Of a stretch of DNA of 64,000 bases, positions 1-64,000 are shown piece by piece (the first letter of the stretch is position 1; each line of letters begins with the position of its first letter). The notes under the pieces were generated by a model. That model worked only from the letters and a program-made list of their open reading frames with translations, had not been told where the DNA came from and searched no databases. The DNA is from Psychrobacter immobilis (GTDB lineage: Bacteria; Pseudomonadota; Gammaproteobacteria; Pseudomonadales; Moraxellaceae). Location of the stretch: assembly GCF_904846235.1 (NCBI RefSeq), contig NZ_CAJGZN010000010.1, forward strand, positions 1 through 64,000. The letters run 5' to 3'. The position numbers and the translations under genes were made by a program.

Positions 1-127
1 CTGATTTAAACCCTATTGAAAAAAAATGGGCACAGGCTAAGTTTCTACGACAAGGGTGGATGGAGAATAATTTACCTAAGCTGTTTCATGATATGGGTTG
101 TACCAATTTTATTCTGGATTGACTATA
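1..127 (+). mobile_element. Right end of an IS630-family insertion sequence (left part outside window)
   Basis: The window opens inside an IS630/Tc1-type element. Its transposase stop codon (120-122) lies inside the terminal sequence TGACTATA (120-127), which ends in TA, the usual target dinucleotide of this family. The last 20 bases agree at about 15 of 20 positions with the right end of the miniature element at 1360-1466. The left end and the full transposase are not visible, so intactness cannot be judged. The exact boundary (125 or 127) depends on whether TA is counted as target duplication. Confidence 0.75.
3..122 (+). CDS. IS630-family transposase, C-terminal 39 residues (partial)
   Basis: Reading from base 3 gives an uninterrupted frame that begins DLNPIEKKWAQAK and ends at TGA 120-122. 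The LNPIE..W block is the hallmark of the DD(x)E transposase core of IS630/Tc1 elements, and its Glu is the third catalytic acid that cuts and joins DNA at TA sites. Only the C-terminus is in the window; the first two catalytic Asp residues lie to the left. The following tail (WMENNLPKLFHDM) is typical of the family. The family call is firm, the subgroup is not. Confidence 0.85.
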   Translation, partial: DLNPIEKKWAQAKFLRQGWMENNLPKLFHDMGCTNFILD

Positions 128-415
128 GTATCAATATCTACTCTTAGGTTTTTACCAGAAAAACTACAAATTATTAAATCCAATCAAACGTTAGATATAC
201 CATGGCAGTCGATTGAAGATATTCATGAAAAACGGACACTTTCACATGCTCTATTGAAGATAGTAGTGAACGAAGAGAGTAGTGGAATTAAATCAAACTA
301 TGGAGAGTATTCATTTGATATTTATGATGTTTGCTATAGTGCAGCAGATATTGAACAGCTTGCTATTATTTACTGGGCAAAAGCCATAGGTAAAGAGATC
401 AAAACAGTCGAGTAG
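128..415 (+). pseudogene. Remnant of a hypothetical gene truncated at its 5' end by the IS630 element
   Basis: After the IS end an open frame runs to TAG 413-415 (about 95 residues, TIVSISTLRFLPEKL...IGKEIKTVE). The only possible start to its left is a TTG inside the transposase gene, so the native N-terminus was probably lost to the insertion. The pattern (FLPEKLQI, then IPWQSIEDI, then SNYGEYSFDIYDVCYSAADIEQL) resembles small bacterial PH-like proteins of unknown role; this is weak resemblance, not a family assignment. The stop codon lies within the left inverted repeat of another miniature element, so the 3' end may also be altered. I expect no function. Confidence 0.55.
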
Positions 416-561
416 GGTGCACTCCGCGTACCATTTAAGAACTTTATTTAGGAATTAAAAGTATTATTCAATAAATAGCGGAACGTTAAATCATTTGCAT
501 AGATAAAGGTTTTTAATCTATTGTTTCCTATTTATGCTTTGGTGCGCGAGGCGCACCCTAC
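412..561. repeat. Miniature element with GTAGGGTGC-type terminal inverted repeats
   Basis: Left end GTAGGGTGCACTCCGCGTACC (412-432) pairs with the reverse complement of GGTGCGCGAGGCGCACCCTAC (541-561) at 17 of 21 positions. The 150-bp unit has an A+T-rich core with no coding frame. Ends of the GTAGGGTGCG type recur in many proteobacterial genomes, often right next to gene ends. Here the left end supplies the stop codon of the upstream remnant. Transposition history is inferred from structure only. Confidence 0.7.
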
Positions 562-605
562 AAATTACTAATTTTCCACACCCATAATCTCATATACTTA
601 AAAAC

Positions 606-1148
606 CTACTCCACCAATTCCTCATGCGGATTAACTTTAGACTCACCTTTCTTACCATCTGGCTGAATTACAATAGGTAGTACCAACCCTTTAGCAAAGT
701 CATCAGACAGCACATAATCGTAGCGACTGGCAGCGACATCGGGCGTGGTATGAATGATAAGCGTCATCTCATTGCCATCGGTTAGCTCGTGTGAGACATA
801 GGTTTCGCTGAGCTGATCTAATGCTTTCGATAGTGCCTCGTTACTTGCCATGCTCACCGTCAGATTGTGCTGAGCGGTCGCAGCGTCCACTTTGAAGTAA
901 TCTGCATAGTCTCGGACGTTTTGACTATCGATGGCAAACGGATACTTATAATTAGTAGGGTCAGCAGGCTTTGCACCACTATCTACCAGTGACCAGTCGA
1001 TGGTGTCGGCTGCTGGGGCGGATGGATCTGCTGCTGTCTCCGCAGTTTGCTCAGTGGCATCGACAGAATCGGTAGCGTTATCGCAGCCTGTCAGCGCCCA
1101 CATGCTTGCCGTTGCAATTACCATCATACTTATCAGACGCTTTGTCAT
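606..1148 (-). CDS. Hypothetical lipoprotein
   Basis: A 180-residue protein with a lipoprotein signal peptide: MTKR, a hydrophobic stretch, then lipobox LTGC with the acylated Cys near residue 22. A Thr/Ala/Asp-rich spacer follows, then a mixed globular domain to the C-terminus. I start it at 1148 because AAAGGG lies about eight bases before that ATG; an in-frame ATG at 1175 lacks this. Asp follows the lipobox Cys, which under the E. coli rule would favour inner-membrane retention, but the rule is not reliable here. I recognise no domain and assign no function. It appears monocistronic. Confidence 0.75.
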   Translation of the reverse strand: MTKRLISMMVIATASMWALTGCDNATDSVDATEQTAETAADPSAPAADTIDWSLVDSGAKPADPTNYKYPFAIDSQNVRDYADYFKVDAATAQHNLTVSMASNEALSKALDQLSETYVSHELTDGNEMTLIIHTTPDVAASRYDYVLSDDFAKGLVLPIVIQPDGKKGESKVNPHEELVE

Positions 1149-1253
1149 CGAGTTACCCTTTTGATTATTGGTCATGATTGATTTGCTCTACCTGCTATTT
1201 TGACAGCTTTCTTTGTGCTTCTCTAGCGAAATACATTAGATGGTAAGTTTTGA

Positions 1254-1361
1254 TATACTCTAATCCTCTATAAAAGAATGACCGCGTTAACCTCGCTTGC
1301 AGTATCACAGTTATATCTGCACTCGGCTGCCTTATACTACTTTTAAATTGAATCAACTATA
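1254..1361. repeat. Miniature inverted-repeat element, unit A (108 bp)
   Basis: The unit starts TATACTCTAATCC and ends TTGAATCAACTATA. Its core GCGTTAACCTCGCTTG is shared with copies at 35056-35160 and 47825-47905. The last 20 bases match the end of the IS630 element at 127 in about 14 of 20 positions. It abuts unit B, the two sharing the TA at 1360-1361. No coding frame. I interpret it as a non-autonomous element moved by an IS630-type transposase. Confidence 0.75.
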
Positions 1362-1466
1362 TAGTCAAGTCTATATAAATCCGCTATATCGTCATCCTCG
1401 CTAAGCATACTAATGTATAACTTGCACTGGGTTTCCTTGTATCGAAATTATATTGAACTGACTATA
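1360..1466. repeat. Miniature inverted-repeat element, unit B (107 bp)
   Basis: Left end TATAGTCAAGTCTATATAA (1360-1378) matches the reverse complement of right end TTATATTGAACTGACTATA (1448-1466) at 16 of 19 positions. Both ends finish in TA. The core (CTCGCTAAGCATACTAATGTATAACTTGCACT) is a diverged version of the unit A core, so A and B look like two old relatives in tandem. Confidence 0.75.
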
Positions 1467-1530
1467 CAACCGTCTATTTGGAACTGGTTTTTATAGCCAT
1501 CTTTATACGCGTATCAAACGAACACGCATA

Positions 1531-1562
1531 AAAAAGCAGCCACCATATAATGACTGCTTTTT
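1531..1562 (-). terminator. Rho-independent terminator of the lipoprotein gene at 1629-2039
   Basis: AAAAAGCAG (1531-1539) pairs with CTGCTTTTT (1554-1562). Read on the minus strand the stem ends in a U run, about 66 bases after the stop at 1629. The symmetric A/T flanks could also serve plus-strand transcripts. Confidence 0.6.
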
Positions 1563-1563
1563 G

Positions 1564-1608
1564 TCTATTACGACTATTTATCTATTACGACTATTTATCT
1601 ATTACGAC
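1564..1608. repeat. 17-bp tandem repeat, about 2.6 copies
   Basis: The unit TCTATTACGACTATTTA occurs at 1564-1580 and 1581-1597, followed by 11 bases of a third copy (1598-1608). It sits between the terminator and the stop codon of the gene at 1629. Copies are identical, so the array is young or prone to slippage. Confidence 0.9.
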
Positions 1609-1628
1609 ATGAGCGTATCTCTAGCTGA

Positions 1629-2039
1629 TTAGATTTGGCAGTTTACTTGGTATTCTTTACCGTCAGCCCACTTCATCGCAAAGATACCTTTGTCACCTTT
1701 CATATGCCATGCATAGACGACTTCTGGGTTTGAGTCGTTTACATAGCTTGCGACTTCGCCTTTTACTTTACCGTTTAGGATGATTGGCTGCTCGGCCCAT
1801 TTTACTTTTGGTAAGGTAGCGTTGAGCATCACTTGTTCTTTATTGATAGATTGCTTTGCCATGATTTTGCTGTCATCGGTACAGGTGTATGGTGCTGGTG
1901 CCATACGATCATAGGCGGCGGTTACTTTTTCTGGAACTGGCGTATCAGTTGCATCTGGGGTAGTTGGTGCGGTAGTCGCACAAGCGCTCAATAGGGCAAG
2001 GACTGGTAGGGTAGTCGCAATTTTAGTTATCATTTTCAT
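1629..2039 (-). CDS. Lipoprotein with a MliC-like (C-type lysozyme inhibitor) domain
   Basis: A 136-residue lipoprotein: MKMITK, hydrophobic core, lipobox LSAC, then a Thr/Pro linker. The C-terminal domain has the layout of MliC-type lysozyme inhibitors: YTC near its start, a central strand region, AWHMKGDKG, and a closing YQVNC whose Cys could pair with the first. Known MliC proteins sit in the outer membrane or periplasm and block host or competitor lysozyme. Start 2039 is chosen because GGAG lies eight bases upstream; an in-frame ATG at 2051 has no such site. The family call rests on pattern only, and the usual Ser/Lys inhibitory loop is not clear. Confidence 0.6.
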   Translation of the reverse strand: MKMITKIATTLPVLALLSACATTAPTTPDATDTPVPEKVTAAYDRMAPAPYTCTDDSKIMAKQSINKEQVMLNATLPKVKWAEQPIILNGKVKGEVASYVNDSNPEVVYAWHMKGDKGIFAMKWADGKEYQVNCQI

Positions 2040-2261
2040 GGTGCTCTCCAAAGCTTTTCGCTGATGTCATTTACTTGTTCTTAATGATGCGTTTAGCATA
2101 TGAGGGTTATAGTAGCGAAAACGAACCATTTCAATGTTAGAAATTGTTCATTACCTGTTAGCTTCGTTACCCAACCGCTGTCTAATGTAACTTGCAATCT
2201 GCGACAGGGTGAAAAGTAAGCCGGATTAATTATGAAATCTGTGACTATAAACTTGGCACAT

Positions 2262-2302
2262 AAAAAAGCGCCTATCAACGAGTGGCTGATAGACGCTTTT
2301 TT
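2262..2302 (-). terminator. Rho-independent terminator downstream of the YgiQ gene
   Basis: AAAAAAGCGCCTATCA and TGATAGACGCTTTTTT form a long stem with an ACGAGTGGC loop. On the minus strand it lies 67 bases past the YgiQ stop and ends in a U run. Confidence 0.75.
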
Positions 2303-2368
2303 GCTTTACTTAACACGCGCTAGATTGAGCATGTATTTTTATACTATGAACACTATTTGCTATGAATA

Positions 2369-4822
2369 CTACTTGGTTTTACGTGGTGGCAGACCAGTAT
2401 GCTGAGTCTGGAAATTGCCTTTGCTGACTTTTTTCTTACCCGCCATGCCTTTGCCTGCTGCGCCTTTAGCTGACGCACTGTTGTTTGACGAGCCATTACT
2501 ACGCTTCACTGAGTCATTGCCAACACGGCTATTCTTTTTGCGCGCTGATTGGTAAGTATCTTGCGCGGCATCACGCCCTTCTAAACTGGCGTTAAATGGT
2601 GGAATCAAACAACCACGGTTTTTACCAATCAAGTCACTACGACCCATGTCTTGTAGCGCTTTACGTAGTAGTACCCAGTTTTTTGGATCATGATAGCGTA
2701 AGAACGCTTTATGCAATTTGCGCTGCTTGCCAGACTTGACGATATCCATGTCACCTTCATCACGGCTGACCTTATGTAGCGGATCTTTGTGCGTGTGATA
2801 CATGGTAGTCGCGGTCGCCATTGGGCTTGGATAAAACGCCTGTACTTGGTCAGCACGGTAGCCATTACTTTTGAGCCAAAGCGCAAGGTTCATCATATCT
2901 TCATCTTTGGTACCTGGATGAGCGGCGATGAAGTAAGGAATCAGATATTGCTCTTTGCCTGCTTCTTGGCTGAACTGCTCAAACATGGCTTTGAACTGAT
3001 CATAGCTGCCCATGCCAGGTTTCATCATCTTCGATAGCACACCTTCTTCAGAGTGCTCAGGCGCAATCTTGAGGTAACCACCGACGTGATGACTGACCAA
3101 TTCTTTCACATATTCAGGATCTTTCACTGCCAAGTCATAACGCAAGCCTGAAGCAATCAGGATTTTTTTCACGCCTTTGATATCACGCGCTTTGCGATAT
3201 AGCTTAGTCAAATTACTGTGATCTGTAATCAAGTTTTCACAGACATCAGGATAGACACAAGATGGCTTACGGCAGTTCTTTTCAATCGTTTCATCTTTAC
3301 AGCTGAGGCGATACATGTTTGCCGTTGGGCCACCAAGGTCAGATATCACACCAGTAAAGTTCGGTGCGGTATCTCGAATTGCTTCTACTTCACGCAAGAT
3401 TGAATCTTCTGAACGGCTCTGGATAATGCGGCCTTCGTGCTCAGTGATCGAGCAGAAGGTACAACCACCAAAACAGCCGCGCATGATATTGACTGAAAAC
3501 TTGATCATGTCATAAGCAGGGATACGCGCATCGCCATAGCTTGGATGCGGCAAGCGTGCATACGGCAGGTCAAACACATAATCCATCTCTTCTGTTGAGA
3601 GTGGTACTGGTGGTGGATTGAGCCAAACGTCGATAGAAGTATGCGAATTACCAGCACCGCTGCTATGACGCTGTACGAGCGCACGGGCGTTACCCGGATT
3701 GGTCTCTAGATGCAGGATACGACTCGCATGAGCATAAAGCACAGGGTCAGATTTGACATGCTCGTAATCAGGCAGACGAATGACAGTTTTTTCACGTGGT
3801 GGCATTTTTAGCTTATGCTTACGTGCGGTCATTGGCTTATCAAAGCCGCGCATTTGTACCACTTGCGTCTCTTCATCGACTTGTTCAGCGTTGATGACTT
3901 TATTGGCAACTGGCTCAGCGACGAAGCCCTGATATTGCGATGACATAGATGACGGCATGGCTTGGCCAACAGGCGAGTCCGATGGTTTGTTCTGCTCAAT
4001 TGAACAGTTATCAACGTCTTCGGTCATTACATAAGGGTTGATGATTGGATCGACACGGCCAACGGTATCGACATCGTTACTCGCAACCTCGGTCATGTCT
4101 TCTTGCCAATGGCGACGGGTCGGGGTCAATAAGTAAGCCGTACCACGCAGTTTGCTCATCTGCTCAAAGCTATAGCCTTTAGACAGACCATGTACCACAT
4201 CGACGATCGCACGCTCAGCATTGCCATACAGTAAGACATCAGCACGCGCATCTAGCAAGATACTACGGCGGACTTTGTCTGACCAATAATCATAATGAGC
4301 AATACGGCGTAGACTTCCTTCGATACCGCCTAAGATAATTGGCACATCAGGATAGGCTTCACGGCAGCGTTGGCTATAGACAATAGCCGCGCGGTCAGGG
4401 CGTTTGTTTGCCACGTTGCCTGGAGAGTAAGCATCATCGCTACGGATTTTGCGATCAGCGGTATAGCGGTTGATCATGCTGTCCATGTTGCCCGCGGTCA
4501 CGCCGTACGCATAGACAGGTTTGCCAAGTTCCATAAAGGCATCTTTGCTCTTCCAATCTGGCTGAGCGATGATGCCAACACGGAAACCTTGCGACTCTAA
4601 TAGACGACCGATGATGGCCATACCAAAGCTTGGGTGATCGACATAGGCATCACCTGAGATGATTATGACATCACAAGCATCCCAGCCCAAATCGTCCATC
4701 TCTTTGCGGCTCATCGGCAGATAAGGCGCCGGCTCGTAGCAGCTCGCCCAGTGTTTGTCATAATCATAAAGTGGCTTGGTGCCTTGTTTAAAGGCAGTGC
4801 GGGCGATGGTATCGGCAGACAT
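2369..4822 (-). CDS. ygiQ: YgiQ family radical SAM protein (UPF0313)
   Basis: A 817-residue protein matching the YgiQ/UPF0313 family along its length. The N-terminal part ([20 protein letters not shown], residues about 56-75) resembles the cobalamin-binding-like domain that precedes many radical SAM cores. The radical SAM cluster motif CFGGCTFC gives Cys450, Cys454 and Cys457, ligands of a 4Fe-4S cluster that cleaves S-adenosylmethionine. A second Cys group ([12 protein letters not shown]) follows. A 70-residue polar insert (about residues 260-330) and a basic Ser/Lys-rich tail are not core parts. The substrate of this family is not established. It is a single gene with its own terminator, divergent from amt. 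Confidence 0.9.
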
Positions 4823-5323
4823 GGGCGGACCTGTTAATTAGAAAAATGGCACTAAAAATACAGCCCTTATTACCCAATGATAATAAAGGCGAATTTAAAA
4901 GCGCTCATTTTAACATGAATCGCCTTCACTATGCGACCTATTCTATGAGTGGCGATTGCCGATAAGTTATTGATAGCGTGAGATAAACTGCTCATGCAAA
5001 GTAAGCTATCCGCACAGCAAAATAATGGCAAAAACAGTCTAGACAGAACAGTCACATTATCAGTTCAATCAAACTTACTTCCAACTATCATTCTCTACTC
5101 TAGTTCATTTTATAGCTACATCCTCGAAAGCATCATTATCGAAATACTGATTCGGCTGTTACTGGTCATTTGTTTTCTCATATTTATAAGTTTCTTTGAT
5201 TTCTAATAATAGGTTTTGGCACAGGTTTTGCTCCACCCTTGTTAGGGCTTATTTGTGTGCATTAATGAGTAAAAATAGTGCACCGATAAAATTTGAACGG
5301 ATAGATAAGTGTTTGGAGATAAA
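4823..5323. promoter_or_regulatory. Divergent intergenic region between ygiQ and amt
   Basis: About 500 A+T-rich bases. Short open frames here (for example 4994-5206) have no ribosome site and no recognisable product. The recognisable element is the sigma-54 promoter at 5216-5232. I see no clear dyad for the activator NtrC and no obvious sigma-70 promoter for ygiQ. Confidence 0.5.
5216..5232 (+). promoter_or_regulatory. Sigma-54 (RpoN) promoter of amt
   Basis: TTGGCAC, five bases, TTGCT: GG at 5218-5219 and GC at 5230-5231 are exactly ten bases apart, matching the -24/-12 consensus TGGCAC-N5-TTGC at every key position. Transcription would begin near 5243, about 80 bases before the amt start. 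Sigma-54 with NtrC is the classic control of ammonium transporter genes, so this implies induction under nitrogen limitation. Confidence 0.85.
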
Positions 5324-6721
5324 ATGAGAACATCATCTGTTGGACTGGACACGATAAAGACATTATTAAAACTATTACAACCATTAAAACTATCGCTAAG
5401 TAATAGGCTGGTGCTAAGTACAGTATTGTTTGCAGCAATGGGTAGCGCCCAAGCTGCTGAGGCCGACACATTGACCGTGGCACAGCTGCTCGAATATCAA
5501 AATATCGCTTGGATTATCTGGGGCGGGGTATTGGTGTTCTTTATGCAGGCAGGTTTTGCTCTACTTGAGAGCGGATCAGTACGAGCGAAAAACGCGGTAA
5601 ACGTGATGATGAAAAATTACACTGACATGTGTATCGGCGGTCTAGCTTTCTACTTGGTGGGTTTTGGGCTGATGATGGGTACCAATCACTCCGGATTTGT
5701 CGGCACGGATCACTTTATGCCAGTCGCGTTATCCAATATGGACTGGGCATTGATGTTTTTTCAGATGATGTTTGCAGCGACAGCGGTGACCATTGCTAGT
5801 GGTGCGATGGCAGAGCGCGTTTCCTTTATCGGCTATGCGGTGGCGGCCTGTTTGATTTGTTTGTTTATTTATCCCGTATTTGCCAGTTGGGTATGGGGCG
5901 GTTATTTCGGCGGTACTGGTTGGCTAGCTGAGCTTGGCTTTATTGATTTTGCTGGGTCTACAGTCGTGCATTCTATCGGTGGTTGGTTAGCATTGGCAGG
6001 TATATTAGTCATTGGCCCAAGGCTAGGCCGCTTTGCACCTGATGGCACGCCAAGACTCATCGCAGGGCATAACATGACGTTGCTGGCGCTAGGCGGATTT
6101 ATCTTATGGTTTGGCTGGTTCGGCTTCAATGCTGGATCGACATTGTCTATCACGGGCAATATTGGTTTAATCGCAGTCAATACTTTTGTCGCAGCAGTCA
6201 GTGCGGTGGTGAGCTATATGCTTATCTCCCGATCGCTCAACAAAGCTATTTTACTGAGCGATAGTGTCAATGCCAGTTTGATTGGTTTGGTATCGATTAC
6301 CGCAGGCTGTGCGACTACGACGCCTGTCTTCGCTATCATTATCGGTGTGGTTGCTTCCGTGGTTTATATCTTATCGTCGCAAGCGTTATTAAAATTCAAA
6401 GTAGACGACGTGGTCTCGGCAGTGGCAGTACATGGCTTTGGCGGGGCGTGGGGTACGCTCGCAGCAGGATTATTCTATACAGGAGATTTGTTTAACTTAT
6501 CACGGCTTGGCGTACAAGCGCTAGGCGTCGGCGTGGCGTTAGGCTGGGGACTGGGATTGGGGCTAGTGATGTATAAGCTTATCGATTTAAGCTTTGGGTT
6601 AAAAGCAAGCCGCTTACATGAGCAGCGTGGCCTTGATTATACCGAGCATGCAGAGCTTGGTTACCCTGAGTTCCAAAAGCAGATGTTCGATGCGAAAAGC
6701 CTAACTGAGCGGCATTTATAG
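5324..6721 (+). CDS. amt: Ammonium transporter, Amt/MEP/Rh family
   Basis: A 465-residue membrane protein that imports ammonium. It has a cleavable-looking N-terminal signal (hydrophobic stretch ending GSAQAAEA) as in E. coli AmtB, then about eleven membrane helices. The pore histidine pair is visible: VVHSIGGW (His216) and VAVHGFGG (His370). The phenylalanine gate region and the family block FGWFGFNAGS are present. I start it at the ATG at 5324 because GGAG lies six bases upstream; a GTG at 5309 is the alternative. A sigma-54 promoter precedes it. No glnK is adjacent, so the PII regulator that usually accompanies amt must be elsewhere. A small unknown gene follows after ten bases. Confidence 0.95.
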   Translation: MRTSSVGLDTIKTLLKLLQPLKLSLSNRLVLSTVLFAAMGSAQAAEADTLTVAQLLEYQNIAWIIWGGVLVFFMQAGFALLESGSVRAKNAVNVMMKNYTDMCIGGLAFYLVGFGLMMGTNHSGFVGTDHFMPVALSNMDWALMFFQMMFAATAVTIASGAMAERVSFIGYAVAACLICLFIYPVFASWVWGGYFGGTGWLAELGFIDFAGSTVVHSIGGWLALAGILVIGPRLGRFAPDGTPRLIAGHNMTLLALGGFILWFGWFGFNAGSTLSITGNIGLIAVNTFVAAVSAVVSYMLISRSLNKAILLSDSVNASLIGLVSITAGCATTTPVFAIIIGVVASVVYILSSQALLKFKVDDVVSAVAVHGFGGAWGTLAAGLFYTGDLFNLSRLGVQALGVGVALGWGLGLGLVMYKLIDLSFGLKASRLHEQRGLDYTEHAELGYPEFQKQMFDAKSLTERHL

Positions 6722-6731
6722 GAGAGAGCTG

Positions 6732-7373
6732 ATGAATATTGATACTCAATCCGTAGACCAAGCTGTGACTGCGATGGCAGAAGTACTTGCCGATTATCTA
6801 CATCCTGAGGAGGTGCGACTACTTAAATCACAGTGGCAGCGATACTCAACGGTCTCTGTGAAAATGATGCAACAGTGCGTCTTGGATGCGACAAGGCGCT
6901 ATCCTGAGCTGCAAGCTTATAAGTCTGATATTAGGAAAGGCTTTTGGGCTACCTTGCAAGCGGACAGTCAGCAAACAGTAGAGGCTGATAGTCACAATAG
7001 CCATAATGGTCATAATAAAGCAATCAAAGCGCCAGTCCCTGTCTCTGAGTTGGTTCTGGCATTTTATACCGTCATAGAAGCACTGCGCAGTCAGCTATCA
7101 GAAACAGAAAGTCGCAACCTATTTCTGACCATGCACCAAACTGTTTCGCAAGAGCGCACCTTCAAAGGGCATAGTCTTAACATCAGTCAGTTTCTAGAAG
7201 GCAATCGCCCGTCCGTACCTGATAATGAGCACCTGTTGAATAATTTGATGCAGCTGGCTTATGTATGCTTATGCGATGTTGCAGGCCCTGTCGAAGCAGA
7301 TGAGATGATGTTTCGAGCGGCAGAGAAGGCGAAACAAAACTACCCGAAAACATTGGTCGAAAAGTTATTCTAA
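6732..7373 (+). CDS. Hypothetical protein, probably co-transcribed with amt
   Basis: A 213-residue soluble protein with no signal peptide or membrane helix, mostly helical by composition. Its ATG is ten bases after the amt stop and has GGAGAG seven bases upstream, so it should share the amt transcript and its nitrogen control. A His/Asn-rich insert (DSHNSHNGHNK, about residues 91-101) splits two helical halves. I do not recognise the family. Context suggests a role in nitrogen assimilation or in regulation of the transporter, but nothing in the sequence shows it. It is not a PII protein: the T-loop and PII signatures are absent. Confidence 0.7.
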   Translation: MNIDTQSVDQAVTAMAEVLADYLHPEEVRLLKSQWQRYSTVSVKMMQQCVLDATRRYPELQAYKSDIRKGFWATLQADSQQTVEADSHNSHNGHNKAIKAPVPVSELVLAFYTVIEALRSQLSETESRNLFLTMHQTVSQERTFKGHSLNISQFLEGNRPSVPDNEHLLNNLMQLAYVCLCDVAGPVEADEMMFRAAEKAKQNYPKTLVEKLF

Positions 7374-7384
7374 AATGTTGAGTG

Positions 7385-7427
7385 GGCACGTTACGGGTGG
7401 GTACGGAATACCTTTCGATAACGTGCC
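7385..7427. other. Inverted repeat downstream of the amt operon
   Basis: GGCACGTTA (7385-7393) and TAACGTGCC (7419-7427) are perfect complements separated by 25 bases. No U run follows, so it may be a weak or factor-assisted transcript end or a processing site rather than a classic terminator. Confidence 0.45.
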
Positions 7428-7528
7428 TTATATAAAAGGGCTTTTATAACGTAACTGTCATGATGTAGCTTTCATAACGCACTTTGAAACTTGATACTAT
7501 ACGATGAGCGGTCTAGTAGTTTAACGAT

Positions 7529-8278
7529 CTAATCTAATAACTGAAGCGGGAAAGTAACCACGTCAAAGGCGAGGGCAAAGGGTAGCAGTACTAGCTTTTG
7601 TGCGCCATTTGGACCGCTACGAGTGACGACATCCTGCTGAGTTTGTGTATAGAAACTCACCGTATATGGTTTGGTCAGTGCGCGATAGTTTGACTGAATC
7701 AATCCTAAGTTACTAACTTGCGGATAGATAGCGCCTTTGACAGGAACGCTAAAACAAAAGCGCTGAGCATTGATACGTTGATCGCTCGCTGAGGTACACT
7801 CTTTACCGTTGTTTTGCAAAAAGAACTGATAGTCTGAGCGCCCAAACTCATCTTTTAATTTAGCATAAGACAGTTTCATCTCACCTTGGAAGTACCCATC
7901 GTTATTGGGTACATGAAAGCTCATGTCGTTATCCACTTGAATGTTTTTTTGCGTGAGGTTACTCAGTAAGTTCACCATTTCTGTCCCACCTTGGGTGAGA
8001 ACGTAGCTGTTCTTTTCTCCTACGATAACCATTGACGCGTTTGGTATTTTTGGTAACGCTTGCGCAGGACGACCAAAAGCAACAATTTGATCTTCAGACA
8101 GAATTTGCTTCGTCGTGTTTGTGGTGACGTGTCCGCTATTGTCTAATAGCGAGCTGGTCGCACAGCCTGAGCTGGCTAGTACCGTAGCAAACAAAGCGCC
8201 TGCTATTACCTTTTTTGAATTTGACGGTTTTAGTAACGCTTTCATGTTGTTGTTATCAGCGTTTGTATGGTCAATCAT
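7529..8278 (-). CDS. Hypothetical lipoprotein
   Basis: A 249-residue protein with a long N-region, a hydrophobic segment and lipobox ASSGC (Cys39 from this start). I use the ATG at 8278 because AGGAAG lies seven to nine bases before it; the inner ATG at 8245 would give a more usual signal length but lacks a ribosome site. The mature part has two Cys (KECTS, RFCFS) that could form a disulfide. It ends with a hydrophobic segment (FALAFDVVTFPLQLL) of the kind seen at the end of several small envelope lipoproteins. I do not recognise the family and assign no function. Confidence 0.7.
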   Translation of the reverse strand: MIDHTNADNNNMKALLKPSNSKKVIAGALFATVLASSGCATSSLLDNSGHVTTNTTKQILSEDQIVAFGRPAQALPKIPNASMVIVGEKNSYVLTQGGTEMVNLLSNLTQKNIQVDNDMSFHVPNNDGYFQGEMKLSYAKLKDEFGRSDYQFFLQNNGKECTSASDQRINAQRFCFSVPVKGAIYPQVSNLGLIQSNYRALTKPYTVSFYTQTQQDVVTRSGPNGAQKLVLLPFALAFDVVTFPLQLLD

Positions 8279-8442
8279 GATTAGGCTTCCTTGTCTAACA
8301 AATGGGCTTACGAAATTAACTATCGAGTTTTTATTTCTTCTCGGATGTCTGGTGAATATCGTACAGTGTTTATATGTAACTTAGCTACTTATCATCCATT
8401 GTCATATGATAGGTAAGTGTAGCTGAGACTGTTAAATTATAA

Positions 8443-8910
8443 TTAATCTAGCGTGATTTTGGTTCCACTCTTGGTAAAGTTCATCACAAACTGACTCTTA
8501 AAGTTGCGTACATTATTTTCGTAAGTCAGCAAGCTGCGCGTGAACTGGTGGTAGTCGCTCATGTTCTTTGCATTGACCATCAGCATAAAATCAAAATCGC
8601 CAGATACTTCATAACAGCTCATCACTTGCGACTGCGCATCCATCAAACGCTCAAATCGATGTTGCATCGACGTATTGGAGCGCTCCATTTCTATCATCAC
8701 CACTGCGGTCAGACCGTAACCCACTTTATTAGGACTAACGATGGCGACTTGTTTGGTAATCACGCCGCTATCTATCAATGCTTGAATGCGACGCTGAGCC
8801 GTCGCAATAGAAACGTGCACTCGTTCTGCGACAGTTTTAAGCGGTAATGTCGCATCATCTTGCAATAAGTTCAAAATGGCTTTATCGGTGTCATCTAGAT
8901 GCTGACTCAT
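8443..8910 (-). CDS. Lrp/AsnC family transcriptional regulator
   Basis: A 155-residue regulator of the leucine-responsive protein family. The N-terminal AsnC-type winged helix-turn-helix is clear (DKAILNLLQDDATLPLKTVA...SIATAQRRIQALIDSGVI, residues 8-50). The RAM ligand-binding domain follows, with YEVSGDFDFMLMV near residue 99. Such proteins form octamers or dimers that sense amino acids and often control a divergent neighbour, here a drug/metabolite transporter. AGGA eight bases before the ATG supports the start. It is the standard length for the family. The ligand cannot be read from sequence. Confidence 0.9.
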   Translation of the reverse strand: MSQHLDDTDKAILNLLQDDATLPLKTVAERVHVSIATAQRRIQALIDSGVITKQVAIVSPNKVGYGLTAVVMIEMERSNTSMQHRFERLMDAQSQVMSCYEVSGDFDFMLMVNAKNMSDYHQFTRSLLTYENNVRNFKSQFVMNFTKSGTKITLD

Positions 8911-9176
8911 GTGCTTATCCTTTTACAGTAACCCTTTTATATAAATGGGTTTTGGAGTAAAAATATAATAAGAATTATGCATTTATTAAATTATTATCAT
9001 AATAACTTAGTAAATGATAAATAAATTGATTTATAAGGTAGTAATTGAAAAATAAATTCATTATTTTTGATAAATAGATAATTTATATCATAAGACATCA
9101 GTAGAATAATACCTATCAGCCAATAGTTACGCAACTTACGCACGCTGAGCTTCACCTTTTATCCTTATCTCAATCT
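8911..9176. promoter_or_regulatory. A+T-rich divergent promoter region between lrp-like gene and rarD-like gene
   Basis: The 266 bases are strikingly A+T-rich between 8950 and 9090, with runs such as TTTATTAAATTATTATCA and repeated ATAAAT blocks. Lrp-family proteins bind A+T-rich, bent DNA, so this is a plausible autoregulatory target. No single operator stands out. Confidence 0.45.
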
Positions 9177-10199
9177 ATGGTGCTTCCCATGTCTATGCAA
9201 ATGCTATCCAATACCTTCACTACGAGCCTCACACGCTGGCTGTTACCTAGTGTTTGGACAACTGGTAACACGCAGCAGCGCACGCTGATGTTGGGAGTGT
9301 CATTTGCCATCTTATCCAATATCTTGTTTGGTGTACTCTATGCGTATAGCAGCTTTCTGACGCCTTTATCGGGTACACAAGTGTTTATCTGGCGTATGCT
9401 GTCAATGTGGGCGGTGTTGGTTGGCTACTTATTGATAAGTGGACGTCTGGGATTGCACATCGATAAATTGAAAGTGTTAAGAGGCGCTAAGCAGTGGGCT
9501 TGGCTGCTATTACCTACGCCAATATTCCTTAGCCAGTTTTGGTTATTTATGTGGGCGCCAGTGAATGGGCAAGGTGTGCAAACCGCGATGGGATACTTCT
9601 TATTCCCGTTAATGATGGTAGTGTTTGGTTGTGTCCTCTTTGGCGAAAAACTAAGCCGTTTGCAATGGTTGGCAGTGGCCTTTGCTGCATTGGGCGTGGG
9701 TAGTGAAGTTATCCGTACGCAAAGTGTCTCTTGGGCGACGCTATGGGTATGCGGTACGTATCCCGTTTACTACATTTTACGCCGACTGCAGGGAATTGGA
9801 GCCGTAACTGGGTTATTGGTTGATTTAACGATATTTGCGCCTTTTGCGCTGGCTTACTTGTTCTTCTTTGCCCCAAGTAGTTTGGCGCTAGTTAGCGGCT
9901 CTGGTTTCTTTATCATGATGCTAGTAGGTTTGGGTGTGCTCAGTGTCTTGGCGATGAAGACCAATATTGATGCCAGTCAAATGCTACCAGTCAATGTCTA
10001 TGGCATGATGAGCTATCTAGAGCCAGCGTTGCTGTTTATCTTGGCAGTGACCGTACTAGGTAACCCATTTGAATCAGCGATGATCTATAGCTATGGTCTG
10101 ATTTGGTTAGGTATTGGGTGTTTGATTGCTCATGGTGTTAGGCAATTGCGTCAGGCTAGTAGAAAGACAGCATCGTCTCTAGAAGAGCAAATGGCATAG
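9177..10199 (+). CDS. EamA-family transporter, RarD-like
   Basis: A 340-residue inner-membrane protein with about ten hydrophobic helices in two EamA halves. The opening (GVSFAILSNILFGVLYAYSS) and the mid block GYFLFPLMMVVFG match the RarD branch of the drug/metabolite transporter superfamily, whose substrate is not known. It is longer than typical RarD because of about 38 N-terminal residues before the first helix. The ATG at 9177 has no convincing ribosome site and later Met codons (9189, 9195, 9201) are possible starts. It is divergent from an Lrp-type regulator, which suggests control by an amino acid and perhaps amino-acid export. Confidence 0.8.
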   Translation: MVLPMSMQMLSNTFTTSLTRWLLPSVWTTGNTQQRTLMLGVSFAILSNILFGVLYAYSSFLTPLSGTQVFIWRMLSMWAVLVGYLLISGRLGLHIDKLKVLRGAKQWAWLLLPTPIFLSQFWLFMWAPVNGQGVQTAMGYFLFPLMMVVFGCVLFGEKLSRLQWLAVAFAALGVGSEVIRTQSVSWATLWVCGTYPVYYILRRLQGIGAVTGLLVDLTIFAPFALAYLFFFAPSSLALVSGSGFFIMMLVGLGVLSVLAMKTNIDASQMLPVNVYGMMSYLEPALLFILAVTVLGNPFESAMIYSYGLIWLGIGCLIAHGVRQLRQASRKTASSLEEQMA

Positions 10200-10312
10200 A
10201 AAGTCACTGGCTAGATGTTATAAAGGTGACTATTTTATAAAACTACTACTTTATAAAGCCTATTTTTGCCAACTAACGTTTAAAATGATTTTTATAAAAT
10301 GTGATAGACAAC

Positions 10313-10352
10313 AAAAAAGGACGGCTCAGTAAATATTGAGTCGTCCTTTTTT
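10313..10352. terminator. Bidirectional terminator between the rarD-like gene and smpB
   Basis: GGACGGCTCA and TGAGTCGTCC form a ten-base stem (one G-U pair), flanked by six A on the left and six T on the right. It can end both convergent genes. Confidence 0.85.
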
Positions 10353-10370
10353 ATATAGATTAAATAACGC

Positions 10371-10847
10371 TTAATCTAAATGCTGTTTGAAACCGCGTTG
10401 CTTATCACGTTCCCAGTCACGATCTTTTAGCGTTTTACGTTTGTCATGCTGCTTTTTACCCAAGGCTAGACCAATTTGGCATTTCACCAGTGAGTTTTTC
10501 CAGTAACAAGATAGCGGTACACAAGCGTAGCCTTTCTGGTTGATTGCCCCAGATAGTTTTTCGATTTCACGACGGTTCAGCAGCAGTTTACGGGTACGAA
10601 TACTGTCTGGACTAACGTGCGTTGAGCTCGATAGTAATGGCTGAATGTGCGCCCCAAACAAGAAGGCTTCGTTATTGCGGAATATGACGTACGCTTCAGT
10701 AATCGTCATTTTTCCTGCGCGAATGGCTTTGACTTCCCAACCTTGTAATGCCAGTCCTGCCTCAAAGGTTTCTTCGATAAAATACTCATGACGCGCCTTT
10801 TTATTGGCGCAAATCTGATTATCTGGCTTTTTTGATTTTTTTGACAT
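10371..10847 (-). CDS. smpB: SsrA-binding protein SmpB
   Basis: A 158-residue protein that binds tmRNA and delivers it to stalled ribosomes for trans-translation. Family marks are clear: [26 protein letters not shown] near the N-terminus, NRREIEKL, and the basic C-terminal tail ([17 protein letters not shown]) that enters the mRNA channel. The start at 10847 has GGAG at good spacing; an upstream in-frame ATG at 10871 would add eight unneeded residues. Length equals E. coli SmpB (160). The gene stands alone, convergent with the rarD-like gene. No ssrA gene is seen in the window. Confidence 0.95.
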
Positions 10848-11047
10848 AATTTCTCCATAAGGATGACCCAAAACACAGGCTCCTTATTTAATCAGTCCCA
10901 CTAATTCCTCATCCTAATCCAATAACTGGTCTTGTTTTTTATTTCGATTATGAGATGGATGAGTCGAACTGCCTATTGTATCAAAGCCTCTGGTGAAAAG
11001 GTAAATCAGCTGTTAGGACAAATGTAGCAGATAAGTATTAAGTTTGA

Positions 11048-11617
<570 letters not shown>

Positions 11618-11685
11618 AAGATGTTGCATCAAAGATATGCTGCTAGCACTTGCTAAAACAGTAAGGAGCAGCCATATATGACTGA

Positions 11686-11961
<276 letters not shown>

Positions 11962-12016
11962 AGTACTTATAAGCGATTGATGACGTCTGGGTTTACAACG
12001 TTTTAGGGACAACACG

Positions 12017-13357
12017 ATGACCATGGAAACAATAACCACGCAAACAACAACCACGCAATCCATCCAAGTCACAAACGACTTCGATCAGCAACACCTTTGG
12101 CATCCATATGCTAGCCTGCCACCTACTTATTCTAATATTGTAATCGATCGTGCTGAAGGTATTTATATCATCACCGAAGATGGCACGCGCCTGATAGACG
12201 GTATGTCGTCATGGTGGGCGAGCGTTCATGGTTATAATCATCCTAAGCTAAATGCGGCGATTATTGAGCAATTGGGTAAAATGGCACATGTCATGTTTGG
12301 CGGATTGACTCATCAACCAGCGATAGATTTGGGCAAAAAACTGCTCGACATTGTACCTACTGGTCTCGATGCAATTTTTTATGCGGACAGTGGCAGTATC
12401 GCGGTAGAAGTGGCACTAAAAATGGCGCTGCAGTATCAAGTAGCTGCCAAGCGTCCAACCAAGCAACAGTTTGCATCAACCCATTCAGGGTATTACGGAG
12501 ACACGTGGCATGCCATGAGTGTCTGTGATCCTGTTAATGGTATGCACAGCCTATATGGCAAGCAATTACCGATGCAGCATTTTGTTCCTGCGCCGCCACT
12601 TGGCTTTGATCGCGCATTGCCAGTAGATGAGCGTGAATCATTAACTCAGTTTTTTGTAGAGCATGGCGAACAGCTGGCGGGTTTTATCATTGAGCCAATT
12701 ATTCAGGGCGCAGGCGGGATGCGTTTTTATAATCCTGAATATCTACAATTGCTGCGTCAACTGTGTGATGAGCATGATGTACTACTGATTGCGGATGAAA
12801 TCGCCACTGGGTTTGGGCGTAGTGGTAAATTGTTTGCATGTGAACATGCAGCTATTAGCCCTGATATCATGACCATTGGCAAGGCTTTGACGGGTGGCTA
12901 TATGACTTTTGCCGCCACGCTATGTACCCGCAAAATTGCCGATACCATTCATAATAGTGACTATCCAGCGCTGATGCATGGCCCAACCTTTATGGGCAAT
13001 CCACTGGCTTGTGCAGTTGCGTGTGCATCGATTGATTTGATTATGTCTTATGAGATTGAAGCGCGTACCGCAAATATGCAATGTATTATGGAGCAACAAC
13101 TAGCGCCTGCTGCTTTATTAGAAGGCGTTGCTGAAGTGCGCTGCTTGGGCGCGGTCGCTGTAATTGAGCTGCATGAAGCGGTCGATATGCCCATTTTTCA
13201 GTCTTTATTGATTGATAACGGTATCTGGGTCAGACCATTTGGCAAGCTGGTGTATATCATGCCGCCTTACGTGATTACCGATGATGAATTGACTACCTTA
13301 TGCCAAGCGTTGCTAAAAGTAGTGCGTACGTATTTAGAAAACCGAGGTCAACCATGA
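12017..13357 (+). CDS. bioA: Adenosylmethionine-8-amino-7-oxononanoate aminotransferase
   Basis: A 446-residue class III PLP aminotransferase that converts KAPA to DAPA using S-adenosylmethionine as amino donor, the third step of biotin ring assembly. HLWHPYAS at the N-terminus, the Trp-Trp pair in MSSWWAS, IADEIATGFGRSG, and the PLP lysine in TIGKALTGG (Lys289) are all diagnostic. A Thr/Gln-rich 20-residue leader precedes the fold. Its stop overlaps the bioD start (ATGA), so the two are translationally coupled. bioB, bioF and bioC are not in the window, so the pathway genes are scattered. Confidence 0.95.
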   Translation: MTMETITTQTTTTQSIQVTNDFDQQHLWHPYASLPPTYSNIVIDRAEGIYIITEDGTRLIDGMSSWWASVHGYNHPKLNAAIIEQLGKMAHVMFGGLTHQPAIDLGKKLLDIVPTGLDAIFYADSGSIAVEVALKMALQYQVAAKRPTKQQFASTHSGYYGDTWHAMSVCDPVNGMHSLYGKQLPMQHFVPAPPLGFDRALPVDERESLTQFFVEHGEQLAGFIIEPIIQGAGGMRFYNPEYLQLLRQLCDEHDVLLIADEIATGFGRSGKLFACEHAAISPDIMTIGKALTGGYMTFAATLCTRKIADTIHNSDYPALMHGPTFMGNPLACAVACASIDLIMSYEIEARTANMQCIMEQQLAPAALLEGVAEVRCLGAVAVIELHEAVDMPIFQSLLIDNGIWVRPFGKLVYIMPPYVITDDELTTLCQALLKVVRTYLENRGQP

Positions 13358-14070
13358 GTGTTTTATTTGTTTCTGGTATCGATACCGATATCGGTAAAAC
13401 TTATGCTACTGGGCTGCTTGCTAAAGCGCTTATGCAGCAAGGCTTAAATGTCATCACTCAAAAGCTAGTACAGACAGGTGTATCGATCAATCCAGATAAT
13501 GGTGAGATGAATATCGCTGATGATATTATTACGCATCGTCAACTTATGGACATTCCTTTACAGCAATGTGACCTCGATTTTACGACTTGTGCTCATCGTT
13601 ATAAGAAGCCAGCGTCTCCTCATCTGGCTACTAAATTATCAGGAGAAACACTTGATCCTGATATGATTATCAATGCTACTAAGCGACTGCAATCTGAGTA
13701 TGAGCTGGTACTACTAGAAGGTGCAGGTGGCTTACTTGTGCCGATTACAGAGAATCTACTGATATTAGATTATATTGCCGAGCAAGGCTATCCAGTTATT
13801 TTGGTCACCTCTGGTCGATTGGGCAGCATCAATCATACTTTGCTGAGTTTAGAAGCCATAAAATCGCGCGGATTAATAGTACATAGCGTAATTTATAATC
13901 ATATTCATGATGATGCTGAACAAACGGATACTGAGATCGCAAATAGCACTATTGAGTTTCTACGAAAATACTTGAACAATCATTATCCCAAAGCGCATTG
14001 GCTACAGATACCGTATCTAAAAGATAATCTGGTCGGTAATATTGAAACACTGCCAGAAAATTTTGTTTAG
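13354..14070 (+). CDS. bioD: Dethiobiotin synthetase
   Basis: A 238-residue ATP-dependent carboxylase that closes the ureido ring of dethiobiotin, following BioA. The P-loop GIDTDIGKT (residues 8-16) starts the protein, and LLEGAGGLLVPI (near 130) is the second conserved block. The ATG at 13354 overlaps the bioA stop by four bases (ATGA) and has GAGG seven bases upstream; an earlier frame opening at 13300 is inside bioA. Length is normal. It ends 60 bases before the promoter of the RNase P RNA gene, without an obvious terminator. Confidence 0.95.
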   Translation: MSVLFVSGIDTDIGKTYATGLLAKALMQQGLNVITQKLVQTGVSINPDNGEMNIADDIITHRQLMDIPLQQCDLDFTTCAHRYKKPASPHLATKLSGETLDPDMIINATKRLQSEYELVLLEGAGGLLVPITENLLILDYIAEQGYPVILVTSGRLGSINHTLLSLEAIKSRGLIVHSVIYNHIHDDAEQTDTEIANSTIEFLRKYLNNHYPKAHWLQIPYLKDNLVGNIETLPENFV

Positions 14071-14131
14071 CTTATTTATGTTGTCCACAAAAATAAATTC
14101 AAAAGACATGCGCAGGCAGTCATAAGTTTGC

Positions 14132-14137
14132 TATACT
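14132..14137 (+). promoter_or_regulatory. -10 box of the RNase P RNA gene
   Basis: TATACT is placed seven bases before the first base of helix P1. The -35 region (around 14109-14114, TGCGCA) is poor. Confidence 0.55.
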
Positions 14138-14143
14138 AGCGCG

Positions 14144-14510
<367 letters not shown>

Positions 14511-14589
14511 TTTTTTATTGTTTGTTGTAGTAATAGTTGTAATTAATCTGAATTAAAATCGTTTTTTTGCAAAAAATGCTTATTAGGGG

Positions 14590-14618
14590 TTGACGGCAGT
14601 CAGCAGCTTGGGCATAAT
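14590..14618 (+). promoter_or_regulatory. Sigma-70 promoter of the tRNA gene
   Basis: TTGACG (14590-14595), a 17-base spacer, and CATAAT (14613-14618) give a near-consensus promoter. Transcription would begin near 14625, a few bases before the tRNA. Confidence 0.8.
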
Positions 14619-14632
14619 GTGCAGCCTAAAAC

Positions 14633-14709
14633 GGCGATGTAGCTCAGCTGGTTAGAGCGCATGACTCATAATCGTGAGGTCAAGAGTTCAAGTCTCTTCA
14701 TCGCCACCA
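14633..14709 (+). tRNA. tRNA-Met (anticodon CAU)
   Basis: A full 77-base cloverleaf: acceptor stem GGCGATG/CATCGCC, D-arm AGCTCAGCTGGTTAGAGC, anticodon stem CATGA/TCGTG with loop CTCATAA, T-arm AAGAGTTCAAGTCTCTT, discriminator A and encoded CCA. The CAU anticodon fits elongator Met or Ile2 (lysidine-modified). The acceptor stem and TAGCTCAG entry look like elongator tRNA-Met; the GACTCATAATCG loop region resembles Ile2. I prefer Met. It is not initiator tRNA, since position 1 pairs and the three-GC anticodon stem is absent. Confidence 0.85.
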
Positions 14710-14723
14710 TATATAGTAGTACG

Positions 14724-14757
14724 AAAAAAACCAATCTATCGAGATTGGTTTTTTTTT
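14724..14757 (+). terminator. Rho-independent terminator of the tRNA gene
   Basis: AACCAATCT and AGATTGGTT form a nine-base stem with an ATCG loop, followed by a run of T, 15 bases after the tRNA end. Confidence 0.9.
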
Positions 14758-15089
14758 GCCTAGAATAAATAATCTTCTCAAGGTTTTCCATCAGTTCTTG
14801 ATATACTAGACATTCTCTATAAGTATTAAGTTTTTTTCATTTCATCTGCAAGTCACATCTCTTCTAACAAAATCGCCTTACTTTGCAGTGGAAAACTGCT
14901 AGAATACTCTTTTATGTCTGCGCATTAGAGTTAATGTGCTTGACTATGGATTTTAGACGTTAGTATTAGCCCGATCGGCTTGTTATAAGGGTTAACCTTC
15001 AAAGAAGTACAAGCACGTTATCAATTGCATCTGACAGTATTTATTTTTTAGTTTTATTATTCTATCACCCTTAATTTAGTAGGCGCTTT
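14758..15089. other. Intergenic region upstream of lepA
   Basis: The 332 bases between the tRNA terminator and lepA hold no open frame I can support and no clear dyad. The region is A+T-rich and presumably carries the promoter of the lepA operon; I could not pick one. Confidence 0.4.
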
Positions 15090-16889
15090 GTGACTGCATT
15101 AGCCAATATTCGTAACTTTTCAATCATTGCCCACATTGATCATGGTAAGTCGACACTTGCCGATCGTTTTATTCAAATGTGCGGTGCCTTGCAAGATCGC
15201 GAGATGCAGGCGCAGGTGCTCGACTCAATGGATATTGAGCGTGAGCGCGGTATCACTATTAAAGCACAGTCAGTAACACTGTTTTATGATCATCCAAATG
15301 GTGAGCGCTATCAGCTTAACTTTATTGATACCCCTGGTCACGTCGACTTCTCATATGAAGTGTCGCGTTCATTAGCAGCTTGTGAAGGTGCGCTATTGGT
15401 TGTTGATGCCGCTCAAGGCGTAGAAGCGCAGTCAGTAGCCAATTGCTATACAGCCGTTGATCAAGGCTTAGAGGTCATGGCGGTGTTAAATAAGATTGAT
15501 CTGCCGCAAGTTGAGCCTGAGCGCGTCATTCAAGAAATTGAAGATATTATCGGTATCGATGCCGTTGATGCACCGCGAGTATCAGCCAAATCTGGTCTTG
15601 GTGTTGATAAGCTGCTAGAAGCGCTGGTGGAGTTTATTCCGGCACCAACTGGTGATCGTGAAGCGCCACTCCAAGCACTAATTATTGACTCTTGGTTCGA
15701 TAATTATTTGGGCGTGGTTTCATTGGTACGGGTGCGTGAAGGTACTATACGTAAAGGTGACAAGTTATACATCAAATCGACTCAAGAGGCACATCTAGTT
15801 GGCTCGATTGGTGTCTTTACCCCTAAACCTGTAGATACGGGTGTTTTAGAGGCAGGGGAAGTCGGCTTTGTTATTGCGGGTATTAAAGATATTGCCGGAG
15901 CGCCAGTAGGCGACACTATCACTCATGCTAAAACCCCTGATGTCGACCGTATACCAGGTTTTAAACAAGTCACGCCACAAGTCTATTCTGGTATGTTCCC
16001 AGTAGATTCGAGTGATTTCGAAAAATTCCGTGAAGCTTTGCAAAAATTGCAAATCAACGATGCTTCGCTGTTTTTTGAGCCAGATACGTCGGATGCGCTT
16101 GGCTTTGGTTTCCGCTGTGGCTTCTTGGGTATGCTGCACATGGAGATTATCCAAGAGCGTCTAGAGCGTGAATATGATCTGGATTTGATTACTACGGCGC
16201 CCTCAGTTATTTACGAAATTGAGAAAAAGAACGGTGATGTAATCTATGTAGATAATCCATCACATCTACCTGAGCCAAACAACATTGAAGAGTTCCGTGA
16301 GCCAATTGCCCGCTGTCAGATTTTAGTACCGCAAGAGTTCTTAGGCAATGTAATGACGTTATGTATTGAGCGTCGCGGCGTTCAAGTTGATATGCGTTTT
16401 ATGGGTCGACAAGTACAGCTTATATTTGATATCCCAATGGGCGAAGTGGTCATGGATTTCTTTGATCGTCTAAAGTCAGTCTCACGTGGTTTTGCATCGC
16501 TAGACTATAACTTTGAACGTTATCAAGCCGATAAGTTGGTGAGAGTTGATGTACTAATCAATGGCGATAAAGTTGATGCCTTAGCGATGATCGTGCACGA
16601 AACCCAATCACGTTATCGTGGTAATGCTCTAGTTACTAAGATGAAAGAGTTGATTCCGCGCCAAATGTTTGATGTCGCCATTCAAGCGGCTATCGGTAGC
16701 CAAATCATTGGTCGTAGTACGGTAAAAGCCATGCGTAAAGATGTATTAGCAAAATGCTATGGTGGCGATGTGTCACGTAAGAAAAAGCTATTGTCTAAGC
16801 AAAAAGCTGGTAAAAAACGTATGAAGCAAGTAGGTAATGTGGAAATCCCGCAAGAAGCCTTCTTAGCTGTGTTGCAAGTTGATAGCTAA
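15090..16889 (+). CDS. lepA: Elongation factor 4 (LepA)
   Basis: A 599-residue translational GTPase that acts on ribosomes during initiation and back-translocation. The P-loop AHIDHGKST (14-22), RGITIKAQ (G2), DTPGH (G3) and NKID (G4) are all present. The LepA-specific C-terminal domain ends with the Lys-rich block [20 protein letters not shown]. Length equals E. coli LepA (599). It begins at a GTG with only a weak AGG upstream. It leads the lepA-lepB-DUF4845-rnc-era-recO-pdxJ cluster, as in Pseudomonas and Acinetobacter. Confidence 0.97.
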
Positions 16890-16991
16890 TCATTGAGCTT
16901 AATTTAAGATAGCCATTGTAGATAACAGTCAAATGTAGTGAGTCTTATCGTAAAAGTGTTAGATAAGCCGCTCGTTAATAGGCAATTTGGT

Positions 16992-17894
16992 ATGGATTTT
17001 GATTTTAATTTAATTTTAGTGCCGTTAACTATAGTCCTAGGAATTGTTTGGCTGTTAGATAAGTTAGCGCTCAAACAGCGCAAAACTCGTGGTCGAGGTC
17101 AGGAAGGCTTACTAGTTCGCTGGGCTTATGACTTTTTCCCTGTGTTAGCAGTGGTATTGATAGTACGCTCATTTTTAATTGAGCCATTTAATATCCCATC
17201 ATCGTCTATGGTGCCGACGCTATATACGGGTGACTTTATTGCTGTCAATAAGTATGCATATGGCGTGCGCCTGCCGTTAACCTATAATAAGGTGCTAGAT
17301 ACTGGTGAACCTGAGCATGGTGATGTGGCAGTGTTTCGCTATCCTGAAAACCCGAGCATTTATTATATTAAACGCGTTATCGGTTTGCCTGGTGACACCG
17401 TAAGCTATAGTCAAGGCACGTTATCTATCAATGATGTACCTGTTGAGACTAAGTCTGTAGATTTCGCGGCAAATGCTGAATTGACTTCACAGCTATACTT
17501 ACCAGGCCAGGTTGGTCCAGGTCAAGTACTGACTGAGGAGAGTGCTTCTGCAATGGGCCAGCAAGAAGAAGGCGCGGCACAATATTTTGAAGAAGTACAA
17601 GGTGACAACAAACATCTCGTGCGCTATTTAGACGGCATGAACAGTTCACAATACGCGCCATTTTTGCAGCAACAATCACCAGAGGTGGTAGAGTCAGAAG
17701 GCACTGAGTGGCGTATTGATGTGGCAGAAGGTCAGTATTTTGTGATGGGTGATAACCGAGATCGCAGTGCAGACGGTAGATTTTGGGGCTTCGTTCCGGA
17801 TGAAAACCTAGCAGGTAAGGCGGTCTATATTTGGATGCATAAACCACCTGGTCTTAACCTACCGACCTTTGAACGTAATGGTACTATCAATTAA
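16992..17894 (+). CDS. lepB: Signal peptidase I
   Basis: A 300-residue inner-membrane serine protease that removes signal peptides. Two N-terminal membrane segments (about 5-25 and 45-65) are followed by the catalytic PSSSMVPTL (Ser72) and YYIKRVIGLPGD (general base Lys127). VMGDNRDRSADGRFWGFVP closes the catalytic fold. I start at 16992 because MDFDFNLILVP matches the start of Moraxellaceae LepB; a GTG at 16938 would add 18 residues without a ribosome site. A polar insert of about 70 residues (near 160-230) holds acidic Gln/Glu-rich sequence. Second gene of the cluster. Confidence 0.95.
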   Translation: MDFDFNLILVPLTIVLGIVWLLDKLALKQRKTRGRGQEGLLVRWAYDFFPVLAVVLIVRSFLIEPFNIPSSSMVPTLYTGDFIAVNKYAYGVRLPLTYNKVLDTGEPEHGDVAVFRYPENPSIYYIKRVIGLPGDTVSYSQGTLSINDVPVETKSVDFAANAELTSQLYLPGQVGPGQVLTEESASAMGQQEEGAAQYFEEVQGDNKHLVRYLDGMNSSQYAPFLQQQSPEVVESEGTEWRIDVAEGQYFVMGDNRDRSADGRFWGFVPDENLAGKAVYIWMHKPPGLNLPTFERNGTIN

Positions 17895-18025
17895 GATTAT
17901 CAGATTGTCTAGAGATTGATTGGTTAATAATAGTTTTATGCTAATATCATTGCTATCTAATAAATAGCTATTTATTATTTATACACTTATTCAAAATAGT
18001 CGTTTATCTTTAGAAGGATATCATA

Positions 18026-18418
18026 ATGCAGCAATTATCTGGTTTGGCTATGCAGCGCGGCGCCAGTGTGACAAATGTTGTTCTCATTATTATGCTTTTA
18101 GGTATTGCGACTAAGTTGACAGTAGCTATCGTACCGGCTCAGATTGGTGATTATCAATTGACTAAGGTATTAAGTGCACAGCTAAAAGAAGCTAATAACA
18201 ATAAAGAGACAGCCAAACAATTTGTTGAACGTGTCAACAAACAGTTATCTATCAATGCTGACTATGATACTAAAGCGGAAGATGTATTTACCTTTACGGA
18301 TAAAAAAACAGGTCAATTGGCTATTTATAAAGAATATGCAGTAACTAATAACTTTTTTAGCAATGTCGACATCGTGAACCGTTTCGAAGGTAACATCGAG
18401 ATGGCAACAGCAGAGTAA
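18026..18418 (+). CDS. DUF4845 domain-containing membrane protein
   Basis: A 130-residue protein with one N-terminal membrane helix (NVVLIIMLLGIATKLTVAIVPA, about 17-38) and a small extracytoplasmic domain. A DUF4845 gene between lepB and rnc is a conserved arrangement in Pseudomonas and relatives; the role is unknown. GxxxSVTNVVLI at the helix start resembles the N-terminus of pseudopilin-like proteins but has no prepilin cleavage site. AAGGA eight bases before the ATG supports the start. Confidence 0.85.
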   Translation: MQQLSGLAMQRGASVTNVVLIIMLLGIATKLTVAIVPAQIGDYQLTKVLSAQLKEANNNKETAKQFVERVNKQLSINADYDTKAEDVFTFTDKKTGQLAIYKEYAVTNNFFSNVDIVNRFEGNIEMATAE

Positions 18419-18520
18419 GCCATCATAGTACGACATAACGTTTTCATTATTTCATAAAATATATCAAATAATATTATTAAACTAAATCTGTCAAGCAGAA
18501 GGGATAACCACAAACCACGC

Positions 18521-19318
18521 ATGAAACCAACTTCGCACCATTCCCAAGCGGTTCCTACTTCCCAAAAAAATAGTACGTCTGTTGACACGCTTGTTGTTAG
18601 CTCAGAATTTATTCAGCGGTTAGCAGTATTAACGCGTAAGTTAGGCTACGAATTTAATGACTTGAGCCTACCTAAACTTGCATTAACGCATCGCTCATTT
18701 GATAGCAAAAAAAACTATGAGCGCCTAGAGTTTTTAGGTGATGCACTATTAGGGATGATTGTGGGTGAAGCTTTATATCATCGTTATCCTAGTCAAAACG
18801 AAGGGCGCTTAACGCGTATGCGTGCGACATTGGTGCGCCAAGAGTCGTTGGTAATTATCGCTCAAAACTTAGAGCTATCTAACCATCTTATATTAGGAGT
18901 AGGTGAGCGCAAAGGTGGCGGTCGCAATCGTGCTTCTATACTGGCCGATGCCGTAGAGTCTCTGATTGGTGCTATCTATTTAGACAGTAAAGATATGGAT
19001 ATTACTCGTAAATGTGTTCTCTCTTGGTATGGTGATCTAATTGATAATGTCAATGACCAAAAAGCGCTGAAAGATGCTAAGAGTCGGTTACAAGAGTGGC
19101 TACAATCTAAACAGTTTGACTTGCCTAATTACGAGCTCATGGAAACGCGTGGTAATGCACCGCATCAAATTTTCGTTGTACGTTGCCATGTCAATATCAA
19201 TAATTGCCCTGACATTACTGAATCTGGTGAAAGCCGACGTATTGCTGAACAAAAAGCCGCAGAGCTTATGATTAACCAATTACATAAATTGCCAGGATCT
19301 GCCAAAAAACGTGTATAG
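18521..19318 (+). CDS. rnc: Ribonuclease III
   Basis: A 265-residue double-strand-specific endonuclease that processes rRNA and mRNAs. The signature ERLEFLGDALL is at residues 67-77 (Glu70 and Asp74 bind metal), and the second acidic pair is in LADAVESLIGAIYLD. The double-stranded RNA-binding domain follows (DAKSRLQEWLQ to the end). An N-terminal polar extension of about 30 residues exceeds E. coli RNase III (226). The ribosome site is poor and distant. It precedes era, and RNase III often controls its own operon by cleaving the leader. Confidence 0.95.
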   Translation: MKPTSHHSQAVPTSQKNSTSVDTLVVSSEFIQRLAVLTRKLGYEFNDLSLPKLALTHRSFDSKKNYERLEFLGDALLGMIVGEALYHRYPSQNEGRLTRMRATLVRQESLVIIAQNLELSNHLILGVGERKGGGRNRASILADAVESLIGAIYLDSKDMDITRKCVLSWYGDLIDNVNDQKALKDAKSRLQEWLQSKQFDLPNYELMETRGNAPHQIFVVRCHVNINNCPDITESGESRRIAEQKAAELMINQLHKLPGSAKKRV

Positions 19319-19514
19319 CCGATGTCTATTAATGCATTTTTAGATGCAGAATATTAGCTTAGATTGGTTTATAGCTTGCAAAACATATATTAAAACTACC
19401 TCACATATTATTTATTTTAAAACTTTAAATGTTTCTAGCCTGTTTTTAATGGTGACTAAATAAATTTACCATCAAAGACTGTTCGGCTAGTCACAAACCC
19501 TATAGGATTAACTT

Positions 19515-20630
19515 ATGAGCAATCATACTGATTTGCCATCAAACAATGAAGACAGCACCCAAAATTTGGGTGAAAATACAGATATTGATTCAAGCCAAAA
19601 CAATATCGAAGTTACCGAAGAGACTCATGGTATTGAGGCAGAAGATATTGCATTAGACAATGATATGGCAATTGAAGAATTTTTTGCACCGAGTGGCAAT
19701 GCTCGTATGGCTGAAGATTTTAGAGCAGGTTATGTGGCCATTGTTGGACGTCCAAATGTGGGCAAGTCAACTTTGATGAATCACTTATTAGGTCAAAAGC
19801 TGTCTATCACCTCACGTAAACCGCAAACTACCCGTCATCGTATTCATGGCATTTTGTCAAACCATGAAATGCAAGCTGTGTTTGTTGATACACCAGGCAT
19901 TCACCGTAACGAAGTACGTGCTATCAATGAACGTATGAATAAAGCGGCGGTATCGGCGTTAGTAGATGTAGATTTAGTACTGTTTGTTGTCGATTCAGAT
20001 CAATGGCGTGACGATGATTTATTGACCTTGCAAAAGCTTGGTGAGACCAATCTAACGGTCGTCTTGGTTATCAATAAGTCAGATACTCTAAAAGATAAAG
20101 GCAGCGTGCTACCACTTATCGAAACTTTCAACGATAGTTTCGATTTTGCTGATATCGTTCCTGTATCTGCACTAAAAAATCAAAACTTAGATCGTTTGCA
20201 AGAAGTGATTGCCTCACATTTACCAGTTGCTGCTCCCATTTATGATACAGAGCAAATCACTGATCGCTCTGAGCGATTTTTGGCCAGTGAAATCATTCGC
20301 GAAAAAATCATGCGTAGTGCGGGTGATGAAGTGCCATATGATTTAACGGTACAGATTGATGAGTTTAAAGACGAACCTGCACATACTGATCCAAAGACAG
20401 GGCGTCCACGCAAAGCTTGTACTTTCATCGATGCGACTATCTATGTTGAACGTGGTGGTCAAAAAGCCATCGTTATCGGTGACAAAGGTCAGCGTATCAA
20501 ACAAGTTGGTATGGATGCTCGTAAAGATATGGAGCAGTTATTCGGTAAAAAAATTATGTTAACTTTGTGGGTCAAAGTGAAACGTGGTTGGTCTGATGAC
20601 GAACGTGCGTTGACCAGTTTGGGCTATTGA
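19515..20630 (+). CDS. era: GTPase Era
   Basis: A 371-residue GTPase that binds 16S rRNA near its 3' end and helps 30S maturation. Era motifs: GRPNVGKST (78-86), DTPGIH, NKSD, and the C-terminal KH domain with VIGDKGQRIKQVG. The first ~65 residues are an acidic, Asn/Asp/Glu-rich extension absent from E. coli Era (301 residues, P-loop near residue 15). The KH domain has a short polar insert (HTDPKTGRPRK). AGGA lies at good spacing before the ATG at 19515, so the long form is likely real. Confidence 0.96.
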   Translation: MSNHTDLPSNNEDSTQNLGENTDIDSSQNNIEVTEETHGIEAEDIALDNDMAIEEFFAPSGNARMAEDFRAGYVAIVGRPNVGKSTLMNHLLGQKLSITSRKPQTTRHRIHGILSNHEMQAVFVDTPGIHRNEVRAINERMNKAAVSALVDVDLVLFVVDSDQWRDDDLLTLQKLGETNLTVVLVINKSDTLKDKGSVLPLIETFNDSFDFADIVPVSALKNQNLDRLQEVIASHLPVAAPIYDTEQITDRSERFLASEIIREKIMRSAGDEVPYDLTVQIDEFKDEPAHTDPKTGRPRKACTFIDATIYVERGGQKAIVIGDKGQRIKQVGMDARKDMEQLFGKKIMLTLWVKVKRGWSDDERALTSLGY

Positions 20631-20693
20631 TAGCGGTTAAAAACGAACGCTTCAAAAATACTGCCTGCCTTTTAGCTATTTAGGTAATAAAAA

Positions 20694-21485
20694 ATGCGTA
20701 ATGAAGCGCTCGTCGGGTATTTATTGCATCAGCGCCCTTATCAGGAAAAGCGTGCTTTGTATTATCTTTTTTCCCAACAACATGGTGTGATACATGGTGT
20801 TGGGAAAAAAGGCGCGCCACTATTTATGCCATTACAGCTTTTTGCTACTGGCAAACGTGACTTAAAAACCTTTAGTCAAATTAATATTGCTTCGCAAGAT
20901 AATACTCAAGCTGACAGTGTTCAAAAAGACGGTGTTCAAAAAGATAGTACACCTGCTGTCTTGGAAGCCGTACCTTACGCCAATATCAGCGGTCAACATC
21001 AGTATGCCGCACTATATATAAACGAGATTCTGTGGCGGCTGTTACCTACTGAAGACCCAATGCCAGTATTGTGGCAGCATTATCAAATCAGTCTACAACA
21101 ACTCAAACAACCTCTAAGTAATAGCGAGCTTCGTCTCTGTCTACGTCAGTTTGAGCAGTATCTATTTACCGAATTAGGATTCACTTTAACGTTAACGCAT
21201 GACAACGTTGAAGACCCCATCGAGTCTGATTGTACTTACCGTTTTTTACCGGATGTCGGTTTGCTCCCTGTATTGGTACATAATGAAGAGTCTGAGCATT
21301 TAGCCAGTGAGTCTGGACAGACTGTTTTTAAGGGTGCGGATATCATAGAAATGGCACGTTTAGGTATTACTGAACAGACGCTGAGCCATTGGTCAAAACT
21401 ACATCGACATCTTATTGATCATTTGCTTGATTATCAGCCGCTACAAAGTCGTCTGTTATGGCAGCAACAGCAGCGTTATCAATAA
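20694..21485 (+). CDS. recO: DNA repair protein RecO
   Basis: A 263-residue protein of the RecFOR pathway that loads RecA onto SSB-coated DNA. The N-terminal OB fold (EALVGYLLHQRPYQEKRALYYLFSQQHG) and the helical C-terminal domain (YAALYINEILWRLLPTEDPMPVLW...) match the family. A polar insert near residues 66-85 contains a small internal repeat (QKDGVQKD). The zinc-binding Cys set of some RecO proteins is missing, as in many gammaproteobacteria. It sits in the usual era-recO-pdxJ order. Confidence 0.92.
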   Translation: MRNEALVGYLLHQRPYQEKRALYYLFSQQHGVIHGVGKKGAPLFMPLQLFATGKRDLKTFSQINIASQDNTQADSVQKDGVQKDSTPAVLEAVPYANISGQHQYAALYINEILWRLLPTEDPMPVLWQHYQISLQQLKQPLSNSELRLCLRQFEQYLFTELGFTLTLTHDNVEDPIESDCTYRFLPDVGLLPVLVHNEESEHLASESGQTVFKGADIIEMARLGITEQTLSHWSKLHRHLIDHLLDYQPLQSRLLWQQQQRYQ

Positions 21486-21551
21486 CTGCATTCTCAAATA
21501 TCATCGTAGTATCAACTATATAAGTTAGGCTTAATTGTCCAAAGGATTTTT

Positions 21552-22325
21552 ATGAGTATCTCTGTATCTACCTCATCTGAAAACAATACAAAAAAACCTT
21601 TGCTAGGCGTGAATATTGATCATGTGGCAACATTGCGTCAAGCGCGCGGTGTGAGTTATCCAAGTCCTTTGGCTGCTGCATTATTGTGCGAAAAGGCAGG
21701 AGCAGATGGTATCACTATACATCTACGTGAAGATCGTCGTCATATACAAGATGCGGATGTTTATGAAATGGCAGGGCAGTTGTCGACGAGAATGAACCTA
21801 GAGATGGCAGCAACGGACGAGATGCTTGCAATTGCCTGCGAAGTTAAACCTTTTTGGGTATGTCTAGTACCTGAAAAGCGTGCAGAGTTAACGACAGAAG
21901 GTGGTCTTGATGTTGCAGGGCAAGTCACGTCTCTAAAAGAGTATGTTCATAAACTACAAGCCTCTAATATTAAAGTTTCTTTGTTTATTGATCCTGATGA
22001 CAAGCAGATTGCAGCCGCGATAGAGTGTGGTGCAGACGCGGTAGAGTTGCATACGGGTGCTTATGCGGAAGCAGGGTTAGCAAATGATACTGACGTACAG
22101 TTGGCTGAACTTAAAAGAATCGAACATGCAGTAGCTATAGCACAGAGCCTAGACGATAATTTGCTTATTAACGCAGGTCATGGCTTAACTTGTGACAATG
22201 TTAATGCCATTGCAAAGATTGATGGTATATATGAGTTAAATATTGGTCATGCACTTATTGCAGATGCCGTATTTTTAGGGTTGGAGAGCGCTGTGACAAT
22301 GATGAAAGAGGCCATGTATAAATAG
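21552..22325 (+). CDS. pdxJ: Pyridoxine 5'-phosphate synthase
   Basis: A 257-residue TIM-barrel enzyme that condenses 1-deoxyxylulose 5-phosphate with 3-amino-2-oxopropyl phosphate to form pyridoxine 5'-phosphate. Diagnostic blocks: [44 protein letters not shown] and INAGHGL. An 18-residue Ser/Thr/Asn leader precedes the fold. AAAGGA lies eight bases before the ATG. It is the last gene of the lepA cluster; acpS, often next, is absent, and a convergent pseudopilin gene follows. Confidence 0.96.
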
Positions 22326-22345
22326 GTTTACATATATGACAACTA

Positions 22346-23074
22346 TTAACCGCTACATTTCGTAGGGTGGTCTGCGTTAAGTTTGTGTTTGACGATACCG
22401 GATTGGTTAAAAGAGATTTGGTACATTGACTTGTTATAAGAAGATGTGGGGCAGTATTTTATATGGCCGAAGTGTCCTCGCGGTCTGCCACTATCACCCC
22501 AAAATTTAGTATAGTGACGCCTACCGCCAACTCTTAATTTCACCGTACTATATTTCAGGTCTAAAGATTGCTGAGTTAATAAGGTATCTACCTGAGGATC
22601 AAAATGCTTATTGTTGTTTTTATCTACGAATAGCAGAAGTGTCTTATCACTGTTCCTATGGCATTGCTGTGCATCATTCGATAAACAAACCAAGACATCT
22701 TGTCGACTTATATAACTTTCGGCCTTTGCTAAAGATAAAGTGTTCTCTAACTGATGCTTGACCCGTTGGGCTTCCATTCGTGCTAAGTGCGTTAAGATAC
22801 TTGGCGCTGCAATAGCTGCGATAATTCCCAATACCATTGTCGTCACAGTTAGCTCAACGAGAGTAAAGCCGTTTGATCGCTTAGCACTGAGAATATTATT
22901 GTTTTGAAGGGTTAACTTTCTATAACTGACTAACTTCAATAGTTTATTGAATAACCTAGATACAATAGCTAAAAACTTATCAATTCCATATCCGCCTTTT
23001 CTGCAAATAGGCAAACAAAAGGTAAAAATGAATATTCTTCTATAACTGGCCAGTACCTCATTAAATAAGTTCAT
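22346..23074 (-). CDS. FimT/GspH family pseudopilin
   Basis: A 242-residue protein with a type III signal: SNGFTLVELTVTTMVLGIIAAIAAPSI at about residues 67-93, where prepilin peptidase would cut after Gly and Glu5 of the mature form is present. The soluble part has Cys pairs typical of GspH/FimT minor pseudopilins of type IV pili or type II secretion. The leader before the cleavage site is about 68 residues, far longer than the usual 6-25, so the true start may be an internal TTG or CTG; I could not settle it. The last codons lie in a GTAGGGTGG-type repeat (22361-22380). It is alone, convergent with pdxJ. Confidence 0.75.
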   Translation of the reverse strand: MNLFNEVLASYRRIFIFTFCLPICRKGGYGIDKFLAIVSRLFNKLLKLVSYRKLTLQNNNILSAKRSNGFTLVELTVTTMVLGIIAAIAAPSILTHLARMEAQRVKHQLENTLSLAKAESYISRQDVLVCLSNDAQQCHRNSDKTLLLFVDKNNNKHFDPQVDTLLTQQSLDLKYSTVKLRVGGRRHYTKFWGDSGRPRGHFGHIKYCPTSSYNKSMYQISFNQSGIVKHKLNADHPTKCSG

Positions 23075-23658
23075 AAAGCGCTACATCCTATAGCTATTTG
23101 TCATTCAAGTAGAAAACAACGTCTCATACATCCTTGTGTTGACTATCTTTCAAGCACACCAATTGTCCAAATTCTTTAAACCTTCTCTGACTTAACTGTA
23201 TATAAGAAAGATGCAATTGATAATTACTTGATTTTCAGAAGAATATTGGTTTTTTACAATATATATGTAATATATAGCGACTGTCAAAAAATGTTTCAAT
23301 TAGTGAAAGAACGATATTAGCAATAGAGAAAAAATTCTAATTGTAATAAAATGCTTCAAGAAAATAGCTATCAATGGACTACTCATCTATCGCAAACTGA
23401 TGTGTAAAAGATAAGAAGCGTAAGGTGTGTTAGTTCTGGGTAACTTAGACTGTTTACTGTGTTTTAGTTACAACATTATCGTGTAATAATGTGTAGCTCG
23501 TTAACGAAAAAAGTTGTAAACTGAATTAATAATCGCTAAGCTATTCCTTAATTGGTTTTGCTTTGTAACTTAAAATGCGTAAGAGATGTTTATCTTAGTA
23601 CGTCTTGAGAATCGGTTTTGCTTAATGCATCACTAAAATTATCCTTTGGAGGAAGTCC
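23075..23658. other. Long intergenic region upstream of the OmpA-family gene
   Basis: The 584 bases are strongly A+T-rich and carry no supportable gene. A 14-base motif AATYGGTTTTGCTT occurs twice, starting 60 bases apart (near 23550 and 23610). The ompA promoter must lie here, and a long 5' leader is possible, since abundant outer-membrane genes are often controlled post-transcriptionally. Confidence 0.4.
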
Positions 23659-24843
23659 ATGAAATTGAATAAAATCGCTCTAGCTCTGTTCGCTGTAACA
23701 GCGGCTCCTTTAGCAGCTAATGCTGGTGTTACTATCAGTCCATTATTACTAGGTTATCATTACAGCGAAGGTGCTGATGACGATCAAGCTGACTTGTTAA
23801 AAGATTATAGCGGCAATGGTGATAGCTATTACAAAGAAGATGGTCTTTATACTGGTGCAGCATTAGGTATTGAACTGACCCCTTCTACTCAGTTCCAAGT
23901 AGAGTATGGTGTATCAGATACTGATGCGATCAACCAAGATGGTTCTGATAACTTTGATGCAGAACAAGAAACTATCTCTGGTAACTTCTTAATCGGTACT
24001 GAAGAGTTTACTGGTTATACAGATAATGCATTTAAACCTTATGTATTAGTTGGTGCTGGTCAATCAAAACTTGAGATTAAAGACTCATCAGGTGATAAAG
24101 TTAGTGGAACTAAAGACACTATCGGTAACCTAGGTCTAGGTGCTATGTATCGCATCAATGACGCGCTAAGCCTACGTGGTGAAGCTCGTGCGATTCATAA
24201 CTTTGACAACAACTGGTGGGAAGGCATGGCTTTGGCCGGTCTAGAAGTAGTACTAGGTGGCCATCTAGCACCTACAGTAGCAGTACCACCTATGCAAGAG
24301 CCAGTAGTTGACAACACTCCAGTAGTTGTTGTTGAAGCTGATCTTGATTCTGACGGTGATGGCGTACCTGATAGCATCGATGCATGCCCAGGCACTCCAA
24401 TGAACGTTGTAGTTGATGAGCGCGGTTGCCCAGTACCAGTAGACATTACTGACGAACTGAAAATGGAACTACGTGTATTCTTTGATAACGACAAGTCAGC
24501 TATCAAAAACCAGTACAAGCCAGAAATCGCTAAAGTAGCAGAGAAGATGCGTGAGTATCCTAACTCTACCGCTCGTGTAGAAGGTCATGCTTCTAAGACT
24601 GGTCCTTCAGCACGTTATAACCAACGTCTATCTGAAGCTCGTGCCGTTGCTGTTAAATCTATGCTAACTAACGAATTCGGTATCGCTCCAAACCGTCTAT
24701 CAACTGTAGGCTATGGTTACAACAACCCAATCGCTTCAAACGACACTGAAGAAGGTCGTGCTATGAACCGTCGTGTTTATGCCATCATCACTGGTGACAA
24801 AACAATGACTGTTGAACAAACTAAAGATATGGTTGTTCAGTAA
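23659..24843 (+). CDS. OmpA family outer-membrane protein
   Basis: A 394-residue outer-membrane protein. It has a signal peptide cut after AANA (about residue 22), an N-terminal eight-strand barrel (about 23-205), a Pro/Val linker, a thrombospondin-3-type calcium motif (DSDGDGVPDSIDACPGTP) and a C-terminal OmpA domain (LRVFFDNDKSAIKN to the end) with the peptidoglycan-binding NQRLSEARA...NRRV block. This is the OprF/Omp38 layout of Moraxellaceae and Pseudomonas. GGAGGAAG before the ATG and highly biased codons indicate strong expression. It has its own terminator. Confidence 0.93.
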   Translation: MKLNKIALALFAVTAAPLAANAGVTISPLLLGYHYSEGADDDQADLLKDYSGNGDSYYKEDGLYTGAALGIELTPSTQFQVEYGVSDTDAINQDGSDNFDAEQETISGNFLIGTEEFTGYTDNAFKPYVLVGAGQSKLEIKDSSGDKVSGTKDTIGNLGLGAMYRINDALSLRGEARAIHNFDNNWWEGMALAGLEVVLGGHLAPTVAVPPMQEPVVDNTPVVVVEADLDSDGDGVPDSIDACPGTPMNVVVDERGCPVPVDITDELKMELRVFFDNDKSAIKNQYKPEIAKVAEKMREYPNSTARVEGHASKTGPSARYNQRLSEARAVAVKSMLTNEFGIAPNRLSTVGYGYNNPIASNDTEEGRAMNRRVYAIITGDKTMTVEQTKDMVVQ

Positions 24844-24882
24844 GTATTAGCAAAATAACCGTATAGTCAAATATACAGTTAC

Positions 24883-24914
24883 AAAAAAAGCCACCCATTG
24901 GGTGGCTTTTTTTT
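24883..24914 (+). terminator. Rho-independent terminator of the OmpA-family gene
   Basis: AAGCCACCC and GGGTGGCTT form a perfect stem with an ATT loop, followed by eight T; 40 bases after the stop. Confidence 0.95.
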
Positions 24915-25193
24915 ATTTATGTATTGAGAAAGGTGAGTTATTACATAAATTTATGAATCAATAATGTTATACTAGCTACCCAAACATTCTGTAAATTAAC
25001 AGTATGTACATTAGCATAGCTATCTGTATGATGGATTCGTCAGTATAGATATTTGATTGTATTGAACTTTTTTATTTGATAGCATTATTTTTTTGCGTCA
25101 TCTTAGATTCAATATCTATCTGATTGATGATGAAAGTTTATTCAGCAGCGCTTACTGCTACTGCATTTTTTTAAGACGAAACGAGCATTTTAT
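24915..25193. promoter_or_regulatory. typA upstream region
   Basis: About 280 A+T-rich bases between the ompA-type terminator and typA. An open frame at 25093-25440 overlaps the start of typA out of frame and is not a gene. No clear promoter can be named. Confidence 0.35.
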
Positions 25194-27044
25194 ATGGCGA
25201 ACGATATCAAACACCTGCGTAACATTGCAATTATTGCCCACGTTGACCACGGTAAGACAACTCTGGTTGATAAGTTATTACATCAGTCTGGTACTTTTGG
25301 CGACCGTGCAAACATTGCTGAGCGTGCAATGGACTCAGGTGATATTGAGCAAGAACGTGGTATTACCATTTTGGCTAAAAACACAGCTATCCGCTGGACA
25401 GATAAAACTTCAGAAACTGAATATCGTATCAATATTGTAGATACCCCAGGTCACGCCGATTTCGGTGGTGAAGTTGAGCGTGTAATGTCTATGGTTGATT
25501 GCGTACTTTTGGTTGTTGACGCTGTTGATGGTCCAATGCCTCAGACTCGTTTTGTGACGCAAAAAGCATTCGAACAGGGTCTAAAGCCAATCGTTGTTAT
25601 CAACAAAATTGACCGTCCTGGCTCACGTCCTGATTGGGTAATGGATCAAATCTTTGATTTGTTTGACAACCTAGGTGCAAACGATGAGCAGCTTGATTTC
25701 CCAGTTGTTTATGCTTCAGCATTGAACGGTATTGCAGGTCTAGAAGCAGATGATTTAGCTGATGATATGACGCCATTGTTCAAAACTATCGTTGACGTTG
25801 TTCAGCCACCACAGGTTGATGCTGACGCTCCGTTCCGTATGCAAATCTCAAGCCTTGACTACAACAGCTTTGTTGGTGTTATCGGTATTGGCCGTATTCA
25901 ACGTGGTAAGGTTAAACTTAACACGCCAGTAACTGTCATTGACAAACATGGCAAGACGCGTAACGGCCGTATCCTAAAAATCATGGGTTACCATGGTCTT
26001 GATCGTATTGACGTTGAAGATGCACAAGCAGGTGATATCGTTTGTATCACGGGTATCGATGCGCTAAACATCTCTGATACTATTTGTGATCCTAACAACG
26101 TTGAAGCACTACCAGCACTAACGGTAGATCAACCTACAGTATCTATGAACTTCCAAGTAAATAATTCACCATTTGCTGGTCGTGAAGGTAAGTTCGTGAC
26201 TTCACGTAACATTCGTGAGCGTCTTGAGCGTGAGTTGATTCATAACGTAGCATTACGTGTAGAAGACACTGAGTCTCCTGACAAATTTAAAGTATCAGGT
26301 CGTGGTGAGCTTCATTTATCAGTACTTATCGAAAACATGCGCCGTGAAGGTTTTGAGCTAGGTGTTTCTGGTCCAGAAGTTATCGTTAAAGAAGTTGATG
26401 GTAAGCTACAAGAGCCGTATGAAAACGTTGTCTTCGATATCGAAGAAGAGCATCAAGGTTCTATCATGGAGCAAGTTGGTCTACGCAAAGGCGAGATGAC
26501 TAACATGGAGCTGGACGGTAAAGGCCGTATGCGTATTGAGGCAACCATACCAGCGCGTGGCTTGATCGGTTTCCGTTCTGAGTTCCTAACCCTGACTTCA
26601 GGTAGTGGTATTATGACCTCGAGCTTCTCACATTACGGTCCACAGAAGATCGGTGATGTTGGTGGTCGTTCTAATGGCGTATTGGTTTCTATGGCAAATG
26701 GTACTTGCCTAGGTTTTGCTCTATTTAACCTACAGAAACGTGGTAAGTTGTTTGCTGAGCCACAGCTTGAAGTTTATGAAGGTATGATTGTTGGTCTTAA
26801 CTCTCGTAACGATGATATGACTGTTAACCCGACGACTGCTAAACAGTTAACCAACGTACGTGCTAGTGGTACTGACGAAGCATTGACGTTGACGCCAGCA
26901 GTGAAATTCACTCTTGAGCAAGCGCTTGAATTTATTCAAGACGATGAGCTAGTCGAAGTAACGCCAAAAGCGGTACGTATTCGTAAACGCTACTTAACTG
27001 AAAGTGAGCGTAAACGTCACGGCCGTGGTAAGAAAGGTGCTTAA
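25194..27044 (+). CDS. typA: Ribosome-associated GTPase TypA/BipA
   Basis: A 616-residue translational GTPase needed for 50S assembly and growth in the cold. G-domain motifs are AHVDHGKTT (near 17-25), DTPGH and NKID. The family-specific C-terminal region ([24 protein letters not shown] and [10 protein letters not shown]) is present. Length is near E. coli BipA (607). The ribosome site is weak. It stands alone and is followed by two strong hairpins (27096-27130 and 27150-27190). Confidence 0.97.
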
Positions 27045-27095
27045 TATCAATAAGTGAGTTACTGAGTGATTCATAGTATTGATGTTTGACGCAAT

Positions 27096-27130
27096 CACTT
27101 AGTGTCAGTAGTTTTTACTGGCACTGAGTG
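27096..27130. other. Strong 15-bp hairpin downstream of typA
   Basis: CACTTAGTGTCAGTA and TACTGGCACTGAGTG pair over 15 bases with two G-U pairs and a GTTTT loop. No U run follows, so it is not a terminator by itself; it may protect the 3' end or be a processing site. Confidence 0.6.
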
Positions 27131-27149
27131 GTTAAAAAATGAGCAATAT

Positions 27150-27190
27150 AAGGTGAGCTATTAGTAGTTCACTTTATACTGCTTTTTTTT
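27150..27190 (+). terminator. Probable terminator of typA
   Basis: AAGGTGAGCTA and TAGTTCACTTT form an 11-base stem (two G-U) with a TTAG loop. A run of eight T follows seven bases later (27183-27190), slightly farther than usual. Confidence 0.6.
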
Positions 27191-27324
27191 GTGTTGTAAT
27201 CTTGGAAAAATACAGACAGAATGAATAGTGACGTTAATGTATTCAATTATTAACATGAAAGCTAGATGTGACACTTATTATATAAATATCTATTTGCTTA
27301 TAGATAAATTTTGAGGAAAAGACA

Positions 27325-27780
27325 ATGAGTATGGTTTCAGAGTTTAGAGAGTTCGCTGTCAAAGGTAATGTGATGGATTTGGCAGTCGGTGTCATCATCG
27401 GCGGGGCTTTTGCTACCATTACAAAATCTCTGGTAGATGATATTATTATGCCGATTGTCGCTTTTATCTTTGGCGGCGAGATTAATTTTGAAAACATGTT
27501 CTTAGTTTTAGGTGATGCACCTGATGGTATTGCTCTGACTTATGATGCGCTCAAAGAAGCAGGTGTTCCTGTATTGGCTTACGGTAGTTTTATTACCGTA
27601 CTTATTAACTTCTTAATTTTAGCTTTCATCATCTTCATGATGGTTAGAGGTGTCAATAAAATGCGCCGTGCTGAAGAGGTAGAGGAGGTTATTGAAGAAG
27701 CAGTAGAAGAGCCATCAGAGGAAGTGAAGTTGCTGCGCGAAATCAGTGCTAAATTAAGTAATACCAGTATTACAAAATAA
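27325..27780 (+). CDS. mscL: Large-conductance mechanosensitive channel
   Basis: A 151-residue pentameric inner-membrane channel that releases solutes on hypo-osmotic shock. The amphipathic N-terminal helix ([25 protein letters not shown]) leads into TM1; TM2 is [24 protein letters not shown]. The C-terminal bundle is longer and more acidic than in E. coli ([17 protein letters not shown]). GAGG lies at good spacing before the ATG. It has its own terminator. Confidence 0.96.
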
Positions 27781-27800
27781 ATTATCAACTCGTTGACAAT

Positions 27801-27830
27801 AAAAAAGGCTAACGTCTCGTTAGCCTTTTT
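27801..27830 (+). terminator. Rho-independent terminator of mscL
   Basis: AAGGCTAAC and GTTAGCCTT pair perfectly around a GTCTC loop, followed by T; 20 bases after the stop. It may also serve the convergent gene at 27893. Confidence 0.9.
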
Positions 27831-27892
27831 GCTATGAAATAGTCACAGTCATTTTTTGTGAACTATTTGATGTGCCTATTAAAAGCAAATTG

Positions 27893-28333
27893 TTATGGAG
27901 TAACCACTACATAATCATTAGTGTTAATTAAAATCTCTGATGGTTGATCGACAACGATACGTACTACGTTATTATCAACGACTTGAGATTTGTAATAATT
28001 GTCTTCTGCAACTGTGCAGCCTAAACAACGTCCCATCGCATCCCAAGGTTCAACAAATAGCTTCTGCTGTGCTTGATCTGCATTACCACCAATAAGTGAG
28101 AAAGGTAGGCTTACGATATAAGCTGCCGTACCAGCTACCGCATTCACGAGTTGCAGTGGCTTACCAACAATCGTATCGACTACCATCGTCTCGTATGAAG
28201 GACCAAAATCAGTTTCATCAATTTCTATAGCTGCAAAAGTAGGCTGGATAGTTGCAGCTACCAATCCTAGAGTTGCCAATACAGTAAAAAATCTCTGCTT
28301 AACTGTGCGTTGGGTTTTTGCTTTAACAGTCAT
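27893..28333 (-). CDS. Hypothetical exported protein
   Basis: A 146-residue protein with a basic N-region and signal peptide (FFTVLATLGLVAATIQPTFA, cut near residue 34). A hydrophobic stretch (NAVAGTAAYIVSLPFSLIGG, about 63-82) follows and could span or lie on a membrane. A CLGC pair near residue 103 could form a disulfide or bind metal. AGGA eight bases before the ATG supports the start. I do not recognise the family. Short Moraxellaceae envelope proteins of this type exist, but no role is known to me. Confidence 0.7.
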   Translation of the reverse strand: MTVKAKTQRTVKQRFFTVLATLGLVAATIQPTFAAIEIDETDFGPSYETMVVDTIVGKPLQLVNAVAGTAAYIVSLPFSLIGGNADQAQQKLFVEPWDAMGRCLGCTVAEDNYYKSQVVDNNVVRIVVDQPSEILINTNDYVVVTP

Positions 28334-28623
28334 AACGATATCCTGAAACTCATAATAGTATGATTAATGGCTGCTGCTATTTCCACACAGGAATCTTGCG
28401 GCAACAATAGGTAGGCTAAATATTACAGAAAAATAAATGATACGCACTATTTATGTAAGCGCTAGCACTATTAAAGCAAGATGTGCGCTAATAAGCAACA
28501 AAAATGAGAATAATCTAGCTATAGCTTTGGCAGTATTTGATACTTTCAAAAATAAATACTCTGTCTAGATATTAGCCTCATTTAATCTAAATATACCTCA
28601 AGCAAACAGATGTCAGTTATTAG
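28334..28623. other. Intergenic region upstream of the exported protein
   Basis: About 290 A+T-rich bases between mutM's stop and the start of the small exported protein. I see no gene or strong dyad. Confidence 0.35.
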
Positions 28624-29565
28624 CTATTTTAACGGCTGGCAATTTGGACAATAAACACTGGCTCTACCAGTAAGTTTGATGTTTTCTAATGTTGTGCTGC
28701 AATGCAGACAGCTTTCTCCTTGTCTACCATACACGTTTAAGGTTTGTTGAAAGTAACCAGTTTGACCACTTGCTACTGTGAAATCTCGTAGTGTTGATCC
28801 GCCCAACTTTATCGCTTTCTTTAAAATTTCTTTAATATGATTCACTAAAATGACAGTTTGTTCGTATGAAAGTTGATTGGCCGGCGTAGCAGGGTGGATG
28901 CCGGATAAGTACAGGCTTTCAGTCGCATAAATATTGCCAACACCGACCACGACTTCTTGTTCCATGATGATAGATTTAATCGCTCGGGTGATGGGTTTTA
29001 GTCGCTTATTCGTTTTAGTATCATCTGACGTTAACCCATTGCTATCTTGGCTAGATAAATCTATACGCTGGATTAAACTGTATAAATAGTCTGCGGTAAA
29101 ATCTTTTGAAAGAGGCTCAGGACCTAGATGATCTAGTAGTTTATTGCCGTAATCCTCATGCCATAGTACTGAACCAAAACGTCTTGGATCATAGTAGTGT
29201 AGCTGAGATTTTTTATTAGCAGTATCGTTAAAAACGACGACCAGATGATCATGTTTACGCTTATCAGTACCGTAGCTGTGCTGCTGTAAGCTACCTGACA
29301 TTCCTAAGTGAATGAGAAGCTGACGCGGTTCAACTTTGCTGGCTGACATGGGAGCGTTATTCTGTGCAGCTACTGGCAGAAAATTAAGAATCAAATACTT
29401 TGCTCGGCGCTCGACACTCTCCAATGTGTAATTAACCAGCTCGTCCAAGTTGTCTGGCATCATCCATCGCAGCTTTGGTTGAAATACTTTAACATCAACG
29501 ACCTGTTGCCCCATCAATGGAGCAAGACTGGCTTTAGTGGTTTCTACTTCAGGTAATTCAGGCAT
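28624..29565 (-). CDS. mutM: Formamidopyrimidine-DNA glycosylase
   Basis: A 313-residue base-excision enzyme that removes 8-oxoguanine and formamidopyrimidines. I start at 29565 because the mature enzyme must begin PELPEVET, with Pro as the catalytic nucleophile; an earlier ATG at 29580 would block it. The helix-two-turn-helix region (VGVGNIYATESLY) and the zinc finger (CLHCSTTL...YCPNCQ) are intact. It is about 40 residues longer than E. coli MutM because of polar inserts (near 70-85 and 170-195). The gene follows relA on the same strand after 40 bases. Confidence 0.95.
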   Translation of the reverse strand: MPELPEVETTKASLAPLMGQQVVDVKVFQPKLRWMMPDNLDELVNYTLESVERRAKYLILNFLPVAAQNNAPMSASKVEPRQLLIHLGMSGSLQQHSYGTDKRKHDHLVVVFNDTANKKSQLHYYDPRRFGSVLWHEDYGNKLLDHLGPEPLSKDFTADYLYSLIQRIDLSSQDSNGLTSDDTKTNKRLKPITRAIKSIIMEQEVVVGVGNIYATESLYLSGIHPATPANQLSYEQTVILVNHIKEILKKAIKLGGSTLRDFTVASGQTGYFQQTLNVYGRQGESCLHCSTTLENIKLTGRASVYCPNCQPLK

Positions 29566-29620
29566 AGTATTTTTTAACAACTCTATTATGGAATAAACAA
29601 CGACTGGCTTAAGGTTTTAT

Positions 29621-32149
29621 TTACACAACTGCACGGCGCGCATGCAAAATACCATGTTGCTGCTCTAATTTTGCGAGCAGCTTAGAGAGATGTGCTAAGC
29701 CTGAGACTTCAATATGGAACTTTAAAAAAGCAATATTGTCGTCATTACTTAACGTTTGAACTTGGCGAATATTGACGTTTTCTTTATCAATTATCTGAGT
29801 CAAATCACGTAGCAAACCGCGTCGGTCATATGCTTCGACATGAATATCAACGGGCTGATAACGCCCTGTCTGCACTTGCCAAGCGGCTTCTATCTTGCGC
29901 TCAGGATCACGCTCGACCAGACGTAAGTACTCTGGGCAGCCTCGATTATGTACACTGACGCCGCGCGATAAAGTGATGTAGCCAGCAATCGGTTCGCCAT
30001 GCACAGGATGACAACAACCTGCCAAATTGATTTCAATATTATCCAAACCATCGATATGGATTTTATACGCATCGAGCTTACCTGTATCTCGGTTATCTAC
30101 ATGCGGTACAAAGCTCTCTGGTGGTATCTCAGGTTCAAGGTGTAGCTGACGAGAGATATGACTGGTCAACTGATTCAGGCCAATATCACCTGTCACCAGC
30201 CCTACAATAATATCGTCGGTCGTATTGACATGAAAATGCTGAATATAGTCGTTTAGATCAATACTGTTAGGATGAACAGATAGGCGCTCAAGCTCTTTGC
30301 TGAGCATTTGGCGACCTATTTCAATATTCTTATCACGGTCTTGCTTATTGAACCACTGGCGCAGTTTTGAACGGGCCCGATTGGTATGAATATAACCTAG
30401 CGATGCTACCAACCAATCGCGATTGGGCTCACGCGATGCCTTGGTGATAATCTCAACTTGCTCGCCTGTTTTCAACTGATAGGTCAGTGGCACATAGCGC
30501 TGATTGACGCGGGCTGCCTGCGCGCGGTTGCCAACTTGAGTATGCACATAGTAGGCAAAATCAAGAACGGTCGCGCCTTTTGGTAGTTCGGTAATATCAC
30601 CATCCCGACTAAAGATATAAATACGTTCTAGCTCATCAAAATCAACGAGTTGCTCTTCTTCATCAAACTCGATATCGTCTATCTCTTCGCCCGCTACAAC
30701 AGCTGAGCGTGTCTCATTATTGATAGATAATAATTGGCGCAATGAGCTGATTCTTTGATTCAGATAGTTGTCTTTCTTGTTCTTTAGACCTTCTTTGTAA
30801 TTAACGTGCGCACACATGCCAAGCTCGGCCTCAAAGTGCATCTCATGAGTACGAATCTGGACTTCTAGTGACTTGTTTTCTGCAATCACAGCCGTATGTA
30901 GCGAGCGATAGCCATTGGACTTAGGGTTAGTAATATAGTCATCAAACTGCTCAGGAATATAACGCCATAAACCGTGTACTAGGCCTAAAACGTGATAACA
31001 GTCAGAAGGGCTATTGACCAAGACACGTAAGGCGCGAATGTCATAAAGCTGATCGAACGATAAGCCTTTGAGCTTCATTTTTCGATAAATAGAGTAGATA
31101 TGTTTGACGCGCCCAGATACTTCGCCTTCGATACTGGCATCTGCTAATGATTCATTTAATTTGTCTTGTACGCGCTGAATATAGGACTCGCGTTCGCTAC
31201 GTTTTTCTGACAGCAGCTTAGCAATTTCTTTGTAGCGGTCAGGCGCAAGATAACGGAAAGCTAAATCTTCGAGCTCCCATTTTAACTGTGCAATGCCTAG
31301 GCGATGGGCTAATGGCGCATAAATAGTCATGACTTCACGTGCGACACGCGTTTGACGCTCTGGCCTAGAAAACGTCAATTCACGCATGGCGAAAGTACGT
31401 TCAGCCAGTTTTATCAGTACCACGCGCACATCGTTAGTAACAGAGATGAGCATACTATAAATATTTGATAGCTGATCACGCTGATTATTGACGAAATGGT
31501 CTTCTAAGCGCTTGTTACTCTCAATAATCTCCGACAGCTTACCCATTGCAAGGGTATCTTTAACAAGCGTCAAAATATCTGGACCAAAGTTTTTTTCCAC
31601 TTCAGCGAGACTAATAATTGATTTGCGCGCACTGCGATACAGCATGGCCGCGACCAATGCGTCTTCATCTTGATAAAGATAGGTCAAAATATCAGTCATA
31701 CCAATACCGGTCACATAAGCACCTGAACGCTCAGATTCACTGGTATTCATATGACTGCGAATAAACTCGCAAGCTGCACTTAGGTTGGGTACTGACTCTT
31801 GTCCAATACGCTTGGCCACATTATCTAGCCAAGTAGGTACGTCGATGTTGGCGTGGTGGTCTAAGTCGACCGCCTCAAGCTCATCGTTTGATAGCGCATT
31901 GGTATCATCCAAATACTCGTCTTCAGTGTGAGGGTCATGCAAATGATAAGTGTGTGCAGCTGAGCGATCAAAAGTAGTATGTAGCTTGTGGGTTGCCAAC
32001 TGGTATTTGATGTCGAGGGGAATTTGGGCATAGCTATTGGCTGACTGGTGAGAGCGTTGGCTCGCCACCAGTTGTGCCGCAAGTGTTGCACTATCGGCCT
32101 GAGTGGTCTGTCCATCCACCAGCGGTAATCCTTCACGAATTTTTACCAT
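29621..32149 (-). CDS. relA: GTP pyrophosphokinase RelA
   Basis: A 842-residue (p)ppGpp synthetase of the RelA/SpoT family. The N-terminal hydrolase-like domain lacks the His-Asp pair (VAAMLYRSARKS where SpoT has an HD motif), which marks the synthesis-only RelA branch. The synthetase domain (GRVKHIYSIYRKM...DIRALRVL...NGYRSLHTAVI), TGS domain (LPKGATVLDFAYYVHTQVG), zinc-finger region (GCCHPVHGEP) and ACT domain follow in order. An acidic 100-residue N-terminal extension precedes the fold. GAGGAG supports the start. RelA responds to uncharged tRNA on ribosomes. Confidence 0.95.
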   Translation of the reverse strand: MVKIREGLPLVDGQTTQADSATLAAQLVASQRSHQSANSYAQIPLDIKYQLATHKLHTTFDRSAAHTYHLHDPHTEDEYLDDTNALSNDELEAVDLDHHANIDVPTWLDNVAKRIGQESVPNLSAACEFIRSHMNTSESERSGAYVTGIGMTDILTYLYQDEDALVAAMLYRSARKSIISLAEVEKNFGPDILTLVKDTLAMGKLSEIIESNKRLEDHFVNNQRDQLSNIYSMLISVTNDVRVVLIKLAERTFAMRELTFSRPERQTRVAREVMTIYAPLAHRLGIAQLKWELEDLAFRYLAPDRYKEIAKLLSEKRSERESYIQRVQDKLNESLADASIEGEVSGRVKHIYSIYRKMKLKGLSFDQLYDIRALRVLVNSPSDCYHVLGLVHGLWRYIPEQFDDYITNPKSNGYRSLHTAVIAENKSLEVQIRTHEMHFEAELGMCAHVNYKEGLKNKKDNYLNQRISSLRQLLSINNETRSAVVAGEEIDDIEFDEEEQLVDFDELERIYIFSRDGDITELPKGATVLDFAYYVHTQVGNRAQAARVNQRYVPLTYQLKTGEQVEIITKASREPNRDWLVASLGYIHTNRARSKLRQWFNKQDRDKNIEIGRQMLSKELERLSVHPNSIDLNDYIQHFHVNTTDDIIVGLVTGDIGLNQLTSHISRQLHLEPEIPPESFVPHVDNRDTGKLDAYKIHIDGLDNIEINLAGCCHPVHGEPIAGYITLSRGVSVHNRGCPEYLRLVERDPERKIEAAWQVQTGRYQPVDIHVEAYDRRGLLRDLTQIIDKENVNIRQVQTLSNDDNIAFLKFHIEVSGLAHLSKLLAKLEQQHGILHARRAVV

Positions 32150-32572
32150 AGCCGACTCCTCTTAGCTATTTTGAATTGATTATAACCTCATCTACTATGC
32201 ACACACTCTGAATTAACGATCCATAAAGCGTCAGCTATAAACCAATACAACTGCTAAAAATGTTATTTTTAGCAGCTATAAAATGCGCGTAAAATATATA
32301 AAGCTATGAGTGCAAATGCTTGCTATGTAGCGATTGGAAACATCATCAAAAACATAGGAAGATTGTTTACTATTATCTCATTTTAAAGTGACAAATCAAG
32401 CGAGCCTCTGTACGGCTGTGGTCAATTACGCTAAATAATGACTATTTATTAGCACAAACTTATCAAAGCTTTGAGTTATCTTAGATAATTGTAATAACCC
32501 TTAAATGTCTCTTTAATCAGGTTCAACTATCAGTCATTTCTAGCTATCAATCATTTTTGAAAATTAATAACG
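32150..32572. other. Intergenic region between relA and rlmD
   Basis: The 423 bases have no supportable gene. The notable structure is the perfect hairpin at 32251-32275. The region should hold the relA promoter on the minus strand. Confidence 0.4.
32251..32275. other. Perfect 11-bp hairpin upstream of relA
   Basis: CTGCTAAAAAT and ATTTTTAGCAG pair perfectly around GTT, about 100 bases before the relA start. It could be a weak terminator for rlmD on the minus strand or an operator; the U run is internal to the stem. Confidence 0.5.
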
Positions 32573-34144
32573 TTAAACTGCTACTTTTTCAAAGCGAGCG
32601 ATAGATTCAACATGGCCCGTATGGCAGAACATATCCATCACGCCAGCATGAGTCAGACGATAGCCTTGTTCTAACAATGCTTTTGTATCACGAGCAAGGG
32701 TCGCTGGGTTACAAGAGACATAAACAATGCGCTCAGCATTAAATTTTGGCAAATATTGCATAATCTCCCAAGCACCAGAGCGCGGTGGATCAATCAATAG
32801 TGCATCAAAGCCTTGGTTGGCCCATGGCTTATCAGTACAGTCTTGAGTCAAATCTTGACTGTAAAATTCAGTATTGTTGATACCGTTGCGACGAGCGTTG
32901 TCAGCAGCACGTTCGGTCATGGCTTCACTGCCTTCGACACCGACTACTGAGCCTGTCTCGCCAACGAGGCGCGCTAGTGGTAAGCTAAAGTTACCCAAGC
33001 CACTGAATAAATCTAATACGCGTTCGCCTGCTTTTAAATCCAATAAGTCACAGGCAAGCTTGGTCATCTGACGGTTGACCGATAAGTTTACTTGAGTAAA
33101 GTCAGTAGGGATAAATTCAAAAGTCAGATCATACTCTGGCAATTGATAATATAAACGACCAAATTGCTCGCTCAAATCATCAGCGTCTGTCAACGCAATA
33201 CGTTGGATGCTATCAACGCCTTTCGACTGCAAATACAGCTGCCAATTACGCGCTGCGAAAAATACTTTTAGTTTGTCTATATCAGCGTCTGACAACGGTT
33301 CTAAATTACGTACGATGAGCGCAACTGGCTGATTACCATCAGGTAGTTCTGGCAGTTGCTCACCCATTGCAAGCTCAAGCTGAGCAATCTTGTCACGGCT
33401 CTCTAAAGTGCTAATAAGCGTTTTTAGGTTTTCAATCTCGAAACCAATACGCGGATCTAAGATATGACACTCATTTAGCTCTGCTAAGAAGTTACTTGAA
33501 CGCTCGCGGAAGCCGACAAGCGCGGTTTCTTTTTTGACAACATAGCGCACGCCCAAACGTGCTTTGGTACGATAACCAAGACGATCACCAACCACAGGGG
33601 CCAGCCAATTGTCAGGTTCTGCATTGGCTTGATGCATTAGCATTTCAGCCAGTACTGACTGTTTAAAGTTTATTTGTCCATCTGGCTGCCAGTGCTGCAA
33701 GTTACAACCACCGCAAGTACCGAAATGTGGGCAGGGTGGTACAGCACGTTCAGGGTTTGGGTTGGCAGTAATACTAATGGCATCGCCTTCTTCAAAGCTA
33801 GCACGGCTATTAGTTATTTTTACTAAGGCGCTTTCACCTGGGAGGGCAAAGCTAACAAAGATTTTTTTGCCATGCTTATCTTCAGCATGACCTTCCGCAA
33901 CATCAAAACCATTACCATAAACAGCAACGCCGCGACCATCATGTGATAAGCCATCAATATTAAATGGAATTGGCTCTGCATCTTTTAGACGACGACGTGT
34001 CTTTGATGATGGCTTTGATTTTTTCTTACTCGGCGGAATGACAATCGTTTGGGTGTCGTTTGTTTGAGCTTCATTCGTTTGAGCGTTACTGCTTTGCGCT
34101 GCCATATCAGATGCTGTAGATGTTTTTGAATCGGTGGGTTGCAT
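32573..34144 (-). CDS. rlmD: 23S rRNA (uracil1939-C5)-methyltransferase
   Basis: A 523-residue SAM-dependent RNA methyltransferase (RumA). After a polar leader of about 55 residues comes a TRAM domain, then the cluster motif [10 protein letters not shown] (Cys138, Cys144, Cys147, with a later Cys in LNECHIL as fourth ligand of a 4Fe-4S cluster). The C-terminal Rossmann domain has [23 protein letters not shown] and [13 protein letters not shown], with the catalytic Cys. It is upstream of relA as in Pseudomonas. E. coli RlmD is 433 residues; the extra length is mostly the N-terminal leader and short inserts. Confidence 0.95.
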
Positions 34145-34205
34145 AAACCTGCCTTAATAATAAATAACTAGAAGAGGGGAATAAAAACTACTAATAATGC
34201 GAATT

Positions 34206-35030
34206 CTATAATTCGGGTGCCGATGACCAGTCAGCGATAAACTCTTGATGTCGCGGACTACCGTCAGCTTGGGTATACTTTGCCAGATAGTCATAGCTCT
34301 GCTGCTGCCAAGCATCAAAATCTTGTGAAGACAACTGTCCTGTTAGACGTAACCAGCGTAAATAAATAAGCCAAGTGTTCATAACATCAGACTCACAGTA
34401 TATAGATAGGGTCTGCCAGTCACCGCTACTAACAAGCGCGCCAACCATGCTGCCATCCACGTCAGTTTTACCGGGTAATCCGTACAGACTTGCGACGATA
34501 TCCATGGCTTCGCGGCGGCTAGCACCGTACTGGCTAAACCGATCCATCAAGTCTAGATGACGCGTATGAAAGCGATTAACATAGTTATCAAAGCGCATGT
34601 TTTTAATTCGCTCGCCTTCTTCGAACAGCCAGGGCGCTGACAAATCATATTGCATGGCACGATATATCAGTACAGGTATGTCAAAGCCTGAGCCATTCCA
34701 ACTAATAAGTTGCGGCAGTGTCTCAATGTCGTTAAATGCTCTAAAGAACTTGGCTAGGATTTCTTTTTCACTAAATTTATCGGCAGTCAAAGAAAATAGC
34801 GATAACTTACCATCTTTGATATACAGAGCTGAGATACAGACGATACGCTGTAGTGGCAAGCGCATAAAGTCGTGCCCTGCCTCTTGTGTACGTATCGCTG
34901 TCAGCGCACTTAACGCATCCGCATCGTTGAGATCGGCCAATTGCGGATAGATACGGCGTGCTGCATCGACATCGGCGACAGTCTCGATATCAAAAACCAA
35001 GATAGGGTCGGATGGTAGCGCTTGTGACAT
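34206..35030 (-). CDS. 3'-5' exonuclease, PolB-exonuclease-like
   Basis: A 274-residue protein matching the predicted 3'-5' exonucleases related to the proofreading domain of DNA polymerase B. ExoI motif FDIETVADVD supplies the first Asp and Glu (14 and 16); ExoII is ISWNGSGFDIPVL; ExoIII lies in the YCESDVMNTWLIYLRW block. These acids bind two metals in DEDD-type nucleases. AGGA at good spacing supports the ATG. It lies between rlmD and cysM on the same strand; a transposon-like repeat separates it from cysM. Confidence 0.88.
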   Translation of the reverse strand: MSQALPSDPILVFDIETVADVDAARRIYPQLADLNDADALSALTAIRTQEAGHDFMRLPLQRIVCISALYIKDGKLSLFSLTADKFSEKEILAKFFRAFNDIETLPQLISWNGSGFDIPVLIYRAMQYDLSAPWLFEEGERIKNMRFDNYVNRFHTRHLDLMDRFSQYGASRREAMDIVASLYGLPGKTDVDGSMVGALVSSGDWQTLSIYCESDVMNTWLIYLRWLRLTGQLSSQDFDAWQQQSYDYLAKYTQADGSPRHQEFIADWSSAPEL

Positions 35031-35055
35031 AGATAATCCTGACTATTTATGAGCT

Positions 35056-35160
35056 TATAGTTAATTCATTATAAAAGAATAACAGCGTTAACCTTGCTTG
35101 AAGTATTACGTTTACATCTGCACTTGGCCGCTTTGTACTTCTTTTAAATTAACGATACTA
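35056..35160. repeat. Miniature inverted-repeat element, third copy of the 1254-1361 type
   Basis: The unit begins TATAGTTAATTCATTATAAA and ends TTTTAAATTAACGATACTA. Inside, AGCGTTAACCTTGCTTG and ATCTGCACTTGGCCGC match unit A closely throughout. It is 105 bp, lies between the exonuclease gene and cysM, and ends 19 bases before the cysM stop. No coding frame. Confidence 0.75.
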
Positions 35161-35178
35161 AATGGTATTTCTTATGCA

Positions 35179-36150
35179 TTAATTAACTTCTGCGCTACTG
35201 TTATCCATATTGCTATCGTCAACGTTATATAAACCCGTTGATAAATAACGATCGCCACGATCGCAGACAATAAAAGCAATGACAGCATTAGGGTTTGCTT
35301 TTGCCACTTGGGTCGCTGCCCATGCAGCTGCGCCCGAAGATACCCCAGCAAAAATACCTTCAGTCTTCGCCAATTTACGCATATATACTTCGGCAATACG
35401 CTGATCGATATCCATCACTTCATCAATCAAGTCTGCATCAAAAATACCTGGCATATAGGCAGCAGGCCAACGGCGAATACCAGCAATCGAAGCTTCTTCG
35501 TCAGGCTGTAGGCCGATAATTTTGACGTCTGGATTTTGCTCTTTTAGGTAGCGTGATACACCAGTAATCGTACCTGTCGTGCCCATCGAGCTAATAAAAT
35601 GCGTAATTTTACCTTCTGTCTGTGCCCATAGCTCAGGGCCTGTAGTCAGGTAATGTGCTTGGCTATTATCAGGATTATTAAACTGATCCAATACAACCCC
35701 TTTGCCATCTGTTTGCATCTGCAATGCCAAATCACGCGCAGCTTCCATACCTTCGTCTACTTCAATCAGCGTTGCGCCATAAGCAATCATGGCATCTTTA
35801 CGCTCTTGGGTAGAGTTGGTCGGCATCAGCAACGTTATCGGATAGCCACGCATCGCAGCGACCATGGCCAATGCAATACCAGTATTGCCACTAGTGGCTT
35901 CAATCAACATATCACCAGGCTTGATATCACCGCGCTGTTCTGCTTGATAAATCATATTAAAAGCAGGACGATCCTTTACAGAACCCGCTGGATTATTGCC
36001 TTCAAGCTTAGCTAATACTGTGGCGCCATTGGCAATGTGCTCTTGCTCAGGCAGGCGTTGAAGTTTTACCAGCGGCGTTTGACCAACGCAATCAGCGAGG
36101 GTAGTGATTTGAGTAATAAAGTTAGCATTTGACATGGCCGTAGTGGACAT
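35179..36150 (-). CDS. cysM: Cysteine synthase B
   Basis: A 323-residue PLP enzyme that makes cysteine (or S-sulfocysteine from thiosulfate) from O-acetylserine. The PLP lysine is Lys59 in NPAGSVKDRPAF; SGNTGIALA binds the substrate, and SSMGTTGTITG holds the phosphate. The CysM branch is favoured over CysK by the NNPAGSVKDRPA block and the relA-rlmD-cysM-gacS neighbourhood. AGGA lies eight bases before the ATG at 36150; a second ATG at 36135 is less likely. Confidence 0.95.
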   Translation of the reverse strand: MSTTAMSNANFITQITTLADCVGQTPLVKLQRLPEQEHIANGATVLAKLEGNNPAGSVKDRPAFNMIYQAEQRGDIKPGDMLIEATSGNTGIALAMVAAMRGYPITLLMPTNSTQERKDAMIAYGATLIEVDEGMEAARDLALQMQTDGKGVVLDQFNNPDNSQAHYLTTGPELWAQTEGKITHFISSMGTTGTITGVSRYLKEQNPDVKIIGLQPDEEASIAGIRRWPAAYMPGIFDADLIDEVMDIDQRIAEVYMRKLAKTEGIFAGVSSGAAAWAATQVAKANPNAVIAFIVCDRGDRYLSTGLYNVDDSNMDNSSAEVN

Positions 36151-36666
36151 AAAGTATCCTTTTCTATTTTTTAAATATGTTTTTAATGGCTTGTTTTTGA
36201 TGGAAGCGCTGTTTTTATTGTTTGATCATAATTTTAGACAGTCGCTTGGTATATAGGTTTACGGTGATAAGCGAGCTAAAAACGAAAGGCATTAGAGTGC
36301 GCTCTCATATGTTATGACTATGAGCGATATATTGTGGTAAATAAAAAGTGGCTTTATTATATCATTTTGTTTTCAGCTGCGCTTATCGCATCAAGGATTA
36401 ATAGTCACTGTATCAGGTCAGTACTAATGCTACGTTAAGGGTTGCAAAAGTAGGACCATTGCTTAAAGCCATATTCTCTTTGACACAGAGTGGTTGGTAC
36501 TCTAATTATAACGTTATTCATCACATGGAATGCTTAACCAGTACTTATAAAATCCTGTTAAGATAATCTTGAACTATTTATCAATTGTCTTATCAAAATT
36601 AGTGAACTTATTAATGATTAATAGCTTCATTAAGAGTAGCCCCTTACCCAAATACTCTGATACGAC
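36151..36666. other. Divergent intergenic region between cysM and gacS-like gene
   Basis: The 516 bases contain no supportable open frame and no strong dyad. Both divergent promoters should be here; I could not identify either with confidence. Confidence 0.35.
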
Positions 36667-39600
36667 ATGCTGCAAGTATCACGAATACTGACATTATTAC
36701 AAAAATTCACGGCAAGAACCTTAGTAGAGAGTAGACCTAGCATGGCATATAAAAAACGTTTCGACACCAGTAGTGCTTATGGTCAGCTGATCATACTGGT
36801 GTTTTTGCCTATCTGTGTGTTGGCAGCAGTAGGCGGCATTTTGGTATTTCACGAAACCATGCGCGCAAGCGACTCTGAACAAGAAGTATTGGCCGAAGCG
36901 GTACTTATTCGTTATACACCAGTCATAGCTGAACTGATTCCTGAGCTGCTAGAACAAGAGCGCCAGCAAGTAGGGAGTAGTGCTGAGAGGACCCAGCAAG
37001 CGGCAATGACGACGCTAGAGGGTATCCAAGATAAGCTTGGACGTATGCAGTCTGAGCAGCATGTACAGCGCATTGCTATTATTAATGAAGGCAATCAAAT
37101 ACTAGCAACAGTCGGTTATGGTCTCAATGAAGAGTGGCCGCTAATCAGTGATTCCGCAAGCTTTTTGTCACAACGACCAACGCCTGTAGGCACAGCGTAT
37201 GGCAGTGTGTTGGGAGAATTTGAAGGGCAGACATTGTGGTTGCTCGTCGATATGGATAATGAGCCGCTCTATATTGCACGCTACCGTATTGCGATGGCGT
37301 TAGTGATTACCGGCTTGTTTACTATTTTGATTCTACTACTGAGTTTAAATATCTATTCGAAACGTTGGATTGCTCCCATTTATGAGCTGCGGTTGCAGTT
37401 GCAGCGTACCCATGTTGATAATTTATACCAACCTGTACCCGTTGAGTCAGATGGTGAGCTGAATTTATTACAGCAAGATCTAGTCAGAACATTACGCCGC
37501 TTACATAGAAGCTTTCAAGAGCTCAAAGACCATGCCGAGCAGACTGAGGATGATTTACGGTTGGCATTTGATGAGATGGAAATGCAAAACATCTCTATTC
37601 GAAATGCACGTGATGCAGCGATTTCAACCAGCCAAGCAAAGTCTGCATTTTTAGCCAATATCAGTCATGAACTGCGTACACCATTGAACAGTATCGATGG
37701 TTTTATTAATTTGCTGGCACGTCATGGTGAGCTCAATCCTGAGCAGGACTTGTATGTACAGACCATACGTAAGTCCTCAGCACACTTGCTCGCTTTGGTA
37801 AATGATGTCTTAGACTTCTCTAAGATTGAGGCAGGTAAGCTGGTACTGGATCGCCATGAGTTCGATCTCTATGACACTATTTATGATGTGGTCGATATGC
37901 TATCTCCGGTCTCTGCGGAGAAGGGTTTACGCATGGCAGTACTGTTTTACAATGATGTGCCGATGCGTATCAATGGCGATGCGTTACGTCTTAAGCAAGT
38001 ATTGACCAATATTGTTGGTAATGCCATTAAGTTCACGGATAGTGGTGATGTGGTGGTGCGTGTGAGCTTAGATGACCACCGTGATAATTATCTGATGATT
38101 AGCGTGCAAGATAGCGGAAAAGGTATTTCTCTGGCAGATCAAAAAATGCTGTTCCAAAGCTTTAGCCAAGGCGATCCATCAATCACGCGTCAGTATGGTG
38201 GTACAGGGTTGGGTCTGGTCATCTCCAAACAGTTAACGCGCTTGATGGGCGGGGATATTGGATTTCATGATAATGCGCAAGAGAATATTGCCAATCAAGG
38301 TGCGACGTTTTGGTTTCGCATGCCAGCCCATGTCGATGTGCTAGAGGCAGCCACAGGGCAAACGATTGAGCTGCCAGTATTAGCACCATTGGCGAGCGAG
38401 ACCGATGAATTTAATGTGTTGGTTTGGATCAATCATACCGCTTCGATACAAGTACTCAAGGCTAGCTTGCAGTACTTACCAATTAAATTGACTCAAGCCA
38501 ACTCGTTGCCAGGAGTGCTTGAGTCATTAAAAGAGCACGGTAACTATTGGGATTGGGTCATCGTTGATGATGACACGCAAGACGATATGATGGCGCTCCT
38601 CAAGCAAATACGTTTGCATTATCAAGGCAAGCTTGCTGTATTTGGCTATCAAGTGGCGGCCGATCAAGCGCTACTCAATCGCTATCATGCCAACATACTG
38701 TATGAGCCATTAGACAAAAGACAGCTGTACGCGATGCTTGATACGCAAAGCCGTAGTACGCCGCAAAGCCTGCAGGAACCACGCTGGAAAGGGGTCACGG
38801 TACTGGCAGTTGATGACCATTTGCCCAATTTACTAGTGCTTGATGCTCTATTGAGCGAGCTAGGGATTCAGGTAGTTACTGCGAGCAGTGGGTTTGATGC
38901 TATCGAGATTATCAGTAAACAGCAAACCAAAAACATCAAAACTGCCAAGAGCGATAAGCAAAGCCTATCGAATAAAACGCAACTTTCTAAAGCAGAAACA
39001 CGTGATGAGATAAATAAGAAAACAAACAGCGCGTTCTATCATGAGGACACGAGCGCTGACGATAAAGCAGGTACGCAAGACAAAGACAATATTGATCTGA
39101 TATTTATGGATATTCAAATGCCGCGTATGTCAGGACATGAGGCGGCTAAGCAAATCCGCAATATCGAAAATGCGGATAGTCGTATCCCTATTATCGCTCT
39201 GACAGCTCACGGGTTGGCAGATGAACGTGACAAACTTATAGCCAGCGGTATCAATGACTATGTCGGCAAACCTATTAGCCAACCTCAGTTATTACAGGTG
39301 CTACAGAAATGGCTTGGTCGCAAGAGTACGACACCACAATTGACCGCATTGCCCGATACAGATTTGCAAAACTTTGGTTTACAGCATCCAGATTTACAGG
39401 GTGCTAATTTACAAGATGCTAATGTACAGAGTATCGACCCAACAGAGGCTGAGTTAACTGCTATTGACTCGCTGCGCGGTTACTCAATCAATGATAATGA
39501 TTTATCGAACGACTTACTCTCTAACAATGTAAATGGGCTAGAGACTCAAGCCAGTTCAGATATGTCTTCAGATACATTAACCACTACTTATCCAATAATA

Positions 39601-40356
39601 AGAGGAGACGGGGTAGATCGTAATAGTACTTCTGTCAGTAGCGAGCCGAAAATTACCCGTCCACTATCCCTGAAAAAAATCCGTGATGATTATTTGCGCG
39701 ATAGCCAGCCTCGTGAAGGCTATAGACGGGATACTGCGCGTGATATTCAGCCGCGCTATGAGAGCTTACGTTTACAAAAACAAGGTCAATCGCCACTACT
39801 ACAATCACCAACAAAGTCTATCAATAACTCTCAAGATAAAAGCCCTCAAGACCAAAGCTTTCAAGATAGAACAGCTAACGCTAACTCGGCTTTACACGAG
39901 CAAATCAATAATGACCTTAGTAACAATAATATAAGCAAAAGTGATACCTCAAACATTTTAGATTGGCAAGATGCGCTCACTCGTTCAGCGAATAAACCTG
40001 AATTGGCGGCCAAGCTTATTATCATGATGATCGATACTATCAATGATGAAAAACAAGCGCTTATTCAGGCATGGGAAGCGCATGACCGCAATATGTTGGC
40101 ACAAATTGCCCATCGTATATTGGGTGGGAGTCGATATACAGGTGTACCACAACTGCGTCAGGCTAGCCAAGATTTGGAAGATAAGTGCCTGCTGAATGTA
40201 CAGCATACGACACCTGTGCAATTTGCAATGATTGAGCCATATTATGAGGCATTATTAACGGCGCTAGACAACTTGCAAAAGGTGGATTTATCTTCTTATC
40301 CGCAGCTTAATTATCATCGCTTAAGCGAAAATGACATGACGTGGAAAATGATATAA
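36667..40356 (+). CDS. gacS: Hybrid sensor histidine kinase, GacS/BarA type
   Basis: A 1229-residue inner-membrane hybrid kinase. Order: TM1 (about 38-58), a periplasmic domain, TM2 (about 210-230), HAMP, HisKA with SHELRTPLNSIDG (His334), HATPase (NIVGNAIKF, GTGLGLVIS), receiver with acceptor MDIQMPRMSG (Asp815), a long polar linker and an HPt domain with AHRILGG (His1149). The neighbourhood cysM-rlmD-relA is that of gacS/barA, whose partner GacA controls Rsm small RNAs. The receiver has a polar insert of about 60 residues before its phospho-acceptor strand, and the linker holds a short pentapeptide-like run (DLQGANLQDANV). An ATG at 36739 is an equally good start; neither has a strong ribosome site. 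Confidence 0.9.
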   Translation: MLQVSRILTLLQKFTARTLVESRPSMAYKKRFDTSSAYGQLIILVFLPICVLAAVGGILVFHETMRASDSEQEVLAEAVLIRYTPVIAELIPELLEQERQQVGSSAERTQQAAMTTLEGIQDKLGRMQSEQHVQRIAIINEGNQILATVGYGLNEEWPLISDSASFLSQRPTPVGTAYGSVLGEFEGQTLWLLVDMDNEPLYIARYRIAMALVITGLFTILILLLSLNIYSKRWIAPIYELRLQLQRTHVDNLYQPVPVESDGELNLLQQDLVRTLRRLHRSFQELKDHAEQTEDDLRLAFDEMEMQNISIRNARDAAISTSQAKSAFLANISHELRTPLNSIDGFINLLARHGELNPEQDLYVQTIRKSSAHLLALVNDVLDFSKIEAGKLVLDRHEFDLYDTIYDVVDMLSPVSAEKGLRMAVLFYNDVPMRINGDALRLKQVLTNIVGNAIKFTDSGDVVVRVSLDDHRDNYLMISVQDSGKGISLADQKMLFQSFSQGDPSITRQYGGTGLGLVISKQLTRLMGGDIGFHDNAQENIANQGATFWFRMPAHVDVLEAATGQTIELPVLAPLASETDEFNVLVWINHTASIQVLKASLQYLPIKLTQANSLPGVLESLKEHGNYWDWVIVDDDTQDDMMALLKQIRLHYQGKLAVFGYQVAADQALLNRYHANILYEPLDKRQLYAMLDTQSRSTPQSLQEPRWKGVTVLAVDDHLPNLLVLDALLSELGIQVVTASSGFDAIEIISKQQTKNIKTAKSDKQSLSNKTQLSKAETRDEINKKTNSAFYHEDTSADDKAGTQDKDNIDLIFMDIQMPRMSGHEAAKQIRNIENADSRIPIIALTAHGLADERDKLIASGINDYVGKPISQPQLLQVLQKWLGRKSTTPQLTALPDTDLQNFGLQHPDLQGANLQDANVQSIDPTEAELTAIDSLRGYSINDNDLSNDLLSNNVNGLETQASSDMSSDTLTTTYPIIRGDGVDRNSTSVSSEPKITRPLSLKKIRDDYLRDSQPREGYRRDTARDIQPRYESLRLQKQGQSPLLQSPTKSINNSQDKSPQDQSFQDRTANANSALHEQINNDLSNNNISKSDTSNILDWQDALTRSANKPELAAKLIIMMIDTINDEKQALIQAWEAHDRNMLAQIAHRILGGSRYTGVPQLRQASQDLEDKCLLNVQHTTPVQFAMIEPYYEALLTALDNLQKVDLSSYPQLNYHRLSENDMTWKMI

Positions 40357-40460
40357 GTTGAAGATGAGGTAAGACGGTCAGAATCATTCAGATTCAGAGA
40401 GCGATAGACGATCGCGCTAAAATTGTTTATAGCTACTAGTTAGACAATCTTTATCTGCTG

Positions 40461-40478
40461 TATATGAAACTGACTATA
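40461..40478. repeat. Solitary end resembling the right inverted repeat of the miniature elements
   Basis: TATATGAAACTGACTATA matches the end of unit B (TATATTGAACTGACTATA) at 16 of 18 positions. No matching left end or core is seen within 110 bases, so it may be a decayed element or chance. Confidence 0.4.
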
Positions 40479-40579
40479 GTATCGTGGCAGTCAGTTATTA
40501 CTACGGTACAACAAAGACAAGCCTGCTAATATTGTGAATATTAGAACCATATTTTTTTTATTCATTAATAAGGATTGTT

Positions 40580-41392
40580 ATGAACGCGATTGCAAGTTAC
40601 CAGTATGAGACCTTACAAGTTAGTATTACAGACAACATACTGACGGTTACCTTAAATCGTCCACATAAAAAAAATGCCATGAGCTTTCAGGTAATCAATG
40701 AGCTGATTAAGCTGGCAGGTCGTATTAGCAAGGACAGAACCATACGCGCAGTCATTCTAAATGGGGCAGAGGGGACGTTTTGTGCAGGGATCGACTTAGG
40801 GGACTTAAATCATCCAAAGAATACAGCATTTGCGCTTTGGGAGTTGATTAAGCCATGGCAAAGTGCGTTCCAACGGGTGTGCTTGGTATGGCGTGATCTA
40901 CCAGTACCTGTCATAGCAGTATTGGAAGGGTATTGTATCGGCGCTGGGTTGCAGTTGGCGTTGGCTTGTGACATACGTGTCAGTCACCCTGATTGTCAGT
41001 TATCTATTATGGAAGCTAAGTGGGGCCTAGTGCCAGATATGGGACTGACCCAATCAGCATTTGGGGTTCTACGAGAAGATACTCTAAAAGAACTCGCCAT
41101 GAGCGCTCGTATCATCGATGCTAATGAAGGCAAAGAGTTAGGCTTGATTAGTCATTGTAGTGAAGCGCCTCTTGAACAAGCACAAAAACTTGCTGCCGAA
41201 TTCGCAGAGCGCTCTCCTGATGCGGTACTAGCAAGTAAACGCGTGATAAATGCGATGTATGATCAACCTGCTAAGACTTTGTATAAAGAAAAAGCATGGC
41301 AGCTTAAAATGATGCTTGGTCGTAATCGTAAGCTTGCCCTCAGAAAAGCAAAGCAGGCCAGCACCTTATTTGGCAAACGCCAATTCCGCTAA
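40580..41392 (+). CDS. Enoyl-CoA hydratase/isomerase (crotonase) family protein
   Basis: A 270-residue crotonase-fold protein. NGAEGTFCAGIDLGDL forms one side of the oxyanion hole and GYCIGAGLQLALACDIRVS the other; MEAKWGLVPDMG follows. The catalytic Glu pair of true enoyl-CoA hydratases is not obvious: the second position reads near KWGLVPD with Asp, which points to an isomerase or related activity. Reaction and acyl-CoA substrate cannot be fixed. Ribosome site AAGGA precedes the ATG at 40580. It appears monocistronic. Confidence 0.88.
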   Translation: MNAIASYQYETLQVSITDNILTVTLNRPHKKNAMSFQVINELIKLAGRISKDRTIRAVILNGAEGTFCAGIDLGDLNHPKNTAFALWELIKPWQSAFQRVCLVWRDLPVPVIAVLEGYCIGAGLQLALACDIRVSHPDCQLSIMEAKWGLVPDMGLTQSAFGVLREDTLKELAMSARIIDANEGKELGLISHCSEAPLEQAQKLAAEFAERSPDAVLASKRVINAMYDQPAKTLYKEKAWQLKMMLGRNRKLALRKAKQASTLFGKRQFR

Positions 41393-41749
41393 ATTTTTTC
41401 CACTAGCAACTTTGTTAGTTCTGTTTTTTATTTGACTCGCTTTAATAGAAGAGGACTATTAGCTAAGAATACCAGATATATTTTGATAAATTATTTTGAC
41501 GATTTTTAATTGTTAGCGGTTGTTTCGCTATTATCTTATAGCCATTGAAATGCAAGCAGATAGCACGATATAGCATTGTCTGCTTGCACCGATGTGGGTA
41601 AAGATGCACTATTGTTGTTAAAGGTAACTATTTTGATTATTGGATAAGCCAGTAAAATGACGAAAGCCTACCTAACAACACGTGCAAGCTATTAAATGTC
41701 GAAAAATAAAATATCAAAAATAATAGCCACTATATAAAACGGTCTAAAT
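41393..41749. other. Intergenic region between the crotonase and the MFS gene
   Basis: About 357 bases without a gene. It contains the inverted repeat at 41551-41588. The following MFS gene has no visible ribosome site. Confidence 0.35.
41551..41588. other. Inverted repeat TGCAAGCAGATA / TTGTCTGCTTGCA
   Basis: Arms TGCAAGCAGA (41551-41560) and TCTGCTTGCA (41579-41588) are exact complements with an 18-base centre. No U run follows. It could be a regulator site for the exporter gene or a 3'-end structure of the crotonase transcript. Confidence 0.5.
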
Positions 41750-43009
41750 ATGTCTGCTTCAAAACCCTCCCTTCCAAACAAACCTATCGCTTCTGAGCGA
41801 GTGCGCTCTGCTGATTTGCCTGTTGCATGGATTATGATGCTTGGGCTGATGGTTGCGGTAGGGCCATTATCAATTGATATGTATCTGCCAGCACTGCCAT
41901 CGATGGCTGATGATTTCGGTGTTTCAACGGCCTTTATGGCCAACTCTGTCCCTGCATATTTTTTAGGTTTGGTATTTGGGCAGCTATTTTACGGACCTTT
42001 CAGTGACCGTGTTGGCCGTGTCAAACCCTTGTATATAGGTATGACGCTATACGTTATCGCTTCTATTCTTTGTGCGACCACTGACAATGAGTACGTACTG
42101 TTTGCAGGCCGTACTTTACAAGCGTTGGGCGCGTGCGTCGGTGCAGTAGTTACTCGCGCTGCGATTCGAGATCGCCTCACTGCCAAACAAACGGCAAAAG
42201 CTTTTTCCATCATGATTTTAGTGATGGGCTTAGCACCCATATTGGCACCATCGCTTGGCGCGCTATTCTTACAGTTTTTTGATTGGCACTCTATCTTTTG
42301 GTTCTTAGCTGCATTTGGTGCTCTAAACTTGCTACTTACTAAGTTTTTCTTTTTTGAAACTTTAACCGAGGAAAATCGTAACGTACGCCCTGCAAGAGAA
42401 GTGCTCAGTCAATATTGGGATTTATTAAAAGACCCGACTTTTAACTATCCAGCAATTGGTGGCGGATTGTTAATGGGAGCAATGTTTGTCTATATCAGCT
42501 CGGCCTCTGAGCTAATTATGGATACCTATGGCGTCTCAGCGACACATTTCGCTTGGTTATTTGGAATGAATGCGGCGGGTTTTGTGGGTTTGACTCAGCT
42601 GAACCAATGGCTTACCAATCGCTTTCGAATACTAAGCATTTTGCGATTCGGGGCGATGATGCAGGTTATCTCTGCGGGTGTGCTATTCGTGATTGGCTTG
42701 CTTTTAGGGACGGATGCTTGGTTGCCACTGGTGCTGGCTTGTATTTTCTTTTGTATCGCAGGATTGGGTCTGACCCAGCCCAATGCTTCTGCAATTGCGC
42801 TCGCTTTTCAGAAACGCCGTGCTGGTATGGCAAGTGCATTACAAGGCTCGCTGATGTTTTCAGTCGGTATCTTCGGCGGGTTATTATTGAACCTGTTTCC
42901 AGTCAACCCAGTTCTCAAAGTTGGTATTGCCCTGTTCTCACTAATGAGTTTCGGTTCTTTCCTGATTTGGAAAATTGATCGTAATTTAAATTTGGACGAT
43001 GCAGAGTAA
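41750..43009 (+). CDS. Bcr/CflA family multidrug efflux MFS transporter
   Basis: A 419-residue inner-membrane proton antiporter with twelve predicted helices. The Bcr/CflA signature PLSIDMYLPALPSMADDF sits in helix 1; the MFS loop motif GPFSDRVGRVKPL lies between helices 2 and 3, and the antiporter motif GACVGAVVTRAAIRD follows in helix 4-5. Members export drugs such as bicyclomycin or sulfonamides, or amino acids such as cysteine; the substrate here is unknown. The gene has its own strong terminator. Confidence 0.92.
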   Translation: MSASKPSLPNKPIASERVRSADLPVAWIMMLGLMVAVGPLSIDMYLPALPSMADDFGVSTAFMANSVPAYFLGLVFGQLFYGPFSDRVGRVKPLYIGMTLYVIASILCATTDNEYVLFAGRTLQALGACVGAVVTRAAIRDRLTAKQTAKAFSIMILVMGLAPILAPSLGALFLQFFDWHSIFWFLAAFGALNLLLTKFFFFETLTEENRNVRPAREVLSQYWDLLKDPTFNYPAIGGGLLMGAMFVYISSASELIMDTYGVSATHFAWLFGMNAAGFVGLTQLNQWLTNRFRILSILRFGAMMQVISAGVLFVIGLLLGTDAWLPLVLACIFFCIAGLGLTQPNASAIALAFQKRRAGMASALQGSLMFSVGIFGGLLLNLFPVNPVLKVGIALFSLMSFGSFLIWKIDRNLNLDDAE

Positions 43010-43040
43010 CAGCATCTCTATTTTAAGTTAACTGTACTTT

Positions 43041-43081
43041 AAAAAAGCACTTATACGTTCACAGCGTATAAGTGCTTTTTT
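43041..43081 (+). terminator. Rho-independent terminator of the Bcr/CflA gene
   Basis: AAAAAAGCACTTATACG and CGTATAAGTGCTTTTTT pair perfectly around TTCACAG, with a T run on the right; 32 bases after the stop. Confidence 0.95.
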
Positions 43082-43367
43082 GTGTACTCTATATATTTTT
43101 CTTCAGAGCAAAATTAGATTTTATAGATATTTTATATGATGGAATTTATTGATTATAAACAAGTATATGTTTTTTATAGTTATATGCAGCCTTTGCTATA
43201 TATAGCTTACCTTAAATAATGACCAAACATAATTATTGCAATCATGAAATTAGACAAGTACTATCTAGCGTAACTTTCTGTAAGTAAATATGTATAGACA
43301 TTGCTTAACCTTGCTAGATTGTCAATTAATTAAAATGTAAAACAACGTTAGGTTTCAAGGATAGATT
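43082..43367. promoter_or_regulatory. Upstream region of the chemosensory-like operon
   Basis: The 286 very A+T-rich bases precede the solute-binding gene and must hold the operon promoter. Several TATAAT-like boxes occur and no single one stands out. Confidence 0.4.
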
Positions 43368-44237
43368 ATGAAGCAGTTATATCGAGCGTTACCGATTTTG
43401 TTGAGTGTTGGCCTATTTGGCTGTGGTAATTCTGCTACTCAAGAAAGTGCAAACGCACCAGTAAAGGAAAACACAGATAGCTTTGTGAGTAAGCTACCTG
43501 ATACAGCGCCAACATTGAAAGTTGCCATGACTGGTGATTTGCCGCCTTTTTCGTTCCAAGATGACTATGGCAATATGCAAGGCACTGATGTTGATTCAAT
43601 TCGTGCTATTGGTGAAGAGCAGGGATTCAAAGTCGAGTTTTATAAGGAAACTTGGCAAGACATGTTCGATAGCGTCGAAACAGGAAAGCGTGATCTAGCG
43701 ATTTCTGGTATTTCTTACAAAGACGATCGGGCAGTGAGATATGGTCTATCAACACCATACTTTTTCAACCCAGCTACTATCATGTATTTGGAAGGTAAGT
43801 TCGATATAAAAGGCTTAAACGATATAAAAGGTCTAAAAGCAGGTACGTTAGAAGGCTCTAAAGAAGAAGACACGCTAAAAGAGATGGGCAGTTCAGTTGA
43901 GCTAATTTCAAGACCTACAGCATTTTTGGCGTATCAGGATTTGGTTCAAGGTAATACGGATGTCTTCTTGTACGATATGCCAGTCTTGCAATATATCGTC
44001 AAAGGCTATCCTGAGCATAAAGTGAAAATTGTACCTTATGAAGCTGCAGATGCACCTTCAGCCCAGCAAGTGGTGCTCATGGCAAAAGAAAATACTCAGC
44101 TTATCAAAACGGTTAATGAAGGTATTGCCAAACTAAAAGAAAAAGGGACATTTAAAGAAATTGAGGCGCGCTGGTTGGGTGAAGCTGACCCTGCTGAAAA
44201 GAGCGACTCTGACACCAATACTAAGCAATTGAACTAA
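43368..44237 (+). CDS. Solute-binding lipoprotein, family 3 (amino-acid type), sensor component
   Basis: A 289-residue lipoprotein: signal peptide and lipobox LFGC with Cys19, a 25-residue spacer, then a type-II periplasmic binding fold (TLKVAMTGDLPPFSFQDDYGNMQGTDVDSIRAIGEEQG...). The entry block DLPPFSFQD...GTDVD and the DLAISGISYKDDR block match family 3 proteins that bind amino acids or similar small solutes. AAGGA lies at good spacing. No permease or ATPase is linked; instead a membrane CheA-like kinase starts 12 bases after the stop. I infer it presents the ligand to that kinase rather than to a transporter. Confidence 0.9.
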   Translation: MKQLYRALPILLSVGLFGCGNSATQESANAPVKENTDSFVSKLPDTAPTLKVAMTGDLPPFSFQDDYGNMQGTDVDSIRAIGEEQGFKVEFYKETWQDMFDSVETGKRDLAISGISYKDDRAVRYGLSTPYFFNPATIMYLEGKFDIKGLNDIKGLKAGTLEGSKEEDTLKEMGSSVELISRPTAFLAYQDLVQGNTDVFLYDMPVLQYIVKGYPEHKVKIVPYEAADAPSAQQVVLMAKENTQLIKTVNEGIAKLKEKGTFKEIEARWLGEADPAEKSDSDTNTKQLN

Positions 44238-44249
44238 GGAATTCTGAAG

Positions 44250-46433
44250 ATGGCAACCGTACCTAATGTTGACAATAAGCGCTATCAAGGTCTGATTATT
44301 TCAATTGCACTATTTTTATCTCTAATCGGTGCTTTGCTGGCGTTTACGTTTTATACCTCAAATTTATTAGAACGAAACACGGCTTTAATTGACCAAACTA
44401 ACCAAGTGGCAAACAGTGCACAGGCAGTAATTAAAGATCTTTTCGATTTAGACAGTAGTTATGGTGAGGATACTAACTCTCCACACATACAACGAGTGCT
44501 AAGCCGTTTAGAGCAAAATACTGCGTTGATTACTAGCTCGATTGCTGCTATTGAGCAAGGCAGTACAATTACAGATGCAGAAGGTAATAGCTATGACTTG
44601 CCAAAAATTGATAGTCAAGCACAAACCAATATTGCTGCGGCCAATGAGCAATGGAAAGCGCTAGAGCCCAAAATTCAAACATATCTAAAAGATGCTGATA
44701 ATATCATGGTAACGTCTGCTGATGAATTGACGCAGGCCGTTGAACAGGCGAAGACATCAAGTTTGTTTATTAACGATTCTTTGGATAATTTGACAAAAGA
44801 CGTGTTCGATAGTGCACAACGTCAAGCAACTACCATTCGTCTTATTCAGGTACTTGGTGTTGCCGCTATCTTTACCTACTTCCTAATTTTCGTATTCTTC
44901 TTTGTACGTCGTCTACGTGAGACGGATGCTGAAGCATCTGCCGCTCGCCAAGAAACGCAAGAGATTATGGAAACAGTAAATACGGGTCTTTTCCTACTGG
45001 ATAAAGACTTGAATATTGGTCAACAGCATTCTCGAGCGTTGAACAATATCATCGGCTCTGATAGCTTAGCAGGGGAAAACTTTACCAATGTCTTGCGTGG
45101 TCGTATCTCTGATAAAGACCTCAAGACCACCCAGCAATTCATTGAACAGCTCTATAACCCTCGCGTTAAAGAAAAATTGGTAGATTCACTTAACCCATTA
45201 AACAAAGTCATGCTGCATAACCTGTCTGACGACAAGAGTCTTGATAATCGCTTTTTGGATTTTAAATTCTCACGTGTTTATGACAATAAAGACATTGCTC
45301 GTATTTTGGTCAACGTTAACGATGTATCAGATGCAGTCTACTTAGAACAGCGCCTAGAAAAAGAGCGTTCGCAAAACGATATGCAGATTGAGATGTTAAC
45401 GACTATCTTGAATGTGAATCCAAAGATTATTAATGAGTTTATTGGTAATACCCAAGCGCATATCGAGAAGATGAATAACATCTTGAAAAATCCTGGTAGC
45501 TCACAATACGAGCTTGAAGGCAAATTGAAAGCTATTTATCGTGAAATGCACAGCTTAAAAGGTGAAGCATCAGCACTAAAACTACACAGCTTTACGAAGA
45601 TTGCTTCTGATGCTGAAGACAAGTTACATGCATTACAAAACCAAGGTCAGTTGTCTGGTAATGACTTCTTACCATTGGCAGTACATTTGGATGACTTGCT
45701 CAGCTTATCGAACACGATTGCGACATTGGGTGAGCGTATCAACCGCTCAGCACCGACAGCAGCTAAGTCGTCAACCGTACAACAAGCACCAGTCGCTACT
45801 CAAAATCCAGTAGCAGACCATGCAGCTAGTAATGCTGACTTTGATGGTGGGCTAGATATCGACTTAGACAATGGAACAGATGACGATTTATTGTCCTTTT
45901 ACAATGAGTTTACAAAAGAGATTGCTGCAAGACAAGGCAAGCAAGTACAGCTAAAAAGTACGACGCTAACCCAAACCAGCATTCCGGCAAATCTGGCAAA
46001 GCCAATCAAAGAAATCAGTATTCAGTTGCTGCGTAATGCGGTGGTACATGGTATCGAGTCACCAAGTGTGCGTCATACTACTGGCAAAACTGACATTGGG
46101 ACCATTGACTTGGAAGTGCAAGACAACGGTTCAAACTTTATGTTGGTTGTGCAAGACGACGGACAAGGCATCAACTATGACAGCATCCGTAATAAGCTGA
46201 TTGAAGAAGGTCGTTTCGGTACGGAAGAGGCAAATCAGCTTAGCAAAGGTGACTTGCTCAAACAGCTGTTCTCTTCTGGATTCTCTACTAAAGAGCACGC
46301 AGATGAAGACGGTGGCCGCGGTGTTGGACTTGATATCATCAAAGCAAAAGTAAAAGAGTATGATGGCAAGCTTAATGTAAATAGCGAGCTGGGTCAGATG
46401 ACACGGTTTGTCATTACTTTACCTAAAGCTTAA
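44250..46433 (+). CDS. Membrane CheA-like histidine kinase with HPt and HATPase domains
   Basis: A 727-residue kinase. TM1 (about 13-35) and TM2 (about 198-220) flank a helical periplasmic domain. A PAS-like domain (about 235-360) precedes an HPt with YREMHSLKGEASALKL, whose phosphorylatable His is residue 434. A polar linker leads to a CheA-type ATPase: LLRNAVVHGIESP (N box), VVQDDGQGINYDSIRNKLI, SSGFSTKEHADEDGGRGVGLDIIK. The protein ends right after LGQMTRFVITLPKA, so the CheW-like P5 domain and the P2 docking domain are missing. AAGGA is at good spacing. It must phosphorylate its own HPt and then, by context, the CheY-like protein that follows. The signal is probably delivered by the lipoprotein upstream. 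Confidence 0.88.
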   Translation: MATVPNVDNKRYQGLIISIALFLSLIGALLAFTFYTSNLLERNTALIDQTNQVANSAQAVIKDLFDLDSSYGEDTNSPHIQRVLSRLEQNTALITSSIAAIEQGSTITDAEGNSYDLPKIDSQAQTNIAAANEQWKALEPKIQTYLKDADNIMVTSADELTQAVEQAKTSSLFINDSLDNLTKDVFDSAQRQATTIRLIQVLGVAAIFTYFLIFVFFFVRRLRETDAEASAARQETQEIMETVNTGLFLLDKDLNIGQQHSRALNNIIGSDSLAGENFTNVLRGRISDKDLKTTQQFIEQLYNPRVKEKLVDSLNPLNKVMLHNLSDDKSLDNRFLDFKFSRVYDNKDIARILVNVNDVSDAVYLEQRLEKERSQNDMQIEMLTTILNVNPKIINEFIGNTQAHIEKMNNILKNPGSSQYELEGKLKAIYREMHSLKGEASALKLHSFTKIASDAEDKLHALQNQGQLSGNDFLPLAVHLDDLLSLSNTIATLGERINRSAPTAAKSSTVQQAPVATQNPVADHAASNADFDGGLDIDLDNGTDDDLLSFYNEFTKEIAARQGKQVQLKSTTLTQTSIPANLAKPIKEISIQLLRNAVVHGIESPSVRHTTGKTDIGTIDLEVQDNGSNFMLVVQDDGQGINYDSIRNKLIEEGRFGTEEANQLSKGDLLKQLFSSGFSTKEHADEDGGRGVGLDIIKAKVKEYDGKLNVNSELGQMTRFVITLPKA

Positions 46434-46494
46434 TCAAAATAGTAATTATATTGTCAGGGACGACAAGCACTTCATTAAAGGTAGTAGATAAGTT

Positions 46495-46857
46495 ATGTAT
46501 AAGTTAATGATTGTTGATGATTCAAATATTATTAGAAACCGTATTCAGCGTGCATACGATTCAGGAAAGTTCATGCTGGTGGCGACAGCGACTAGCGGTG
46601 TTCAAGCCATCGAAAAGTTCAATGTCCATCGTCCTGATGTAATCACCATGGACCTAACCATGCCACAAATGGATGGGCTAGAATGCATTGAGAAAATCAT
46701 CGCGATTGATCCTGAAGTACGTATTTTAGTGGTGTCAGCATTGTCCGATAAAGCCACTGGTATTGAAGCATTGTCACTAGGTGCTAGCGGCTTTTTGTGC
46801 AAGCCTTTTTCAGAAGAGGAGCTTGTAGAGTCTTTGTATGAGCTGATGCAAGACTAA
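46495..46857 (+). CDS. CheY-like single-domain response regulator
   Basis: A 120-residue receiver with no output domain. The acidic pair is IVDDS (Asp8, Asp9), the acceptor is TMDLTMPQMDG (Asp53), the Thr/Ser switch is in VVSALSD and the conserved Lys is in LCKPFSEEEL. It follows the kinase after 61 bases and precedes two CheX-like phosphatases. The ribosome site is weak. Output must come from protein binding, as with CheY. The target is unknown. Confidence 0.93.
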   Translation: MYKLMIVDDSNIIRNRIQRAYDSGKFMLVATATSGVQAIEKFNVHRPDVITMDLTMPQMDGLECIEKIIAIDPEVRILVVSALSDKATGIEALSLGASGFLCKPFSEEELVESLYELMQD

Positions 46858-46887
46858 TACCATTCATCGACCAAAGCAGATGTCATT

Positions 46888-47337
46888 ATGAAAGAGCAAA
46901 AGCTACAGATTTTTTTAAGTATTATTAGTAATTATTTTGACCAGTTTGGGGGAGAAGAGCTTATTGCCGATACTCCTTACTTACTAGAAAACAAACAGCC
47001 AAAAGTCCACGATTATACGGGCGTGATTGGTATATCTGGTGGCCAAAAAGGCGTGGTATATTTTTCGGCGACGCGTGAATTGCTGTCTTCAATATTAGAC
47101 AGCATGGGCGAAACCGATAAAAGTGAAGAGAACTATGTAGATCTGGCTGGGGAAGTGGCTAATACCATCGCAGGCAATGCACGCAAAGAGTTTGGCTCAG
47201 AGTTTCATATCTCTGTACCATTTGTGTTTAAAGGTGCGCCGCAAAGTATTGTGTTGCCGAACGATGAGCGTTCTTTTATCATCCCCATCACTTGGCATTC
47301 TCAAGTAGGCGAGATTGTGGTTTGTTTGCAAGACTAA
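46888..47337 (+). CDS. CheX-like phosphatase, copy 1
   Basis: A 149-residue protein of the CheC/CheX/FliY phosphatase class. The active motif ExxN is in DLAGEVANTIAGNA (Glu and Asn in the helix that inserts into phospho-CheY). It has the single-motif layout of CheX, which dephosphorylates CheY-type regulators. It starts 31 bases after the regulator gene. A paralogue follows. Confidence 0.88.
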   Translation: MKEQKLQIFLSIISNYFDQFGGEELIADTPYLLENKQPKVHDYTGVIGISGGQKGVVYFSATRELLSSILDSMGETDKSEENYVDLAGEVANTIAGNARKEFGSEFHISVPFVFKGAPQSIVLPNDERSFIIPITWHSQVGEIVVCLQD

Positions 47338-47372
47338 TGCTGCCACGTAATACAGATGGATATTAATATATT

Positions 47373-47822
47373 ATGGTTAAAGTAGAAAAATTGGGTGTGT
47401 TTCTAAGCTCGATCAATGCGTTTTTTGCGCAAATCGATGGCTCGGAAGTGTCAATTGATACCCCTTACTTGAACAACAACAAAAGCGCGATTGGCTTTGA
47501 TTATAGCGGTGTCATTAAGATATCAGGGCCTTTAGAGGGCTGCGTCTATGTCAGTGCACCAAGCGTGATGTTGCGAGAAGTCATCAAAGTGATGGGCGAG
47601 CCTGACTCTTCAATCACCATGATGAAAGATTTGTTGGGTGAAATGGCCAATACAATCTCAGGTAACGCTCGGACAGAGTTTGGTTCAGAGTTTATTATTT
47701 CTCCGCCGCACATTGTAGAGAGTGCGCCAAGCGTGTCTTATTTACCTAAAGACCGTCAAAGCTATATCACACCATTTACGTGGCATGGCTACAAAGCGGT
47801 CATTGGTATTTGCATTGCATAA
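47373..47822 (+). CDS. CheX-like phosphatase, copy 2
   Basis: A second 149-residue CheX-like protein. DLLGEMANTISGNARTEFGSEF aligns with copy 1 (GEVANTIAGNARKEFGSEF), and its ExxN pair is intact. The two share a frame-length duplication but have diverged widely elsewhere, so the duplication is old and both copies are probably used. CheX works as a dimer, so a heterodimer is possible. It is the last gene of the operon and is followed by a miniature element remnant and a terminator. Confidence 0.88.
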   Translation: MVKVEKLGVFLSSINAFFAQIDGSEVSIDTPYLNNNKSAIGFDYSGVIKISGPLEGCVYVSAPSVMLREVIKVMGEPDSSITMMKDLLGEMANTISGNARTEFGSEFIISPPHIVESAPSVSYLPKDRQSYITPFTWHGYKAVIGICIA

Positions 47823-47824
47823 AT

Positions 47825-47905
47825 TATAGCCAATCCTCTATAAACGAGTGATAACTATAAAAGAGCGACAGCATTAACCTTGCTTGAAAAATAGCTATTA
47901 AAAGA
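47825..47905. repeat. Decayed miniature element (unit A type)
   Basis: TATAGCCAATCCTCTATAAA at the left and GACAGCATTAACCTTGCTTG (47868-47886) match unit A at 1254-1361. The right third is missing. A small duplication of the TATAAA block is visible near 47855. Confidence 0.65.
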
Positions 47906-47912
47906 TAATCAT

Positions 47913-47945
47913 AAAAAAAGCGATGCAAATGTGTCGCTTTTTTTT
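47913..47945 (+). terminator. Terminator of the chemosensory-like operon
   Basis: AAAAAAAGCGA and TCGCTTTTTTT form a stem around a 10-11 base loop, with a T run on the right; about 90 bases after the last stop. Confidence 0.75.
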
Positions 47946-48109
47946 GTTTTATTATCGCCGTAGTTTGTTTTTATCTTATTGATACGCTACAAACAAACTG
48001 CTGGAGATTCCAAGACGTTATGTGATAAAATACAGCGCAGCTATTTTTTATAATTCACTTTATAGTTTAGATTTGGGCATCTGCTTCAATCTAGCGATAG
48101 CTTCTTTTT

Positions 48110-48286
48110 TTAAACCAACCAATGACACACACATCATGGCAAAAAATTGCTGGGTGTTTGGCGACTTGATTAATTTGTGATCTGTTAGTGCTTTACTAAT
48201 GAAAACTAACCGGTAGCAGATGCGTGTCGCTAAATAGGCTGTTTTTGTGATGTGGAGGCATAACCCAACCAATAGGATATATTCTC
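48110..48286 (+). promoter_or_regulatory. Probable S2-type leader of rpsB
   Basis: The 5' leader of rpsB contains GTGGAGGCATAACCC (48252-48266) about 20 bases before the true ribosome site (AGGATA). This block and the unusually long leader resemble the S2-binding leaders by which gammaproteobacterial rpsB-tsf is feedback-regulated. I have not folded it. An open frame on the opposite strand (48060-48272) is not supported. Confidence 0.45.
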
Positions 48287-49075
48287 ATGGCTACAAAGAA
48301 TCCAACCAAAATCGAAATGCGCGACTTACTACAAGCAGGCGCTCACTTTGGTCACCAAACACGTTTTTGGAACCCAAAAATGGGTCCATACATCTTTGGC
48401 GCACGTAACAAGATCCATATCATCAACCTAGAGCACACCGTAAAAGCGTTCAACGAAGCGTTGACTTACGTAAACGGCCTAGCTGCTAAGAAAAACAAAG
48501 TATTATTTGTTGGTACTAAACGCGCTGCAAGCGGTATCGTACGTGAGCAAGCAGCTCGCGCTGGTATGCCATACGTTGACCATCGCTGGTTAGGTGGTAT
48601 GTTGACTAACTGGAAAACTCTACGTCAGTCAATCAACCGTCTAAAAGAGCTAGAAAAGCAAGCAGAAGACGGTACTTTCGCTAAGCTAACTAAGCGTGAA
48701 GCGTTAGAGCGTACTCGCGATATGGAAAAACTTGAGCGTTCACTAGGCGGTATCAAAGACATGGGCGGCCTACCTGACGCTATCTTTGTAGTAGACGTAG
48801 ATCATGAAGCGATCGCTATCAAAGAAGCCAAGAACTTGGGTATCCCAGTTATCGGTATCGTTGATACTAACTCTAGCCCAGACAACGTTGATTACATCAT
48901 CCCAGCTAATGATGATGCTATCCGTGCTGTGACTTTGTACGTAACTTCTATGGCTGATGCTATCATCGCTGGTAAAGAATACGCACAAACTCAAGCTGGC
49001 GGCAAAGCTGAGCAAGCACCTGCTGCTACTGAAGAAGCACCAGCTGCAGAAGAAGCTGCTACTCCAGCAGAGTAA
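48287..49075 (+). CDS. rpsB: 30S ribosomal protein S2
   Basis: A 262-residue component of the 30S head-body junction. The S2 blocks [24 protein letters not shown] near the N-terminus, FVGTKRAA, and [12 protein letters not shown]...[25 protein letters not shown] are all present. A Glu/Ala-rich tail ([21 protein letters not shown]) extends beyond E. coli S2 (241). Codon choice is strongly biased. It is followed by tsf after a 375-base gap. Confidence 0.98.
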
Positions 49076-49450
49076 GTAACTGAATCAAAAAGTTTAACGT
49101 TGTAAGGATACCTTGATAACACGTTTATCAGTATTCATATAATAGGTTGAACAGCGTATAAGCTCATAATAGGCATGATGTAGTTTTACTCGTCATGCCT
49201 TGTTATTGAATAAAGCCTTATTAATAACACCATGTGTATCAGCGGGTCGCTATCGGGCGAGTATTATCGTTCCTACTGGCTATATTGCTGTACTGTAGAG
49301 ATGTTATTTGTTTGACATCAACTACGACTATATTAGTAATCGTTCAAAACGAGCTGTCTGCTAGATTTTAAGTAATACCAAGATATCGAATAGAAATACA
49401 GCACTTAGAAATACAGTGCTCCTATACATAACTATACTAAGGTGACTCTT
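49076..49450. promoter_or_regulatory. rpsB-tsf intergenic region with an attenuator-like hairpin
   Basis: The gap holds GGCATGATG (49172-49180) and CGTCATGCC (49191-49199), a nine-base stem followed by TTGTTATT, a weak U run. In E. coli a partial terminator between rpsB and tsf sets their ratio; this may act the same way. I see no other feature. Confidence 0.5.
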
Positions 49451-50332
49451 ATGACAGAAGTAAAAGTATCTGCCAAAATGGTAAAAGAATTGCGTGACCG
49501 TACTGGTCTTGGCATGATGGAATGTAAAAAAGCGTTAGAAGAATCAAACGGTGATGTTGAAGTTGCCATTGATAACCTACGTAAATCTGGTCAAGCAAAA
49601 GCAGCTAAAAAAGCGGGCAACATCGCAGCTGACGGCGCTATCATCATCGCTCAAGGCGAAGGTAAAGCATTCTTGTTAGAAGTTAACTGCCAAACTGACT
49701 TCGTTGCAAAAGATGACAGCTTCACTGCATTTGCAGAAAAAGTAGCTAACCTTGCACTAGAAAACAACGTCACTGACGTTGCTGCTATCTCTGCATTGCC
49801 TTATGGCGATGGTCAAACTGTAGAAGAAGCACGTGTATCACTAGTACAAAAAATTGGTGAAAACATCCAGATTCGCCGCGTTGAAACGCTTGAAGGCGCA
49901 AACATTGCATCGTACCGTCATGGTCTACGTATTGGTGTTGTTGTCTCTTATGAAGGCGGTGATGCTGACACTGGTAAGAACCTTGCAATGCACATTGCAG
50001 CGTTCAACCCTGTTGCTGTAGATGACGAAGATGTTGCGGCTGACGTACTAGCACGCGAAAAAGACATCATCGAAGCAAAAGCAAAAGAATCTGGCAAGCC
50101 TGACAACATCATTGAAAAAATGATCGAAGGTGGCCTACGTAAGTACTTAGACGAAGTTACTTTACTGCGTCAGCCATACGTTATGGACAATGAGAAAAAA
50201 GTTGGTGACGTACTAAAAGCTGAAGGCGTAAAAGTACTTGGTTTCAAACGTCTAGAAGTTGGCGAAGGCATCGAGAAGAAGCAAGAAGACTTCGCTGCTG
50301 AAGTTGCTGCAACTCAGGCTGCTAACAAGTAA
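49451..50332 (+). CDS. tsf: Elongation factor Ts
   Basis: A 293-residue nucleotide exchange factor for EF-Tu. The N-terminal UBA-like domain ([21 protein letters not shown]), the [10 protein letters not shown] block that contacts EF-Tu, and the two core domains are clear. I start at the ATG at 49451, with AAGGTG six bases upstream; a GTG at 49442 is inside that site. Length is near E. coli EF-Ts (283). A strong terminator follows. Confidence 0.97.
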
Positions 50333-50424
50333 GCACGACGTATATTGGAGAAGGCTGCAAGTGCTCAATGAGCACCCGCAGCTTGGTTCTACTTTTTGTA
50401 TTAATATAGAGTAGAGCATCCAAG

Positions 50425-50464
50425 CACAAAAAAGCCCGTTAATCTTTTAACGGGCTTTTTTGTG
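50425..50464 (+). terminator. Rho-independent terminator of tsf
   Basis: AGCCCGTTAA and TTAACGGGCT pair perfectly around a short loop, flanked by A and T runs; 95 bases after the stop. It may also serve the convergent transglycosylase gene. Confidence 0.95.
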
Positions 50465-50571
50465 TCTGACTATTTATTGAATATCTATTTAGAAAGTGTT
50501 CGTTAGTGAATGCTTAGTTGAAAAGTCTTTAGAGCTAACAATGCCTAGACCTAATAGTATTTAAACTTATT

Positions 50572-51396
50572 TTAGCGCAAAGCGTCATAAGCTGAATTGG
50601 CGTAGCTGGCACTATTCACATTGCTACTGGTACCGTAACTGACATTTTGTAGCCCGCTACTTGTAATGGTGCTACCTGTTTGGTTGCTAGCATTAATGCT
50701 AGCACCAGATAGACCTGCATCGTTTTTATATAGGCTATGATAGCGGCTCATGACCTTTTGGACATAGTTACGCGTTTCTTTAAATGGAGGAATACCGCCG
50801 TATTTATCAACATTGCCTTCGCCAGCGTTGTAACCTGCTATGGCATACTCGACGTTGTTGTTGAAGCGGCGCATGAGCCAAGCGATATATTTGGCAGAGC
50901 CTTCGATATTATCGGCAGGGTTCCAAGGATTACTTACTTTGAATCGACGGGCTGTGGCAGGCATCAACTGCATGAGGCCTTGAGCACCTACTGGCGAGCG
51001 GGCATTAGGATTAAAAGCAGATTCGGTATGCATCATCGCTTTCATTAGGGCAGGGTCAACACCGTTGCGTTCAGCGGACGCACGAATGTAGCTGTCATAA
51101 GAGTTACGACTTCCGCTGTTGCTAGCGGCACTGCTACCATAGCTATCGCTGCTTCCGTCATACATCTTAGAGTCTTTATAATAAGTTACTTTTACTTTTT
51201 TCGTAAACTTATCAAAATTTCCACTAGGGTTTACGTTGGTCAGTAATACTTGCCCACCTTTGTCTTTATAGATATACATATTGCCAGCATTGGCAGCAAC
51301 AGAAAAACTAGACAGAGCAAGTGCACTTAATAAAATAGGAGACAAACAGCGAGTAATTAAAGTAGCAGTATTTATCATAGTGTTATCACTTTTCAT
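50572..51396 (-). CDS. Lytic transglycosylase, SLT domain, with DUF4124
   Basis: A 274-residue exported enzyme that cleaves peptidoglycan with anhydro-muropeptide formation. A signal peptide (ending SVAANAG, about residue 38) precedes a DUF4124-type segment (MYIYKDKGGQVLLTNVNPSG), a Ser-rich linker and the SLT domain. The catalytic Glu is residue 125 in MMHTESAFNP; SPVGAQGLMQLMP, AIAGYNAGEG and YVQKVMSRYHSLY are the other family blocks. A Ser/Asn-rich tail ends the protein. An ATG at 51378 is an alternative start. Activity is probably periplasmic. Confidence 0.92.
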   Translation of the reverse strand: MKSDNTMINTATLITRCLSPILLSALALSSFSVAANAGNMYIYKDKGGQVLLTNVNPSGNFDKFTKKVKVTYYKDSKMYDGSSDSYGSSAASNSGSRNSYDSYIRASAERNGVDPALMKAMMHTESAFNPNARSPVGAQGLMQLMPATARRFKVSNPWNPADNIEGSAKYIAWLMRRFNNNVEYAIAGYNAGEGNVDKYGGIPPFKETRNYVQKVMSRYHSLYKNDAGLSGASINASNQTGSTITSSGLQNVSYGTSSNVNSASYANSAYDALR

Positions 51397-51905
51397 CGAA
51401 TAATGGCAAATTGTTTTGACTATAGACGCGTTGTTTTATGCGTTTAAGCGGTTATCAGTAATGCCGGATTTTGTAGCTCATCATGAACACAGCTACTCAG
51501 CGGATACCACGTCTAATAAGAACCACTTGCAATAGATACAAAAAATAATAGTTGCTTACTATAACATATAATAACTTTTCGCCGTATCAGATTGGCAAAA
51601 TAAGTTGTAAAATCAAGTTTTTACCGTTGCGCAATATAAGGTGCGTACCACGCTATAAGTTTAGGGACTTGCTAGAGAGACCCTCATATCATGCGATTTC
51701 TAATCGCTTGCAGTCTATTTTGAAGTGAATGCAGCATCTTAATGCTCTAAAGTTTAATCATGATGACAATGTTTAAAAAAAGTGCGTATATCAGAGACTG
51801 GTACACATACCAAGCTTAAAATCATGTTTGGCGACGGTAAAAAACAAAGACAAAGCTATCGACTGTTTATTAGAATCAGTTATTAAAGTCAGCAACCATA
51901 AAGCT
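51397..51905. other. Intergenic region between the transglycosylase and lrgB
   Basis: About 509 A+T-rich bases with no supportable gene. Open frames crossing 51791-52127 are antisense to lrgB and have no ribosome site. TTGACTATA occurs at 51416-51424, similar to the ends of the miniature elements, but no element is built around it. Confidence 0.35.
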
Positions 51906-52595
51906 CTAAACACTGAGGGCACTGACGAATACAGGTACCCAGACAGCAGTAACCAGACCATTGACAGCCAGTCCGAAGGCGGCATAACGTCCAGCCGTAT
52001 GACTGATTTGCCATGCCTCTACGGTACCAAATGCATGAGCGGCCAGTCCGAGCGCCAATCCTTTGGCACGATCATCATTAACGCCGCGAAACAAAAAGCG
52101 CGCGACCGTGCCGCCGATGAGACCTGAGACAATAATAATGAGGTTAGCCATCGCTAATGGTGCTTTGATTAAATCTGCGACACTGAGTCCAATAGGCGTG
52201 GTCACAGAGCGGGTAGCGAATGCCAGTATGGTGTCATGGCTGAGCGAAAACAGATAAGCCAGCGACATGGGCAGTAGGGCGCCAACGACGCTAGCAATTG
52301 CAACGATTATAGTCAGTTTTTTGACTGGTAAGCCTTTAAAGTTCATTGCTGCTAGTGGCACGGCCAATAGTACAGTGACATATCCCAAGAGATGATCGAA
52401 TACGGGCTTGGCTGCGCTATAGTAGTTGTTGTAGTCCCATTGCAGTACAAACAAGAAGACCAGCACGAGAACGAGCGCGGTAATGACCATTGGCAACCAG
52501 GTCAATTTACGCGCCAAGACACGAGCAGTCACGTGTGCTACTAAAGTTAGGAGTACAGCCGCTAGGGTCGCCATAAATACGCTGTCAAAAGTCAT
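51906..52595 (-). CDS. LrgB/CidB family membrane protein
   Basis: A 229-residue integral membrane protein with about seven helices. The family block ATRSVTTPIGLSVAD and the later GLAAHAFGTVEAW are diagnostic of LrgB/CidB/YohK. These proteins work with LrgA-type partners in control of autolysis or export of small metabolites such as pyruvate or glycolate. GGAG at good spacing precedes the ATG, 16 bases after the stop of the LrgA-type gene. The pair is clearly one operon. Confidence 0.9.
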   Translation of the reverse strand: MTFDSVFMATLAAVLLTLVAHVTARVLARKLTWLPMVITALVLVLVFLFVLQWDYNNYYSAAKPVFDHLLGYVTVLLAVPLAAMNFKGLPVKKLTIIVAIASVVGALLPMSLAYLFSLSHDTILAFATRSVTTPIGLSVADLIKAPLAMANLIIIVSGLIGGTVARFLFRGVNDDRAKGLALGLAAHAFGTVEAWQISHTAGRYAAFGLAVNGLVTAVWVPVFVSALSV

Positions 52596-52611
52596 AATAT
52601 TTCTCCGCAGC

Positions 52612-53106
52612 TCACGGCTGTCCCTTTTGCTCAGTGGTAGTCGTACTATCAGTGTTTGCAGCGTGATTGAGCCAACGATTGGCCAATAATGCTAGTCCCC
52701 ACAGCGGTATGAGCGTACTAACGATCATCGTTATCATCACACCCAATAGCTCATCTCCTAGAGCAAATAGCAACAAGCCTGCACCAGCAGAAACTGGTAA
52801 GAAGGCAAAACCACTATCGACTAGCAATGTATTACTGGCCTGTGTGAGCCAGCTCGGTAACCCCTTGAGCAGTCGCCACGCCATCAAAATGACAAACATC
52901 GCAACCAAACCGACAATATTGGCCGCTTTTTCGATGCCTGCCATTTGACAGAGAACAACCGCCGTCTCTCGGACAACGATAACCATGGTCAACGTTAAAA
53001 TTAACGAAATCCATAGCGGGAGATGGGAGGAGTGAGCAGGCTTCATAAGCAATTCTGGCCAAGTCAGATATAAATGGATGGTGTACCAAACAAAGTATGT
53101 GATCAC
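52612..53106 (-). CDS. LrgA/CidA family membrane protein
   Basis: A 164-residue protein with four predicted helices, holin-like in size, paired with LrgB. The helices LPLWISLILTLTMVIVV, NIVGLVAMFVILMAW and LLVDSGFAFLPVSAGAGLLLF match the LrgA/CidA/YohJ layout. The reading begins at a GTG; an ATG at 53046 would give a more usual length and start closer to the first family helix. Neither has a good ribosome site. It leads the lrgA-lrgB operon. Confidence 0.82.
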   Translation of the reverse strand: MITYFVWYTIHLYLTWPELLMKPAHSSHLPLWISLILTLTMVIVVRETAVVLCQMAGIEKAANIVGLVAMFVILMAWRLLKGLPSWLTQASNTLLVDSGFAFLPVSAGAGLLLFALGDELLGVMITMIVSTLIPLWGLALLANRWLNHAANTDSTTTTEQKGQP

Positions 53107-53270
53107 ACCAAGAACACAACGTAGAAAATGATGCTATGCATACTGATGGTAGCAATGATTCACTTTCGAGAGATTAGCGCTATCTATCAATATTTATTGA
53201 ATGTATAACAGGCGATTATATAGAGAGTGGGGCAACTAATAAAGCCTATGCACCGTGACTGGTCATATCC

Positions 53271-53306
53271 AAAAAAAATAGACGATATCAATGGATATCG
53301 TCTATT
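53271..53306 (-). terminator. Rho-independent terminator of hflX
   Basis: ATAGACGATATC and GATATCGTCTAT pair perfectly around AATG. On the minus strand an eight-base U run follows (AAAAAAAA at 53271-53278). It lies about 120 bases past the hflX stop and separates hflX from lrgA. Confidence 0.85.
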
Positions 53307-53422
53307 CTATTTTAACGTACTATATAAGGGTTTGTGATCTAACAGTATGAATCAAACGTTCATTCAACTACTGTCGCAAATGACTCACTTTAACAATAGT
53401 TCTTATTTTGCAGAAATGATCA

Positions 53423-54850
53423 TTATTTTTCTGAATCAGCTGTTTCTGAGTGTAATGCATCAAACTCATCAAATGCTTTTTCCTCAGCCTCTGTCATAGT
53501 CGGCTCTTCAACGTCATCAACTTTTTCAAACTCTTCGAGTACCGGCATCAGTAGTGTTGCTTGTGCAAGCGGCAACACATCGATAGGTTTTAAGTTGGCT
53601 TGACCCAGTAGCTGTCTTAGACGGTCACTTGGCAAACGAATCGTCAGACATTCACGACCCGTATCGTCATAGCTTTCTTCTTCAATAACACCTAATTCAT
53701 ATAGAGTGTTTTTGAACTGTCCAGCATCATACGGCAAGGTCAAATCAAACGTCGTCAGTTTACCTGTCAACAGTTGCTGTACGGCAAGCGTTAGCTCTTC
53801 CATACCGAGATTCTGTCTAGAAGAAACATAGACGCGGTTTGGCTGACCTTCGCTAGCATAGCCGATATGTGCAGGCTCATCAGTCAAATCAATCTTGTTG
53901 TAGACATTGAGCACAGGTACATCGTTATCGATTTCTGCCAATACCTCTTTGACCGCCTGAATCTGCTCGTGCATGTCTTCGCTAGAAGAATCAATGACGT
54001 GCAATAACAAATCTGCTTCTAGCGTTTCTTCTAGGGTTGCATGAAAAGACTCAACCAGCTCATGCGGCAGATGACGGACAAAACCAACCGTATCGACTAA
54101 GACGACACGACCAACTCCCTGCCAGTCTAGACGGCGCAGGGTAGGGTCTAGCGTCGCAAATAGTTTGTCAGCAGCATAAATATTTTCATCGACCAAACGG
54201 TTGAACAAAGTAGATTTGCCCGCATTGGTATAGCCGACCAGTGAGATGGTCGGTACATCAGATTTCTGTCTACGGGCGCGACCTTGCGCACGGGTCTGAC
54301 GGACTTTTTCTAGTTTGCTCTTTAGCTGATTGACGCGAGTCTGTAGTAGACGGCGATCGGTCTCAAGCTGAGTCTCACCCGGTCCACGTAAACCAATACC
54401 ACCTTTTTGACGTTCCAAATGCGTCCAACCACGTACCAGACGTGTTGATAGATGATTAAGCTGAGCCAGCTCTACTTGCAGCTTACCTTCATAGGTACGG
54501 GCACGCTGCGCAAAAATATCTAAAATCAACCCAGTACGGTCTAACACGCGGCACTTCACTAGCGCTTCGATATTACGCTCTTGTGATGGCGACAAACTGT
54601 GGTTAAACAGTACGATATCGGCTTCGTGTTCGCGCACTAGTTCTGCGATTTCTTCTGCTTTTCCGCTACCAACAAAGTATTTGGCGTCAGGGCGCGAGCG
54701 TGATCCAGTGACTAGTGCCAAACGATCGGCACCTGCTGAATCAGCCAACAGCTCAAATTCACTAAGATCATCAGGATCTTGAATTTGGCGGATGTCTAAA
54801 TGTACTAAAATGGCGCGTTCGCCACCTTCATGTCTTTCAAAATAATCCAA
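53423..54850 (-). CDS. hflX: GTPase HflX
   Basis: A 475-residue ribosome-binding GTPase that splits stalled 70S ribosomes after heat or antibiotic stress. The N-terminal HflX domain (GSGKAEEIAE...LFNHSLSPSQERN), the GLRGPGETQLETDRR helix, and G motifs GYTNAGKST (206-214), DTVGF and NKID are present. The start codon is TTG (54848-54850) with AGGTG seven bases upstream. An acidic tail of about 40 residues exceeds the core. hfq, often upstream, is not here. Confidence 0.95.
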   Translation of the reverse strand: MDYFERHEGGERAILVHLDIRQIQDPDDLSEFELLADSAGADRLALVTGSRSRPDAKYFVGSGKAEEIAELVREHEADIVLFNHSLSPSQERNIEALVKCRVLDRTGLILDIFAQRARTYEGKLQVELAQLNHLSTRLVRGWTHLERQKGGIGLRGPGETQLETDRRLLQTRVNQLKSKLEKVRQTRAQGRARRQKSDVPTISLVGYTNAGKSTLFNRLVDENIYAADKLFATLDPTLRRLDWQGVGRVVLVDTVGFVRHLPHELVESFHATLEETLEADLLLHVIDSSSEDMHEQIQAVKEVLAEIDNDVPVLNVYNKIDLTDEPAHIGYASEGQPNRVYVSSRQNLGMEELTLAVQQLLTGKLTTFDLTLPYDAGQFKNTLYELGVIEEESYDDTGRECLTIRLPSDRLRQLLGQANLKPIDVLPLAQATLLMPVLEEFEKVDDVEEPTMTEAEEKAFDEFDALHSETADSEK

Positions 54851-55156
54851 AGAGTATCACCTATTTAATAAAGTAAATGTCTCGCTATAATCAGCTTAAT
54901 AAGCTTTAACATAGCGTTCATATGATTATCTATATATGGTCTTATCACTTGATATTAAAGCGTATTAGCATAATTAGCGATGGTTTTATGTTACAGCATT
55001 TGCTACAGATAACTTTTTATAAATCTGCTTTATTACCCATTTGTATAAAAGTCGGCACTCACTGAGTGAACAAGCTATCACTGAGTGTGTGAACTTTGTT
55101 ATACTGGGCTCGTTTTTTGACTATTAAACACCCGTTATTTAATCATGAGGGCGAAG
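54851..55156. promoter_or_regulatory. Divergent hflX / acyltransferase promoter region
   Basis: About 300 bases. It holds two copies of the near-palindrome TCACTGAGTGA (55059-55069 and 55078-55088) just upstream of a TATACT box (55100-55105) that should drive the acyltransferase gene. Confidence 0.5.
55059..55088. promoter_or_regulatory. Tandem palindromic operator candidate
   Basis: TCACTGAGTGA (55059-55069, perfect dyad) and TCACTGAGTGT (55078-55088) are spaced 19 bases centre to centre, about two helical turns, and end 12 bases before TATACT. This is the layout of a repressor or activator site. The regulator is unknown. Confidence 0.5.
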
Positions 55157-55957
55157 ATGAGCCAAGCTAAATCAAGCTTTTCACTCAGACGACAGTTGAG
55201 CCGAGGTAGACAGGTTGCTGGTATGACCACGACTATGGTCGGCGGCATACGCGCGGCAAAGCGTATCGGTGCCTTTAAGCAGCCACCACGCGAAACCCTA
55301 CCACGCTATATCCAGACATTCTGCCGCAAGATGGCAGGTTCTTTTGGTGTAAAAGTAGTAGAAGTGGAACCTGTAGAGCAGTTCCATGGCTTATGGGTAT
55401 CGAATCACGTGTCATGGATGGATATTCCTGTCGTTGGTACTGTGAGCCCAGCGTTCTTTTTATCCAAGGCTGAAATCGGTGAATGGCCTGTATTTGGCAA
55501 ACTTGCCCATGCCGCAGGGACGCTTTTCATCGAGCGTGGCTCCGGTGATGCAAGCTCAGTATCGGCACAGATTGCTGACTTTTTAGCCAAAGGTTTTTCG
55601 ATTATTTTCTTCCCTGAAGCGACCACTACTAGTGGTAAAAAAGTAAAGCGCATTCATGGAACATTGCTGCAAGCAGCCATTGACGCTGATGTGCCTATCA
55701 GACCGATCATCATCGCTTATGTCAATAAAGACGGCACACTAAGCGACGCATTGCCATACTATGGTAAGCTGACGATGAAAGAAAGTATGAAAAAAGTGCT
55801 CGATAGCAAAAACGTGACCGCTTATGTATTGCCACTCGCGCCTATAGATCCAGAGGGTCGTAACAAAAGCGAGCTGACCAATTTATTGCAAGCACGCATG
55901 AATGAAGGGTTGGCTGAGCTGCACTCAAGAGTACTTAGCGCACCAGTTGAAGACTGA
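55157..55957 (+). CDS. Lysophospholipid acyltransferase family protein (PlsC-like)
   Basis: A 266-residue acyltransferase. Motif I NHVSWMD has His84 and Asp89 (HX4D catalytic pair); motif II lies near LFIERGSG, and motif III FFPEATTTSG replaces the more common FPEGTRS, as in many Moraxellaceae and Pseudomonas homologues. The N-terminal 60 residues are basic and lack a clear membrane helix, so it is probably peripheral. The ATG at 55157 has GAGGG at good spacing; one at 55145 is also in frame. It may make phosphatidic acid or act on another lysolipid; the substrate is open. Confidence 0.88.
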   Translation: MSQAKSSFSLRRQLSRGRQVAGMTTTMVGGIRAAKRIGAFKQPPRETLPRYIQTFCRKMAGSFGVKVVEVEPVEQFHGLWVSNHVSWMDIPVVGTVSPAFFLSKAEIGEWPVFGKLAHAAGTLFIERGSGDASSVSAQIADFLAKGFSIIFFPEATTTSGKKVKRIHGTLLQAAIDADVPIRPIIIAYVNKDGTLSDALPYYGKLTMKESMKKVLDSKNVTAYVLPLAPIDPEGRNKSELTNLLQARMNEGLAELHSRVLSAPVED

Positions 55958-56015
55958 TTACTTATAGTTGAGCTAGTTAGAGTTGAACTAGTGCAGCTAA
56001 TCTCAGCCAGTTAAT

Positions 56016-56050
56016 AAAAGGGCGCAAATCGAAACGATTTGCGCCCTTTC
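56016..56050 (+). terminator. Rho-independent terminator of the acyltransferase gene
   Basis: AAAGGGCGCAAATCG and CGATTTGCGCCCTTT pair perfectly around AAA, 59 bases after the stop. It can also act on the convergent aldo/keto reductase gene. Confidence 0.85.
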
Positions 56051-56130
56051 TTATAGGAGATTTAATAGAGCGAACTTAATATTATTTATTCAGCAGGCTC
56101 TATTAACATCCAGTCTCTATAAAATACCAA

Positions 56131-57171
56131 CTATGGTGATGGATTAGGTTGCTGTGTATGCACCGCTTCAATCGCTTCTAATACATCTGCTGTTAGCTCC
56201 ACATTGACACTGTCGATGTTTGATTTGAGTTGCTCGGTCGTCGTCGCCCCAATAATGTTGCTGGTGACAAAGTGACGAGAGTTCACAAAAGCCAATGACA
56301 TCTGCGCCATGTCCAGACCTGCATCAGCAGCTATCTTGGCATATTGTTCAGTGGCTGATTTGGCTTGCTCATTCACATAACGTCCAAAACGATCGTACAT
56401 TGTGAGGCGTGCGCCAGTTGGACGTTTGCCATCAAGATACTTACCAGACAACACGCCAAAACCAAGCGGTGAATATGCAAGTAGACCAACGTTTTCACGA
56501 TGGGCAATCTCTGCCATACCGACTTCGTATAAACGGTTCAATAGGCTATATGGATTTTGTACGGTAAGTGGTGGAATTAGACCGTTTTTATCTGCTTCCC
56601 ATAGGTAGCGCATGAGTCCCCACGCGGTATCATTCGATAAACCATAAGCACGAATACGACCTTTTTTGATCTCATCATTCAGGGCCTGAATAGTCTCTAG
56701 AAATGGCGTTAAATCGTCTAATGACTGTGCTGCCATCTCTTCATCATAGCCGCGCTGACCAAAGAAATTCGCTTGGCGTTCAGGCCAATGCAGCTGATAG
56801 ATATCGATATAGTCGGTTTGTAGACGTTCCAAATTCCCGTCAATAGCGCTGCTGATGTGATCGGCATTAAAGCGCGTTTGACCATCACGCAAAAAGTTCA
56901 TTGGCGATATCTTGCTAGCGAGAATAACTTTGTCACGCTGTTTAGTCTTGTTAAACCAAGTACCCATAAAGCGCTCGGTATCACCTTGTTTGTCTTTATC
57001 TGGTGGTGACGGGTACATCTCGGCGGTATCCCAAAAATTCACACCTTCAGAGAGTGCCATGTCTATTTGCTCGTGTGCTTGAGCTTCGGTATTTTGCTGT
57101 CCCCATGTCATCGTACCTAGACAGATCTTAGATACTTTTTCATCGAGTTGCGGTAAGGTTTGATACTGCAT
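56131..57171 (-). CDS. Aldo/keto reductase, Tas-like
   Basis: A 346-residue NADPH-dependent oxidoreductase of the aldo/keto reductase superfamily. The catalytic set is visible: Asp and Tyr in NFWDTAEMYP, Lys in VILASKISP and His in YQLHWPER. GLSNDTAWGLMRYLW and IIGATTTEQLKSNI are the other family blocks. The MYPSPP insert and overall length (346) match the E. coli Tas branch. GGGAG at good spacing supports the start. The physiological substrate is unknown. It ends 100 bases before the fkpB start on the same strand. Confidence 0.9.
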   Translation of the reverse strand: MQYQTLPQLDEKVSKICLGTMTWGQQNTEAQAHEQIDMALSEGVNFWDTAEMYPSPPDKDKQGDTERFMGTWFNKTKQRDKVILASKISPMNFLRDGQTRFNADHISSAIDGNLERLQTDYIDIYQLHWPERQANFFGQRGYDEEMAAQSLDDLTPFLETIQALNDEIKKGRIRAYGLSNDTAWGLMRYLWEADKNGLIPPLTVQNPYSLLNRLYEVGMAEIAHRENVGLLAYSPLGFGVLSGKYLDGKRPTGARLTMYDRFGRYVNEQAKSATEQYAKIAADAGLDMAQMSLAFVNSRHFVTSNIIGATTTEQLKSNIDSVNVELTADVLEAIEAVHTQQPNPSP

Positions 57172-57270
57172 ATAAGTCTCCCTTTTGGCTTTTTTATCGA
57201 TATTAATTTTTATCGTCGCGAGCTTTTATCTTAGTTAATGCCTAACGAGTTTTTGATAGTCTTTAAGTGA

Positions 57271-57768
57271 CTACATCAATTTGATACCAGTGACACCGGG
57301 TGGTGTGACTTTGAAGATTTTTACTTTGAACAACACGTCTTGTCCAGCAAGCGGATGATTAAAGTCGACTTCGACTTGATCATCATCGATGGCACTGATC
57401 GTACCGGGCAGCGTGTTTTTACCTTTGTCTTCGAACTCAACCATCATGCCAATCTCTGGATTATCAGCGACTAGCGCAAACTGAGTACGACTAAAATGTT
57501 GGATGTTTTCAGGATTCCACTCACCAAATGCTTGCTCTGGCTCAAGGTGTGCGGTACGAGTGTCACCGGCGCGCAAGTTCATCAGTACTTGCTCAAAACC
57601 AGGTAACAAGCTCTCATCACCAATGGTCAAAGACACAGGTGCATCACGATTAAAGGTTGAGTCGATGATGGTGCCGTTCTCTAGTGAAACTTCAAAGTGC
57701 AGCTTAACAAGGCTGCCGTGAGCGATACGAGTGTCTTCGTTTGGATTAATAAATTGAGATTGAGTCAT
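57271..57768 (-). CDS. fkpB: FKBP-type peptidyl-prolyl cis-trans isomerase, SlpA/FkpB-like
   Basis: A 165-residue cytoplasmic isomerase and chaperone. GSLVKLHFEVSLENGTIIDSTF opens the FKBP domain; the insert-in-flap (AFGEWNPENIQHFSRTQF) is typical of SlpA/SlyD, and LAGQDVLFKVKIFKV closes it. There is no His-rich tail, so it is FkpB rather than SlyD. In related genomes it usually follows lspA; here two plus-strand genes lie between them. Confidence 0.92.
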   Translation of the reverse strand: MTQSQFINPNEDTRIAHGSLVKLHFEVSLENGTIIDSTFNRDAPVSLTIGDESLLPGFEQVLMNLRAGDTRTAHLEPEQAFGEWNPENIQHFSRTQFALVADNPEIGMMVEFEDKGKNTLPGTISAIDDDQVEVDFNHPLAGQDVLFKVKIFKVTPPGVTGIKLM

Positions 57769-57951
57769 AATAAAAAGCCATCGGTTACTAGAGTAAAAGA
57801 ATAGAAAATAATGAGTTTGATTGCAGTGTTTTTAATTGCAGTATTATAGTGTAAGAAATAATAAGCCATCTAAGGCTGGATGTAAGCGTCAATAATGTAA
57901 CGCAGATGGTGTACTATAATTGGCAATTCTAAAAGATATGAGGTGTCGGTA

Positions 57952-58620
57952 GTGAATAAACAACAAGGCACTGTCAAAAAATGGCAGGACGATAAAGGAT
58001 TTGGCTTTATTGAAACTGAAGCGGGCGAGTCTGTCTTCTTTCATGTGAGTGAGTTTAAGGCTCAGCGCCGTCCTAATATCGGTGAGGCAGTGGTCTTTAG
58101 CATTGGACAAGATGCGGAGGGACGCAAGCGAGCCAAACAAGTACAAGAGCTTGGGTTTGTACAGCAAAAAATGGCACAAAAAAATAAACAGATCCGTCAA
58201 CGTAATGCCAAACGTAGCGCGCAAGCGGAGTTTGAGGCAGGACAAAAAAAACGCTCGTTTCTTGGACTGGCTTTTTATGGTGTCTTAGCTTTATTAGCAG
58301 CGACCGATAAACTGAATTGGCTAGTGGTCGGCTGGTATGCTGCACTAGGGTTAATCACTTATATAATGTATGCCAAAGACAAAGCTGCTGCGCAAAGTGG
58401 CGACTGGCGTACGCCTGAGTCTACATTGCACGTGCTGAGCGCGCTTGGCGGTTGGGTAGGGGCGCTATTGGCTCAGACGTATCTGCGGCACAAATCACAA
58501 AAGCCTGAATTTCGCGTTACCTATTATTTGACCGTTGTCATTAATATGGCAGGCTTGCTGTTTTTATTATCAGGTGGTGGGTTAGAGACCGTGACTGACT
58601 TACTGTCAGTGTCTCTGTAA
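57952..58620 (+). CDS. Cold-shock domain and DUF1294 membrane protein
   Basis: A 222-residue fusion protein. The N-terminal cold-shock domain has RNP1 KGFGFIE (15-21) and RNP2 VFFHV (28-32), which bind single-stranded nucleic acid. A basic, Lys/Gln-rich linker (about 65-105) leads to a DUF1294 membrane domain with three to four helices (SFLGLAFYGVLALLAA, LVVGWYAALGLITYIMY, ALGGWVGALLAQ, LLFLLSGGG). The GTG at 57952 has GAGGTG six bases upstream; the GTG at 57943 is inside that site. The fusion is common in Moraxellaceae; its role is not known. It faces fkpB and is followed by the HEPN-like gene. Confidence 0.9.
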   Translation: MNKQQGTVKKWQDDKGFGFIETEAGESVFFHVSEFKAQRRPNIGEAVVFSIGQDAEGRKRAKQVQELGFVQQKMAQKNKQIRQRNAKRSAQAEFEAGQKKRSFLGLAFYGVLALLAATDKLNWLVVGWYAALGLITYIMYAKDKAAAQSGDWRTPESTLHVLSALGGWVGALLAQTYLRHKSQKPEFRVTYYLTVVINMAGLLFLLSGGGLETVTDLLSVSL

Positions 58621-58651
58621 ATAAAACTAAAACATTAGGCATAAATAAAAC

Positions 58652-59437
58652 ATGATATTTTCCCGGGATTTGAAACATATAAAGTCAAATTATCACTTTA
58701 AACTAAGAACGATATTAGATTTCATCAATGAAATAGATATTTATATAGAAAAGAACCTTGATGAGATTAAAGAAGCTGGCCTTCCTTCTGACCCTGAAAC
58801 TACGTCAGAAGGAGAGAAGTTAAGAGACTTTTTTATTCAAGCTTTAGATAAGAGTAATAATAAGAAGGGTGAAGGTAAATTCAAGGTTACATCGCCAGCA
58901 TTGTCTAAATTTATACTAGTTTTCATTAAACAAATGAAATACAGTCAATTTTTAAATGAAATGACGCTGTCATATTTGATTGCATGCCAAGAAGCAATGT
59001 TTAAGGATTATTTGCAGTGTATTTTAATGAATAATACTAACTGTCTTAAGTCAGGAAAGGACAAACTTTCATATGATGAAATTTTAAATTTTGATAGTAT
59101 GGACGAATTGGTTAAAAGTATAGTAAAAAAAACAGTTGATAGTATAGGTTATGGCAGTACCGAGGATATCGCTAAATACTATCTCGAAAAATTCAACATA
59201 GAATTTAAAGATTTTCACGGCTGGAAGATAATTGTTGAATCAAGTTTACGAAGAAATCTAGTTATTCATAATAAAAGTTTAGCAAACGATAGTTACTGTA
59301 GAAGGTTTAGTGAGTTTAGCGTAGATGATAAGATTGACATTAGCGGTGAATACATTAAGGGAGTTGCAGAAAATTTAATAGAATTTAATGAGTTTTGTCT
59401 TTTTACAATAAGTCAAAAATTTGGGATAGAAACGTAG
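58652..59437 (+). CDS. HEPN-like (RiboL-PSP type) protein in a foreign-looking gene
   Basis: A 261-residue helical protein. SLRRNLVIHNKSLANDSY has the HEPN signature: Arg201 (or Arg200) followed four (or five) residues later by His206, with Asn202 after the Arg. HEPN proteins with this RX4-6H motif are often metal-independent ribonucleases found in toxin-antitoxin, abortive-infection and other conflict systems. The gene is strikingly A+T-rich with many AGA and ATA codons, unlike its neighbours, and it interrupts the usual lspA-fkpB order, so recent acquisition is likely. No antitoxin is adjacent; the gap to the DUF1294 gene is only 31 bases. Function is inferred, not shown. Confidence 0.7.
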   Translation: MIFSRDLKHIKSNYHFKLRTILDFINEIDIYIEKNLDEIKEAGLPSDPETTSEGEKLRDFFIQALDKSNNKKGEGKFKVTSPALSKFILVFIKQMKYSQFLNEMTLSYLIACQEAMFKDYLQCILMNNTNCLKSGKDKLSYDEILNFDSMDELVKSIVKKTVDSIGYGSTEDIAKYYLEKFNIEFKDFHGWKIIVESSLRRNLVIHNKSLANDSYCRRFSEFSVDDKIDISGEYIKGVAENLIEFNEFCLFTISQKFGIET

Positions 59438-59451
59438 AGTTTAGGGTAAAC

Positions 59452-59489
59452 AAAAAAAGGCGCGTTACGACTGCGTAACCCACCTTTTT
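59452..59489. terminator. Bidirectional terminator-like hairpin made from a GGGTTACGC repeat
   Basis: GTTACG and CGTAAC pair around ACTG; outer AAGG/CCTT extends the stem past two mismatches, and A and T runs flank it. It separates the convergent HEPN-like gene and lspA. The sequence is of the widespread GTGGGTTACGC repeat type. Confidence 0.65.
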
Positions 59490-59527
59490 AATTTATAAAT
59501 CGAATTAATATCTCTAGCTACATGCGT

Positions 59528-60187
59528 TTATGACCGTGGCATTTCACGCTTCTTTTCCAAAAACAGCATATCGATGACAATCAATAGTACACCGATAGAT
59601 ATACCGATATCCGCGATATTAAAAATCGGATAATGCCAAACATCAGCATAATGCACATGGATAAAATCAATCACATGACCATGTAGTAAGCGGTCGATTA
59701 AATTACCAACTGCACCGCCCAATACTAAGGCTAGGCCAAAAGATAACAGCGTGGCTTTGCGTGGTGCTTTAATCAGATAGATGATTAGAAATAGCGACAT
59801 TAGTAATGCCAGTCCTGAAAAAAACCACTTCTGCCAACCGCCAGCATCCGCCAAAAAGCTAAATGCCGCGCCATAGTTATAAGCCAATGTCCAATTAAGA
59901 AATGGCTCAATCACCGGCACTGGATCATGAAAGGTCAGTTTGGTTTCTGCCAGCCATTTGGTCCACTGATCGATGATGACAACAACCAATGCCAATATAT
60001 ACCATACAAAAGCACGACTACCATTGGCCACCAGCTTTGGTGTCCTATTTGTTGACTTGGTCAGGCGACTTTTAGGTGTAGTCGAGCTACCCGTGGTTGC
60101 ATGAGCAGGCTTAGGCGAATGGTCAACCTCAACAACTTGCGGCTGCTGGTCATGCTGGCTTTCAGGTGAGTCTGTTGGGTTAGGCAT
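59528..60187 (-). CDS. lspA: Lipoprotein signal peptidase
   Basis: A 219-residue inner-membrane aspartic protease that removes signal peptides from diacylglyceryl-prolipoproteins. Active Asp residues lie in [15 protein letters not shown] and [11 protein letters not shown]. Four helices are present. The first ~55 residues are a polar, Gln/Pro/Thr-rich tail absent from E. coli LspA. I start at the ATG at 60187, which has GAGGTG upstream and overlaps the last eight bases of ileS; an ATG at 60217 is inside ileS. Coupling to ileS is typical. Confidence 0.95.
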
Positions 60188-63041
60188 AGTGACGCACCTC
60201 GCCATCGCCACTGACATTGGTTACGCAGCGCGCGCATAGATCAGGGTGTGCGCTATCTGTACCGATGTCATCACGGATGTGCCAGCAGCGTACGCACTTA
60301 GTACCAGTAGCCGCGCTTACTTGGACCACTAAATCTACAGCCTCTTCGGTATTGGTATCGGGCGCTTCTGCTGTCTGTGTGATGCTATCAGCAGGCGCTT
60401 CGCTCATTGGCTTTAGTGCAGCGTTACTAGTAATTAGTACAAAACGAAGCTCTTCATCAAGCTTGGCTAAGCTCTCATGCATAGCACCGTCAGCGTATAG
60501 ACTCACGTCGGCAGACAAGTTGGCATTGATAATTTTTTCGCCACGTGCAGTTTCGATATGTTTGTTTACCATGTCTTTTGCGAACATAATGCGCTGCCAG
60601 TCATCGTTGCTGATAGCACTTAGCTCAAACGCTGGGAATTCATACCATTCTTGAGTGAATACATAGCCGCCTTTATCAGCATCACGTTGGTTCAGTACTT
60701 CCCAAGCCTCTTGCGCGGTGAATGATAGGATTGGTGTAATCCAGCGAATCAGCGCATGAGTGATATGGTAGATAGCCGTCTGCGCAGAGCGACGAGGCTG
60801 TCCATCTGCCTGCGTGGTGTACTGGCGATCTTTGATAATATCTAGATAGAAGCTACCCAAGTCTTGTGAGCAAAACGCCGTGACGTGCTGCGTGACTTGG
60901 TGAAAGTCCATCGCATCATAAGCGCTAATGATTTGCGCTTGTATGGTTTGTGCGCGCTCAATAATGAATTTATCAAGGCTAACCAATTCATTGATATCAA
61001 TGCTGTCGGTCGCTGGATTGAAGTCATCGGTATTGGCAAGCAAGAAACGTAAGGTATTACGGATACGGCGATACATATCGATCGCACCTTTAAAGACCGT
61101 CTTACCTGCGCTCATCTCATAACGATAGTCACTTGAGGCAATCCATAGACGCAGCATGTCTGCGCCTGTTTTATTGATTTCTTCTTGCGGGGTGATGATA
61201 TTGCCCAGTGACTTACTCATCTTGCGACCGTTTTCATCGACCACAAAACCATGGGTCAATACTTGCTTAAACGGTGGACGCTCATACATCGCTTCTGACG
61301 TTAGCAGTGACGTCTGGAACCAACCGCGATGCTGGTCAGAGCCTTCTAGATACATATCAGCTGGATTGGTCAATTCATCACGCTGATCAAGTACCGCAAA
61401 ATGCGTGGTGCCTGAGTCAAACCAAACGTCCAACGTGTCAGTTGCTTTGTCATAGTCAGCGGCTTCACTACCTAAGAAATCTTCACAGCTAGCATCAAAC
61501 CACGCTTCTACGCCGCCTTCATTGATTTTTTGTGCCGCAGTTTCCATCAGCTCAAGCGTGTTTGGATGCAGCTCGCCAGTTTCTTTATGCGTAAAGAAAG
61601 TAATCGGCACGCCCCATGTACGCTGACGCGAGATACACCAATCAGGACGACCTGTCATCATTGCTTCGATACGGTTTTGTCCCCACGCTGGCGTCCAGTT
61701 GACTGATGGAATATCAGCCAATGCGCGAGCACGTAAGCCTTTGGTTTCCATGTTAATAAACCACTGAGGCGTAGCACGGAAAATAATTGGAGACTTGTGA
61801 CGCCAGCAATGCGGGTAGCTATGCTCAATTTTGGTATGGCTGATTAAATGGCCATTGTCATGTAGGGCAGCGATGATTTTTGGATTGGCTTTATAGATGT
61901 GCTCGCCTGCAAATACAGCAGCGCTATCTAAATAAACGCCTGTACCGCTTACTGGGTTTTCCACTGGTAAGTTGTATTTTAGACCAACGATATAATCGTC
62001 TAAACCGTGACCAGGTGCAGTATGTACCAGACCAGTACCACTATCAGTAGTCACATGATCGCCCAAGATGAGCGGCACTTGACGGTCTGCAATTAGTGGA
62101 TGCTGGGCATGTAGGCCTTCAAGCTCGCTGCCTGATACAGTTGCTAGGATGCCGTTATTTTCTAGCTTAAGTTCGTTCAACGCAGTTTCGACAAGGTCCG
62201 CTGCGAGTAGCAGGTTGCCTTTTTCGGTAGCAACCACGCTATAGTTATGCTCTGGATGTACTGAGATAGCTTGGTTGGCAGGTAGTGTCCATGGCGTGGT
62301 GGTCCAAATAACAGCAGCGATGTTATCTGCGATATCTGCCAATGCGGCTACTTTATCCGTACCGAGCACATCAAAGCTGACATAGATCGCGTCAGAGACT
62401 TTGTCTTGATATTCTACTTCTGCTTCTGCTAGGGCAGAGCTACAGTCCAAGCACCAGTTGACTGGCTTCATACCGCGAGTCACATGACCATTGTCATAGA
62501 TTTTGGCAAGCGCACGCACGATGTTGGCTTCTTGATGAAAGTTCATGGTCAGATAAGGATTGTCCCAATCACCAAACACACCTAAACGCTTGAAGTCTGC
62601 CTTTTGCAGTTCAATCTGAGTACTCGCATATTCGCGGCATAGGCCACGGAATTCGGTAGCAGAAACTTTTTGACCAACTTTACCGACCTTGGCTTCGACT
62701 TTTTGTTCGATTGGCAGACCATGACAATCCCAACCAGGGACATAAGGCGCATCAAATCCTGATAAGGTTTTTGATTTTACAATAATGTCTTTTAGTACTT
62801 TATTGACCGCATGACCCAAGTGAATCTGACCGTTGGCGTATGGAGGGCCATCGTGCAAAATATATTTGGTTGCACCAGCACGCGCCTGACGAATTTTACC
62901 GTAGACGTCATCCGCTTCCCAAGCAGCCAACCAATCTGGCTCGCGTTTGGCAAGGTTTGCGCGCATCGCAAATGGCGTATCCGCAAGGTTCAGCGTGTCT
63001 TTGTAATCTTGGCTTGGTGTGTCAGTGCTTTTATCAGTCAT
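60180..63041 (-). CDS. ileS: Isoleucine-tRNA ligase
   Basis: A 953-residue class I synthetase that charges tRNA-Ile. The HIGH motif is [12 protein letters not shown] and KMSKS is [12 protein letters not shown]. The CP1 editing domain ([13 protein letters not shown]) removes mischarged valine. The C-terminal zinc site [12 protein letters not shown]...CARC is intact. I start at 63041 ([14 protein letters not shown]); upstream in-frame ATG at 63119 would add 26 residues not seen in the family. It is followed by lspA with an eight-base overlap. Confidence 0.96.
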
Positions 63042-63491
63042 AGAAGATATCTTTTTAAAAGGTAGGTTTGTGTGTCGGTTCAAAACCGGATACAAGGCTC
63101 GATGTTCAATATAGTTCAATATAGTACTGATGGTTACGCGGTATTGATAATGCTTAATTACTAATAGTAGGTATATTGCTCATCATAGTCGGTTTATCAA
63201 CCATCATGTCAATAAATACCCATTGTCGCTCATTAGTCGGTAAATAGTTACGTCAATAATAAATGGTAACGAGACGATTGCAACATAAAATATGCTAGTA
63301 AAAATAATTCAAAAAAATATTTAGATCGGCAGCTATTATATGACAAAAAGGGTAGGGTAAAAAGAGCTGTGCGAGGTCAGCCCAATTTTGTCCAATATCA
63401 ATCGTTTATCTGTGTTGTATATCCTCAGCACGGACGTAGCTATAAGCTCCTTGAATGCTTATTCATTGAAACATAAAGTACGACTCAAGTG
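63042..63491. other. Intergenic region upstream of ileS
   Basis: The 450 bases are A+T-rich and hold no supportable gene. ribF, often upstream of ileS in this class, is absent here. The ileS promoter must lie here on the minus strand; I see no clear box. Confidence 0.35.
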
Positions 63492-64000
63492 CTAAAAAAC
63501 AGATGCTAACCATAAGCGCAGTTTTAGTGACCATAACGGCTGAATACCTGTCAGCCCTTGTGTCATCTCGCCATTTTCTAATACCACATAAGACGGTGTG
63601 ACTTGTCCTTGCCAATCTGCAAAGATATTGCCTTGTTGATCATTTATGGTGGTGAAATCAAACTGATGCTGATCGAGGTAGCCGCGTAACTCTTGGTTTG
63701 AGCCGGACTGTACGGCAACAGTGACAACGGGATAGTTATCTGCTGCTAGTTTATTGATAGTGGGCGAAGTAAAACTACAGACTGAACACCACGTACCCCA
63801 AAAGTATACCAGTGTCGGCCGCTCATGACTCATCGCTGCCAAATCGATAGTTTGCCCTTGGTAATCGGTCAGTTGCAATTGAGGGTTGGCAGGCATAATA
63901 GGCTGTCGCCACCAATTGACCACGCTATAGATCACGACAAACATGAGACCATATAACATTATCGTTTTAAGTATCGAAATGATCTTTCGCTTCGGCTGCT
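63492..64000 (-). CDS. Membrane-anchored thioredoxin-like protein (N-terminus outside window)
   Basis: The visible 169 codons encode a thioredoxin-fold protein of the TlpA/ScsD type. FWGTWCSVCSFTSP has the CXXC redox pair (CSVC), and VTPSYVVLENGEM has the cis-Pro. An N-terminal helix (LYGLMFVVIYSVVNWW) anchors it with the domain outside. An ATG at 63959 is possible, but the frame stays open to the window edge with a basic stretch (PKRKIISILKT) before the helix, so the true start is probably to the right. It is likely a periplasmic disulfide reductase or oxidase. I cannot tell which. Confidence 0.85.
   Translation of the reverse strand, partial: QPKRKIISILKTIMLYGLMFVVIYSVVNWWRQPIMPANPQLQLTDYQGQTIDLAAMSHERPTLVYFWGTWCSVCSFTSPTINKLAADNYPVVTVAVQSGSNQELRGYLDQHQFDFTTINDQQGNIFADWQGQVTPSYVVLENGEMTQGLTGIQPLWSLKLRLWLASVF

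Follow-up and report, generated by a model that had tools for sequence, protein, structure and literature searches.

Organization of the operon

The window, a stretch of 64,000 nucleotides of Psychrobacter immobilis DNA, holds five consecutive open reading frames which form one real operon-like unit (Table 1), encoding a family 3 solute-binding lipoprotein (SBP), a membrane histidine kinase, a stand-alone CheY-like receiver and two CheX-family proteins. The ORF check of the window confirmed the position and strand of all five. The limits of the operon are set by a hairpin with a T run upstream, which ends the unit of the preceding MFS gene, and by a terminator-like hairpin downstream. The former was not listed by the consensus terminator scan, probably since its T run sits inside the stem.

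Table 1. Positions in the window of the operon genes, the exchangeable segment and the bordering hairpins
Feature	Position	Strand	Basis
Hairpin with T run ending the unit of the upstream MFS gene; stem arms AAAAAAGCACTTATACG-loop-CGTATAAGTGCTTTTTT	43041..43081 (about)	+	Read directly from the sequence
Family 3 solute-binding lipoprotein	43368..44237	+	Pfam SBP_bac_3, 7e-33, above curated cut-off
Exchangeable sensory cassette: mature SBP, kinase TM1 and periplasmic four-helix domain	43512..44820 (approximate limits)	+	DNA identity drop, residue-level breakpoints
Membrane histidine kinase, 727 aa	44250..46433	+	Pfam Hpt and HATPase_c only, above curated cut-offs
Stand-alone CheY-like receiver	46495..46857	+	Pfam Response_reg, 1.7e-28, above curated cut-off
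CheX-family phosphatase 1, E89xxN92	46888..47337	+	Pfam CheX, 6e-21, above curated cut-off
CheX-family phosphatase 2, E90xxN93	47373..47822	+	Pfam CheX, 5.6e-19, above curated cut-off
Intrinsic terminator-like hairpin 3' of the second CheX gene	47913..47944	+	Consensus scan

The lipoprotein and kinase ORFs are separate, with a gap of 12 bases, and none of the window ORFs inside or adjoining the operon encodes an ABC transporter, in agreement with the original prediction. Genes for a chemoreceptor, CheW, CheR or CheB are likewise missing from the operon. The earlier remark that cheW is lacking holds for the locus but not for the genome, where two CheW matches were found on another contig (C2), one within a frame of 177 aa and the other within a CheA-like protein of 2294 aa; together these look like a Pil-Chp system separate from the operon. 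FliM, the mark of a flagellar chemotaxis output, gave no match in the organism's own genome. A role in defence was considered and dropped, as PADLOC returned no defence-system match.

Characteristics of the encoded proteins

The lipoprotein carries a lipobox cysteine (Cys19), a tether of about 28 residues and then the mature SBP. Amino-acid SBPs such as 4zv1 (AncQR) are its nearest matches among solved sequences, and alignment to amino-acid SBPs places Arg121 and Asp203 at the positions of the arginine for the ligand carboxylate and the aspartate for the amino group that characterize such proteins in family 3. Both residues, as well as Cys19, are invariant in 67 of 67 relatives. Because the lipoprotein keeps this amino-acid-binding pair, we infer that its ligand is likely amino-acid-like.

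The kinase is composed, in order, of TM1, a periplasmic four-helix bundle, TM2 (about 199-222), a PAS-like region (about 245-358), an HPt domain with His434, a disordered linker (about 505-542) and a CheA P4-type ATPase (554-727). His434, named in the original prediction, was confirmed and is invariant in an alignment of 34 relatives. The segment 554-725 matches the CheA P4 structure 1i58 (phmmer 4e-28; Foldseek 3e-13), and the fold search gave about 31-35% identity of the ATPase to the P4 domain of T. maritima CheA. A CheW (P5) domain, predicted to be lacking, was found neither in the kinase, at E <= 0.1, nor in its relatives, the chain stopping with the ATPase domain. H-kinase_dim (P3) gave no Pfam match, and disorder is predicted at the place directly before the ATPase; Pfam overlooks some P3 domains, so this negative is weaker than that for CheW. 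A HisKA/DHp domain was not matched either, which sets the protein apart from classical HisKA two-component kinases. A PAS domain is plausible here without being certain: Pfam gave no PAS match in the window kinase and a weak PAS_8 match (E 0.006) in that of a relative, and the predicted alpha/beta fold of the region has PAS/LOV neighbours at low confidence (pLDDT about 65). Fold neighbours of the predicted periplasmic domain are the ligand-binding four-helix bundles of Vc1313, NarQ, Tar, Tsr and PcaY. Many relatives' kinases bear a PilJ-type sensor domain, a type found in nitrate sensors too.

The switch residues of the receiver, viz. Asp8, Asp9, Asp53 and Ser81 (103/103) and Lys103 (102/103), make up the full set of a CheY-like receiver (DD, phospho-Asp, S/T, K) and are near-invariant among 103 relatives, in line with the Asp53 named in the original prediction. 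Receivers adjoining these kinases measure 118-157 aa, counted from a mechanical ORF start, and none was seen to carry a fused output domain; output through a receiver fusion was therefore dropped. The two CheX proteins share 48% identity and both combine the CheX domain with the ExxN active-site motif, as expected from the original reading of them as intact paralogues. The glutamate and asparagine are invariant in the first copy (80/80); in the second, the glutamate is present in 82/82 and the asparagine, and with it the whole motif, in 81/82, while 22 of 23 other CheX sequences have it intact. The pair may have a role other than dephosphorylation.

Distribution, conservation and loss

CheX was detected in 84 of 105 Psychrobacter genomes, exactly two copies being present in 81 of those. 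In the Psychrobacter loci read, which represent most genomes, the kinase, the receiver and both CheX genes sit between MFS and rpsB, and since the order is kept at this same place, the grouping goes beyond chance. A few divergent genomes have the operon elsewhere. In the operon-less genomes of the main part of the genus, MFS abuts rpsB and no other kinase of such type remains in the genome. In Psychrobacter the four genes hold to one order and disappear jointly.

Outside the genus, a core of kinase, receiver and CheX turns up here and there among Gammaproteobacteria. Having a second CheX is characteristic of Moraxellaceae, apart from one case at another locus (L232) that looks independent, and the lipoprotein is missing or of another type in several variants. 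The proposed five-gene set is therefore not universal, and the core of the system is kinase-receiver-CheX. The genes are conserved together, and neither a CheW domain nor a transporter gene belongs to the unit in the relatives inspected, so the computational checks through which the original prediction might have failed did not refute it.

Neighbourhood comparison revealed no gene beyond this core that is conserved across the order or class, and the attempt to find the output among the neighbours was given up, their Pfam families (ammonium transporter, penicillin amidase, TonB_C, NAD kinase, nitroreductase, UvrC) being unrelated. There were two exceptions: one genome has a receiver-Ser/Thr-kinase there, and another an unknown family that was co-duplicated and occurs neither at any other locus nor in the window.

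Decay was seen in two genomes, one with a broken kinase and a shortened receiver (G077) and the other with a CheX2 remnant only (G172). Such cases might suggest that the operon is a chance neighbourhood or a functionless remnant, an explanation that is hardly credible in view of the intact frames, the kept order and the near-invariant catalytic residues over 29-99% protein identity, and that conservation already refutes for most members.

Exchange of the sensory cassette

Comparison of the window with the locus of a close relative (L035) gave a DNA identity of 97% upstream, at 43250, and of 91-99% from about 44900 downstream, but of 45-63% from about 43550 to 44750. In close relatives nothing is replaced but the lipoprotein in its mature part together with TM1 and the periplasmic domain of the kinase, the inner part of the signalling relay being nearly identical, and both DNA identity and residue-level mapping place the breakpoints just past the signal peptide/tether and at TM2.

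Across the loci compared, SBP distance correlates with that of the periplasmic domain at r=0.91, as compared to 0.22 for PAS, 0.30 for TM2, 0.35 for MFS and 0.40 for the signal peptide. A partial Mantel test of the SBP against the periplasmic half, given the cytoplasmic half, yielded r 0.89 (p 0.0005, the floor of 2000 permutations), and the reverse test, against the cytoplasmic half given the periplasmic half, -0.06. Physical linkage could by itself make adjacent segments move jointly, but it does not suffice as the sole cause of this co-variation, because the signal peptide, TM2 and the upstream MFS gene do not track the mature SBP.

In every Psychrobacter locus that was typed (56 of 56), the lipoprotein and the periplasmic domain are of matching type. 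This matching, together with the joint exchange as one cassette, suggests that the lipoprotein is very probably the input partner of the kinase, and lends weight to the earlier proposal of a sensor split off as a lipoprotein. The matching is not absolute, because between two loci (L037 and L036) the SBP subtype changes within the A class with little change in the periplasmic domain, and some type A kinases come with extra type B lipoproteins. Most Psychrobacter variants with no adjoining SBP have unrelated periplasmic domains (12-19% identity), and at a second locus in one genome (G010) the SBP slot is occupied by a Peripla_BP_4 (sugar-type) lipoprotein. Some kinases of this class have no lipoprotein beside them.

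A further reading, to which we give an even chance, is that this is a natural sensor-swap locus, at which homologous recombination between the conserved codons of the lipoprotein signal peptide and those of TM2 would swap the receptor and the outer half of the kinase as one cassette and leave the output relay unchanged. Strains would in this way rewire the driving ligand of an as yet undescribed gammaproteobacterial relay made of a membrane HPt-P4 kinase, a lone receiver and CheX. If so, bacteria change the ligand of a signalling pathway with its output untouched, and nature performs the receptor-swap experiment that is done by hand in signalling laboratories; 50-odd natural matched receptor-kinase pairs with clean breakpoints would then be at hand for mapping the SBP-kinase interface.

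Comparison with known systems

In SBP-assisted kinases (ChvE-VirA, TorT-TorS, LuxP-LuxQ, AatJ-AauS, BctC-BctE) the ligand of a membrane kinase is proposed to be received by a binding protein that is separate and periplasmic, and the Psychrobacter operon likewise encodes such a protein with its kinase. VirA and TorS have helical-bundle sensor domains. The amino-acid SBP AatJ is required for full AauS-AauR signalling (PMC7386598). The Psychrobacter operon differs from these systems in that its binding protein is a lipoprotein with no adjoining transporter, the kinase combines HPt with an ATPase of CheA type, a single CheY-like receiver takes the output, CheX is the assigned phosphatase, and strains exchange the receptor half.

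The HPt histidine as phosphate carrier, the P4 ATPase, and CheY and CheX downstream are shared with CheA kinases (Pil-Chp, F and ACF classes). A survey, however, reports that CheA always has Hpt, dimerisation, kinase and CheW domains, with CheW (P5) in 100% (PMC10542144). The Psychrobacter kinase has no CheW domain, no recognisable P3 and a transmembrane sensor of its own, and its unit lacks chemoreceptor, CheW, CheR and CheB; on domain content, it is not a CheA by the published definition.

The original prediction drew a comparison with EvgS/BvgS, in which a venus-flytrap binding domain forms part of a hybrid kinase of HisKA type acting on a DNA-binding regulator. Family 3 (venus-flytrap) sensing coupled to a kinase is common to both, but the Psychrobacter operon encodes its binding protein separately, as a lipoprotein, and its kinase lacks HisKA, and the SBP-assisted helical-bundle receptors (ChvE-VirA, TorT-TorS, AatJ-AauS, MBP-Tar) are the more apt parallel. 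In MBP-Tar and MglB-Trg the binding protein docks on a periplasmic four-helix bundle, the fold also predicted for the Psychrobacter kinase, although the receptor is here the kinase and not an MCP. Pfam CheX matches over cut-off and ExxN are shared with the CheC/CheX phosphatases of Thermotoga and Borrelia and with VC0377 of Vibrio cholerae, a CheX-family protein of undetermined role (PMC8789113); the tandem pair differs in being tied to a sensor kinase rather than to a flagellar chemotaxis cluster.

The operon is thus best described as SBP-assisted two-component signalling built with chemotaxis-derived parts. The view that no named system has this gene set still holds, as full-text search on CheX, binding-protein kinases and pilus links, with subscription journals mostly outside its scope, found no published description of the operon. 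The kinase-receiver-CheX combination is a recurring class with no named member found in the literature search.

Proposed mechanism and alternative explanations

We consider it probable that the operon encodes a two-component relay derived from chemotaxis, whose receptor can be detached and exchanged. In the periplasm, the lipoprotein would bind a small molecule, probably an amino acid or something similar, and dock on the four-helix bundle of the kinase, from where the signal would travel via TM2 and the PAS-like domain. The CheA-type ATPase would phosphorylate His434 of HPt, and we infer that the phosphate is then handed to Asp53 of the receiver and stripped from it by both CheX proteins. The phosphorylated receiver would act through a binding partner encoded elsewhere in the genome, and homologous recombination, replacing the lipoprotein and periplasmic domain as a cassette, would let strains couple different inputs to one common output.

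As ABC importers are the usual partners of family 3 SBPs, the lipoprotein might belong to an uptake system encoded elsewhere, its place by the kinase being only regulatory and the ligand being sensed by the kinase directly. Four-helix bundles such as Vc1313 and NarQ do bind small ligands directly, and for AauS/AatJ it is still possible that the kinase itself senses the ligand (PMC7386598). Nevertheless, the complete type match and the exchange as one cassette, the lack of a transporter gene in the unit in the relatives inspected and the occupation of the same slot by two different SBP families make this improbable.

The same relay could instead be a second input to surface motility, the target of the receiver being either the machinery of the type IV pilus or the Pil-Chp pathway, as the original prediction had partly envisaged. 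The organism's own genome, devoid of FliM, has pilus ATPases and CheW/ChpA-type proteins, well-assembled carriers outside Psychrobacter have PilB-type ATPases, the PilJ-type sensor domain is borne by many relatives' kinases, and all eight near-complete Psychrobacter genomes with no PilB over cut-off also lack the operon. These eight, however, are one clade and hence a single event; an independent-pairs test gave 0-1 agreeing pairs of 11, and the phylogenetic profile was dropped as evidence. About a dozen other operon losses lie in pilus-bearing lineages, many members of the family have no CheX at all, and PilJ-type domains also serve nitrate sensing. With no independent support, a pilus target appears rather unlikely. 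If the proposed relay is real, then what is controlled by a lone CheY-like receiver can be tested directly in a genome with no flagellar FliM.

There is a small chance that the receiver and the two CheX proteins have no output of their own and drain phosphate, as a sink or buffer, either from their own kinase or from Chp signalling. A receiver that stands alone with two phosphatases, and that has neither a DNA-binding nor an enzymatic output domain, would fit such a role, and sinks are known for CheA-linked receivers (PMC10542144). A sink, on the other hand, needs no dedicated exchangeable sensor, and the receiver, always beside its own kinase, keeps all active-switch residues in 103 relatives, the Ser/Thr switch position included.

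Operon content and kinase architecture

On re-reading of the window, the five ORFs of the original prediction were located at exactly the positions claimed, and their products match SBP_bac_3 (the binding lipoprotein, SBP), Hpt and HATPase_c (kinase), Response_reg (receiver) and CheX twice, all over the Pfam cut-off. The two CheX genes of the operon are the only ones in the 3.2 Mb genome, for which every close named relative belongs to Psychrobacter. The BarA-like hybrid kinase upstream keeps its position in relatives with and without the operon.

Coordinates of the operon, its boundaries and the related features
Feature	Location	Strand	Remarks
Hairpin bounding the operon upstream	about 43041-43081		sequence read directly
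Five-gene operon	43368-47822	+	
Terminator bounding the operon downstream	47913-47944		
BarA-like hybrid kinase	window 36667-40356		just upstream of operon; HisKA, HATPase, receiver, HPt
Second related kinase and receiver	L159 (genome G010) 6316-10065	-	Moraxellaceae genome
Extra type B lipoproteins	L068 2179-5400		
Diverged lipoprotein part	L036 vs L037 ~4850-5150		central to C-terminal
Pil-Chp-like pair	G000:C2:101665-111190		own genome, another contig; 177-aa CheW-domain frame, 2294-aa CheA-like protein
Receiver-Ser/Thr protein kinase fusion	L228 (genome G788) 9113-10354	+	few bases past CheX of a related operon
Family without Pfam match	L232 (genome G665) 5849-6721 and 9984-10919	-	after each tandem kinase-receiver-CheX module

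The HPt histidine of the kinase, His434, does not vary among 34 diverse aligned members, and the ATPase domain, which forms the C-terminal end, is nearest to CheA P4 both in sequence (1i58, 4e-28) and, as judged from the predicted structure, in fold. No CheW domain, HisKA or recognised P3 was found in the kinase, and residues ~505-542 are predicted to be disordered, running straight into the ATPase. Every CheA of a published survey carries Hpt, dimerisation, kinase and CheW domains (PMC10542144), so the operon kinase falls outside CheA as defined there; it very likely uses CheA chemistry. For the sensor half, structure prediction gives a four-helix bundle continuous with both TM helices; the closest solved folds are the bacterial ligand-binding bundles of Vc1313 LBD, NarQ, Tar, Tsr and PcaY. 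Next comes a PAS-like region of low confidence.

Exchange of the sensor cassette

Domain-by-domain comparison of some kinase pairs revealed 97-100% identity inside the cell (linker excluded) and about 50% outside. The DNA identity of the window to locus L035 is 97% at 43250, 45-63% over ~43550-44750 and 91-99% from 44900 on, and the profile of L051 against L052 has the same shape. In the residue-level alignment one breakpoint lies past the conserved signal peptide and tether of the lipoprotein and the other where TM2 begins, delimiting a cassette of mature SBP, TM1 and periplasmic domain exchanged between strains.

Across 59 loci, SBP distance correlates with TM1-plus-periplasmic distance (r 0.92), and this persists when the cytoplasmic distance is removed, with a partial r of 0.89 (p 0.0005, the lowest value that the permutations allow); the partial correlation of SBP with the cytoplasmic half given the periplasmic half is -0.06. 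In a linkage control (54 loci), the mature SBP correlates at 0.84 with TM1 and 0.91 with the periplasmic domain, and at 0.40 with its own signal peptide, 0.35 with the upstream MFS gene, 0.30 with TM2 and 0.22 with PAS. Among 59 adjacent SBPs, the 49 of type A or A2 each accompany periplasmic class 0 and the 7 of type B each accompany class 1, the remaining 3 being of other types. Two collections share some of the species behind these loci, so the independent cases are fewer. Psychrobacter kinases without an adjacent SBP have unrelated periplasmic domains (12-19% identity); the exceptions are L194, at 49%, and a small number of class 0 loci where a full-length SBP frame was not read. Beyond Psychrobacter, PilJ-type and dCache domains can form the sensor half. 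On the tree the sensor class switches at least 15 times.

Several loci (L068, L073, L074, L075 and L208) carry extra type B lipoproteins, located before a class 0 kinase and its type A2 lipoprotein; these extra copies could be an exchange relic or a second input. Between L036 and L037 the central-to-C-terminal part of the lipoprotein, and nothing else, is sharply diverged despite close kinship, which looks like a separate exchange of one portion of the binding protein. At L159 the SBP slot directly before the kinase is occupied by a sugar-type Peripla_BP_4 lipoprotein, and CheX does not adjoin.

In 67/67 lipoproteins the lipobox Cys is kept, as are the binding-site Arg and Asp of amino-acid SBPs. 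In amino-acid SBPs these two residues hold the ligand carboxylate and amino groups, so the ligand is likely to be amino-acid-like, as judged from sequence, and perhaps differs between lipoprotein types. Most members have Gly, Ser or Asn directly after the Cys; if the sorting rule of E. coli applies in Psychrobacter, this would favour the outer membrane.

The operon probably works in the manner of SBP-assisted sensor kinases, of which ChvE-VirA is the classical precedent and AatJ-AauS the nearest amino-acid one (PMC7386598). In the literature open to search, no description was found of a detached lipoprotein receptor combined with a membrane HPt-P4 kinase, a lone receiver and a pair of CheX proteins; most notably, none was found of a receptor and outer kinase half swapped as a cassette. 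VC0377 of V. cholerae, a CheX-family protein, was noted as undetermined (PMC8789113).

Conservation and joint loss

CheX occurs in 84/105 Psychrobacter genomes, with exactly two copies in 81 of the 84, and almost every locus read has kinase-receiver-CheX-CheX placed between an MFS gene and rpsB. The operon is located elsewhere in genomes G258 and G262, and apparently in G250, where CheX and rpsB are on different contigs. It also occurs in other genera of the Moraxellaceae, where the number of CheX genes is one or two; beyond the family, the core consists of kinase, receiver and a single CheX, and is found in several families of the same order. Of 369 genomes sampled across the class, 11 others contain the kinase core, adjoined in most by receiver and CheX. 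Asp8, Asp9, Asp53 and Ser81 are invariant in 103 receivers, and ExxN is kept everywhere except in one CheX2 and one outside CheX. Three genera of the same family (g3, g4 and g6; loci L104-L107, L109, L110 and L112) possess a CheX-domain protein of ~320-330 aa with a degenerate receiver-like part, unlinked to an operon-type kinase.

In the main part of Psychrobacter, CheX-negative genomes lack the whole operon, the MFS gene directly adjoining rpsB; a CheX2 remnant is all that is left in G172, and the kinase is broken in G077. No other kinase of this class is left in CheX-negative genomes, where the residual matches are confined to the ATPase part and fall in other CheA-like frames, most of them larger. 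Operon presence switches at least 13 times on the rpsB+tsf tree, a count that does not separate gain from loss.

Output of the receiver

FliM is absent from the own genome; pilus ATPases and a Pil-Chp-like pair are present, and four Psychrobacter genomes have no CheW match whatever. The operon is absent from all eight near-complete Psychrobacter genomes without PilB; these were set aside as evidence for a pilus link, since they form one clade and an independent-pairs test gives no support. No additional gene is kept beside the core across the loci compared. The receiver-Ser/Thr kinase fusion of G788 offers a lead to the output, and the co-duplicated family of G665, with members of 291 and 312 aa that are 48% identical, is a candidate output partner.
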